Below, piece after piece: positions 1 to 40,130 of a DNA stretch of 40,130 nt. The notes beneath the pieces are model-generated. The model did not search any database. It saw only the letters and a list, made by a program, of their open reading frames with translations, and was not told the origin of the DNA. The stretch is from Isoptericola sp. BMS4 (GTDB taxonomy: Bacteria > Actinomycetota > Actinomycetes > Actinomycetales > Cellulomonadaceae). Position numbers and translations under genes: made by a program. Position 1 is the first letter of the stretch. Each line of letters begins with the position of its first letter. The stretch is taken from contig NZ_SIRP01000001.1 of the NCBI RefSeq assembly GCF_011634835.1, positions 2,561,125 through 2,601,254 of the forward strand. The letters run 5' to 3'.

Positions 1-129
1 GTCGAGAGGCTGGTCGGGCCTGGCGGGAGCCGCGAGGAACGAGCGGCGGATGGCGTGCCTCGCGACACGGACCCTCCGGCACGCCCGCCCCAGCCACGGT
101 TGCGGACTGTTGCAGCAGACGACGAGACG
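1..129. other. Left edge, no gene supported
   Basis: This stretch lies downstream of the yebC stop. In actinobacteria ruvC normally follows yebC on the same strand, so its start probably lies left of the window, but no RuvC N-terminal motif is visible here. No hairpin or repeat was recognised. Confidence 0.4.
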
Positions 130-888
130 TCAGTCCTCGTCCAGCGCCGCCATCACCTCGTCGGAGGCGTCGAAGTTCGCGTAGACGTTCTGCACGTCGT
201 CGCTGTCCTCGAGGGCGTCGATGAGGCGCGTGATCTTGCGGGCGCCCTCGACGTCGACCTCGACCTGCATGGAGGGGTGCCAGATCGAGTCCGCGGAGTC
301 GTACTCCATGCCGGCGTCGACGATCGCCGTGCGCACGTCGACCAGGTCGGTCGCCTCGCTGAGCACCTCGATGTATTCCCCGACGTCGGTGACCTCCTCG
401 GCGCCGGCGTCGAGCGCCGCGAGCATCACGTCGTCCTCGGTGACGCCGTCGGCCTTGGGCACGACGACGAGCCCCTTGCGGGAGAAGAGGTACGACACCG
501 AGCCGGGGTCGGCGAGGTTGCCGCCGTTGCGGGAGAACGCGGTGCGCACCTCGGCGGCGGCGCGGTTCTTGTTGTCGGTGAGGCACTCGACGAGCACGGC
601 GATGCCGTTGTTGCCGTATCCCTCGTACATGATCGTCTGATAGTCGACGGCGTCGGCGCCCTCGCCGGACCCACGCTTGAGGGCGCGGTCGATGTTGTCG
701 TTCGGCACCGAGGACTTCTTCGCCTTCTGGATGGCGTCGAAGAGCGTCGGGTTGCCGGCGGGGTCACCGCCGCCGGTGCGCGCGGCGACCTCGATGTTCT
801 TGATGAGCTTCGCGAAGAGCTTGCCGCGCTTGGCGTCGATCGCCGCCTTCTTGTGCTTCGTCGTGGCCCACTTGGAGTGCCCGGACAT
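130..888 (-). CDS. yebC: YebC/PmpR-family translation/transcription factor
   Basis: A 252-residue protein of normal family length that begins with the family signature [22 protein letters not shown]. The conserved [15 protein letters not shown] and [14 protein letters not shown] blocks are present. YebC proteins are cytoplasmic; members have been described as DNA-binding regulators and, more recently, as factors that relieve ribosome stalling at proline stretches. The start lies 7 nt after the pdxT TAG stop, with a purine-rich AGGAG overlapping the end of pdxT, so it is probably co-transcribed with pdxT. The order pdxT-yebC matches the mycobacterial locus. Identification is secure; the exact molecular role in this organism is not. 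Confidence 0.96.
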
Positions 889-895
889 GCTCTAC

Positions 896-1540
896 CTAAC
901 TCCTTCGCGATGCTTGGACTTGCCGGACGAACAGCTCGTGCACCCGCGAGTCCCCCGTGATCTCCGGGTGGAACGCGGTGGCGAGCAGGTGTCCGGCGCG
1001 TGCTGCGACGATCTTACCGGCGGCGGGGCCCACGGCGGTGCCGTCCGCCCACGTCTCGGGCATGCGCGCGAGCACCTCGACGCCGGGGCCGGCCTGCTCG
1101 ACCCACGGCGCGCGGATGAACGCGGTGACCACGGGGGCGGCTCCGGGGCGGTCGGTGATGCCCGTGACGTCCAGCTCGGCCTCGAACGAGTCGACCTGGC
1201 GGCCGAAGGCGTTGCGCCGCACGACGACGTCCATGCCGCCGAGGGTCTGCTGGTCGGCGGTGCCGCCGGTGATGCGGTCGGCGAGCAGGATCATCCCGGC
1301 GCACGAGCCGTACACGGGCATCCCGTCGGCGATGCGGTCCCGCAGCGGGTCGGCGAGCTCGAAGATCCGCAGCAGCTTGTCGATGGTCGTGGACTCGCCG
1401 CCCGGGAGCACGAGGCCGTCGACGGTCGCGAGCTCGGCCGGACGGCGCACGGGCACGGCGCGGGCTCCGGCGGACTCCAGCGCGGCCGCGTGCTCGCTGA
1501 CGTCCCCCTGCAGCGCGAGGACTCCGATCGTGATGGTCAC
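896..1540 (-). CDS. pdxT: Pyridoxal 5'-phosphate synthase glutaminase subunit PdxT
   Basis: Class I glutamine amidotransferase subunit that supplies ammonia to PdxS for de novo vitamin B6 (PLP) synthesis. Visible motifs are [12 protein letters not shown] at the N-terminus, LPGGEST near residue 46, the nucleophile Cys80 in [10 protein letters not shown], and the His-Glu pair in AFHPEITGD near the C-terminus. I chose the GTG at 1540 (214 aa, normal length). It gives the standard N-terminus and lies 6 nt downstream of a TACACT hexamer, suggesting leaderless translation. An in-frame GTG at 1570 would add ten residues and abut the marR stop. Its partner pdxS lies about 4.6 kb upstream, behind five unrelated genes. 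Confidence 0.95.
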
Positions 1541-1546
1541 CGAGGC

Positions 1547-1552
1547 AGTGTA
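1547..1552 (-). promoter_or_regulatory. Candidate -10 element of pdxT (leaderless)
   Basis: TACACT (TANNNT) followed by exactly 6 nt and the GTG at 1540. No Shine-Dalgarno precedes that GTG. The spacing would put the transcription start at or next to the start codon. No convincing -35 is seen. Confidence 0.5.
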
Positions 1553-1570
1553 GGGGGCGCGGAGGGCCAC

Positions 1571-2071
1571 TCAGAGCGCCAGGGTCTGCAGGTCCCGCGG
1601 GTCGGGCTCCCCGGACGCGGCGGTGAACTCCGCGAGCCCGTCGAGGACGGCGGCACGGCGGTCGGCCGGCACCCGGGCGAGCACCTCGGCGATCGCCGCC
1701 CGGCGGCGCTCGGAGACGCGCTCGACCAGCGCGCTCCCCTGGTCCGTGATGGCGATGCGCACCGCGTGCCGGCGCTCCGGGTCCGCGTCCCGCCGCACCC
1801 AGCCCCCGGCGACCAGCCGGTCGACGTTGCGGGAGAACGTCGAGGGGTGCACCCCGAGCCGCTCGGCGACGACGCCCTGGCGCAGCGCGCCGGCGGTGGC
1901 GAGCAGGACCAGTGCCCGCAGCTGCGGCAGCGACACCTCCTCCAGTGCCTGCGCGACGGACCGCGCGATGACGCCGAGGAGTCCGCGCGACGCGTGCAGC
2001 GTCACGGCGGCCAGCTCGTCGGGGTCCTCCGGAGGCGTCCGGCCGGGTCCGCCGGCGCGCGCGTCGTCCAT
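1571..2071 (-). CDS. MarR-family transcriptional regulator
   Basis: A 166-residue winged-helix regulator. The recognition region reads GVVAERLGVHPSTFSRNVDRLVAGGWVRR, followed by the wing DADPERRHAVRIAITDQG, both characteristic of MarR. MarR proteins are usually dimeric repressors of divergent genes whose DNA binding is relieved by small ligands. It is divergent from the ClC gene at 2135, and the 63-bp gap between the starts carries both promoters, so it most likely controls that gene and itself. The start ATG at 2071 is supported by a TACGCT hexamer 6 nt upstream. The ligand is unknown. Confidence 0.9.
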   Translation of the reverse strand: MDDARAGGPGRTPPEDPDELAAVTLHASRGLLGVIARSVAQALEEVSLPQLRALVLLATAGALRQGVVAERLGVHPSTFSRNVDRLVAGGWVRRDADPERRHAVRIAITDQGSALVERVSERRRAAIAEVLARVPADRRAAVLDGLAEFTAASGEPDPRDLQTLAL

Positions 2072-2077
2072 CGCGCC

Positions 2078-2083
2078 AGCGTA
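2078..2083 (-). promoter_or_regulatory. Candidate -10 element of the marR-like gene (leaderless)
   Basis: TACGCT followed by 6 nt (GGCGCG) and then the ATG at 2071. No ribosome-binding site is seen. Confidence 0.5.
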
Positions 2084-2122
2084 TCGATCCATGGACGTGG
2101 CGGCGAAAGTTCTGTGCATCCT

Positions 2123-2128
2123 TACACT
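2123..2128 (+). promoter_or_regulatory. Candidate -10 element of the CBS-ClC gene (leaderless)
   Basis: TACACT followed by 6 nt (TGTTGC) and then the ATG at 2135. The surrounding sequence carries TGCA half-sites at both flanks (about 2116 and 2133), which could be part of a MarR operator; that part is speculative. Confidence 0.5.
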
Positions 2129-2134
2129 TGTTGC

Positions 2135-3994
2135 ATGCCTGCATCTTCCGTGTCCTCCGTCGCGCCCGCGAGGGCGGCCGGTTCCGTGCGCGGCGCGCTC
2201 GCCCGTCTCGTGGGCCGGTCGCCCGGGAACGCCGGGACCGGCGTCCTGGTCCCGCTGTCGCTCGTCGTCGGCGCCCTCACCGGCCTCGGGGCGGTCGGGT
2301 TCCGCTGGCTCATCAGCCACGCGACGCTCCTCTTCTCCGGCACCGACGACGTCGCGGCCGCCGCCGTCGGCGACCACCCGGTCCACCCCGCTCTCGGCTG
2401 GCTGGGGCCCTGGTTCATCGTCCTGGCGCCCGCCGTCGGGGGCCTCGTCTACGGCCCCGTCGTCTACCGGTGGGCCCGCGAGGCCCGCGGCCACGGGGTG
2501 CCCGAGGTCATGCTCGCGGTCGCCCACCACGGCGGCCGCATCCGCCCGCGCGTCGCGGCCGTCAAGGCGTTCGCGTCCGCGGTCTGCATCGGCTCGGGCG
2601 GCAGCGTGGGACGCGAGGGGCCCATCGTCCAGATCGGCTCCGCGCTGGGCTCGAGCATCGGGCAGCTGGCCCGCGTGCCCGCCGACCGCCTGCGCACCCT
2701 GGTCGCCGCCGGCGGCGCGGCCGGGATCGCCGCCACGTTCAACGCTCCCGTCGCGGGCGTCCTGTTCGCCCTCGAGCTGATCCTGCGGGACTTCTCCGCC
2801 CGCTCGTTCGGGCTCGTGGTGCTGTCGTCGGTCACGGCCTCCGTCGTGGCCCGCGCGATCATCGGCGACGAGTCGCTCCTGACCCTGCCGGCCCTCACCG
2901 TCGACGACCCCCGGACGTACCTGCTCTTCGCGCTGCTCGGCCTGGTCGCGGGCGCGCTGGGCATCGGGTTCGTCCGCGTCCTCTACGCGATCGAGGACCT
3001 GTGCGACCGCGTCTGGCGCGGCCCCGAGTGGGCGCGGCCCGCCGTCGGCGGCCTGCTCCTGGGGCTGGTCCTGCTCACCCTGCCGCAGCTCTACGGCGTC
3101 GGCTACCCCGTGCTGTCCGGCGCGGTCGACGGCGAGCTCGTCGTCGGCATGCTCCTCCTGCTGCTCGTCGGCAAGGTGGTCGCCACGAGCCTCACGCTCG
3201 GCATCGGCGGGTCGGGCGGCGTGTTCGCGCCGTCGCTGTTCGTGGGAGGCATGCTCGGCGCCGCGTTCGGCCAGGTGGCGCAGATGCTGGCCCCCGACCT
3301 CGCGCCCTCGACCGGGGCGTTCGCCGTCGTCGGCATGGGGGCGATGTTCGCGGGCACCGCACGCGCACCGATCACCGCCGTCGTGATGCTCTTCGAGCTG
3401 ACCGGCGAGTACTCGGTCATCCTGCCGCTCATGCTCGCGATCGTGCTCGCCACGGGCGCCAGCCGTCTGCTGTCCGCCGACACCGTGTACACGCTCAAGC
3501 TGCGCCGTCGCGGCATCGACCTGGGCCAGCACCCGGCCGACCGGGTGCTCGGGGACGTGCGCGTCGCCGAGGTCATGGAGGACGCGCCCGAGCCGGTCAC
3601 CCCGGACGTCCCCCTGGCGGAGGCGTCCCGCACGCTCCTGGGCAGCGGCCGGCCGACGCTGCCCGTGCTCGACGGCGACGGCCGGCTCGTGGGGCAGCTG
3701 CGCGCCGACCTCGCCGCCGAAGAGCTCGAGCAGGACGACGAGGCCGACCGGGCGACGGTCGCCACCGTGCTGGACGACGTGGCTCGTGTCTCGCGCGGCG
3801 CCAGCCTCCGCGAGGCGCTCGACGCGCTGCGCGAGCACCCCGACGACGACGGGGGCGCCGTCGTCGACGACCAGGGCCGCCTCGTCGGCTGGCTGACCCA
3901 CCGCACGGTGCTCGCCGCGCTGTCCGCCCCGCAGGCACGGAGGGCGGCGCCGGACTCGCGGCCGGAGCGCGACGGCACCGCGGCGACGGTGTAG
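2135..3994 (+). CDS. ClC-family chloride channel/transporter with two CBS domains
   Basis: A 619-residue membrane protein. The ClC core occupies about residues 35-460, with the selectivity motifs GHGVP (119-123), GREGP (159-163; gating Glu161) and GGVFAP (361-366), and a Tyr at 452 in the position of the central pore tyrosine. Two CBS domains (about 476-590) follow, likely nucleotide-sensing and cytoplasmic. The 'proton glutamate' of E. coli ClcA (E203, second Glu of FIIEE) appears to be Leu215 (FALEL), so proton coupling may differ. The serine of GSGIP is His. It is divergent from the MarR gene and starts without a Shine-Dalgarno, 6 nt after a TACACT. The transported anion is not determinable from sequence. 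Confidence 0.92.
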   Translation: MPASSVSSVAPARAAGSVRGALARLVGRSPGNAGTGVLVPLSLVVGALTGLGAVGFRWLISHATLLFSGTDDVAAAAVGDHPVHPALGWLGPWFIVLAPAVGGLVYGPVVYRWAREARGHGVPEVMLAVAHHGGRIRPRVAAVKAFASAVCIGSGGSVGREGPIVQIGSALGSSIGQLARVPADRLRTLVAAGGAAGIAATFNAPVAGVLFALELILRDFSARSFGLVVLSSVTASVVARAIIGDESLLTLPALTVDDPRTYLLFALLGLVAGALGIGFVRVLYAIEDLCDRVWRGPEWARPAVGGLLLGLVLLTLPQLYGVGYPVLSGAVDGELVVGMLLLLLVGKVVATSLTLGIGGSGGVFAPSLFVGGMLGAAFGQVAQMLAPDLAPSTGAFAVVGMGAMFAGTARAPITAVVMLFELTGEYSVILPLMLAIVLATGASRLLSADTVYTLKLRRRGIDLGQHPADRVLGDVRVAEVMEDAPEPVTPDVPLAEASRTLLGSGRPTLPVLDGDGRLVGQLRADLAAEELEQDDEADRATVATVLDDVARVSRGASLREALDALREHPDDDGGAVVDDQGRLVGWLTHRTVLAALSAPQARRAAPDSRPERDGTAATV

Positions 3995-3996
3995 GC

Positions 3997-4013
3997 GCCG
4001 CCCTCCCGGCGGC
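3997..4013. terminator. Short hairpin between convergent genes
   Basis: GCCGCC-ctccc-GGCGGC, a 6-bp stem with a 5-nt loop, just after the ClC stop and 28 bp before the Nudix stop on the other strand. No T tract is present. It may serve both genes. Confidence 0.4.
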
Positions 4014-4041
4014 CCGGCCGGTCAGGCAGCGGCGTGGCCGG

Positions 4042-4626
4042 TCAGGGCCGCGGAGCGTCCGTGGCGGCGGGCTCGTCGTCGTGCTCGGTGCCGAGGTGGC
4101 GCACGACGCCGTCCCAGCCGCCCGCCAGCTCCTCGACGAGGTCGGGCAGCACGGTGGGGAACACCTCGTGCGGCTGGCCGCGCAGCTCGGCCGGGGTGAG
4201 CCAGCGCAGCTCGTCGAGGACGTCGCGCTCCATCGCGGTCCAGCCGTCCCGGGACAGTGCGGTCTCGGCGGCGACGCGCGCGAGGAAGAAGGTCTCGTCC
4301 TGCCGGCACGTCTCGGCCAGGAAGTGGAAGATGCCCTGGCGGGTCATCACGGGCCCTTCGAGGTCGGCGGCCGCGAGCAGCAGGCCGGCCTCCTCGCGCA
4401 GCTCGCGCAGGGCGGCGTCCAGCTCGCTCTCCCCCGGGTCGATGCCGCCGCCCACGGTGAACCACCAGGACCGCTCGGGCTGGTCGGCGTCGTGGCCCCG
4501 CACGAGCAGGGCGCGGCCCGCGTCGTCGATGACGACGACGCGGGCCGCGCGCCGGTGGCGCATGCCGTCCGGCCCCGGGACCCAGTCGTCCCCCAGGGAG
4601 GACGCGCTCGCGGCGGTGGTGGTCAT
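4042..4626 (-). CDS. Nudix hydrolase
   Basis: A 194-residue protein. The Nudix box is readable as G-x5-E-x5-[UA]-x-REL-x2-E-x-G: GIDPGESELDAALRELREEAG, at about residues 66-86, preceded by WWFTVGGG. These enzymes hydrolyse nucleoside diphosphates linked to another moiety; the substrate cannot be told from the motif. The ATG overlaps the ArsR stop as ATGA, so the two are translationally coupled. A TAGGCT hexamer 7 nt upstream of the ATG could additionally give a leaderless transcript. In M. tuberculosis a Nudix gene also sits near pimA, but here it lies in the block between pdxS and pdxT. Confidence 0.9.
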   Translation of the reverse strand: MTTTAASASSLGDDWVPGPDGMRHRRAARVVVIDDAGRALLVRGHDADQPERSWWFTVGGGIDPGESELDAALRELREEAGLLLAAADLEGPVMTRQGIFHFLAETCRQDETFFLARVAAETALSRDGWTAMERDVLDELRWLTPAELRGQPHEVFPTVLPDLVEELAGGWDGVVRHLGTEHDDEPAATDAPRP

Positions 4627-4958
4627 ACCGTCGAGCCTAGCGTCGACGCGGCGACCACCGCCCGCAGCAGGCCGGGGAAGCGCTCGTCCACCTCGTCGGC
4701 GCGGAGCATCGTCCATCGACGGTTCCCCCGCTCCTCCTGACGGATGACACCGGCCTCCCGCAGCACCCTGAAGTGGTGGCTCAACGTGGACGGCGCGACG
4801 TCCACGGGGAACGTGCCGCAGGCACGCCCCTGCGTGTCACGGGTCAGCGTCTCGACGATCGTCAGTCTTGTCCGGTCGGCGAGCGCGTGGAGCACCGCGA
4901 CGAGCGAGACCTCGTCGATCGGCGGGTGGTCGAGGTCGGGACGTGGGTTCGTCGGCAT
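4623..4958 (-). CDS. ArsR/SmtB-family winged-helix regulator
   Basis: A 111-residue wHTH protein (LHALADRTRLTIVETL, then the recognition helix APSTLSHHFRVLREAGVIRQEERGNRRW). The classic metal-site ELCVCD motif is absent. One Cys (RACGTF) lies before the recognition helix, so it is more like the non-metal ArsR proteins that control oxidoreductases. It has a strong Shine-Dalgarno (GAAGGAGAG) before the ATG. It is divergent from the quinone-oxidoreductase-like gene, which it probably represses through the inverted repeat at 4963-4988. Its 3' end overlaps the Nudix start (ATGA). Confidence 0.92.
   Translation of the reverse strand: MPTNPRPDLDHPPIDEVSLVAVLHALADRTRLTIVETLTRDTQGRACGTFPVDVAPSTLSHHFRVLREAGVIRQEERGNRRWTMLRADEVDERFPGLLRAVVAASTLGSTV
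4634..4639 (-). promoter_or_regulatory. Candidate internal -10 element for the Nudix gene
   Basis: TAGGCT inside the 3' end of the arsR-like gene, 7 nt before the Nudix ATG. It could allow independent leaderless expression. Confidence 0.35.
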
Positions 4959-4962
4959 CCAC

Positions 4963-4988
4963 TCTCCTTCTGTACATGTCGAAAGAGA
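4963..4988. promoter_or_regulatory. Inverted-repeat operator candidate in the ArsR/oxidoreductase intergenic region
   Basis: TCTCCTTC-N10-GAAAGAGA (7 of 8 arm positions pair) covers the arsR Shine-Dalgarno. It overlaps possible promoter elements for both directions: TAGCAT on the minus strand (4989-4994), and TGTACA (4971-4976) with TACCGT (4993-4998) on the plus strand, 16 bp apart. The position fits an autoregulated divergent promoter. ArsR binding is inferred. Confidence 0.5.
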
Positions 4989-5031
4989 ATGCTACCGTGA
5001 ACCCCTTCGTCATCCATCGAAGGAGAGCGGG

Positions 5032-6027
5032 ATGGGCACGCTGATGCAGGCACTCGTCTTCGACGGACCGGCCCGCGACACCGCCGCGACCCGGGTCGCA
5101 GCAGTCGAGCGCCCCGCGCCGGGCCCGGGCCAGGTCGCGATCGCCGTGGAGTACGCCGGGATCAACTTCAAGGACGTGATGGCACGTCGGGGGGACGGCG
5201 GCTACGCGCAGTCATGGCCGTTCGTCCCCGGCCTGGAGGTCGCCGGCCACGTCCTCGCGGTCGGCCCCGGCGTCGACACGCCCGAACCCGGACAACGCGT
5301 CGCGGCGCTGACGAACACCGGCGGCCTGGCGGAGGTCGCGGTCGCGGACGCCGCCCTGACCACACCGCTCCCCGCCGGCCTCGACCCGGCCGTCGCGGCG
5401 GTGGTGCCGGGGGCGCCGACCACCGCCGACCTGCTCGTGCACGACGTGGCCCGGGTCCGCGACGGCGACGTCGTCGCCGTCCACAGCGCGTCCGGCGCGG
5501 TCGGCGCCGCGCTCGCGCCGCTCGCCCGGCTCGCCGGTGCCGCCACCCTCGTCGGGATCGTCGGGGCACCCTCCCGCGTCCCCCTCGCGAGGGACGCCGG
5601 CTACGACAGCGTGCACCTGCGCGGACCCGGCCTCGTCGAGAGCGTCCGCGAGGCCGCGCCCGGGGGCGCCGACGTGGTGCTCGACCCGCAGGGCACCACA
5701 GCCCTCGAGGACGACCTGGCCGTGCTCCGGCCGACGGGGCAGATCGTCCTCTTCGGCAACGCCGGCGGGTGCACGCTCGACCCGCTGCCGACGACGGGTC
5801 GTCTCTACGCCACGAACGCCAGGATCGGCGGCTTCAGCCTCGAGTCGCTGTCGCGGGCCGATCCGGCGCGCGTCCGCCGAGCGCTCACACGGGTGGTGGA
5901 GCATCTCGCGGCGTCACGCCTGTCCGTGCAGCCGACCGTGCTCGACGGGCTCGCTGCCGCGCCCGCCGCGCAGGAGCGGCTCGCCACCGGCACCGGGTCG
6001 GGGAAGTACGTGGTCCGGGTGCGCTGA
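5032..6027 (+). CDS. Zinc-independent MDR-family NAD(P)H:quinone oxidoreductase-like protein
   Basis: A 331-residue medium-chain dehydrogenase/reductase. The N-terminal GroES-like domain has the QOR-type GINFKDVMARRG motif. The nucleotide-binding Rossmann domain carries HSASGAVGAALAPLARLAGA near residues 150-170. Catalytic and structural zinc cysteines are absent, placing it with quinone oxidoreductases rather than alcohol dehydrogenases. Such enzymes reduce quinones or enones with NADPH. It has a good Shine-Dalgarno (GAAGGAGAG) at proper spacing; an internal ATG four codons in is an alternative. It is divergent from ArsR, so it is probably induced by whatever ArsR senses (reactive electrophiles would fit, inference). 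Confidence 0.9.
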   Translation: MGTLMQALVFDGPARDTAATRVAAVERPAPGPGQVAIAVEYAGINFKDVMARRGDGGYAQSWPFVPGLEVAGHVLAVGPGVDTPEPGQRVAALTNTGGLAEVAVADAALTTPLPAGLDPAVAAVVPGAPTTADLLVHDVARVRDGDVVAVHSASGAVGAALAPLARLAGAATLVGIVGAPSRVPLARDAGYDSVHLRGPGLVESVREAAPGGADVVLDPQGTTALEDDLAVLRPTGQIVLFGNAGGCTLDPLPTTGRLYATNARIGGFSLESLSRADPARVRRALTRVVEHLAASRLSVQPTVLDGLAAAPAAQERLATGTGSGKYVVRVR

Positions 6028-6058
6028 ACGGCCGGACGACCCGGTAGGAGGCCGAGAC

Positions 6059-6103
6059 GGCCCTGGCCCGCGCCATCGGGGACCGACGGTGCGGGCCAGG
6101 GCC
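6059..6103. terminator. Strong bidirectional terminator hairpin
   Basis: GGCCCTGGCCCGC at 6059-6071 pairs perfectly (13 bp) with GCGGGCCAGGGCC at 6091-6103. It lies in the 95-bp gap between the convergent oxidoreductase and pdxS genes. There is no T tract, as is common in actinomycetes. Confidence 0.8.
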
Positions 6104-6122
6104 GCCCTCGTGGACGGGACGC

Positions 6123-7025
6123 CTACCAGCCGCGCTCCGCGAGCCGCACCGGCTCGGGCTGCTCGTCGACGTTGAGGCCCACCATGGCCTCGCCGAGCCC
6201 GCGCGAGACCCGCGCGACCACGTCGGGGTCGTCGTGGAACGTCGTCGCCTGAACGATCGCCCGCGCACGGGCGGCCGGGTCGCCGGACTTGAAGATGCCC
6301 GAGCCGACGAAGACGCCCTCGGCACCGAGCTGCATCATCATCGCGGCGTCCGCCGGCGTCGCGATGCCGCCGGCGGTGAAGAGCACGACCGGCAGCTTGC
6401 CGGTGCGCGCCACCTCGGCCACCAGCTCGTACGGCGCCTGCAGCTCCTTCGCGGCGACGAACAGCTCGTCGGCGGGCAGCGACGTGAGCCGCTGGATCTC
6501 CGCGCGGATCCGGCGCATGTGCGTGGTGGCGTTCGAGACGTCGCCGGTGCCGGCCTCGCCCTTGGAGCGGATCATGGCCGCGCCCTCGGTGATGCGGCGC
6601 AGCGCCTCGCCCAGGTTGGTCGCCCCGCACACGAACGGCACGGTGAACTGCCACTTGTCGATGTGGTTGGCGAAGTCGGCCGGGGACAGCACCTCGGACT
6701 CGTCGACGTAGTCGACGCCGAGCGACTGCAGCACCTGCGCCTCGACGAAGTGCCCGATGCGGGCCTTCGCCATCACGGGGACGGACACCGCCTCGATGAT
6801 GCCGTCGATCATGTCCGGGTCGCTCATCCGGGAGATCCCGCCCTGGGCGCGGATGTCCGCGGGCACACGCTCGAGCGCCATCACGGCGACCGCGCCGGCG
6901 TCCTCGGCGATCTTCGCCTGCTCCGGGGTGACGACGTCCATGATGACGCCGCCCTTGAGCATCTCCGCCATGCCTCGCTTGACGCGGGCCGTGCCCACCT
7001 CGCCGACGGTACCGGTCTCGCTCAA
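6123..7025 (-). CDS. pdxS: Pyridoxal 5'-phosphate synthase lyase subunit PdxS
   Basis: The (beta-alpha)8-barrel synthase that combines ribose 5-phosphate, glyceraldehyde 3-phosphate and PdxT-derived ammonia into PLP. It is nearly identical in motif content to actinobacterial Pdx[30 protein letters not shown], the catalytic lysine region [16 protein letters not shown], and ends LAERGW. I chose a TTG start at 7025 (300 aa) because it gives the expected N-terminus ([17 protein letters not shown]) and has GAGG 5 nt upstream. The ATG at 7079 lies inside a probable -10 element (TAGGAT), and a GTG at 6998 is also possible. It has its own promoter, unlike classical pdxST operons. Confidence 0.95.
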
Positions 7026-7077
7026 CGCAACCTCGCTCGCTCGTCCTCGGGCATGGCGCTCGCCACGCCTCGCCCCC

Positions 7078-7083
7078 ATCCTA
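7078..7083 (-). promoter_or_regulatory. Candidate -10 element of pdxS
   Basis: TAGGAT overlaps the most upstream in-frame ATG (7079). If it is the -10, transcription starts near 7071, excluding that ATG and supporting the downstream TTG. Confidence 0.4.
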
Positions 7084-7110
7084 AGAGGTTGCGCGGGTGG
7101 GCGGCGTCGC

Positions 7111-7707
7111 TCAGGCCCGGCCGAGCCCCGCCGGCATCTGGTCGTCCAGCTCCACGGTCTGCGGCGTCTCGGCGCGACCGGTCAGGTGCAGCAGCCGCAC
7201 GTACCAGGTGCGACGCGCCCGCTGCGCCTGGGCCACCGCCTCGTTGTGGAAGCGGCGGGCGAGCTGCGCCCGGTACCAGGCCGCGGCCAGGTTCCCGACC
7301 AGCTCCTCCCCGTCGGCGGACCGCCGGAGCCCCGCGACGAACTCCTCGTCGCCGAGCGCCGAGCGCAGCGTCGCCGACAGGGCGCTCTCGGCGCGCTCGC
7401 GCTCCGTGCCCAGCCCCTCCATGGACAGCGCCCCGCGCTCGGCGACCTCGGCGGCCTGCGGGCCGGCGTCGTCCACGACGGCGAATCCCGCGTCGGCGAC
7501 CAGCACCGCGCCGGCGGGATCGAGCATGCCCGAGGACGCGAGGTCGATCGCGGCCGCGGCCCGCCGTGCGAGCTGCGCCTGGAGGGCGAGGCGCGACGCC
7601 ACCACCTTGCGGTGCAGGCGGTCCAGGCGGGAGGCCGAGACCCAGGCCAGCCAGACCACCGCGGCGGCCACGACCAGCACCACGAGCGCGAGCTCCGACC
7701 AGGTCAT
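7111..7707 (-). CDS. LemA-like small membrane-anchored protein
   Basis: A 198-residue protein with one N-terminal membrane segment (about residues 5-23). A long helical region follows: [26 protein letters not shown], and later a LemA-type signature near the C-terminus ([17 protein letters not shown]). LemA proteins have an N-terminal membrane helix and a helical bundle outside; their biochemical role is poorly known. The ATG overlaps the pimA stop as ATGA, with GAGGGGAG upstream, so it is co-translated with the PIM genes. This hints at a role in the envelope. M. tuberculosis has a Nudix gene at this place. Family assignment rests on the pattern only. Confidence 0.65.
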
Positions 7708-8945
7708 GCGCCGCTCCCCTCGTCCGCGACGCCGTCGGCGTCGACCGTGATCCACCGGCCGCCGCGCCGGCCGCCGCGCTCCTGCGGGCGGGAGCCGGGC
7801 CCGTCGAGCGCCGCGCCGGCGGCCACCGCCATCTCGTAGACCGCGAGCACCTGCTCGGTCACCGTGGACCAGTCGAACCGTCGGACGAACGCCGTCGCCC
7901 GCTCGCGCCGCACCGCCGTGCCGTCGGGGTCGTCCAGCGCGGCGACCAGCGCCCGCGCGAGGTCAGGCGCTTCGCCCGTGCGGAACAGGCGGCCGGCCGC
8001 GCCGTCGTCGAGCACCCGGCGGAACGCGCCCAGGTCGCTCGCGACGACGCCGCATCCCGCGCTCATCGCCTCGACCAGCACGATCCCGAAGCTCTCTCCC
8101 CCGGTCTGCGGCGCCACGTACAGGTCGGCCGAGGCCAGGAGCGAGGCCTTCTCCTCGTCGCTGATCGGCCCGAGGAACTCGAACGACCCCGCCCGGGCCC
8201 CGAGCGCCGCCACCGCGGCGTCCCGGCCGTCGTCGCCCTTGCCGGCGACGAGGAACCGCGCGCCGGGGTATCGCTCGAGCACACGCGGGGCGGCCTCGGC
8301 GAGGACCCCGAGGCCCTTGCGGGGCTCGTCCAGCCGGCCCAGGAACGCGATCGTCGGCGCCTCCGGCGTCCCGCGCCAGCGCTCGACGACGCGGCCCGCC
8401 GCGAAGCCGTCGACGTACACGCCGTTGGGGATCACGACGGCGTCCCCGCCCACGTGGTCGACGAGCGTGCGGCGCGCGTCCTCGGAGACCGCGATCCGCG
8501 CGGCGATCTTCTCGAGGGACTGGCGCAGCAGCGGGAACGCGACCTGGAGGGCGCGCGAACGCTCCTGGGAGGTGTGGAACGTCGCCACCACGGGGACTTC
8601 GGCGAGCCACAGCGCCAGCATGGACAGGCTCGGCGTCATGGGTTCGTGCAGGTGCACCACGTCGAACTCCCCGGCCTCCAGCCACCGGCGCACGCGGCCC
8701 GCGGCGCGCGGCCCGAAGGCCAGCCGGGCGACCGAGCCGTTGTAGCGCACCGCGACCGCGCGCCCCGCGGAGGTCACGACGTCGGGCACCGGGGTGTCCT
8801 CGTCGGCGGGCGCGAGCACGGACACGTGGTGGCCGAGCCCGCGCAGCGCCTCGGCGAGGTCGCGCACGTGGAACTGCACCCCGCCGGGGGCGTCGAACGA
8901 GTAGGGGCACACGATGCCGACGCGCAGCGGTCCCGTCGTGCTCAT
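7704..8945 (-). CDS. pimA: Phosphatidyl-myo-inositol mannosyltransferase (GT4), PimA-like
   Basis: A 413-residue GT-B glycosyltransferase that would add the first mannose from GDP-mannose to phosphatidylinositol at the inner face of the membrane. Motifs are VGIVCPYSFDAPGGVQFHV (N-domain loop), LHEPMTPSLSMLAL, VIPNGVYVDGF, GRLDEPRKGL, and the EX7E motif ESFGIVLVE in GGESFGIVLVEAMSAGCGVV. The position immediately after the PIM acyltransferase and pgsA matches the mycobacterial order pgsA1-patA-pimA. The start at 8945 overlaps the acyltransferase stop (ATGA). PimA is well supported by context; PimB-like enzymes share the fold. Confidence 0.93.
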   Translation of the reverse strand: MSTTGPLRVGIVCPYSFDAPGGVQFHVRDLAEALRGLGHHVSVLAPADEDTPVPDVVTSAGRAVAVRYNGSVARLAFGPRAAGRVRRWLEAGEFDVVHLHEPMTPSLSMLALWLAEVPVVATFHTSQERSRALQVAFPLLRQSLEKIAARIAVSEDARRTLVDHVGGDAVVIPNGVYVDGFAAGRVVERWRGTPEAPTIAFLGRLDEPRKGLGVLAEAAPRVLERYPGARFLVAGKGDDGRDAAVAALGARAGSFEFLGPISDEEKASLLASADLYVAPQTGGESFGIVLVEAMSAGCGVVASDLGAFRRVLDDGAAGRLFRTGEAPDLARALVAALDDPDGTAVRRERATAFVRRFDWSTVTEQVLAVYEMAVAAGAALDGPGSRPQERGGRRGGRWITVDADGVADEGSGA

Positions 8946-9916
8946 GCCTCGCCCGCCTCGGCGCGCGTGCGGGCGTAGCGGTCCGGGTCCAGGTCGTCGA
9001 CGAAGACCCGCTGGAGCATGTGCCAGTCCTGCGTGGACTCCACCAGGGTGCGGGCGACCGCGTCGACCCAGCCCTGCGTCATCCGCGCCACGCGCTCCTG
9101 GCGTCGTAGCCCGGAGTCGTCGGGCACCGGGACCGGCGGGTAGAACCGGATGACGATCCCCCACGCCGTGCCGGCCCGACGCCGGCGGTCCCCCGACAGC
9201 CGCTCATAGGTGATGCCGACCGGGATCAGCGGCACCTTGGCCGCGAGCGCGAGCGCCGCGGGACCGGCGGCCACCCGGGCGCGGTGGCCGCACAGGTCCA
9301 CCTCCACGCCCGTGGCCGTGAGGTCGCGGTCCGCCAGCAGGGGCACGATCCGGCCCCCGCGGGTCGCCCCCCGCACGAGGTTGCGGAACACGTCGTGGTC
9401 GCCGAGGGGCAGCACGTCGATGCCGATGGATCGCCGGAACTCCACGAACTCGACGAAGAGCTCCTCGGGCTTGAGCCGTTCGGCGACGGTGAGGACCGGG
9501 GCCAGGTTGGGCGTCGCCCAGGCCCCCGCCAGGTCCCAGTTGCCGAGGTGCGCCAGGGCCAGGGAGAGCGCGCGCCCGTCGGCGAGGTCCTCCGCGATGT
9601 GCTCGTACCCCTCGATCCGCACGCGGGCGACGTTCTGCTCGGGTGTGGACCCCTGCAGGGTGAACGCCTCGCGGAAGTAGCGCATGTAGGAGCGCATCCC
9701 CTCCCGGACGAGGCGGCGCAGGGCCCGCGCGTCGAGGTCGGGGCGCACGCGCGCGTAGTTCGCCTCCATGCGCCGCACGCCCGCGGTGCGGCACGCCCAG
9801 GTCACGTCCGCGACCGCCGTGAACGCCGCCCGGAGCACGGGTTCGGGGACCTTCGGCGCGTGCCGCCAGGCGAACGTGTAGAGCTTCGGGACGTCCAGCG
9901 ACCGGGCGATGCCCAT
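8942..9916 (-). CDS. patA: Phosphatidylinositol mannoside acyltransferase (LpxL/HtrB superfamily)
   Basis: A 324-residue lysophospholipid-type acyltransferase. The H-x4-D catalytic motif is visible as HLGNWD near residue 120, and the second block (IVPLLADRDLTATGVEVDLCGH) is typical of the LpxL/HtrB superfamily. In mycobacteria PatA transfers palmitoyl to the mannose of PIM1/PIM2. It lies between pgsA and pimA with a TGATG overlap on one side and ATGA on the other. Assigned from motif plus gene order; acyl and acceptor specificity are inferred. Confidence 0.92.
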   Translation of the reverse strand: MGIARSLDVPKLYTFAWRHAPKVPEPVLRAAFTAVADVTWACRTAGVRRMEANYARVRPDLDARALRRLVREGMRSYMRYFREAFTLQGSTPEQNVARVRIEGYEHIAEDLADGRALSLALAHLGNWDLAGAWATPNLAPVLTVAERLKPEELFVEFVEFRRSIGIDVLPLGDHDVFRNLVRGATRGGRIVPLLADRDLTATGVEVDLCGHRARVAAGPAALALAAKVPLIPVGITYERLSGDRRRRAGTAWGIVIRFYPPVPVPDDSGLRRQERVARMTQGWVDAVARTLVESTQDWHMLQRVFVDDLDPDRYARTRAEAGEA

Positions 9917-10590
9917 CAGACCTCCGTGTCCGTGTCGGGTGCGGTGCTTCGTGCGCCGTCGCCGGCCGCACCGCCGGCGGGGCCCGTCAGCTGCCTGCGG
10001 ACGGTCACCACCCGCTGCACGACCGTCACGGCGCTGGCCGCGGCGAGGAGTGCGAGCACGACGACGGCGACCAGGACGGGTACCCCGAGCGGGATGAACG
10101 TCGTCGCGGCGAGCGCGACGAAGAGCCGGTCGCTCCGCTCAGCGATCCCCACCGCGGCGGTGGTGCCGACGCTCTCGGCCCGGGCGCGCGCGTACGGGAC
10201 GACGCCGCCGAGCACGAGGCAGGCCAGCGACGCCGCAGTGCCCCAGGTGGTGTAGGGCTCCTCGGCGTGCAGCACGAACCAGAGCGTGATGCCGGCGAAG
10301 ACGGCCCCGTCGGAGACCCGGTCCAGCGTCGAGTCGAGGAACGCGCCCCACGGCCCGGACCGTCCTGCTGCCCGGGCCATCACCCCGTCGAGGGAGTCGG
10401 TGAGCGTGAACGCGCCGATGAGCAGCCCGCCGAGCAGCAGGTGGCCGGTCGGCAGCAGCGTCAGCGCCAGCACGCTGACGACCACGGTGCCGGCGACGGT
10501 CACGGCGTCCGGCGACACGCCCCACCGCAGCAGCAGGCGCGCGAGCGGGGCGAAGACGCGCTGCATGGTGGCGCGCAGGCGGCCGAGCAT
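9916..10590 (-). CDS. pgsA: CDP-alcohol phosphatidyltransferase (phosphatidylinositol phosphate synthase)
   Basis: A 224-residue integral membrane enzyme. The CDP-alcohol motif D-x2-DG-x2-AR-x8-G-x3-D-x3-D is complete (DSLDGVMARAAG... through FLDSTLDR, about residues 62-88). Several hydrophobic helices follow. In actinomycetes this enzyme condenses CDP-diacylglycerol with inositol 1-phosphate, giving the PIP precursor of PI and PIMs; the neighbours (PIM acyltransferase, PimA) favour that over phosphatidylglycerol phosphate synthase. It overlaps both neighbours as TGATG. Confidence 0.92.
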   Translation of the reverse strand: MLGRLRATMQRVFAPLARLLLRWGVSPDAVTVAGTVVVSVLALTLLPTGHLLLGGLLIGAFTLTDSLDGVMARAAGRSGPWGAFLDSTLDRVSDGAVFAGITLWFVLHAEEPYTTWGTAASLACLVLGGVVPYARARAESVGTTAAVGIAERSDRLFVALAATTFIPLGVPVLVAVVVLALLAAASAVTVVQRVVTVRRQLTGPAGGAAGDGARSTAPDTDTEV

Positions 10591-11198
10591 CAGGGCGTCC
10601 CGTCGGGGCCGGCGCCGTCGTCGAGACCGGGGCCCGGGACCTCGTCCCACGCGGCCGCGAGCCGGGCCCGCGTGTCGGCGAGGAGCTCGGGGATCGCCTT
10701 GGTCTGCCCGACGACCGGCAGGAAGTTGGCGTCGCCGAGCCAGCGCGGGACGACGTGCTGGTGCAGGTGCGCGGCGATGCCCGCGCCGGCGACGTCGCCC
10801 TGGTTCATGCCGAGGTTGAACCCGGCCGGGGCGTAGACCGTCCGCAGCACCCGCATGGCGTGCTGCGTCGTCGTCGCGAGCTCGTGGGTCTCCGCCGCCG
10901 TGAGATCGGTGTAGCCCGACACGTGCCGGTACGGCAGCACCATGAGGTGACCGCCGTTGTACGGGTACAGGTTGAGCACCGCGTAGCAGGCCGCCCCGCG
11001 GGCGACCACGAGCCCCTGCTCGTCGTCGCCCGCGGGGATCCGGCAGAACGGGCACTGCGCGACGCTGGAGTCCGTCGGCTTGTCCTGGCCGCCGATGTAG
11101 ACCATGCGGTGGGGTGTCCAGAGCCGCTGGTAGCCGTCCTCGGGCGGGCCGAAGGCGTCGGCCGGCTCGGGGTGCGGGGGTGGAGTGGCGGCCGGCAT
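10590..11198 (-). CDS. HIT-family hydrolase/phosphorylase (Rv2613c-like)
   Basis: A 202-residue histidine-triad protein. The HIT motif is HLHQHVV (H-x-H-x-H-x-x) in the C-terminal half, and a CPFC pair near residue 48 resembles the actinobacterial HIT proteins characterised as Ap4A phosphorylase in M. tuberculosis. The gene position (after thrS, before pgsA) is the same as Rv2613c. Its start overlaps the thrS stop (TGATG). Likely role: degradation of dinucleoside polyphosphates, by-products of aminoacyl-tRNA synthetases; activity here is inferred. Confidence 0.92.
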   Translation of the reverse strand: MPAATPPPHPEPADAFGPPEDGYQRLWTPHRMVYIGGQDKPTDSSVAQCPFCRIPAGDDEQGLVVARGAACYAVLNLYPYNGGHLMVLPYRHVSGYTDLTAAETHELATTTQHAMRVLRTVYAPAGFNLGMNQGDVAGAGIAAHLHQHVVPRWLGDANFLPVVGQTKAIPELLADTRARLAAAWDEVPGPGLDDGAGPDGTP

Positions 11199-13237
11199 CA
11201 GACCTGGGCGCGGTCGCGCACGGCGGCGACGATCCGCTCGATCGCGTCCGCGACGGGCACGCCGTTCTCCTGGCTGCCGTCGCGGAAGCGGAACGACACG
11301 GCGCCGGCCTCGGCGTCCTCGCCGCCCGCGATGAGCACGAACGGCACCTTCTCCTTGGCCGCGTTGCGGATCTTCTTGCCGAAGCGGTCGTCGGAGCGGT
11401 CGAGCTCCGCGCGGATCCCCTGGGCCCTCAGCCGTTCGACGACGTCCGACAGGTAGTCGTCGAACGCGTCGGCCACGGGCACGGCGAGCACCTGGACCGG
11501 GGCGAGCCACGCGGGGAAGGCGCCCGCGTAGTGCTCGACGAGGATGCCGAAGAACCGCTCGATGGACCCGAACAGGGCGCGATGGATCATCACCGGCCGC
11601 TGCCGCGAGCCGTCGGAGGCCGTGTACTCCAGCTCGAAGAGCTCCGGCTCGAAGAAGTCGAGCTGGATCGTGGACAGCTGCCAGGTCCGCCCGATGGCGT
11701 CCTTGGCCTGCACGGAGATCTTCGGGCCGTAGAACGCGGCACCGCCCGGGTCCGCGACGAGCTCGAGCCCGGACGCCGTGGCGACCTGGCGCAGCACCTC
11801 GGTCGCCTCGTCCCAGGTCGCGTCGTCGCCGACCGACTTCTCGGGGTCGCGGGTGGACAGCTCGAGGTAGAAGTCGTCGAGCCCGTAGTCGCGCAGCAGG
11901 TCGAGGACGAACGTGAGGATCGAGGTGAGCTCGTCCTTCATCTGCTCGCGCGTGCAGTAGATGTGCGCGTCGTCCTGCGTGAACCCGCGGGCGCGGGTGA
12001 GGCCGTTGACGACGCCCGACTTCTCGTAGCGGTACACGGTGCCGAACTCGAACAGCCGCAGCGGGAGCTCGCGGTAGGACCGCCCGCGCGAGGAGAACAC
12101 GAGGTTGTGCATCGGGCAGTTCATCGGCTTCAGGTAGTAGTCCTGGCCGGGCTTGCGCACGGTGCCGTCGTCGTCGAGCTCCGCGTCCAGGTGCATGGGC
12201 GGGTACATCCCGTCCGCATACCAGTCGAGGTGCCGCGAGGTCTCGAACAGCTTGGACTTGGTGATGTGCGGCGTCGCCACGAACGAGTACCCGGACTCAA
12301 CGTGCCGCTTGCGCGAGTACTCCTCCATCTCCATGCGGACCATGGCGCCCTTGGGGTGGAAGACGGGCAGGCCGGAGCCGATCTCGTCCGGGAAGCTGAA
12401 CAGGTCGAGCTCGTTGCCCAGGCGCCGGTGGTCGCGGCGCTCGGCCTCCGCGAGGCGCTCGAGGTAGGCCTTGAGCTCGTCCTTGCTGGGCCACGCGGTG
12501 CCGTAGACGCGCTGCAGCTGCGGGTTCTTCTCGCTGCCGCGCCAGTAGGCGGCCGCGGAGCGCATGAGCTGCACGCCCTGGCCGATGAGCCTCGTGGACG
12601 GCAGGTGCGGACCCCGGCAGAGGTCCTTCCAGACGACGGTCTCGCTCTCGCGCCCGGCGCCGCGCACGTTGTCGTAGATCGTCAGCTCGCCGCCGCCGAC
12701 CTCGACGGAGCTGCCGTCGTCGTCGGACGAGCCGCCCTTGAGGCCGATGAGCTCCAGCTTGTACGGCTCGTCGGCGAGCTCGGCCCGCGCCTCGTCCTCG
12801 GTGACGACGCGGCGGCGGAAGGTCTGGCCCTCCTTGATGATGCGACCCATCGCCTTGTCGAGCTTCTTGAGGTCCTCGGGCGTGAACGGGGTGTCCACGT
12901 CGAAGTCGTAGTAGAAGCCGTCGGTGACGGGCGGGCCGATGCCGAGCTTCGCCTTCGGGTTGACCTGCTGCACCGCCTGGGCGAGCACGTGGGCGGCGCT
13001 GTGGCGCAGCACGGCCAGACCGTCCGGCGAGTCGATCGTGACCGGCTCGACGACGGTGCCCGGCGCCAGCTCGGTGTCGAGGTCCTTGAGCTGCCCGTCG
13101 ACCCGCAGGACGACGACGTCACGCCGGTCGGCGAAGAGCGCAGTGCCCGTCGTCGGCGTGTCCACCGTCACCGTGGTCGCCACGGCGCCCTGCTCGTGGT
13201 CGGGGTTCGGTGTCATCGGCGAGGCGACGTCGGACAC
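11198..13237 (-). CDS. thrS: Threonyl-tRNA synthetase
   Basis: A class II synthetase of 679 residues, standard length. Domains in order: TGS-like N-terminal domain; the editing/SAD domain ([15 protein letters not shown]...DGFYYDFD); the catalytic core with [14 protein letters not shown] (zinc-site Cys), [27 protein letters not shown] and the [15 protein letters not shown] motif 3; and the C-terminal anticodon-binding domain. I chose GTG 13237 because AAGGAG lies 6 nt upstream. An ATG at 13372 would add 45 low-complexity residues spanning two hairpins and is less likely. It is the first gene of the coupled operon through the PIM genes. Confidence 0.97.
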
Positions 13238-13259
13238 GTGCAGCTCCTTGCTGGTCGTG

Positions 13260-13294
13260 GAGCGCCGCGGCGGCCCGGAGGGGCCGCGGCGCTC
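13260..13294 (-). promoter_or_regulatory. Hairpin in the thrS leader
   Basis: GAGCGCCGCGGC (13260-13271) pairs over 12 bp with GCCGCGGCGCTC (13283-13294), loop 11 nt. On the transcript it ends about 10 nt before the thrS Shine-Dalgarno. It could be a leader regulatory element or an attenuator; it is not a recognised T-box. Confidence 0.55.
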
Positions 13295-13330
13295 GGGCGT
13301 GAGGGCCGGCCTGAGGGTACCTGGCACGGC

Positions 13331-13361
13331 CGAGGGGCGCCGCTCCGGGCGGCGCCCCTCG
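13331..13361 (-). terminator. Second hairpin upstream of thrS
   Basis: CGAGGGGCGCCG (13331-13342) pairs over 12 bp with CGGCGCCCCTCG (13350-13361), 7-nt loop. It could terminate the small gene ending at 13420, or form a tandem leader structure with the hairpin at 13260-13294. A TACGAT hexamer just upstream (13362-13367) could be the thrS -10, which would place the transcription start within this hairpin. Confidence 0.5.
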
Positions 13362-13419
13362 ATCGTACTCACCGTCGCGGGTCGGGACGACGCGCCGCCC
13401 CGCCGCCCGCGATGTCGGG

Positions 13420-13590
13420 TCAGTCGTTGTGCTCCTTGGCGGCGTCCGCGGCCTTGTCGACGTAGCCGTCCACGCTGTCCGGCGCGTACTCCTTGGCCTT
13501 CTCCGCCGCCGTGTCGATGTTCTCGTCGGTGGCGAGCTCCTTGGCCTTGTCCTTGGCCTTGTCGAACAGGCCGCCCAGTCCTTCGGTCAT
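13420..13590 (-). CDS. Small charged helical protein, MT0933/Rv0909-antitoxin-like
   Basis: A 56-residue, Ala/Lys/Asp/Glu-rich helical protein ([15 protein letters not shown]... [16 protein letters not shown]). The pattern of an N-terminal FDKAKD, a central Asn-Ile-Asp, and C-terminal [11 protein letters not shown] resembles the MT0933/Rv0909-like 'antitoxin' family and, more loosely, CsbD stress proteins. No partner toxin gene is adjacent, so an antitoxin role is doubtful. A GGGGGA ribosome-binding site precedes the ATG. A TAGCGT at 13685-13690 is a plausible -10, giving a leader of about 90 nt. Confidence 0.7.
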
Positions 13591-13684
13591 GGTTCCCCCT
13601 CGATGCTCACCCTGGCGGGGCCGCTCCCGCGGTGCCGCCGGGCCGGTGTCGCCAGGGCCGACGGGCCCTCGCGCGGTCGTCCTC

Positions 13685-13690
13685 ACGCTA
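13685..13690 (-). promoter_or_regulatory. Candidate -10 of the small helical-protein gene
   Basis: TAGCGT (TANNNT) about 95 nt upstream of the ATG at 13590. No -35 was recognised. Confidence 0.35.
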
Positions 13691-13813
13691 GCCAGCCCTC
13701 GGACGCTGCGCGACCGGGACCGAGCACGACGCCGGCCCGTCGCTCCCGAACGACCGGACAGGCATATGAACAGGTTCACAAGGCCCGCGATATCGCAGAT
13801 CCGGCTGTGGTCT

Positions 13814-13819
13814 TACCAT
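13814..13819 (+). promoter_or_regulatory. Candidate -10 of the membrane-protein gene at 13888
   Basis: TACCAT about 70 nt before the ATG. Upstream, at 13767-13778, lies TGAAC-AG-GTTCA, a short inverted repeat that could be an operator in this divergent region. The 297-bp gap 13591-13887 holds these elements and nothing coding that I could support. Confidence 0.4.
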
Positions 13820-13887
13820 AGAGACAGGCGCCGGACCCGGCGTCGACGCTCCGGCCGCGCGACCCGCGACCACCCCCGGAGGGGACC

Positions 13888-14373
13888 ATGACCACCACCC
13901 GCACCACCGACCGACCGGTCCGCGTCGTCGGCCTCGTCGCACTGCTCGCCGGGATCCTCATGATCGGCGCCGGAGCCGCCACCTGGGCGACGGTCAGCTC
14001 CCAGCTCGCCGCGCAGGACATCACCGTCTCGGAGGACGCCTCGTTCCTCGCGGGCGACACCGTCGACGGTCCCTTCTCGGCGTACGCGCAGGCCCAGGTC
14101 ATCGACCGGCACGCGCTCGAGGCGACCGGCGGCCAGACGTACGCCCAGCTGGAGCAGGACGACCCGCTGCGCGACGTCGCGATGAACGCCTCGTTCCTGC
14201 GGGCGTCCCTGTTCACCTCGGTCGTCGCCTACGGGGTCAGCGCGCTGGTCATGGGCCTCGGGGCCGTCGTCGGGCTCGTCGGGTGGTCGCTGCGCCGCCT
14301 CGCGGCTCCCGCCGCGCCCGCCCGCACGGTCGACGCGACGACCGCCCGCGGAGAGCTCACGACCGCGGCCTGA
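13888..14373 (+). CDS. Small two-helix membrane protein (often mislabelled 'LigA')
   Basis: A 161-residue protein with membrane helices at about residues 11-33 and 108-132, flanking a polar, probably extracytoplasmic loop of about 75 residues. Similar actinobacterial proteins are frequently labelled 'aromatic ring-opening dioxygenase LigA', but no dioxygenase metal-binding motif or fold is visible, so that name should not be used. It has a strong Shine-Dalgarno (GGAGGGG) and a following terminator at 14391-14427, suggesting a single-gene unit. Function unknown. Confidence 0.75.
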   Translation: MTTTRTTDRPVRVVGLVALLAGILMIGAGAATWATVSSQLAAQDITVSEDASFLAGDTVDGPFSAYAQAQVIDRHALEATGGQTYAQLEQDDPLRDVAMNASFLRASLFTSVVAYGVSALVMGLGAVVGLVGWSLRRLAAPAAPARTVDATTARGELTTAA

Positions 14374-14390
14374 CCGCCTCCGGACCCCGG

Positions 14391-14427
14391 CAGCCCACCA
14401 CCCGCAACCCCCGCGGGAGGTGGGCTG
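14391..14427 (+). terminator. Terminator hairpin
   Basis: CAGCCCACC (14391-14399) with GGTGGGCTG (14419-14427), continued inward across one A-A mismatch by CCCGC/GCGGG. It follows the membrane-protein gene by 17 nt. Confidence 0.75.
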
Positions 14428-14445
14428 TCGGTCGTCCGCGCGAGG

Positions 14446-15222
14446 ATGGGCCACGTGCCCGCCACCCCCGTGCCGCCACCGGACTCCCCCGCCTACCCCG
14501 CCGCCGTACGCGACGCGCCCGACCTCCCCGCCCTGGACGCGCACCTCACCGCATGCCGGGCGTGCCCACGGCTGGTGGCGTGGCGGGAGCAAGTGGCGCA
14601 CGAGCGCCGGGCCGCGTTCCGTGACCAGGAGTACTGGGGCCGGCCCGTCCCCGGGTTCGGCGACCCCGACGCCGCCGTCGTGGTGGTCGGCCTCGCCCCG
14701 GCGGCGCACGGTGCCAACCGGACGGGCCGCATGTTCACCGGCGACCGTTCCGGGGACTTCCTCTTCGCCGCGATGCACCGCACCGGGTTCGCGAACCAGG
14801 CCACGTCGACGGCCGCGGACGACGGCCTGGTGCTGCGCGGCATCCGGGTCACCGCGCCCGTGCGCTGCGCGCCGCCGGCCAACAAGCCCACCCCCGACGA
14901 GCGACGCCGCTGCGCCCCGTACCTGGCCCGGGAGCTCGAGCTCGTGGGCGAGGGCGTCCGGGTCGCGGTCGCCCTCGGGGCGATCGGCTGGCAGGCGCTG
15001 CTGTCCACCCTGGACGAGCAGGGCTGGGACGTCCCGCGGCCCCGGCCCGCATTCGGGCACGGGGCCGAGGTGCCGCTCACCAGGGACGCGCCGGGCGGCC
15101 CCGCCCGGCTCACCGTCCTGGGCTGCTTCCACGTCTCGCAGCAGAACACGTTCACCAGGCGCCTCACCCCGGCGATGCTCGACGACGTGCTGCGGCGGGC
15201 ACGCGCCCTCAGCCGGGGGTGA
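14446..15222 (+). CDS. Family 5 (UdgB-type) uracil-DNA glycosylase
   Basis: A 258-residue DNA repair enzyme that removes uracil and related lesions. The family 5 catalytic/uracil-binding loop GLAPAAHGANRTGRMFTGDRSG (starting near residue 82) is unmistakable, and the later motif CFHVSQQNT contains the second active-site block. Cysteines CRACPRL near residue 37 and RCAPP/RRRC near 141-157 are the probable 4Fe-4S ligands. The ATG at 14446 has no proper Shine-Dalgarno. A GTG at 14455 lies 7 nt after GAGGAT and could be a leaderless start giving 255 residues. Confidence 0.92.
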   Translation: MGHVPATPVPPPDSPAYPAAVRDAPDLPALDAHLTACRACPRLVAWREQVAHERRAAFRDQEYWGRPVPGFGDPDAAVVVVGLAPAAHGANRTGRMFTGDRSGDFLFAAMHRTGFANQATSTAADDGLVLRGIRVTAPVRCAPPANKPTPDERRRCAPYLARELELVGEGVRVAVALGAIGWQALLSTLDEQGWDVPRPRPAFGHGAEVPLTRDAPGGPARLTVLGCFHVSQQNTFTRRLTPAMLDDVLRRARALSRG

Positions 15223-15276
15223 CCGCCCGGCACGTCGCGGCACGAAATGCTGTGGCCTGGGCCGGGTCGACGCGGC

Positions 15277-15282
15277 TACCGT
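15277..15282 (+). promoter_or_regulatory. Candidate -10 of the kinase/DinB fusion gene (leaderless)
   Basis: TACCGT followed by 7 nt and the GTG at 15290. No Shine-Dalgarno is present. Confidence 0.45.
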
Positions 15283-15289
15283 CACGGTC

Positions 15290-16447
15290 GTGAGCTCCGC
15301 ACCGGCACGCCCCGCCCGCGTCATCGTCGTCTCCGGCCCGTCGGGGGCCGGCAAGTCCACCGTCGCGGCGGCGCTGGCCCACGACGCCGGCCGGCCGACG
15401 GTGCTCGTCACCACGGACGACTTCTTCCGTGCCGTCGCGACCGGCGGCGTGGCCCCGTTCCTGCCGGAGGCGCAGCGGCAGAACGAGACCGTCGTCGACG
15501 CCGTCGTCGCGGCCGCCGGGGCGTACGCGCGCGGCGGGTACGACGTCGTCGTGGACGGGGTCGTGGGTCCCTGGTTCCTGGACCGCTACCGGGCCGCCGC
15601 GGCGGGCGGGGCCTGGGACCTCGACTACGTCGTCCTGCGCCCGGCGCGCGACGTGGCGCTCGCCCGCGGCGCCGCGCGCGGCGACGGCGGGCTGCGCGAC
15701 CCGGGCGCGCTCGGGGAGATCCACGACGGCTTCGCGGATCTCGGTGCGCTCGAGCCGCACGCCCTGGACACCAACGGCCACGACGCCGACGAGACCGCCC
15801 GCGCGGTGCGTGCCGCGCTCGACGCCGGCCGGTACCGCCTCGCCGCACCGGCGCACCCGTCGTCCACGCACCCTGAGCACGAGCAGACCGAGCCCGACCA
15901 GAGCGAGCCCGACCGGACCGAGCCGCCGCTGCGCGCCGACGAGGTGACGACGCTCCGCGCCTACCTCGACTACCACCGCGACACCCTGCGATGGAAGACC
16001 GCCGGGCTGACGGCGGCCCAGCTGCGCAGCCCGCTGCCGCCGAGCGCGATGACGCTGGGCGGGCTGCTCAAGCACCTCGCGTACGTGGAGTCCCAGTGGT
16101 TCGCCGTCGTGCTCGCCGGCGGTGACGCACGGCCCCCGTTCGACACGGTCGACTGGGCCGCCGACCCGGACTGGGAGTGGCACTCCGCCGCCGACGACGA
16201 CCCGGACGAGCTGCGGGCGCTCTTCGACGACGCCGTGGCCGCGTCGGACCGCGCCCTGGACCGCCTGCTGCAGGGGGCGTCGTCGCCGGCCGCGGGCCTG
16301 GACGTGCTCTCGGTGCGCGAGGACCGCCACGGCGACGGGCGGTTCAGCCTGCGCTGGGTCCTGGTGCACCTCGTGGAGGAGTACGCGCGGCACAACGGGC
16401 ACGCCGACCTGCTGCGCGAGGCGCTCGACGGCCTGACGGGAGAGTGA
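15290..16447 (+). CDS. Fusion of a P-loop kinase-like ATPase and a DinB/DUF664 domain
   Basis: A 385-residue two-domain protein. Residues 1 to about 185 are a P-loop NTPase of the small-molecule-kinase/zeta-toxin-like type (Walker A GPSGAGKST at 16-24, then VTTDDFFRA and VVDGVVGPWFL). A proline/glutamate-rich linker follows (about 190-212) with imperfect five-residue repeats (TEPDQ, SEPDR, TEP). Residues about 212-385 are a DinB/DUF664 four-helix domain, with metal-ligand candidates in LLKHLAYVE and VHLVEEYARHNGH. DUF664 proteins are linked to mycothiol-dependent transferases. Start GTG is chosen from the TACCGT 7 nt upstream. The substrate of either domain is unknown. Confidence 0.88.
   Translation: MSSAPARPARVIVVSGPSGAGKSTVAAALAHDAGRPTVLVTTDDFFRAVATGGVAPFLPEAQRQNETVVDAVVAAAGAYARGGYDVVVDGVVGPWFLDRYRAAAAGGAWDLDYVVLRPARDVALARGAARGDGGLRDPGALGEIHDGFADLGALEPHALDTNGHDADETARAVRAALDAGRYRLAAPAHPSSTHPEHEQTEPDQSEPDRTEPPLRADEVTTLRAYLDYHRDTLRWKTAGLTAAQLRSPLPPSAMTLGGLLKHLAYVESQWFAVVLAGGDARPPFDTVDWAADPDWEWHSAADDDPDELRALFDDAVAASDRALDRLLQGASSPAAGLDVLSVREDRHGDGRFSLRWVLVHLVEEYARHNGHADLLREALDGLTGE
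15871..15935 (+). repeat. Degenerate tandem repeat encoding the fusion linker
   Basis: GAGCCCGACC-type units recur about every 15-18 nt and encode T/S-E-P-D-Q/R repeats between the two domains. Confidence 0.6.
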
Positions 16448-16449
16448 CG

Positions 16450-16470
16450 GCCGGCCTCGCTCCCGCCGGC
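16450..16470. terminator. Convergent hairpin
   Basis: GCCGGC-N9-GCCGGC, a 6-bp stem, sits between the convergent fusion gene and ClC gene stops. Confidence 0.4.
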
Positions 16471-16471
16471 G

Positions 16472-17785
16472 TCACGTCGCCGCGGCGGCGGCCTGACGCG
16501 CGGCTCGCCGCGGGCGCAGCACGAACTGCTCCGTGACGTACCCGGCGACGACAGCCACGAGCACGATGGGCGTCATCGCGGCGGCGGCGTCACCGAGGAG
16601 CATGGTCACGAGCACGGCGGCCGAGACGGGCACCGGCAGTGTCGCGGCGGTCGCCGCCGCCATGCCGACCGCCAGCGCCGGGACCGCTCCGAATCCCGGC
16701 AGTCCCCCGGCGAGCAGTCCGGCCGCGGCGCCCAGCAGGATCGCAGGGAAGATCGCGCCGCCGCGCAGCGCCCCGAGGGAGACGCCGTACGCCAGGGACT
16801 TGAGGGCCAGCAGGGCCACGAGGGCACCGACGCCCCACGCCCCAGGATCGGCGGCGAGCTGGGCCAGGGTCAGCTGCCCGGACAGCACGACCTCCTCGGG
16901 CGAGCGTCCCGTGACGACCGTGTAGCACCCGGCGCACAGGGCGACCACGAGCGCGGCACCCACGGCGACGGCGAACGGGTGGCGGGCGGCGAGCCCGGCG
17001 ACCACCCCTCCGAGGCGGTGCACCGTGCGCACCAGGATCGCCACCGCGACGGCCAGGGGCACGGCCCACAGCACGTCGGCGACGTCGGGCCGCACCGGTG
17101 CGTCGACGTCCGGAAGGGCCAGGGAGGCGATCTCCAGGCCCGTCCAGGTGCCCATGCCGGTGAACACGAGTGCCCCGATGCCGGAGGCGAGCATGCACGG
17201 CAGGACGAGCCGGGCCAGCGTCGGCCCGGCGAGGCCCGCCGCCTCGATGACGAACACGGCGCCCACCAGCGGGTTGCCGAAGATGGCGGACAGGGCGGCG
17301 GCGGAGCCCACCACGGCCAGGACGGTGCGGGTGCGCTCGTCGAGCGTCGCGTCCCACGGCCGGACCAGGATCAGCGCGAGCCCCGACCCGATGGCGAGCA
17401 GCGGTGCCTCCGGCCCGAGCACGACACCCAGCGGCAGCCCGGCCAGTGCCGCGAGCAGGATGCCCGGCAGGTGGTCCGCGGGCACAGGTCCCATCCCGAG
17501 CCCGTCGATCGGCCGGTGGCCGCCGTGCCCGGGCAGGGACCGGATCGCCAGGCCCACGAGCGCTCCGGCGATCGCGAGCCACGGCAGCGGCCACCACCAG
17601 GGCGGGACCTCGTACCCGAGCGTCTCCGGCAGCGCGTCCCAGACCTGGTGCTGGATCTCGTGGAGAAGCGCCAGGAAGACGAACGCCGCCAGCGAGACGG
17701 GGATGCCGAGGCCCGCGGACATCACCAGCAGGCGCGCGTAGGGGCGCGGACGGACGGGTTCGGTGCGGTCCTGCGTGTCGGGCAT
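16472..17785 (-). CDS. ClC-family chloride channel/transporter without CBS domains
   Basis: A 437-residue polytopic membrane protein. ClC signatures are diverged: GPEAPLLAIGSG (gating Glu retained in a GxExP context), IFGNPLVGAVFVIEAAG in place of APLAG...IEE (proton-glutamate position is Ala), and GALRGGAIFPAILLG matching the GxFxP segment. No C-terminal CBS domains follow, and I do not see the pore tyrosine. The start ATG overlaps the stop of the upstream antiporter (TGATG) with AAGGAGGG before it. Co-translation with an antiporter suggests joint control of ion balance or pH. Confidence 0.88.
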   Translation of the reverse strand: MPDTQDRTEPVRPRPYARLLVMSAGLGIPVSLAAFVFLALLHEIQHQVWDALPETLGYEVPPWWWPLPWLAIAGALVGLAIRSLPGHGGHRPIDGLGMGPVPADHLPGILLAALAGLPLGVVLGPEAPLLAIGSGLALILVRPWDATLDERTRTVLAVVGSAAALSAIFGNPLVGAVFVIEAAGLAGPTLARLVLPCMLASGIGALVFTGMGTWTGLEIASLALPDVDAPVRPDVADVLWAVPLAVAVAILVRTVHRLGGVVAGLAARHPFAVAVGAALVVALCAGCYTVVTGRSPEEVVLSGQLTLAQLAADPGAWGVGALVALLALKSLAYGVSLGALRGGAIFPAILLGAAAGLLAGGLPGFGAVPALAVGMAAATAATLPVPVSAAVLVTMLLGDAAAAMTPIVLVAVVAGYVTEQFVLRPRRAARQAAAAAT

Positions 17786-18990
17786 CAGCCCTCCTTCTCC
17801 TCGTCGGCACGGTCGGCGGCTGCCGCGGGCGCCGCGCGCAGCCGTCCGGCGACCGCGGGGAACACGATCACGGACACGATCGCCGCGCACACCAGGGCGG
17901 CGGCGTGGGACTCCGGCAGCACACCCTCGCGCGTGCCGACGGCGGTGATGACGACGACGAGGGGCAGCGCCGTGGCGGACATGAGCCCGAGTGCGACACC
18001 GTCGGCACCGGGCAGGGCACGGCGGTGGAAGACCCAGGTGGGCAGGCCGCGGACCAGGAGGAACAGGACCGCGAACAGCGGGACCAGGCCCAGCACCGCC
18101 GGGTCCGCCGCCAGCGAGCCCACGTCCAGCGTCACCCCGCTCATCACGAAAAAGACCGGGATGAGGAACCCGAACCCGATCCCCTCGAGCCGCGACTCCA
18201 CGACCCTGCTCTCCAACGGGTCGCTGGACGACAGGAACAGGTGCACGAGGATCCCGGCCGTGAAGGCGCCCAGCACGGGGTCGAGGCCGAGTGCCTGCGC
18301 GAACGCGAACATGCCCACGACGACGAGCACGCACAGCCGCACGGCGACCTGCGCGCTGGTGCCGAGGGTCGCGGTGACCAGGCGCCCCAGCCTCGGGTGG
18401 CGCGGCTTGCGGGCCAGGACCGCCCCGGTCACGGCGAGCGCCGCGAAGGCGACGAGGACCACGAGGACCTGCGCCGGCGAGTCGCCCGACAGGACGAAGG
18501 CGATCGCGAGGATCGGGCCGAACTCCCCCACGGTGCCGACCGCGAGCACCCGGTCGCCGAATCGTGTCCCGCTCGCACCGGCGTCGCGCACGATCGGCAG
18601 GATCACGCCGAGCGCCGTCGTCGTGAGCGCCAGACCGACCACGAGGCCGGCCTGCGGTCCGGCGAGCCAGAGCCCGACGGCGATCCCCAGGGCGAGGGAG
18701 ACGACCCACGATCCCGCGGCGGTGCGCAGCGGGCCGCCGCGGATGCGGGCGAACTCGATCTCGTACCCGGCGAGGAACATGAGGAACGCCAGGCCCAGGT
18801 CCGAGAACGCCTCGACGACGGGCGTCGCGTGCACGATCCCGAGGACCACCGGGCCGACGACGACGCCGAGGAGGATCTCGGCGACGGCGGACGGGACGCG
18901 GAACCACGGCTCGATCCGGTCGACGACGAACGGCGCCACGACGGCCACGGCGGTGACGACCGCCAGCATGGTCACCGTGTCGAGGTCCAT
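17785..18990 (-). CDS. CPA2-type cation:proton antiporter (Kef/NapA-like membrane domain)
   Basis: A 401-residue protein with about 12 hydrophobic helices and no C-terminal RCK/TrkA domain. Characteristic segments are VPSAVAEILLGVVVGPVVLG, DLGLAFLMFLAGYEIEF, LTTTALGVILPIVRDAG, LDPVLGAFTAGILVHL and FLIPVFFVMSGVTLDV. It would exchange Na+ or K+ for protons across the membrane. Coupled through a TGATG overlap to the downstream ClC gene. GGAAAGGG precedes the ATG. Ion specificity cannot be read from sequence. Confidence 0.9.
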   Translation of the reverse strand: MDLDTVTMLAVVTAVAVVAPFVVDRIEPWFRVPSAVAEILLGVVVGPVVLGIVHATPVVEAFSDLGLAFLMFLAGYEIEFARIRGGPLRTAAGSWVVSLALGIAVGLWLAGPQAGLVVGLALTTTALGVILPIVRDAGASGTRFGDRVLAVGTVGEFGPILAIAFVLSGDSPAQVLVVLVAFAALAVTGAVLARKPRHPRLGRLVTATLGTSAQVAVRLCVLVVVGMFAFAQALGLDPVLGAFTAGILVHLFLSSSDPLESRVVESRLEGIGFGFLIPVFFVMSGVTLDVGSLAADPAVLGLVPLFAVLFLLVRGLPTWVFHRRALPGADGVALGLMSATALPLVVVITAVGTREGVLPESHAAALVCAAIVSVIVFPAVAGRLRAAPAAAADRADEEKEG

Positions 18991-19029
18991 CCACCGGCCC
19001 TTTCCGTCGTCGGCAGGAGCAGGACGGTG

Positions 19030-19041
19030 CCCGGCGCCGGG
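19030..19041. terminator. Palindrome between SHOCT and antiporter genes
   Basis: CCCGGCGCCGGG, a perfect 12-bp palindrome in the 87-bp gap downstream of the SHOCT gene. It may be a weak terminator or processing site; transcription may continue into the antiporter. Confidence 0.3.
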
Positions 19042-19077
19042 GGCCGGCTCACCGGCGCGCGCCCGCGGGGGCCCGGA

Positions 19078-19428
19078 TCACCCCAGCAGCTTGGCCTTCG
19101 CGGCGGCGAACTCGGCGTCGGACAGCACACCGGCGGCCTTGAGGTCGCCGAGCTGCTTGAGCTGGGCGATGAGGTCGTCCTGGCCCGGTCCCGAGGTCAC
19201 CTGCGCCGGGGCCTGCTGCGCCTGCTGGGCGTAGGCCTGCTGCTGGGCGTACGCCTGCTGCTGTTGCTGCTGGGCCTGGTACTGCTGCGCCTCGTACTGC
19301 TGCTGCTCGCGGGAGGCCGCGCGCCGGTTCATCGCCCGGCTGGTCGCGTTCGCGGTCCCGGTGATCACCGCGGTGCGGGCCATCGTCCCGATCAGGCCGG
19401 GGCGGCCCATCCGTCGCATCGGGGGCAT
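19078..19428 (-). CDS. SHOCT-domain protein with a glutamine-rich linker
   Basis: A 116-residue protein. The N-terminus is basic (MPPMRRMGRPGLIGTMARTAV) and could be a short amphipathic or membrane-associated segment. Residues about 45-80 are a Gln/Ala/Tyr-rich linker. The C-terminal 33 residues form a SHOCT motif (IAQLKQLGDLKAAGVLSDAEF), a short oligomerisation module found at the ends of many actinobacterial proteins. It starts 1 nt after the DUF6325 stop with AGGAGG upstream, so the two are coupled. SHOCT/DUF6325 pairs recur in actinomycetes; function is unknown. Confidence 0.85.
   Translation of the reverse strand: MPPMRRMGRPGLIGTMARTAVITGTANATSRAMNRRAASREQQQYEAQQYQAQQQQQQAYAQQQAYAQQAQQAPAQVTSGPGQDDLIAQLKQLGDLKAAGVLSDAEFAAAKAKLLG
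19205..19312 (-). repeat. CAG/GCCTAC-rich degenerate repeat encoding poly-Gln
   Basis: Repeated CTGCTG and GCGTA(G/C)GCCTGCTG units on the plus strand encode the QQ and AYAQQ runs. Such repeats can vary in length between strains. Confidence 0.6.
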
Positions 19429-19429
19429 C

Positions 19430-19852
19430 TCAGTCCTCCTTCTCGAGCTCGCGCGCGACCTCGTCGATCGCCTCGGCCGGCACGCGGGTCCAGTCGACGA
19501 CGCGGCCGCCCGCACCGCGCACGGCGCTGCCCAGGCCGCGCGCCCAGGTGTGCTCGAACACCAGCATGCCGACGGCGGAGCCGGGCGCGAGGTCCTCGGC
19601 CACGGCGTCGACGTCGTCCGCGGCGAGCAGGCCGGCGGGCTCGCCCACGATCCTCGCCAGCTCGTCGTCGCCGCCGTCGGTGGCCTCGAGCCACTCCACG
19701 GACCCGTCGGTGTCCTTGCGGATCAGCAGGGCGTCGAGCACGTCGATGGTGCCCGCGTCGACGAGCCGAGACAGCTCGGCGACGATCTCGCCCTTGAACT
19801 CGCTGCGGGGGAACTCGATGAGCACGAGCTCCACCGGTGCGCTGGGTCCCAT
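19430..19852 (-). CDS. DUF6325-family protein
   Basis: A 140-residue soluble alpha/beta protein beginning MGPSAPVELVLIEFPRSEFKGEIVAELSRLVDAGTIDVLDALLIRKD, the family hallmark. A DDELARIVGEPAGLLAADDVDAVAEDLAPGS acidic region and an AVGMLVFEHTWAR strand follow. No enzymatic motif is visible. It probably heads the DUF6325-SHOCT(-antiporter-ClC) unit. Related proteins are often encoded with stress or membrane proteins. Function unknown. Confidence 0.85.
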   Translation of the reverse strand: MGPSAPVELVLIEFPRSEFKGEIVAELSRLVDAGTIDVLDALLIRKDTDGSVEWLEATDGGDDELARIVGEPAGLLAADDVDAVAEDLAPGSAVGMLVFEHTWARGLGSAVRGAGGRVVDWTRVPAEAIDEVARELEKED

Positions 19853-19886
19853 GTCCTGCCCTTCTGTCGGCACGGGTCGTCGTCGC

Positions 19887-19901
19887 CCGGCGGATCGCCG
19901 G
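19887..19901. promoter_or_regulatory. Inverted repeat in the DUF6325/DUF2264 divergent region
   Basis: CCGGCG-GAT-CGCCGG, 35 bp upstream of the DUF6325 ATG. It is either an operator or a leader hairpin. Confidence 0.35.
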
Positions 19902-20072
19902 ACATGTCGGTCACTCTTGCACGCACCGGCCGCGCGCGCCTGCGCTCCGGGCCGAGGGATCCTCGCGAGGCAGGCCACAGCGTCCGCGGCCACCAGCCGG
20001 AGGGCTGCCGCGGTGAGCGAAAATGTCCGTTCGTGCCCCGTCGTGCGCCCCGTCGCCGATGATGGCACGGTG

Positions 20073-22208
20073 ATGCCTGCCATGACCGCGCCGTCGTCCG
20101 CGTCCCTCCTCGCCCCCGCGGGGCGGTGGCCGCGAGAACGCTGGGTCGCGGTCGCCGACGACCTGCTCCGCGCGACGACGCCCTTCGCCTCCCCCGGCGG
20201 CTCGTTGATCCGCCTGCCGGGCCCGGTGAGCGCCTCGGGCTCGTGGAGCGACGGGCTGGAAGGCTACGCCCGCACGTTCCTGCTCGCGGCGTTCCGGCTT
20301 CGCGGCGCGGGCGGCGACGGCCCCGACGGCCTCCTCGACCGCTACGCCCGCGGGCTGCGGCACGGCACCGACCCCGCCTCCCCGGAGCGCTGGCCGCGCC
20401 TCACCGAGCGGCGCCAGGCCGTGGTCGAGGCCGCGTCGGTGGCGATCGGCCTCGCGGAGACCCGGCCCTGGCTGTGGGACCGGCTGGACGACGCCACCCG
20501 GGCACGCACCGTCGACTGGCTCGCGGACATCGTCGGCACCGACGGGTACACGAACAACTGGCTGTGGTTCCAGAACGTCGTCGAGGCGTTCCTGTCCACG
20601 GTCGGCGGGCCGTGGGACCAGGCCGACCTGGACCGCAACGAGGAGATCGCCGAGTCGCTGTACGTGGGCGACGGCTGGTACTCCGACGGGCGCGGCCGCG
20701 ACGGCCGGCGGCAGAACTTCGACCACTACGCGGGCTGGGCGTGGCACGTCTACCCCGTCCTGCACGCGCGGATCCTGGGCGCCGACCTCGACGACCGGCA
20801 CGCCGGCCGGCTGCGCGCCTACCTCGATCAGGCGCAGCACCTCGTGTCCTCCAGCGGCGCGCCGCTGCTCCAGGGCAGGTCCGTCACCTACCGCACCGCC
20901 GTCCTCGGCCCGTTCTGGGCCGGGGCGGTTGCCGGCGCCACCCCCCTCGCCCCGGGGCAGACCCGGGCGCTCGCCTCCGCGGTGGTGGACCACTTCTGGG
21001 CGGCAGGGTCGGTCGACGAGCGCGGCCTGCTGCCCGTCGGGTGGCACGGCCCTTACCCGCGCGTGCGCCAGCTGTACACCGGCGGCTCGTCCCCCTACTG
21101 GGCGAGCAAGGGGTTCCTCGGCCTGCTGCTCAGCGCCGACCACCCCGTCTGGACGGCGGCCCCACAGCCGCCGGACGCGTGGCACCGGGACCGCGTCACC
21201 GTGCTGCCCGCTCCCGGCTGGGTCGTGGCCGCCACGCCCGGCGACGGCGTCGTGCGGGTGCTCAACCACGGCTCCGACCGCGCGATCGAACCCCCGCTGG
21301 AGCCCCGCGGCGACGACCCCTTCTACCGGCGCCTCGGCTACTCCGGCGTCACCTCGCCGCAGCTGTCCGCCCGCGACGTCGCCGCGCCGCTGGACTCCCA
21401 CACCGCGCTGCTCGACGCCACGGGCCTGCCGTCCCACCGCGTCCGCGTCGACCGCGTCGCGCTGCGGCCGTCGTCCGGTCCCGGCGACGACGAGGGCGGC
21501 GCGGTCGCCGTCTCCCGGTCCCGCGTGCACTGGCTCGACCTGCCGGACGGCGGCGACGCGGGGGACGCCGCCGGCTGGGCGGCGCTGCGGCACGGCCCTG
21601 TGCTCACCACCGCGGCGGTCGTGCGCGGACGCTGCGAGGTGCGCCTCGCCCGCTGGACGCCGTCGCCGGGCGGCGACACCGGCCTCGCACCCCGCCCCGG
21701 GGACGACCTCGACCGGGACGCCGCCTGGCCCGCGGACCCCGGCCCCTGGACCGCGCACGTCGGCGGCTGGCCGCTCGCCGCGGCGGGCGACGGCGCTCTG
21801 CACACCGAGCGCGACGACGGCTGGGTCCGCGTCCGGCGCGCCGACGGCACGACCTCGCTCGTCCGGTCGCTGCACGGCGACGGCACGGTCCCCCTGGACG
21901 AGGCAGGGGCGACGCGGCGGCACGGCGCCGACCCCCTCGGCGAGACGTCGGCGACCCCGTGGCTGCGGTCCACCCGGAACGTGGGCGCCGGCGACGTCGT
22001 CGCCGCCCTCGTGGTCCTCGGCGGGCACGACGCGGGAGGCGTGCCCGGCCGTGGGCCCGACGGCGGCACGCTCCCCCGCGTCCTGCTCCTGGACGGCGCC
22101 GGCGGGTCGCGGGTCGAGGTGCGCTGGCCCGACGGCTCGGCCGACCTCGTGGACCTCGGCGCCGACACCGACGACACCGCAGGCGCCGCGCCCGGGGCGA
22201 CGCCGTGA
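20073..22208 (+). CDS. DUF2264 protein, predicted glycoside-hydrolase-like
   Basis: A 711-residue protein. The N-terminal (alpha/alpha) domain, about residues 20-370, has the family blocks GSWSDGLEGYARTFLLAAFR, TNNWLWFQNVVEAFL, GWYSDG and NFDHYAGWAWHVYPVL. A beta-rich C-terminal domain follows. No secretion signal is visible, so it is probably cytoplasmic. DUF2264 proteins resemble (alpha/alpha)6-toroid glycosidases/lyases, and conserved Asp, Trp and His residues in these blocks are candidate active-site residues. No sugar transporter or regulator is adjacent, so the substrate is not inferable. GTG 20070 or ATG 20082 are alternative starts. Confidence 0.85.
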   Translation: MPAMTAPSSASLLAPAGRWPRERWVAVADDLLRATTPFASPGGSLIRLPGPVSASGSWSDGLEGYARTFLLAAFRLRGAGGDGPDGLLDRYARGLRHGTDPASPERWPRLTERRQAVVEAASVAIGLAETRPWLWDRLDDATRARTVDWLADIVGTDGYTNNWLWFQNVVEAFLSTVGGPWDQADLDRNEEIAESLYVGDGWYSDGRGRDGRRQNFDHYAGWAWHVYPVLHARILGADLDDRHAGRLRAYLDQAQHLVSSSGAPLLQGRSVTYRTAVLGPFWAGAVAGATPLAPGQTRALASAVVDHFWAAGSVDERGLLPVGWHGPYPRVRQLYTGGSSPYWASKGFLGLLLSADHPVWTAAPQPPDAWHRDRVTVLPAPGWVVAATPGDGVVRVLNHGSDRAIEPPLEPRGDDPFYRRLGYSGVTSPQLSARDVAAPLDSHTALLDATGLPSHRVRVDRVALRPSSGPGDDEGGAVAVSRSRVHWLDLPDGGDAGDAAGWAALRHGPVLTTAAVVRGRCEVRLARWTPSPGGDTGLAPRPGDDLDRDAAWPADPGPWTAHVGGWPLAAAGDGALHTERDDGWVRVRRADGTTSLVRSLHGDGTVPLDEAGATRRHGADPLGETSATPWLRSTRNVGAGDVVAALVVLGGHDAGGVPGRGPDGGTLPRVLLLDGAGGSRVEVRWPDGSADLVDLGADTDDTAGAAPGATP

Positions 22209-22248
22209 CCGGGCTACGGGCCGCGTTCGCGCTCGGGCACCCGGCCTC

Positions 22249-22289
22249 CCGTGAGGCCTGGACCGCCACGCACGGTCCGGGCCTCACGG
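22249..22289. terminator. Strong bidirectional terminator
   Basis: CCGTGAGGCC-T-GGACCG (22249-22265) pairs with CGGTCC-G-GGCCTCACGG (22273-22289): 17 bp including one T-G wobble, 7-nt loop. It lies between the convergent DUF2264 and PaaX-like genes. Confidence 0.8.
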
Positions 22290-22322
22290 GTAGTCGCGGG
22301 CGCGGCGGAGCGCTTCGGGACG

Positions 22323-23198
22323 TCAGTACCGCCGGTCGCCGACCGCGCGCTGCACGTACGCGGCGGCCGGTACGGCCAGGGCCGCCCGCAGGGTGTCGAA
22401 GGCGCGCACGCCGTCCCGACCGGGCCAGCCGGAGGGCAGCAGGCTCGCCGGCAGCCCGGGGTCGAGGTACGGGACCGGGCGCCACGCGTCGAGCACCCGG
22501 GTCCAGCGCGCGAACGTCGCCGCCGTCGCCGGCGCGGTCCCACCGCCGTGCGCATCGCCGGCGTGCGCGGCGTCACCGTGCACCGCGAGGAAGCCTCGGT
22601 GCAGGGCCGCGACATGATCCAGGTCCCACCATCGGGCGACGGCGTCGGCCAGCGAGCCCTCGACGCGGGGCGGGCCGGCGACGAAGAGCGTGGCCGCGGC
22701 CCGCAGGCCGAGCGCCGCCAGGACGTCCTCGACCTCGTCGGCCTGGTGGGCGGGGCAGATCCACAGTCCGGGCGCCACGCGGCCGCACCCGATGCCGGTG
22801 AGCTGACGCCGCAGCTGGTGCCGCGCGTCGCGGCGATCCTCCGGGACGGTGTACGACACCAGGCACCAGGGGTCGTCCTCGCCCTGCTGGCGGTAGCCGA
22901 AGATGCGCCGGTCGCCCCGCTCCAGCATCGGCGTCGCCGCGGCCGCCAGCCGGTACCCGCTGCGGCCGCCCACGGTCTCGGCGTCGAGAAGCCCCTTGGC
23001 CCGCACCCGCGAGATCGCGCTGCGCGCGCTCGGGGCAGCGACGCCCAGCTGCGCCAGGAGGGCGACGAGGTCGGCCGTCGCGATCCAGCCACCGAGGGCG
23101 CGCACGTAGGCGCCGACGATCGTCCGCACCAGCGACGTCGCACTGCCCGGGCGGGCGTCGACGTCGTCGAGCACCCCACCGGGTGGTGTCCTCGGCAC
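22323..23198 (-). CDS. PaaX-family transcriptional regulator
   Basis: A 291-residue regulator with the PaaX layout. The N-terminal winged helix is about residues 24-75 (TIVGAYVRALGGWIATADLVALLAQLG, RSAISRVRAKGLLDAE). The central domain has GDRRIFGYRQ and DPWCLVSYTVPEDRRDARHQLRRQLTGIGCGRVAPGLWI, and a C-terminal domain follows. PaaX represses phenylacetate catabolism by sensing phenylacetyl-CoA. Here the gene starts 3 nt after the kynureninase stop, so it is the last gene of a tryptophan-catabolic operon and probably regulates it. The GTG at 23198 is the chosen start; no strong ribosome site is seen. Confidence 0.9.
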   Translation of the reverse strand: MPRTPPGGVLDDVDARPGSATSLVRTIVGAYVRALGGWIATADLVALLAQLGVAAPSARSAISRVRAKGLLDAETVGGRSGYRLAAAATPMLERGDRRIFGYRQQGEDDPWCLVSYTVPEDRRDARHQLRRQLTGIGCGRVAPGLWICPAHQADEVEDVLAALGLRAAATLFVAGPPRVEGSLADAVARWWDLDHVAALHRGFLAVHGDAAHAGDAHGGGTAPATAATFARWTRVLDAWRPVPYLDPGLPASLLPSGWPGRDGVRAFDTLRAALAVPAAAYVQRAVGDRRY

Positions 23199-23201
23199 GC
23201 C

Positions 23202-24431
23202 TCAGGCCCGCCTCTCGAGGGCGTCGCGCACGGCCTCCACCCCGATCCGCACCTCGTCGAACGACGTCGACAGCGGCGACAGGCCGAGCCGGATGCCGTG
23301 CGGGCGGCGGAAGTCGGGCACGACGCCGGTGGCCCACAGCTCCCGCACGACCTCCTCGAAGGCCGGGTGGTCGATCGTGACGTGCGAGCCGCGCCGCGCC
23401 GCGTCGCGCGGGGTGGTCACGGCGACGCCGTGGGGCACCAGCAGCTCGTCGGCCAGCTCCAGCGCGAACGCGGTGAGGAGCTCCGACTTGGCGCGGATCG
23501 CGTCCGTCCCGGCCTCGTCGATGAGGTCGAGCATGGCGCCCGTGGCGAGCATCGACGTGATTGTGGGCGTGCCGGAGACGAACCGACGGATGCCGGCGTG
23601 GGGTTCGTAGGCGGGGCCCATCTCGAACGGCGCCGCGGCGCCCATCCAGCCCTGGATCGGCTGGCGCAGCCGCTCGACGAGGTCGGCGCGCACGTACCCG
23701 AACGCGGGCGAGCCCGGACCGCCGTTCAGGTACTTGTACGTGCAGCCGGCGGCGACGTCGACGTCCCAGGCGTCGAGCTCCAGGGGCATCGCGCCGACGG
23801 AGTGGCACAGGTCCCACAGCACGAGGGCGCCTCGCTCGTGCGCCAGACGGGTGATCTCGGGCAGGTCGGCCAGGTGGCCCGAGCGGTAGGCGACGTGGCT
23901 GAGCAGCACCAGCGCCGTGCGGTCGGAGACCGCGACCGCCAGGGCGTCCAGCGTGACCCCGCCGGGGGCATCGATCCACACCAGACGCTTGCCGCACTCG
24001 GCCGCGATCCCCTCGAGCAGGTACCGGTCCGTCGGGAAGTTCTGCGAGTCGACGACGATCTCGTCGCGCCCGGCGACCTCCGGCAGGTCGAGCACGGCCC
24101 GCACCAGCTTGTACAGCACGACCGTGGTGGACTCGCCGACGAACGCCTGGCCGGGCGCCGCCCCCAGCGCGACGGCGCCGATACGGTCGCCGAGCGTCAG
24201 GGGCAGCTCGTACCAGGACTCGTCCCAGCCGCGGATGAGGCGGGTGCCCCACTCGTCGGTCGCGAACCGGGCCAGCCGCTCGGCGGCGGCCTTCGTCGGC
24301 CGTCCCAGCGAGTTGCCGTCGAGGTAGGCCACGACGTCCCCGGCGGGAACGAACTCGTCGCGGAACCGCGCGAGGGGGTCGGCGGCGTCGAGCGCGGCGG
24401 CGCGGGCAGCGGGTGCGCTGGGCGGGGTCAT
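23202..24431 (-). CDS. kynU: Kynureninase
   Basis: A 409-residue fold-type I PLP enzyme that cleaves L-kynurenine to anthranilate and L-alanine. Motifs are YLDGNSLGRP at the N-terminus, DSQNFPTDRYLLEG, VLWDLCHSVGAMPLEL, the PLP lysine Lys233 in GCTYKYLNGGPGSPAF, and the arginine region HGIRLGLSPLSTSFDEV near the C-terminus. Length is normal. It overlaps the amidohydrolase stop (ATGA). With tryptophan 2,3-dioxygenase two genes upstream, it completes the tryptophan-to-anthranilate route. Confidence 0.96.
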   Translation of the reverse strand: MTPPSAPAARAAALDAADPLARFRDEFVPAGDVVAYLDGNSLGRPTKAAAERLARFATDEWGTRLIRGWDESWYELPLTLGDRIGAVALGAAPGQAFVGESTTVVLYKLVRAVLDLPEVAGRDEIVVDSQNFPTDRYLLEGIAAECGKRLVWIDAPGGVTLDALAVAVSDRTALVLLSHVAYRSGHLADLPEITRLAHERGALVLWDLCHSVGAMPLELDAWDVDVAAGCTYKYLNGGPGSPAFGYVRADLVERLRQPIQGWMGAAAPFEMGPAYEPHAGIRRFVSGTPTITSMLATGAMLDLIDEAGTDAIRAKSELLTAFALELADELLVPHGVAVTTPRDAARRGSHVTIDHPAFEEVVRELWATGVVPDFRRPHGIRLGLSPLSTSFDEVRIGVEAVRDALERRA

Positions 24432-25363
24432 GCGGCGGGTCCTCCGGTGGGTGCGGTGGTGACGACGGCGGCGGCGAGCCGGTCGATCAGGTCGCCGGCC
24501 GGCAGCGCGGTGGGGTCGAACGGCCCGCCGGGCACGAACGTCGCGAGCCCGGGCACCGGGCGGGACGTCAGGGCCCGCAGGAGGGCGGGCGGCTGCAGCC
24601 CGGCGTCCGCGAGCGCGCGGAGCTCCCGGGGGTTGAGCCCAGCGGGCAGCGGCCCGTTGCCGAGGTCGGTGCCGTAGGCGACCACGCCGCCTGCGGCGTG
24701 GAAGCGCCGCAGGTTGTCGAGCGCGACGTCCCGGTCGCGCTCCTGCGCGGCCGACGGGTCGCCCCAGCCGTGGATGTCCAGGGTGCTGACCCAGACCTGT
24801 CGGGCGGCGGCGTCCTCGACCAGGGCGTCGGGCAGGCGCTCGGTCCAGGGGGTGTGCGCGAGCCGGTCGACGCCGGCCGCGAGCGCCCGCGCCGTCTGGC
24901 CGGGGCCCTCCACGTGGGCGACGACGGGCAGCCCGACGCCCCGCGCCGCCGCGACGATCGCGGCGAGGGTCGCGTCGTCGAGCAGCGGGCCGTCCGCGTG
25001 CAGCACGACCTTGACGTACGAGGCGCCCGCGGCGGCCTGCTGCGCGACGGCGGCCGTCGCGTCGTCGGGTCCGGCGACGGGCCGCACCGCGGCCGCGGGG
25101 GCCCAGTCGCGGTCGGACGGGTATCCGCCCGGGGCGGTGAGGAACGCCCCGGCGACGCGCACGTGCGGCAGGCCCGCCATGCCCGGCCAGCCCTCGGCGA
25201 CGGCGGGGTCCCAGCCGAGGTCGTCGACGCCGGCGATCCCGCCGGAGCGGACGGTGGCCGGGGCGGTCAGGCCGAGGTGCACGTGCGCGTCGACGAGGCC
25301 GGGCAGCAGCGCTCCCCCGTCCACGGCCCGTGCCCGCGGGACCCGCCGCGGCAGCGCGCCCAT
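24428..25363 (-). CDS. Amidohydrolase-superfamily enzyme, candidate N-formylkynurenine formamidase
   Basis: A 311-residue metal-dependent hydrolase. All expected ligands are visible: HxH at residues 27 and 29 (LVDAHVHLGL), a lysine in ASYVKVVLHADG that could be carboxylated, His in VVAHVEGP and DRLAHTPW, and Asp in AYGTDLGNG. The N-terminal beta-sandwich of imidazolonepropionase relatives is almost absent. It lies between tryptophan dioxygenase (TGATG overlap) and kynureninase (ATGA overlap), exactly where the formamidase step is required. No KynB cyclase-like or alpha/beta-hydrolase formamidase is present in the operon. The formamidase role is inference from position. Confidence 0.85.
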   Translation of the reverse strand: MGALPRRVPRARAVDGGALLPGLVDAHVHLGLTAPATVRSGGIAGVDDLGWDPAVAEGWPGMAGLPHVRVAGAFLTAPGGYPSDRDWAPAAAVRPVAGPDDATAAVAQQAAAGASYVKVVLHADGPLLDDATLAAIVAAARGVGLPVVAHVEGPGQTARALAAGVDRLAHTPWTERLPDALVEDAAARQVWVSTLDIHGWGDPSAAQERDRDVALDNLRRFHAAGGVVAYGTDLGNGPLPAGLNPRELRALADAGLQPPALLRALTSRPVPGLATFVPGGPFDPTALPAGDLIDRLAAAVVTTAPTGGPAA

Positions 25364-26244
25364 CAGGCGCCGATCTCCGTGCGCACGGCGAACAGCTCGG
25401 GGAAGAACGTGAGGTCGAGGGCCTTGCTGAGGAACCCGACGCCCGAGGAGCCTCCGGTGCCGCGCTTGAAGCCGATGATCCGCTGGACGGTGCGCAGGTG
25501 CCGGAACCGCCAGAGCTGGAAGTTCTCCTCCAGGTCGACGAGCTCCTCGCACGCCTCGTAGGCGGCCCAGTGCCGGTCGGGGTCCTCGTAGATCGCGCGG
25601 AACACCTCGACGAGGCCGTCGTCGTGGGTGTGGGCGTGGGTGACGTCGCGCTCGAGGACGGCGGCCGGCACGGCGTGCCCCTGGCGGGCGAGGTGGCGGC
25701 AGAACGCGTCGTACACGCTCGGCTCGTCGAGCAGGCGCCGCAGCACCTCCTGGGCCTCGGGCTCGGCGTCGAACACGCGGAGCATGCGCGAGTTCTTGTT
25801 GCCGAGCAGGAACTCCACCGCCCGGTACTGCCACGACTGGAACCCCGACGCGTTCGCGAGCTGCCCGCGGAACTCGCCGTACTCGCTGGGCGTGAGCGTC
25901 GCGAGGACCGACCACTGCTCGGTGAGGGTCTTCTGGATGTGCTTGACCCGCGCGATCGCCTTGAGCGCGGTGCCGAGGTCGTCGCGGTCCAGGCTGTCGC
26001 GGGCGGCGCGCAGCTCGTGCAGCACGAGCTTGAGCCACAGCTCGGTCGTCTGGTGCTGGACGATGAAGAGCAGCTCGTCGTGGTGCTCGGGCCGGCTCAC
26101 CGGCTCCTGCGCGGACAGCAGTCGGTCCAGGCGCAGGTACGAGCCGTAGGTCATCCGGTCGCGCAGGTCGGTCACGATGCCGGGCTCGAGGTCGCGTTCG
26201 TTGGTGGCCGACGTCGACAGCCCGGACGGTGCGGAGTGCGCCAT
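25363..26244 (-). CDS. kynA: Tryptophan 2,3-dioxygenase
   Basis: A 293-residue heme enzyme that oxidises L-tryptophan to N-formylkynurenine. Family blocks are [58 protein letters not shown], and the heme-ligand His region [22 protein letters not shown] followed by SSGVGFL. Start chosen at ATG 26244, which has no Shine-Dalgarno but a TAGGCT 8 nt upstream (leaderless). The ORF continues upstream without conserved sequence. First gene of the kyn operon. Confidence 0.96.
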
Positions 26245-26252
26245 GACCGGCG

Positions 26253-26258
26253 AGCCTA
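26253..26258 (-). promoter_or_regulatory. Candidate -10 of the kyn operon (leaderless)
   Basis: TAGGCT followed by 8 nt and the ATG at 26244. It would also be where a PaaX-type repressor could act; no clear operator palindrome was identified. Confidence 0.45.
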
Positions 26259-26354
26259 ATGCATCTTCGTGACGGTCGGCGCCTGCGCGCAACAGATACG
26301 AGGTCGTCCGCCGCCGAGCGGAATCAGTACGCGGCGTCAGGCGTTGCGGCCGTC

Positions 26355-27128
26355 GTGAACGTCGAGCACCCCACCACCCTCTCCGCACCGCCCGGTCCCG
26401 CGCGGTCTCCCGGCGACGCGGTCCTGGACGAGCCGCGCTGGTCCTCCCTCACCGGCGCGCATGCGCACCTCGCCCAGGGCAACGAGCTGGTGCTGCGCTA
26501 TCCGGCCGACGTGTCGCCGTTCGGCGCGGTCCGCTCGTGGGACGACCCCGACGTGTGGGACGCGATCGTCGACGTCGTCGGGCACGGTGCCGAGTTCCCG
26601 ACCCCTCCGGCCGGCGTGGCCCTGCCCGAAGGGTGGGAGCGCGTCTTCTTCCTGGAGGGCGTCCAGCTCGTGGAGACGGAGGACCTGCGCACGCGCCCCG
26701 ACGCGGAGGCGGTGACGCTCGGCGCCGACGACGTGCCCGAGATGCTGGCGCTCGTCGAGCGTTCCCGACCGGGCCCGTTTCTGCCCCGCACCTACCTCAT
26801 GGGCCGCTACGTCGGGATCCGACGCGGCGGGCGCCTCGTGGCGATGGCCGGCGAGCGCCTGCAGCCCGCGGGGTGGACGGAGATCAGCGCCGTGACCACC
26901 GACCCGGACCACCGGGGGCAGGGTCTGGCGACGCGGCTCGTGCTCGACGTGGCGCACCACGTCCGCGAGCGCGGCGCCCGGGCCATGCTGCACGCCTCGG
27001 CCGCCAACACGTCGGCGATCCGGCTGTACGAGGCGCTGGGCTTCCGGCTCCGGGCGCGACCCGCCTTCGGTGCGGTGCGGACCCCGGGTCAACCGCGGGC
27101 CGGGCGCAGGCGGGCGCCGAGCAGGTAG
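26355..27128 (+). CDS. GNAT-family N-acetyltransferase
   Basis: About 257 residues. The C-terminal half is an FR47-like GNAT domain: [23 protein letters not shown] contains the acetyl-CoA-binding R/Q-x-x-G-x-G/A loop, followed by [24 protein letters not shown]. The N-terminal part ([36 protein letters not shown]) is typical of this actinobacterial subfamily. Start is uncertain: GTG 26355 lacks a ribosome site, and an upstream in-frame ATG at 26259 overlaps the kyn promoter. Substrate unknown. Its 3' end overlaps the DUF4395 gene on the opposite strand by 40 bp. Confidence 0.85.
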
Positions 27129-27547
27129 AGCTCGCACCCCAGGCACAGGCCGACGGCGGCGTTCAGCGCTGCGGCGACGAACGCGAGGCCGGCGGCCCAC
27201 GGGACAGCGGCGAGGACGCCCGCGAGGCCGAGGACGACGCCGGCGCCGGTGACGACCAGGCCGACGAGCTGCGCGAACCGTGGCGGTCGCGGGTCCTCGA
27301 GCTCCGCGGGCGGAGCGAGGCGCGGGCGCACGAGCGTGCGGAACAGCCAGCCCTGCACGGTGCCCTGGGCACCGCGCACGGCGCCGAGCAGGAACCCGGC
27401 GGCGACCACGGCGAGCAGCACCAGCCCGGCGGTGGACGCCCCGAGCACCACGACCACCGCCAGCAGGACGCCGGTGATGCCCGCGCCGACGCGCGGCCCG
27501 CGAGGGTCGATACCGGTGGGCGTCGAGGTGCGGCTGTCGCTGGTCAT
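27089..27547 (-). CDS. DUF4395 membrane protein
   Basis: A 152-residue protein with about four membrane helices and the family start GIDPRGPRVGAGITGVLLAVVVVLG. A conserved CLGCELYLL motif near the C-terminus supplies two cysteines spaced C-x2-C at the membrane. DUF4395 proteins are often encoded next to a membrane thioredoxin, as here, suggesting a thiol-redox role (inference). It starts 45 nt after the thioredoxin-like stop and has a GAGGAG ribosome site. Confidence 0.88.
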   Translation of the reverse strand: MTSDSRTSTPTGIDPRGPRVGAGITGVLLAVVVVLGASTAGLVLLAVVAAGFLLGAVRGAQGTVQGWLFRTLVRPRLAPPAELEDPRPPRFAQLVGLVVTGAGVVLGLAGVLAAVPWAAGLAFVAAALNAAVGLCLGCELYLLGARLRPARG

Positions 27548-27592
27548 CGTCGTCTCCTCGGAAGGGCGTGGGGCGTTCGGGGGGCGGTCGGC

Positions 27593-28033
27593 TCAGCGCT
27601 CGGCCGGCGCGCTCGTCCCGACCACGGCGGCGAGGCCGTCGCGCGCCTGCGCGGGTGACATCCCGCCGCTGCTGCGCGCCACCTGGGCGCCGTCGGGACC
27701 GAGCACGAGCACCGTCGGTGTCTTGAGGACGCCCAGCTCGCGCACGAGGTCGAGGTGCTCCTCGACGTCCAGCTCGTGGTGGGCGACGCCGGGACGGGCC
27801 GCGGTGAGGTCGCGCAGCACTCGCGACGTGGCGCGGCACGGGGCGCAGACCTGGGCGGAGAACTGCACGAACGTCGCCGTCTCCCCCAGGTCGACCCCGC
27901 GGGCCGACCAGTCGACCGCGGGCTCCGCCGGCGCGGTTGCCGTGCGCACGCGCCCCTGCTGCGAGCGCCAGAGCACGCCGACCACGATCGTGAGCGCCAC
28001 GAGTGCGGCCAGGGCGACGAGCTGCGTCTCCAC
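27593..28033 (-). CDS. Membrane-anchored thioredoxin-fold protein
   Basis: A 146-residue protein with one N-terminal membrane helix (QLVALAALVALTIVVGVLW), a short linker, then a thioredoxin fold with the redox motif Cys-Ala-Pro-Cys (VQFSAQVCAPCRATSRVL) and the cis-Pro region LKTPTVLVLGPDG. It likely acts on the outer face of the membrane in disulfide exchange. The GTG at 28033 is supported by GGGAGGAGG upstream. An in-frame ATG at 28123 would add a non-conserved extension before the helix. Forms an operon with the DUF4395 gene. Confidence 0.88.
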   Translation of the reverse strand: METQLVALAALVALTIVVGVLWRSQQGRVRTATAPAEPAVDWSARGVDLGETATFVQFSAQVCAPCRATSRVLRDLTAARPGVAHHELDVEEHLDLVRELGVLKTPTVLVLGPDGAQVARSSGGMSPAQARDGLAAVVGTSAPAER

Positions 28034-28150
28034 CGCGCCTCCTCCCAGGTTGTCGGTCCGGCGGGAACACCATTGTCCCCCTCGTCCATTCCCTGGGCCA
28101 GAAAATGACCGCATGGCGGACAACCGGTGAGGACCATCGTCCGGGCACGG

Positions 28151-28192
28151 CGAAGGCCCCTGGTCCGCGTCTCCGCGGGCCAGGGGCCTTCG
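28151..28192 (-). terminator. Very strong terminator downstream of the tRNA-Val remnant
   Basis: CGAAGGCCCCTGG at 28151-28163 pairs with CCAGGGGCCTTCG at 28180-28192 (13 bp). The stem continues inward through a T-G wobble and CCGCG/CGCGG to a TCTC tetraloop, about 19 bp in all. It begins 6 nt past the tRNA 3' end, so it is the original tRNA terminator. Confidence 0.8.
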
Positions 28193-28198
28193 TCCCGG

Positions 28199-28260
28199 TG
28201 GGCGATACTGGGATCGAACCAGTGACCTCTTCCGTGTCAGGGAAGCGCGCTACCGCTGCG
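28199..28260 (-). tRNA. 5'-truncated tRNA-Val(GAC) gene (remnant)
   Basis: Read on the minus strand, the D-loop and right half of the D-stem (CAGCGGTAGCGC), anticodon arm (CTTCC-CTGACAC-GGAAG, anticodon GAC), variable loop, T-arm (ACTGG-TTCGATC-CCAGT) and acceptor 3' strand (ATCGCCC-A) are intact. The 5' acceptor strand (expected GGGCGAT) and left D-stem are missing, replaced by protein-coding sequence. It cannot form an acceptor stem and is not functional. The breakpoint lies in CGCAGCGG (28253-28260), shared by the tRNA and the truncated transporter gene. Confidence 0.88.
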
Positions 28261-28435
28261 GGTCGATCTGGTACTTGGCGACGAGCGGGCCCGCGATGAC
28301 CGGTGCGACCAGCAGCACGGTGTACAGCACGGCGGAGAACACGCCGACGAACAGGTAGATCTGCCCGCTGCGGGCGTGCAGCGGGTCGGTGGCCGTCTCA
28401 GGGTGTGGGGTGGTGCTCGTGGTGCGCGCCGTCAT
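28250..28435 (-). pseudogene. MFS transporter, N-terminal fragment truncated by the tRNA remnant
   Basis: A 61-codon reading frame with a good ribosome site (GAGGCGACC before ATG). It contains a cytoplasmic N-terminus and the first membrane helix (YLFVGVFSAVLYTVLLVAPVIAGPLVAKYQIDPQR), the pattern of an MFS transporter's first helix and loop. It ends at a TAG that belongs to the tRNA D-loop. Codons run in frame right up to the junction, so a full transporter gene was cut here. Family assignment is from one helix only and is tentative. It lies downstream of the LysR gene on the same strand. Confidence 0.6.
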
Positions 28436-28544
28436 GGTCGCCTCCTCGCGTCGTCGCGGCTGCGCCCCAGCCTGGACGCGCGCCGCCCCGAGCGCTTGCC
28501 CCTGCGGGCACGGCTCTTGGCCCGCAGCGCAGTCCCGGCGGCGG

Positions 28545-29456
28545 TCAGACGGCGGGGCGCCGGCCGGCGGCCTCGCGCAGGTGGTCGATCGCGACCCGCA
28601 CGCGGCGGGAGGCGTGCCTGCCGGGCGGGAGCACGGCCACGATCGTGTTGAGCGACTCCGTCCCGACGACGGGGCGGAACACGACCTCGTTGTCCTCGTA
28701 GGTGCGCCCGTGCGCGGGCGGGCTGTTGATGAGGGAGTACCCGAGCCCCCGCGAGACCAGCGAGTAGATGGTGTCGATGTTGCTGCTCGTCCACCGGATC
28801 CTGGGCTGCACGCCGGCCGACCGCAGCGTCTCGGTGAGGCGATCGATCGTGGGCGGGACGTTCAGCAGGATCGCGGTCTCGTCGGCCAGGTCGGCGAACG
28901 TCACGGACTCGCGCGCCGCGAGCGGGTGCGCCGTCGGCAGCGCCGCGTGCAGGACGACGTCGCTCAGGTGCACCTGCGTGAGGTCGTCGTCCGCCTGGCG
29001 CCCGTAGACGAGCCCGAGGTCGAGCGTGCCGAGGCGGATCGCCTCCTGGACGGCGGCCGGCTCGTCCTCGACGAAGGTCACCTCGACCGCCGGGTGGTCG
29101 GCGTCGAAGCGCGCGACCAGGGGCGGCAGCAGCCGGGGCGACAGGGTGTGGCTGCACCCGACCCGCAGCGGCCCGCTCATCGCGGACATCGACTCGGTCA
29201 CCGCCTCGCGGGCCTCCCCGACCCGCTCGAGGACGGCGCGCGCGTGCCGGGCGAAGGTGACGCCGGCGGGCGTCGGGGTGACGCGCCGCGACCGGGACCG
29301 GACGAACAGGTCGGCGCCGAGCGCCCTCTCGAGCTGCGCGATCGCCATCGAGGCCGCCGCCTGGGACACGTGCGACGCCTCCGCCGCGGCGGTGACCGAG
29401 CCGTGGTCGACGGCCGCGACGAAGTACTGCAGCTGGCGGAGCGTCACCTCGGACAT
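28545..29456 (-). CDS. LysR-family transcriptional regulator
   Basis: A 303-residue LTTR. The N-terminal wHTH is TLRQLQYFVAAVDHGSVTAAAEASHVSQAAASMAIAQLERALGADLF, followed by the linker helix. The two-lobed effector-binding domain includes GPLRVGCSHTLSPRLLPPLV and LDLGLVYG. Start ATG 29456 with AGGAG 6 nt upstream. It is divergent from the metallo-beta-lactamase-fold gene, which it most likely activates together with the downstream transporter and ThDP enzyme. Effector unknown, perhaps an aromatic or 2-oxo acid. Confidence 0.93.
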   Translation of the reverse strand: MSEVTLRQLQYFVAAVDHGSVTAAAEASHVSQAAASMAIAQLERALGADLFVRSRSRRVTPTPAGVTFARHARAVLERVGEAREAVTESMSAMSGPLRVGCSHTLSPRLLPPLVARFDADHPAVEVTFVEDEPAAVQEAIRLGTLDLGLVYGRQADDDLTQVHLSDVVLHAALPTAHPLAARESVTFADLADETAILLNVPPTIDRLTETLRSAGVQPRIRWTSSNIDTIYSLVSRGLGYSLINSPPAHGRTYEDNEVVFRPVVGTESLNTIVAVLPPGRHASRRVRVAIDHLREAAGRRPAV

Positions 29457-29480
29457 CAACTCTCCTGATGGCTCGTATGA

Positions 29481-29496
29481 GAACTATCGACTATTC
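29481..29496. promoter_or_regulatory. LysR operator candidate
   Basis: GAA-CTA-TCGA-CTA-TTC, an interrupted 16-bp palindrome (GAAN3TCGAN3TTC) 25 bp from the LysR start, in an AT-richer patch. Position and symmetry fit a LysR recognition site. Confidence 0.5.
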
Positions 29497-29555
29497 AAAT
29501 CATGTCGCCCTGCCCACACTGGGAGCAAGCACCCCTACTGCGAAGGAGCAGCCCC

Positions 29556-30602
29556 GTGAGCCACGCCAGCGGCGACCTGCGTCCCCGTGTCATCACCCTC
29601 GGCACCGCCGGCGGCCCCCGCTGGTGGCAGCGCGGGGAGCCGACGCGCCGCAGCGGCATCGCGACCGCCGTCGTCGTCGGCGACGCGTTCTACCTGGTCG
29701 ACTGCGGCCACGGCGTCGGACGCCGCATCGCCGAGGCCGGGCTGCACCTGCGCGACCTCCGCGGCGTGTTCGTCACGCACCTGCACTCCGACCACACGGT
29801 GGACCTCGCGAGCCTGGCGGTCTTCGGGCTGTACGAGCTCGGCCACCGCCGCGGCGACCCCGTGCCGGTCGTCGGCCCCGGCGACCGCGGCGCCCTGCCG
29901 CCGGTCTCGCCGCGCGCGACCGTCCCGCCTCGACCCGTCGCGCCGGACCACCCCACGCCCGGTACCGCCGCGATGTTCGACACGCTGGTGCGCGCCTTCG
30001 CGACCGACCTCAACGACCGCGTCATCGACAGCCTGCGTCCCAGCCCCACCGAGCTGTTCGCGCCGCGCGACATCGAGATCCCGGCCGGCCTCGGGTACCA
30101 CCCGAACACCAACCCGACGCCGGCCATGGAGCCGCTCGTCGTGCACCAGGACGACCTCGTCACGGTGACGGCGGTCCTCGTCGAGCACCCGCCCGTCGCG
30201 CCGGCGTTCGGCTTCCGCTTCGACACCCCGGACGGCTCCGTGACGTTCTCCGGCGACACGACCTCCACCCCCAACATGGTGCGGCTCGCCCGGGACACCG
30301 ACCTGCTGCTGCACGAGGCGATCGACGTCGACTTCATCGAGCGCACCTACGGCGGCCTCGAGGACGACGCGTCCCGCGCCTCGCGCGACCATCACTACAA
30401 GTCCCACACCACGGTCGCCGACGCCGCCCGCGTGGCCACCGAGGCCGGGGCGCGCCAGCTCGCCCTCCACCACCTGGTTCCCGGCACCGCCGACGCCTCG
30501 GTGTGGCGGCGCGCCGCCGAGCACTACGACGGCGTCTTCCACCTGCCCGACGACCTCGACGTCATCGCGCTGCGCCCCGCGGCCGACCGCGTCGCCGTCT
30601 GA
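29556..30602 (+). CDS. Metallo-beta-lactamase-fold hydrolase (RNase Z/arylsulfatase-like group)
   Basis: A 348-residue hydrolase with the di-metal motif HxHxDH (VTHLHSDHTVD; His75, His77, Asp79, His80). A later Asp is in TFSGDTTSTPN and a C-terminal His in ALHHLVPG. The fold group includes RNase Z and lactone/sulfate-ester hydrolases; a metabolic substrate is likelier given the neighbours. Start GTG 29556 with GAAGGAG 7 nt upstream. The stop TGA includes the IS110 core dinucleotide GA. Before insertion the next gene started 37 bp further on, so it was the first gene of an operon. Confidence 0.88.
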   Translation: MSHASGDLRPRVITLGTAGGPRWWQRGEPTRRSGIATAVVVGDAFYLVDCGHGVGRRIAEAGLHLRDLRGVFVTHLHSDHTVDLASLAVFGLYELGHRRGDPVPVVGPGDRGALPPVSPRATVPPRPVAPDHPTPGTAAMFDTLVRAFATDLNDRVIDSLRPSPTELFAPRDIEIPAGLGYHPNTNPTPAMEPLVVHQDDLVTVTAVLVEHPPVAPAFGFRFDTPDGSVTFSGDTTSTPNMVRLARDTDLLLHEAIDVDFIERTYGGLEDDASRASRDHHYKSHTTVADAARVATEAGARQLALHHLVPGTADASVWRRAAEHYDGVFHLPDDLDVIALRPAADRVAV

Positions 30603-30616
30603 CAGTGAGGATGTAG

Positions 30617-30800
30617 GCGGGCCCCGCAGCGGTTGGTTCCTGACTCGCCGCCTGACTGACCTCGGGTCTTCAACGGGATCTGTCGGTACTGGCCGCTGCG
30701 GGGCCCGCTTGCACTCACCTGACGTGGCGGTGTGACCTCATAGGAGCCTGTGCCAGCAGGCACCCATCACTGTCTTGTCCGCTCGCCGCGGCGGTGCGTG
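30617..30800 (+). ncRNA. Predicted IS110 bridge RNA (ends approximate)
   Basis: A perfect 16-bp stem (GCGGGCCCCGCAGCGG at 30617-30632 with its complement at 30693-30708) encloses a 60-nt target-binding loop. It contains TCGCCGCCTGA (30645-30655), which matches 10 of 11 nt of the sequence left of the insertion (30592-30602). After the stem, CATAGGAGC (30739-30747) equals the element's right end with core (31928-31936). TCACTGTC (30767-30774) is the exact reverse complement of the left end with core (30601-30608). These are candidate left-target, left-donor and right-donor guides. A right-target guide matching the right flank was not found. Transcript ends are guesses. Confidence 0.75.
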
Positions 30801-30833
30801 CCGCCCTTGCCCCTTGCGAGTGAGAGGACGGCG

Positions 30834-31922
30834 ATGACCACCATCGCACGAGACAGGACCGCTGCCCAGATCGAGATCGCCGGCGGGATCGACACTCATC
30901 AGGACACCCACACTGCGGCGGTGGTCGACAGCACCGGACGGCCCCTGGCCGCTCGACAGTTCCCCGCGAAAGCGACCGGCTACCGGCAGTTGCTGACCTG
31001 GCTGCACGGCTTCGGCATCATCCTGGTGGTAGGGATCGAGGGCACCGGGGCCTACGGCGCCGGTCTGGCCCGTCACCTGGCCAGCGAGGGAATCTCGATG
31101 GTCGAGGTCGACCGCCCCGACCGCAAGGCCCGCCGGTTCGCCGGCAAGTCCGACCCCCTGGATGCCCAGGCCGCAGCCCGTGCCGCGCTGGCCGGAGTAC
31201 GCACCGGGCACCCGAAGACCCGCGACGGGCAGGTCGAGGCGCTACGCAACCTGCGGGTCGCCCGGCGCAGCGCCGTGGACCAGCGCGCGGACTGCCTGCG
31301 CCGGATCAAGACGCTGGTCGTCACCGCACCCGAGACCCTGCGCGAGAAACTGCGCTCACTACCCGACAGCCGGCTGCTGGCAACCTGTGCCGCATTCCGG
31401 CCGGATATCAGCCAGGCCAGCGACCCGACCCAGGCGACCCGGATCGCACTGAGGTCCTTGGCCCGACGCCACGCCGACCTGACCACCGAGATCACCGACC
31501 TGGACGCCCTGATCGAGCCGGTAGTCAAGAAGACCAACCCGCGCCTGCTCGACCTCAACGGCGTCGGACCCGACGTCGCCGGACAGCTACTCGTCACCGC
31601 CGGACAAAACAGCGACCGCCTGCGTTCGGAGGCCGCCTTCGCGATGCTCTGCGGAGTCGCGCCCATCCCGGCATCCTCCGGCAAGACCCACCGCCACCGC
31701 CTCAACCGCGGCGGCGACCGGCAAGCCAACGCCGCAATCTACCGAATCGTGCTGTGCCGGATGCGCTGGGACCCCCGGACCCGCGCCTACGTCAAGCGCC
31801 GCACCAGCGAAGGACTGTCCAAGAAAGACATCATCCGCTGCCTCAAACGCCTCATCGCCCGCGAGATCTACTACGTCCTCCGAACACCCACCCCCACCAC
31901 CGACCCCACCATCGCCGCTTGA
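30834..31922 (+). CDS. IS110-family transposase (bridge recombinase)
   Basis: A 362-residue DEDD recombinase. The RuvC-like N-terminal domain has Asp20 (GIDTHQDTH), Glu69 (GIEGTGAYG) and Asp107/Asp110 (KSDPLDA). A coiled-coil-like middle follows (about 135-235), then a helix-hairpin-helix (LLDLNGVGPDVAGQLLV). The C-terminal Tnp domain has the conserved serine (Ser281/282) in PIPASSGKTHRHRLNRGGDR. All catalytic positions are present and the length is normal. GAGG lies 7 nt before the ATG. It would use the bridge RNA encoded upstream to recombine the element's ends with a target. Confidence 0.95.
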   Translation: MTTIARDRTAAQIEIAGGIDTHQDTHTAAVVDSTGRPLAARQFPAKATGYRQLLTWLHGFGIILVVGIEGTGAYGAGLARHLASEGISMVEVDRPDRKARRFAGKSDPLDAQAAARAALAGVRTGHPKTRDGQVEALRNLRVARRSAVDQRADCLRRIKTLVVTAPETLREKLRSLPDSRLLATCAAFRPDISQASDPTQATRIALRSLARRHADLTTEITDLDALIEPVVKKTNPRLLDLNGVGPDVAGQLLVTAGQNSDRLRSEAAFAMLCGVAPIPASSGKTHRHRLNRGGDRQANAAIYRIVLCRMRWDPRTRAYVKRRTSEGLSKKDIIRCLKRLIAREIYYVLRTPTPTTDPTIAA

Positions 31923-31924
31923 CG
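31919..31924 (+). promoter_or_regulatory. -35-like TTGACG at the IS right end
   Basis: TTGACG overlaps the transposase stop codon. If the element circularises at the GA core, it lies 17 bp from GATGTA (30610-30615) in the left end. This would create a junction promoter for the bridge RNA and transposase. The -10 match is poor. Confidence 0.35.
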
Positions 31925-31971
31925 ATCCATAGGAGCATCACCCCTGCCCGCCGGCGATTCAAGGAGGAATC

Positions 31972-33312
31972 GTGACCCTGCACGACCACGAGGAGGCCGT
32001 CACGGCCGCCGCCCCGCCCGACCGCGGGCTCCAGCCGTCCCTGCACACCACCGAGATGCGCCGGATCCTCGCGTCCGGGTTCATCGGCAGCGCGATCGAG
32101 TTCTACGACTTCATCCTCTACGGGACCGCGGCCTCGATCGTCTTCAACAGGGTCTACTTCACCGACCTCGACCCGGCCGTCGCGATCTTCGCCTCGTTCG
32201 TCACGCTCGCGGTCGGCTACGTCGCCCGCCCGATCGGCGGCGTCGTCTTCGGGCACTTCGGCGACCGCGTCGGACGCAAGAGGATGCTGGTGCTGTCCAT
32301 GCTGCTCATGGGCGTGGCCACGACCCTGATCGGCGTCCTGCCCACGACCGCGCAGATCGGCGTCGCGGCGCCCGTGCTCCTCGTGCTGCTGCGGCTCGTG
32401 CAGGGCATCGCCGTGGGCGGCGAGTGGGGCGGCGCCGCACTCATGGCGCTCGAGCACGCCCCGACCGAGAAGCGCGGCTTCGCGACGTCGTTCGCCTCCG
32501 CGGGCGGGCCCGCCGGCGCCCTCCTGGCCACCCTCGTCGTCACGGTCATGTCCGCGACGACGGGCGAGCAGTTCCTCACCTGGGGCTGGCGCGTGCCCTT
32601 CCTGCTGTCCGCCGCGCTCATCGCCGTCGGGCTCGTCATCCGGCTCAAGGTCACGGAGAGCCCGCTGTTCCAGCAGCTGGAGCAGGCGAGCGAGGAGCGC
32701 AAGGTCCCGATCGTCGAGGTGCTGCGGCACCACCGCCGCGCCGTCGGGCTCGCCCTCGTCGCCGCCCTCGGCTTCCCCGCCTGCCAGGGCCTGCTCACCG
32801 TGTGGGGCGTGTCCATGGCCGTCGAGAACGGCGTCGAGCGCACCGACGTCCTGGTCTGGAAGGCGGCGGGTGCCGCGCTCACCCTGGCCGTGACGTTCGC
32901 GTCGGCGCGCCTCAGCGACCGCTTCGGCCGACGCCGCATGCTCGTCGCGGGCGCCACGCTCGGCGTCGTCTGCGCCTACCCGCTGCTGACGCTGCTGACC
33001 AACGGCACCCTGGGGGGCTTCGCCGTCGCCATCGTCGTCGGCAACGGCCTCGTCCAGGGCATGCTCTTCGGTCCCCTCGGTGCGTTCGTCGCCGAGCAGT
33101 TCCCGACCCGCGTGCGGTACACGGGCGCGTCGCTGGCCTACCAGGGCGGATCCACCCTCGGCGCCGGGTTCTCCCCGATGATCGCCGCCGGCCTGATCGT
33201 CGTCGCCTCGGGCGCGATCTGGCCCGTCGCACTCTTCTGGGCGGCGATCCTGGCGGCCGTCGCCGTCGCCGTCCTGGTGATGCGCGAGAGCAGCCGCTCC
33301 ACCCTGGGCTGA
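31972..33312 (+). CDS. MFS transporter, metabolite:H+ symporter (MHS) family
   Basis: A 446-residue, 12-helix symporter. MHS features are SAIEFYDFILYGTAASIVF in helix 1, GHFGDRVGRKRML between helices 2 and 3, RLVQGIAVGGEWGGAALMALEHAP, and the second-half motif RLSDRFGRRRML. The family imports organic acids such as 2-oxoglutarate, shikimate, citrate or aromatic acids. The start GTG has AAGGAGG at 5 nt. Before the IS110 insertion the gene was 37 bp downstream of the MBL-fold gene, so both were probably expressed from the LysR-controlled promoter. It may now depend on transcription from the IS. Confidence 0.92.
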   Translation: MTLHDHEEAVTAAAPPDRGLQPSLHTTEMRRILASGFIGSAIEFYDFILYGTAASIVFNRVYFTDLDPAVAIFASFVTLAVGYVARPIGGVVFGHFGDRVGRKRMLVLSMLLMGVATTLIGVLPTTAQIGVAAPVLLVLLRLVQGIAVGGEWGGAALMALEHAPTEKRGFATSFASAGGPAGALLATLVVTVMSATTGEQFLTWGWRVPFLLSAALIAVGLVIRLKVTESPLFQQLEQASEERKVPIVEVLRHHRRAVGLALVAALGFPACQGLLTVWGVSMAVENGVERTDVLVWKAAGAALTLAVTFASARLSDRFGRRRMLVAGATLGVVCAYPLLTLLTNGTLGGFAVAIVVGNGLVQGMLFGPLGAFVAEQFPTRVRYTGASLAYQGGSTLGAGFSPMIAAGLIVVASGAIWPVALFWAAILAAVAVAVLVMRESSRSTLG

Positions 33313-33329
33313 GCACCGGGCCTCGGCGA

Positions 33330-33335
33330 TATACT
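33330..33335 (+). promoter_or_regulatory. Candidate -10 of the ThDP-enzyme gene
   Basis: TATACT, the best -10-like hexamer in the 162-bp gap 33313-33474. It implies a leader of about 130 nt including an A-run (33374-33378). No thiamine-riboswitch motif was recognised. Confidence 0.4.
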
Positions 33336-33474
33336 CGCGCACGTCGAGGCGGACACGCACCGCCTGCGCTCGAAAAAGGGGCGCGCGGCGGCCCGGGGCA
33401 GCGAGGCACCGGGACCGCACGGGACACATACGGACCGCACCACTCATCCGTCACTGTTCCCGCTGGAGGCACCC

Positions 33475-35151
33475 ATGCCCCGTTCGTCACGCACCGTGTC
33501 CGCGCACGTCGCCCACACCCTCGCCCGCCACGTCGAGCACGTCTTCGGCGTCATGGGCAACGGCAACGCCTGGTTCCTGGACACGCTCGAGCGCGAGACG
33601 ACGGCGCGCTTCACCGCCGTGCGGCACGAGGCGGGCGGCGTCGTGGCCGCCGACGCATACCACCGCGCGTCGGGCGGCCTCGCCGCCGCCACCGTCACCT
33701 ACGGTGCCGGGTTCACGAACACGCTGACGGCGCTCGCGGAGGCCGCGCAGGCGCGGGTGCCGCTGGTGCTCCTCGCCGGCGACGAGCCGACGTCCGGCCC
33801 CCGCCCGTGGGACGTCGACCAGATCGCGCTCGCCGCCGCCGTCGGTGCCCGGACGTACACCGTGGGCCGCGCGGACGCCGCCGCGACGACCGTCATCGCG
33901 ATCGAGCACTCCCTCACGTACCGCGTGCCCGTGGTGCTGGCGATCCCGTACGACGTCGCCGCGCTCGAGGCCGGGCCCGTGCCGCCCGCGCCGGAGCCCG
34001 CCCTCCCCGGCCCGCTGGCGCCCTCCGGCCCGTTCGACGCCGCCGCGATCGCCGACCTCGCACGCACCCTGGCCGCGGCGGAGCGGCCGCTGCTGCTCGC
34101 GGGCCGCGGCGCCTGGCTCGCCGGCGCGGGCGAGACGCTCGGCGAGCTCGCCGGCGCGACGGGCGCCCTGACGGCGACGACGGCGCTCGGTCGCGGCGTC
34201 TTCCCCGACGGCCGCTACGACCTCGGCGTCGCGGGCGGGTTCGGCGCCGACGGCGCGATGGCGCTCGCGCGGGAGGCCGACGTCGCCGTCGTGCTCGGGG
34301 CGTCGCTCAACCAGTTCACGATGCGGTTCGGCGAGCTGTTCTCCCCCGGCACCCGCGTCGTGCAGGTCGACGTCGCGCAGGCCGCGACCCACCGGCACGT
34401 GGGCGGCTTCGTGCGCGGTGACGCCGACCTCGTGGCCCGCGCCCTCGTCGACGAGCTCCGCGGGCTCGGGGCGACGCCGTCCGGCTGGCGCGAGACCGTC
34501 GACGTCGCGGCGGCCCGTACCTACGACGTCGGGCCGTCCGACGGCCTCGCCGACGACGGGCGCCTCGACCCCCGCGCCGTCGCGCACCGCCTCGCCGGGC
34601 TGCTGCCCGCCGACCGCGTCGTCGTCTCCGACGGCGGCCACTTCATCGGCTGGGCCAACATGTACTGGCCCGTCGCCTCCCCCGACCGGATGATGATGGT
34701 CGGCACCGCCTACCAGTCCATCGGGCTCGGCTTCCCCGGCGTCGCCGGCGCCGCCGCCGCCCGCCCGGGCTCCGCCGTCGTGCTCACCACCGGCGACGGC
34801 GGCGGGCTCATGGCCCTCGCCGACCTCGAGACCGCCGTCCGCACCGCCGGCGGGCGCGGCGTCGCCGTCGTGTGGAACGACGCCGTCTACGGCGCCGAGG
34901 TGCACGTGTACGGGCGCCAGGGCCTCGCCGAGGAGCCCATGCGCATTCCCGAGACCGACTTCGCGGCCCTGGCCGCCGCCGTCGGCGCCGAGGGCGTCGT
35001 CGTGCGGTCCCTGGCCGACCTCGACCGGCTGGCGTCGTGGGCCGCCGAGCCCGAGGCCGAGCGTCGCTTCCTCATGCTCGACTGCCGCGTCTCACCCGAG
35101 GTCGTCGCCCCGTACCAGGAGGAGATCCTGCGGGTGAACCTCGGCCGGTAG
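33475..35151 (+). CDS. Thiamine-diphosphate-dependent enzyme (acetolactate synthase/benzoylformate decarboxylase-like)
   Basis: A 558-residue ThDP enzyme with the three-domain layout. The N-terminal Pyr domain has the catalytic Glu52 in AVRHEAGGVVAADAYHRAS. The middle domain runs about 190-335. The C-terminal PP domain has the ThDP motif GDGGGLMALADLETA...WNDAVYG (GDG-x~27-N) near residues 442-472. The family decarboxylates or ligates 2-oxo acids. The FAD-binding features of acetolactate synthase are not evident, and no small regulatory subunit is adjacent, favouring a 2-oxo-acid decarboxylase or ligase (inference). It has a CTGGAGG ribosome site. Confidence 0.88.
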   Translation: MPRSSRTVSAHVAHTLARHVEHVFGVMGNGNAWFLDTLERETTARFTAVRHEAGGVVAADAYHRASGGLAAATVTYGAGFTNTLTALAEAAQARVPLVLLAGDEPTSGPRPWDVDQIALAAAVGARTYTVGRADAAATTVIAIEHSLTYRVPVVLAIPYDVAALEAGPVPPAPEPALPGPLAPSGPFDAAAIADLARTLAAAERPLLLAGRGAWLAGAGETLGELAGATGALTATTALGRGVFPDGRYDLGVAGGFGADGAMALAREADVAVVLGASLNQFTMRFGELFSPGTRVVQVDVAQAATHRHVGGFVRGDADLVARALVDELRGLGATPSGWRETVDVAAARTYDVGPSDGLADDGRLDPRAVAHRLAGLLPADRVVVSDGGHFIGWANMYWPVASPDRMMMVGTAYQSIGLGFPGVAGAAAARPGSAVVLTTGDGGGLMALADLETAVRTAGGRGVAVVWNDAVYGAEVHVYGRQGLAEEPMRIPETDFAALAAAVGAEGVVVRSLADLDRLASWAAEPEAERRFLMLDCRVSPEVVAPYQEEILRVNLGR

Positions 35152-35690
35152 CGCGCTCCGGGGGTCGAGCATCGCCGCCGCGACCGGGCCGGCGACGGCG
35201 TCCGGGATCGCCCTCGACGCGCTCTCGAGGACGAGCAGCCGGGCGCCGGGGATCTCGCGGGCGAGCGCCTCGCCGTTGCCGACCGGGAAGAACGGGTCGT
35301 GCCGGCCGTGCGCCACCAGCGTCGGGACCGCGATCTCGGGGAGCCGCTCGCGCCATCGGGGTGCGCAGTCGAGGGCGGCGAACACGGAGCCCAGCTGGTT
35401 GGCCATGTGCACGGCGGCGGCCGTGCCCGGGGTCCGGTCCCAGACCCGCCCGGCGACTACCCGGGCCGCCGCGGGGTCGTCCCCCAGGATCTCGGCGCTC
35501 CGGGCGGCACGCTCCGCGACGGCGCCGCGGTCGGTCCAGTCGGGCGGTCGTCGAGCCGCCGGGCGAGCGCCGCGGCGTCGGCCGCGAGGTCGCGCAGCGT
35601 GTAGGCCGGCTTCCCGATCATGTCGCCGCCTTCGTCGTCCCGTGATCTGCGCACCGTCCTCCGGTTCGACGCCGGCCGGCGCCCGAACTC
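35092..35690 (-). pseudogene. Alpha/beta-hydrolase remnant with internal deletion and frameshift
   Basis: Two pieces of one hydrolase are readable in different frames. The upstream piece, around 35680-35535, reads MIGKPAYTLRDLAADAAAL, the region just before the nucleophile elbow. The downstream piece, from about 35540 to 35150, reads DWTDRGAVAERAARSAEIL and later IAVPTLVAHGRHDPFFPVGNGEALA, the lid and the acid-residue region. The segment with the oxyanion hole and nucleophile serine, about 80-100 residues, is missing and the frame changes at the join. The remnant's 3' end overlaps the ThDP gene's end. Non-functional as an esterase. Confidence 0.7.
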
Positions 35691-35801
35691 ATCGACCCGC
35701 CACGCGAGAGGTCACGGAAGGACCTGCCGAGGGCGCTCGAAGCGGAGGAACGCACGAAGAAAAACCTCGATAGCGGCGCGGGCGACTGCCAGAGTGACCT
35801 C

Positions 35802-36203
35802 ATGCCGAGTTCCGTCACCCTCGTTCGTTCATCGACCCTGTCCGACGTCGCCGAGTACGCCTACGCGGCCACCGCCCCGGCGGACGCGCGCCTGATCTTC
35901 CTCGCCGGCTCGTGCCCCCTGGACGCCGACGGCACCACCGTCGGCGTGGGCGACTACGCCGCGCAGGCGGCGCAGTGCGTCGCGAACATGCGCACCGCGC
36001 TGGGCGACGCCGGCGCGGACATCGAGGACGTCATCAGCACCCGCGTGCTCGTGGCGTCGTCCCGGCAGGCGGACCTGGTGACGGCGTGGGAGGTCGTCCG
36101 CGCGGCCTTCGGCGACCACGACGCCCCGAGCACCCTGCTGGGCGTCACCGTGCTCGGCTACGACGACCAGCTCGTCGAGGTGGAGGCGGTCGCCGCCGTG
36201 TAG
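35802..36203 (+). CDS. RidA/YjgF-family enamine/imine deaminase
   Basis: A 133-residue RidA-like protein. The conserved arginine is in DVISTRVLVAS and the conserved glutamate in LVEVEAVAAV; the start LVRSSTLSDVAEYAYA and LIFLAGSCPLDADG are typical. RidA proteins hydrolyse reactive 2-aminoacrylate-type imines; subfamilies act in specific catabolic pathways. No Shine-Dalgarno is seen. CAGAGT lies 6 nt before the ATG and could be a degenerate leaderless -10. The 110-bp region upstream (35691-35801) holds nothing else recognised. Confidence 0.9.
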   Translation: MPSSVTLVRSSTLSDVAEYAYAATAPADARLIFLAGSCPLDADGTTVGVGDYAAQAAQCVANMRTALGDAGADIEDVISTRVLVASSRQADLVTAWEVVRAAFGDHDAPSTLLGVTVLGYDDQLVEVEAVAAV

Positions 36204-36231
36204 GTGTCGTCGTGGCGCGGGGCGCGCGGGC

Positions 36232-37038
36232 TCAGGAGCGCGGCGGCACAGGCGTCGTCAGCGTGCGGAAGGCGTCGAGCGCCTCCACGACGCGATCGGT
36301 CCCGGCGAAGCCGTGCTCGGCCCCCGCAAGCTCGACGAGCCGGCAGGCGACCCCGGCGCGGCGGCACGCGTCCGCCAGCGCACGGGCCTCGGGCAGGAGG
36401 GAGTCGAGCGTGCCCACCCCCACGACCGTGGGCGGCAGGTCCGCGGCGACCTCGGTCAGCCGCGGCGCGTCGTCGAGGTCGGCGACCCGGGCCCACGCCC
36501 GGAACGCGAACTCCGACAGCTCCCGGCCGGGGCCGCCGGCCAGGTCGTCGTCGTAGGAGCGCAGCGTGAGGTCGACGTTGGGGTTGGTCAGCGCGAGACC
36601 GGACAGCGGCAGGTCGGTGCGCGCCGCGGCCAGGGCCGCCACCGTGCCCCCGGCGGAGTCACCGCACAGGGTCAGCCGGGTGAACCCCTCGTTCGCGAGC
36701 AGGTCGAGCCCGGTGAGGGCGTCCCGCACCGACTCGTCCAGAGCGGTCTCGGGCGCGAGCCCGTAGTCCACCGACAGCACCACGACACCGAGCGCGCCGG
36801 CGAGGCGGCGGCAGTACCCGTCCTGCAGCTCCAGGTCGCCGAACAGTCCGTACCCGCCGTGCAGGAACACGGCCGCGGCGCCCGGCAGGCGTTCGTCGGG
36901 CACGTACCGACGCATCGGCACGCCGTGGTGGGCGAGGTCGTGGACCGCCCCGGCGAACGCGCGGCGCGGACGCGCCACCGCTCGCTCGTGGGCGTCCTTG
37001 CGCAGGCGCGCGACGTCGACGGTCATGGACGCGATCAT
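36232..37038 (-). CDS. HSL-type alpha/beta-hydrolase (esterase)
   Basis: A 268-residue esterase of the hormone-sensitive-lipase family. The oxyanion motif is HGGYG (AVFLHGGYGLFGDLE, an HGGG variant), the nucleophile Ser is in GDSAGG (LTLCGDSAGGTVAAL), the Asp in TLDSLLPEA and the His in AEHGFAG. No signal peptide, so cytoplasmic. ATG 37026 (four codons in) is an alternative start. Convergent with the RidA gene. Substrate unknown. Confidence 0.9.
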   Translation of the reverse strand: MIASMTVDVARLRKDAHERAVARPRRAFAGAVHDLAHHGVPMRRYVPDERLPGAAAVFLHGGYGLFGDLELQDGYCRRLAGALGVVVLSVDYGLAPETALDESVRDALTGLDLLANEGFTRLTLCGDSAGGTVAALAAARTDLPLSGLALTNPNVDLTLRSYDDDLAGGPGRELSEFAFRAWARVADLDDAPRLTEVAADLPPTVVGVGTLDSLLPEARALADACRRAGVACRLVELAGAEHGFAGTDRVVEALDAFRTLTTPVPPRS

Positions 37039-37064
37039 GCCTGACGGGCGCCTGCCCGGGTTCC

Positions 37065-37080
37065 CGCGGGCATGCCCGCG
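37065..37080. promoter_or_regulatory. 16-bp perfect palindrome upstream of the esterase
   Basis: CGCGGGCATGCCCGCG, 27 bp upstream of the esterase start and 34 bp past the SdpI-like stop. It could be an operator or terminate the upstream gene; the lack of a loop favours a protein-binding site. Confidence 0.4.
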
Positions 37081-37113
37081 TCCGCCACGTCGTCGTCCGG
37101 CACCAGGGCCGGG

Positions 37114-37545
37114 TCAGTCCCGCGCGCGCCGATCACGGTCGGCGCGCGCGAGGACCTCGCGGGCCGCTCGGGTCCCCACCACGTGGCCGACGACGAACCA
37201 CACGAGCCCCCAGGCGCAGGCGCCCAGCACCGCGGCCAGCATCACGTCGGACGCCGCCGCGGTCCCGACGGCGGCGACCGCGACGAGGGTGACGACCGCG
37301 GCCACCGCGAAACCGAGCCCGCTGATCCTCACGTACGGCACCTGCGCCCGGTGCGCCGCTTCCCAGGTCTCCTCGGAAGCCCAGACGATGCTGCGCGCCT
37401 CCCACGGGTTGGCGTCGGTCCAGTCGCGGCGCGGGAACTGTCCGTCCGTCGTCCGCCGCGCGATCCACAGGAGCATCAGCGCCATCCCCGCCTCGCAGGC
37501 GATCAGCAGGACGGGGATCCAGATCTCGACTCCGGAAGACGTCAC
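37114..37545 (-). CDS. SdpI-family small membrane protein
   Basis: A 143-residue protein with three membrane helices: about residues 8-29, 76-98 and 101-122. Between the first two is the family motif region REARS-like NPWEARSIVWASEETWEAAHRAQ. SdpI is the immunity protein against the Bacillus killing factor SdpC. Actinobacterial relatives are usually orphan and of unknown role, and no toxin gene is adjacent here. The GTG at 37545 lies 6 nt after a TAGCGT, a leaderless arrangement. Confidence 0.82.
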   Translation of the reverse strand: MTSSGVEIWIPVLLIACEAGMALMLLWIARRTTDGQFPRRDWTDANPWEARSIVWASEETWEAAHRAQVPYVRISGLGFAVAAVVTLVAVAAVGTAAASDVMLAAVLGACAWGLVWFVVGHVVGTRAAREVLARADRDRRARD

Positions 37546-37551
37546 GCCTCC

Positions 37552-37557
37552 ACGCTA
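37552..37557 (-). promoter_or_regulatory. Candidate -10 of the SdpI-like gene (leaderless)
   Basis: TAGCGT followed by 6 nt and the GTG at 37545. The GGAGG in the spacer is too close to the start to act as a Shine-Dalgarno. Confidence 0.5.
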
Positions 37558-37633
37558 TGCCGTCCCCGGCCCGCCGAGCTCTCCGGTCACGCGATGTTCG
37601 CCTCGGCGCCACCCGGCGTTGCGTCTCGCGGGA

Positions 37634-38449
37634 TCAGTCGGCCTCCGGGTCGGGGATGTCGACGCTCCCGCCCCACTGCAGGAACGTGTTGCTGGTGGTG
37701 ACGCTGACGCCTCCGTAGCTGCCGGTGCCGACGGCGTACACGCCGAGGTAGTCGGGGCGCAGCCACATCTCGTAGTCCTCCACGGTGGCGTCTCCGAGCG
37801 GGATCGAGCCGCCCTCGGGCTCGAGCCGCCACGCGAGCGACTCGACAGCGCCGTCCGCGGGCACGTCCGTCTCCTCGACGACGGTCCAGGTGTCGGCGGC
37901 GGCGAGCCCCGCGGCCAGCGTGCGCGGGTCGGAGAACGCACGGACCAGGTCCACGACGCCCGTGGCCATGACGACCTGGGGATCGGACGAGTCGGGGTCG
38001 GCCTGGATCCATCCGGTCCCGGGCATCCGCACCCACCCGGTCTCCCCACGCACGACGACCTGCTGGTCGCCGTCGATGCTCATCGAGTAGTCCGGGTCCC
38101 ACCGGAAGTCGACCAGCGACGAGGTGCCGTCGCTCGAGTCGACCCGCTGCGTGCCGGACCCCGCGAGCACCATGGCGGCGGCCACGCAGTCGCCGAGCGT
38201 CTGCCCGTCGACCTCCTCGCCCGCGGCGAGGAGGAACCCGTCGCACTCCGGCGGCGTCACCACGTCGTCGGAGGCGGGCGACGCGTCCCGCGGCGTCGGC
38301 GTGGCCGTCGCCGCGGCTCCCGCAGTCGGCTCGGATGACGGGGTCGGCTCTCCCGCGCCCGCTCCGCAGGCAGCGATCATCGGGGCGAGGAGAAGCCCCG
38401 CGGTGAGAGGAGCGGCTCGACGGAGCACCGGGACGGTCGGTCGGTTCAT
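37634..38449 (-). CDS. Lipoprotein of unknown function
   Basis: A 271-residue protein with a lipoprotein signal: basic MNRPTVPVLRR, a hydrophobic stretch, then lipobox MIAAC (Cys28). A Ser/Pro/Thr-rich spacer follows (about 30-60), then a globular beta-rich domain with repeated W-x and DxD stretches (TSSLVDFRWDPDYSMSIDGDQQVVV, YEMWLRPDYLGVYAVGTGSYGG). The domain resembles LolA/LppX-like lipid-binding lipoproteins of actinomycetes only loosely; no active-site motif is visible. Anchored to the outer face of the membrane. GAGGGAAA ribosome site. Divergent from another lipoprotein gene. Confidence 0.82.
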   Translation of the reverse strand: MNRPTVPVLRRAAPLTAGLLLAPMIAACGAGAGEPTPSSEPTAGAAATATPTPRDASPASDDVVTPPECDGFLLAAGEEVDGQTLGDCVAAAMVLAGSGTQRVDSSDGTSSLVDFRWDPDYSMSIDGDQQVVVRGETGWVRMPGTGWIQADPDSSDPQVVMATGVVDLVRAFSDPRTLAAGLAAADTWTVVEETDVPADGAVESLAWRLEPEGGSIPLGDATVEDYEMWLRPDYLGVYAVGTGSYGGVSVTTSNTFLQWGGSVDIPDPEAD

Positions 38450-38518
38450 CGGGTTTCCCTCGGTCGTGGCGCGCGCCTCACGGTCGGCGGCTGCACAGGA
38501 CCTCCCAAGGAACCGTTG

Positions 38519-38535
38519 CCGGAACGTCCGGTCAA
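38519..38535 (-). promoter_or_regulatory. Promoter and operator candidate for the lipoprotein gene at 37634
   Basis: TTGACC (minus strand, 38530-38535) is a good -35. The hexamer TTCCTT 17 bp downstream is a possible -10. CCGGA-ACG-TCCGG (38519-38531) is an inverted repeat inside the spacer, where a repressor could act. Confidence 0.4.
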
Positions 38536-38619
38536 TGCGCCATGAGCAAGACCAGAGGTCGGCGGGCAGATTTCACCCGCGGCGGCCGTGCCCGACCGGC
38601 AGCGACGGGGGAGCGATCG

Positions 38620-38625
38620 TAGGGT
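38620..38625 (+). promoter_or_regulatory. Candidate -10 of the PQQ-like lipoprotein gene
   Basis: TAGGGT about 68 nt before the ATG at 38693. The 243-bp divergent gap 38450-38692 holds this element and the minus-strand promoter above; no small gene was seen in it. Confidence 0.35.
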
Positions 38626-38692
38626 GACGGTGCGGCGACCCAGGTCAAGACCGGTACCGCGGCACGCTGCGCCGCATCGACACGGAGGTTTC

Positions 38693-39904
38693 ATGGATCA
38701 GGCACAGGGACGACTCGGTCGGCGATCGGTGGGGGCCGTGGCCGCAGCGGGCCTGGCGCTCGTCTCCGCGGGCTGCACCGGCGCGTCGGGCGACGACGCC
38801 GCGCTCGACGACGTGGTGACCTTCGAGACCGAGCCCCGCTACGCCCGGGCCGACGCCGCTCCGGAGGGCAGCTGGCCGGCCGTCGTGCTGCACGACGAGA
38901 CCCTCTTCCAGCGCGAGCCCGGGGCGCTGGTGGTCCACGGCGTGGCCGACGGCGAGGAGACCGCCCGCTTCGAGCCCGAGGGCACACCCCTGTTCGAACC
39001 GGCGGACCCGACCGAGCAGTTCCAGCCGGCGCCGGCCCTCGCCGACGTCGACGGCGACGCGGTCGTCCTGGCCGGGTTCGCCGTCGAGCCCGCGACGGGC
39101 GCGACGCAGCTCGACGTGGAGATGGTCGCCGTCGACGCCGCCTCCGGCGAGGAGCGGTGGCGCGTCACGGTCCCTGAGCCCGGCGGGGTCGGCGTGGTCC
39201 CGCAGCGCGAGGCGTCCGTCCGGGTCGCGGGCGTCGACGACGGGGTCGCCGTCGTCACCGTGGGGCACGACGGCGCCACCCAGGTGACCTTCGGCCTGTC
39301 CCTGGGCGACGAGCCCGAGGTGCTCTGGGCCGACGACTCCCTGTACGCCTCGGGCGTGCACGACGGCGTGGCCGTCGGTTTCGCCGAGGACGAGGACGAC
39401 GTCGGGGAGCTCGGCCTCGCGGCGCTGGACGTCGCGACCGGCGACCGGGTCTGGGGCACCTTTGGCGACATCGAGCGGTTCGTGCTCGCGGGCCCGTGGG
39501 TGGTGGCGACGCGGGACGCGGAGTCCTCCGACGGCGGCACGGGCCTGGTCGCCGTCGCCGACGGCACCGAGGGCGAGGTCGACGAGGGCGTCCTCACGGC
39601 GGACATGATCTGCGAGATCGACGAGGCGGCGTCCGTCGCGGTCTGCGCCGAGGACGGCACCGCGGCCGTGGCGTTCGACACCGAGAACGGTGACGTGCTG
39701 TGGTCCGACGACGCGTGGGAGGGCACGCTCAAGGGCCTGTGGCGCGGCGCCGCCTACGTGGAGCGCGGCGACGCGGCGGTGGCGCTCGACGCGCGGACCG
39801 GCGAGGTCGTGGTCGACGACGCCGGCGCCGCTCCTGCCGTCGTCAACGACCACGTCGGAGTCGACCAGCAGGGCACCGACGTCGTGCTCTACGCGACGCG
39901 CTGA
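38693..39904 (+). CDS. Lipoprotein with PQQ-like beta-propeller repeats
   Basis: A 403-residue secreted lipoprotein. The signal is GRRSVGAVAAAGLALVSAGC with lipobox VSAGC (Cys28). The mature part shows several PQQ-like blades of the form D-x-x-[ST]-G-[ED]-x-x-W: VDAASGEERWRV, LDVATGDRVWG, FDTENGDVLWSD and LDARTGEVVVDD. Such propellers scaffold protein or ligand binding; no quinoprotein dehydrogenase residues are evident, so it is not an enzyme by this evidence. GGAGG ribosome site. Highly acidic overall. Confidence 0.85.
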   Translation: MDQAQGRLGRRSVGAVAAAGLALVSAGCTGASGDDAALDDVVTFETEPRYARADAAPEGSWPAVVLHDETLFQREPGALVVHGVADGEETARFEPEGTPLFEPADPTEQFQPAPALADVDGDAVVLAGFAVEPATGATQLDVEMVAVDAASGEERWRVTVPEPGGVGVVPQREASVRVAGVDDGVAVVTVGHDGATQVTFGLSLGDEPEVLWADDSLYASGVHDGVAVGFAEDEDDVGELGLAALDVATGDRVWGTFGDIERFVLAGPWVVATRDAESSDGGTGLVAVADGTEGEVDEGVLTADMICEIDEAASVAVCAEDGTAAVAFDTENGDVLWSDDAWEGTLKGLWRGAAYVERGDAAVALDARTGEVVVDDAGAAPAVVNDHVGVDQQGTDVVLYATR

Positions 39905-40020
39905 GGGTGGGAGCATCACGGCCATCGGGCATCGGAGCGGAGACCACGCGGGACATGGGAATCGGGATCGACCCGGGCCCCGACGGCTACCGACTGATGG
40001 CGCGACGGATCGCGCCGCGG

Positions 40021-40051
40021 CTGGTCGACGTCAGGCGTGGTTCTCGACCAG
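40021..40051. terminator. Hairpin between convergent genes
   Basis: CTGGTCGA (40021-40028) pairs with TCGACCAG (40044-40051), overlapping the stop of the partial gene at the right edge. The rest of 39905-40020 shows nothing supported. Confidence 0.4.
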
Positions 40052-40130
40052 ACGTCCGCCGTTGAGCACGACGGAGCAGCCGAGCGCCGCCACGAGGCAG
40101 GCGGCGGACACGACGAGCATCAGGGCGAAG
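40031..40130 (-). CDS. Membrane protein, C-terminal fragment cut by the window edge
   Basis: Reading leftward from the edge, the frame gives FALMLVVSAACLVAALGCSVVLNGG followed by RLVENHA and a TGA stop. This is one hydrophobic helix and a short polar tail, the end of an integral membrane protein. The family cannot be identified from 33 residues. Confidence 0.55.
   Translation of the reverse strand, partial: FALMLVVSAACLVAALGCSVVLNGGRLVENHA

What the first reader, a model, noticed from the sequence alone, without database searches (positions are those of the whole stretch)
30601..31936. IS110 element with a readable bridge RNA: three of four guides match the element ends and insertion site
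Seen: (a) a 16-bp stem (30617-30632/30693-30708) encloses TCGCCGCCTGA, matching 10/11 nt of the left flank 30592-30602. (b) CATAGGAGC at 30739-30747 equals the right end 31928-31936. (c) TCACTGTC at 30767-30774 is the exact reverse complement of the left end 30601-30608. Known: IS110 bridge RNAs carry target- and donor-binding loops with left guides identical, and right guides complementary, to the DNA top strand, sharing a core dinucleotide. All three matches align on a GA core. A right-target guide for GAGCATC was not found, so either that side is mismatched or the core assignment is off.
Basis: partly seen in the sequence, partly recalled or inferred. Interest (0 to 1): 0.82.

Follow-up and report, generated by a model that had tools for sequence, protein, structure and literature searches.

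The report
RNA-guided jumping gene targeting stop codons
This is a small bacterial jumping gene of the IS110 family whose own guide RNA can be read in the sequence; across its relatives that RNA usually points to the stop codon of a host gene, so the element lands just behind the gene without breaking it.

Summary
In detail: the three matches exist, and none of 1000 shuffles gave all three. The element is a single-copy IS110-family insertion with a bridge RNA in its left end. In 48 readable insertions (35 target loops) the left target guide follows the left flank, the right donor guide follows the left end, and the RNA stem shows compensatory changes. Two parts of the reading are wrong. GA is not the core: empty sites and junctions show an overlap of one base, C (30603 and 31939), so the element is about 30603-31938. 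The 'missing' right target guide exists (30674-30677) and covaries in relatives, but this copy is mismatched there. GA is target positions 6-7, and TC behind the right donor guide behaves like the IS621 'handshake' guide. New: target positions 5-7 are TGA or TAA in 39 of 48 insertions, and these sit at real gene stop codons far more often than guide-like sites nearby (21 of 37 versus 15 of 251; 5 of 7 in later-fetched insertions). Here the element follows the stop codon of a metallo-hydrolase gene. A new variant of a known kind.

The parts
30603..31938 (+). IS110-family element, 1336 bp, counting the left copy of the overlap base C (equivalently 30604-31939)
   Evidence: ends from relatives and empty sites
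30600..30602 (+). TGA stop codon of the upstream metallo-hydrolase gene (29502-30602) = target positions 5-7
   Evidence: ORF and Pfam; frame test
30595..30602 (+). left target, positions 0-7
   Evidence: pairs with the left target guide; covariation in relatives at positions 0-6
30603..30603 (+). overlap (core) base C, left copy, position 8
31939..31939 (+). overlap (core) base C, right copy
30604..30794 (+). bridge RNA region: target-binding domain, then donor-binding domain
   Evidence: fold z -5.55, 0 of 200 shuffles as good; 23 of 40 consensus pairs with double-sided changes
30617..30632 (+). 5' arm of the target-loop stem
   Evidence: perfect complement of 30693-30708
30693..30708 (+). 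3' arm of the target-loop stem
30646..30656 (+). left target guide CGCCGCCTGAC (positions -2 to 8); 10 of 11 match to this insertion site
30674..30677 (+). right target guide CGGG (pairs positions 11-8); positions 9-10 supported by covariation in relatives, this copy mismatched at 9 and 11
30678..30679 (+). handshake guide AT of the target loop, complementary to donor positions 7-6 (31938-31937)
   Evidence: conserved; one compensatory change (L107 GT/AC), one G-U (L003)
30739..30747 (+). left donor guide CATAGGAGC, identical to the right end 31928-31936
30765..30772 (+). right donor guide CATCACTG, pairs with the left end from 30603 (one mismatch at 30609)
   Evidence: covaries in 32 of 32 distinct bridge RNAs with a readable guide; L049
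30773..30774 (+). handshake guide TC of the donor loop, complementary to target GA (30601-30602)
   Evidence: covaries with target positions 6-7
30834..31922 (+). DEDD recombinase gene, 362 aa (the ORF could also start upstream, at 30750)
   Evidence: PF01548, PF02371, NF033542; PDB IS621/ISCro4; ORF list
31919..31924 (+). -35-like TTGACG in the right end; with -10-like GAGGAT (30607-30612) it would form a promoter only when the ends are joined in a circle
   Evidence: TTGAC[AG], spacer 17-18, GA[TG]GAT in 39 of 41 insertions with a readable right end
31940..31943 (+). right target, positions 9-12

Best explanation
It is an IS110-group insertion sequence. Its left end encodes a bridge RNA that should be made from a promoter formed when the ends join in the excised circle. 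[quoted passage not shown] The donor loop pairs with the element's right end (left donor guide) and left end (right donor guide). The recombinase exchanges strands at position 8, leaving a one-base overlap (C) instead of the IS621 dinucleotide. After exchange the two handshake guides pair with the other DNA's positions 6-7. In this clade the left target guide usually ends in a stop codon plus C (TGA-C, sometimes TAA-C), so the element often lands just behind a host stop codon and leaves the protein intact. Shown by sequence: guides, covariation, empty sites, stop-codon enrichment. Inferred: transcription, RNP, circle, strand exchange, and that selection maintains the stop-codon guide.
For: Family. 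Left target guide vs left flank: 319 matches vs mean 232, maximum 261 in 20,000 swaps, 35 target loops; right target guide positions 9 and 10 match in 0.86 and 0.82 vs 0.49 and 0.40 swapped, 28 loops. Right donor guide vs left end: AGTGA/TCACT 24, AGAGA/TCTCT 8, no conflict; L049 T/A. Donor-loop handshake vs target 6-7: GA/TC 24, AA/TT 5, one AA/TC, one GG/TC. Fold. Empty sites: Amycolatopsis TTGAATGA-C-TCATTCA vs filled TTGAATGA-C-AGAGAGG..GGAGCAT-C-TCATTCA; P. flavus; syntenic spacing of 18 nt in L216 and in the window if one C is kept (counted). Left junctions without constraining positions 8-9: CA 49, TA 2, CT 1, of 52 found among 67 loci. Stop codons: 21 of 37 TGAC/TAAC insertions (21 of 46 tested in all) vs 25 of 385 CTGAC sites and 15 of 251, or 3 of 43, guide-like sites at 6 or 7 of 8 in the same loci; later-fetched insertions 5 of 7. 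Pfam domains in the frame that ends at the target stop: 17 of 30 frames plus the window, including a TAA case (L029).
Against: This copy's right target matches 2 of 4. Only 48 of 67 loci at 57% identity or more (window included) gave a full reading. Some guides do not spell a stop codon at positions 5-7 (CAAC 2, TGGC 2, GGAC 1, AGAC 1 of 35; and two later-fetched elements in 5 insertions). The L233-type element breaks the handshake rule (AT opposite GA). L033 has T at guide position 8 but C at the junction. Right-guide match beyond position 10 is at chance. Purging of gene-breaking insertions could create part of the stop-codon excess. Relatedness of elements was not modelled in the swap tests. 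No transcript or transposition data.
Confidence: 0.87

Rival explanations
1. Ordinary IS110 with a two-base GA core; stop codons play no part.
For: GA occurs at both junctions in the window (30601-30602, 31933-31934) and TC in the right donor guide would match it.
Against: GAGCAT (rarely GAGCGT or GAGGAT) is kept at the right end of independent insertions with different flanks, so that GA lies inside the element. Empty sites give overlap C. In elements with AA at target positions 6-7 the right end still reads GGAG. A GA join would give 22 nt, not 18, before the conserved RBS of L216 (counted).
Confidence: 0.04
2. The guides are real, but the stop-codon preference is a by-product: insertions inside genes are purged, and an ancestral TGAC in the guide leaves gene ends as the main survivors.
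For: Control sites with the same motif are mostly not gene ends; many target loops share TGAC, probably by descent.
Against: Three guides read TAAC, still a stop codon, with a matching handshake change; L029 sits behind a native TAA of a Pfam-supported gene. Purging alone would allow random intergenic sites.
Confidence: 0.35
3. The core is two bases as in IS621, but differs in one base between target and donor and is always repaired the same way.
For: Position 8 can be T or C at the junctions (L050, L070, and the internal junction of L027), so some heteroduplex occurs at 8.
Against: Position 9 at the left junction is A in 51 and T in 1 of 52 junctions found, the T being matched by its right donor guide, while at the right junction it varies (C 24, T 7, A 6, G 4) and follows the right target guide; position 7 is T at 41 of 41 right ends and A in 47 of 48 left junctions. 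Random repair would mix them.
Confidence: 0.12
4. The matches in this one window are chance.
For: Single matches recur in up to 6 of 1000 shuffles.
Against: All three together 0 of 1000; covariation across 35 target loops.
Confidence: 0.01

Closest known systems
IS621 (IS110 group) bridge RNA system (PMC11208160: outline with abstract, passages and section 12 seen; PMC11208158: passages seen)
   Same: DEDD recombinase with the RNA in the left end, target loop before donor loop, left guides identical and right guides complementary to the top strand, short right target guide, handshake guides, promoter across joined ends
   Different: one-base overlap C instead of core CT; left donor guide pairs with donor positions -3 to 5 rather than up to the core; target sites are mostly TGA/TAA at gene ends, whereas for IS621 REP elements are the annotated targets
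ISCro4 (PDB 9t56)
   Same: closest solved recombinase by sequence, E 2.9e-9
   Different: remote; guides not compared
IS1111 group / seekRNA elements (PMC11187229: passages seen)
   Same: RNA-guided DEDD family, target differs per element, no duplication once ends are set correctly
   Different: RNA lies downstream of the recombinase gene and ends carry subterminal inverted repeats; here the long non-coding end is upstream
IS900 (PMC8141618: passages seen)
   Same: actinobacterial IS110 element with a motif-specific target (CATGN6TCTCCTT) and rare gene disruption (three genes); reading that motif as start codon plus RBS is recalled
   Different: start side, not stop codon; guides not treated in the passages seen

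Membership tests
IS110 family | DEDD_Tnp_IS110 and Transposase_20 domains above curated cut-offs | tested here: met
   90.6 vs 29 and 65.3 vs 21.3 bits; NF033542 187.7 vs 140
IS110 family | catalytic DEDD plus serine residues | tested here: inconclusive
   only a partial alignment to ISCro4 was seen; residues not mapped one by one
IS110 group (not IS1111) | long non-coding left end carrying the RNA, short right end | tested here: met
   230 nt upstream of the ATG at 30834 vs 16-17 nt after the stop codon
IS110 group bridge RNA | two loops whose guides covary with target and donor | tested here: met
   target guides and right donor guide; left donor guide identical in 20 of 27 comparisons with one shared change; fold
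IS621-type | identical core dinucleotide in target and donor | tested here: not met
   one-base overlap
IS621-type | promoter-like boxes across joined ends | tested here: met
   sequence only, 39 of 41 insertions with a readable right end
IS621-type | expressed RNA bound by the recombinase, circular intermediate | not testable with these tools
   needs RNA and mobility data
IS1111 group | RNA in a long right end | tested here: not met
   right non-coding end is 16-17 nt
IS1111 group | long subterminal inverted repeats | not tested
   no search was made for them

The most novel reading that the evidence does not exclude
A clade of actinobacterial IS110 elements has a guide RNA kept by selection as a stop-codon reader (TGA-C, switching to TAA-C with a coupled handshake change). 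It inserts harmlessly behind genes and recombines over a one-base overlap; it is also preyed on by other IS110 elements whose guides point at its donor-binding loop.
Probability: 0.5. Interest if true: 0.75.

Novelty: new variant of a known kind. Interest (0 to 1): 0.6.

Why it matters
It would show how an RNA-guided transposon can become nearly harmless by programming its guide to a universal gene-end signal. It gives natural evidence for handshake pairing in another IS110 clade. A one-base overlap would relax the core rule that limits bridge-recombinase design. Each point can be tested with two plasmids in a laboratory strain.

Tried and rejected
GA core: rejected (empty sites, right-end conservation). 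CA core with a two-base bulge in the right target guide: rejected, because right-flank position 9 varies and follows the guide. Rfam: no match at E up to 1 in 30000-32700. Own-genome copies: only this one at E up to 0.001. Direct empty site of this insertion: none of the other 17 genomes searched in the genus has a close ortholog of the upstream gene (best E 8.5e-7); in 396 genomes of the order 16 have one at E up to 1e-70, 11 loci were fetched besides the window's own, and the nearest (L216) was compared.

Limits of the counts. The 67 loci and 48 insertions include the window; 19 of 67 loci had no readable left end. Less similar loci were printed but not counted. The strict stop-codon test misses genes with Pfam domains: L029 and L031 fail on third-position GC, L028 because the mirror frame is longer; so 21 of 37 is probably low. 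The first count of left position 9 (48 of 48) was fixed by the search pattern; one search repeats it unconstrained. Of 39 frames that end at a target stop, 30 were sent to Pfam and the window's; eight were not (L069, L045, L021, L019, L036, L033, L044 with 20 codons or fewer, and L043). One of 32 listed sequences (L011) was left out of the RNA alignment. Later-fetched loci: 34 examined, 17 readable, 5 of these already known, 12 new; 7 of the 12 have TGAC and 5 have guides without a stop codon.

Literature: in the listings no title or start of abstract pointed to stop-codon targeting by IS110. Parts of six papers were seen. Most subscription papers and preprints are not held, so this is weak evidence of absence.

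Full report
What is there. Positions 30834-31922 encode a 362-aa recombinase with DEDD_Tnp_IS110 and Transposase_20 domains, and NCBIfam names it 'IS110 family RNA-guided transposase'. The closest solved chains are ISCro4 and IS621. The element is single-copy in its genome. No Rfam family matches. The non-coding end of about 230 nt is upstream of the gene, as in the IS110 group.

The three matches. They are at the stated coordinates. In 1000 shuffles of the left end matches as good recurred 6, 0 and 5 times singly, and never all together.

Relatives. A scan of genome contigs found 107 relatives, of which the best 80 were kept; two more used here came from genomes of the order (L107, L108). The left end is conserved at DNA level from its first bases in many of them. 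Of 67 loci at 57% protein identity or more (window included), 48 gave a full reading, with 35 distinct target loops. The left target guide follows the left flank: 319 matches against a mean of 232 when guides and flanks are swapped, never above 261 in 20,000 swaps, with single columns significant over positions 0-6. Positions 9 and 10 match in 0.86 and 0.82 of cases against 0.49 and 0.40 when swapped (28 loops); from position 11 on the match is at chance. The window's own right flank (CACC against guide-predicted CCCG) matches 2 of 4. The right donor guide follows the left end without exception: AGTGA/TCACT 24, AGAGA/TCTCT 8; in L049 T9 is met by A. The left donor guide equals the right end over nine bases in 20 of 27 comparisons, including one shared change (L007).

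Boundaries and core. The right end reads ATAGGAGCAT, with rare variants, in independent insertions with different flanks, so the GA at 31933-31934 is inside the element. In Amycolatopsis the target is a repeat, TTGAATGA-N-TCATTCA; filled copies L025 and L026 read TTGAATGA-C-AGAGAGG and GGAGCAT-C-TCATTCA. Left and right flanks overlap on one base. In P. flavus the target is a repeat: 254 matches to CSGCGGAN{1,20}TCGCGGTAGC, nearly all of those listed reading C[AG] between the two parts. L008, L013 and L080 fit the same junction, though there a CA overlap cannot be told from C; L055 has three extra bases. For the window, 18 nt separate TGA from ATTCAAGGAGG in the syntenic locus L216, and 18 nt remain in the window if one C is kept (counted by hand). 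Without constraining positions 8-9, left junctions read CA in 49, TA in 2 and CT in 1 of 52 found (67 searched). The two TA cases, L050 and an internal junction of L027, belong to elements whose guide has T at position 8; L033 has the same guide but C. L070 has T at position 8 on the right. Position 8 can therefore come from either partner, while 7 and 9 do not mix: the overlap is one base.

Handshake. In IS621 two bases behind each right guide pair with the other DNA after strand exchange (PMC11208158, passages). Here the donor-loop bases are TC when the target has GA at 6-7 (24 bridge RNAs), TT when it has AA (5), with one AA/TC (L107, whose flank has an extra A) and one GG/TC (L035, G-U possible). 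The target-loop bases are AT opposite donor AT (26), with GT/AC (L107) and GT/AT (L003). The L233-type element does not follow the rule.

RNA fold and promoter. The window RNA folds with z -5.55, 0 of 200 shuffles as good. The consensus of 31 sequences has 40 pairs, 23 with double-sided changes, mostly in the target-loop stem. Joining right and left ends gives a TTGAC[AG] box, a 17-18 nt spacer and GA[TG]GAT in 39 of 41 insertions.

Stop codons. Target positions 5-7 read TGA or TAA in 39 of 48 insertions; among the 35 guides positions 5-8 are TGAC 25, TAAC 3, CAAC 2, TGGC 2, GGAC 1, AGAC 1, TGAT 1. A test for a real gene end (open frame of 80 or more codons, highest third-position GC of at least 0.8, longer than the mirror frame) passes for 21 of 46 testable insertions, 21 of 37 with TGAC/TAAC. 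Control sites in the same loci pass in 49 of 1295 (TGAC), 25 of 385 (CTGAC) and 9 of 117 (TAAC), and in 15 of 251 and 3 of 43 for sites matching the element's own guide at 6 or 7 of 8 (Fisher p about 7e-13 and 1e-6). Of 12 new readable insertions fetched after the idea was formed, 7 have TGAC and 5 of these pass; the other 5 have non-stop guides. Pfam finds domains in the frame that ends at the target stop in 17 of 30 tested frames (L031's is a transposase), plus the window's own metallo-hydrolase. L029, with a TAA guide, sits behind the native TAA of a VCA0040-like gene.

How it most likely works. The circle's joined ends drive the bridge RNA; the recombinase uses it to bring the circle junction and the target together and exchanges strands at the shared C. 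The gene upstream keeps its stop codon. The steps after guide recognition are inferred from IS621.

Membership and novelty. It is an IS110-group member by recombinase, layout and RNA. It fails the IS621 dinucleotide-core feature. The term 'stop codon' has no hit in the main text of PMC11187229 and PMC11208160, and the listings named in Tried and rejected showed no report. I rate it a new variant of a known kind.

Noticed in passing
L006, L012, L034, L067 (bridge RNA gene): A different IS110-family element, in opposite orientation, sits exactly in the left donor guide of this element type in four loci (L012 and L067 are from one strain). Its left junction reads GGCTC-CT-GACTT in four, its right one CT-AT[GT]AGG in the three where it is held: overlap CT. 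In L034 its own left end holds GCAGGCTCCT and CTCATAG, which look like guides for that site. One IS110 may prey on another's bridge RNA gene.
   Followed up: partly
L027, about 2226-2300: A second left end starts exactly at the element's own left target guide (GTCACGTGAT), as if the element had inserted into its own guide sequence.
   Followed up: partly
L116, L119, L121, L124, L126, L129, L130 right flanks: More distant relatives share right flanks beginning AACGC, several going on ..GCCGAGG or similar, which resemble an IS3-type transposase gene motif (motif recalled, not searched).
   Followed up: no
window 29502-33309: The metallo-hydrolase and MFS transporter genes flanking the element are neighbours in 11 of 11 relatives fetched from the order; the element separates them.
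   Followed up: partly
L008 and L025 genomes: Some members target palindrome-like repeats present in many copies instead of stop codons.
   Followed up: partly
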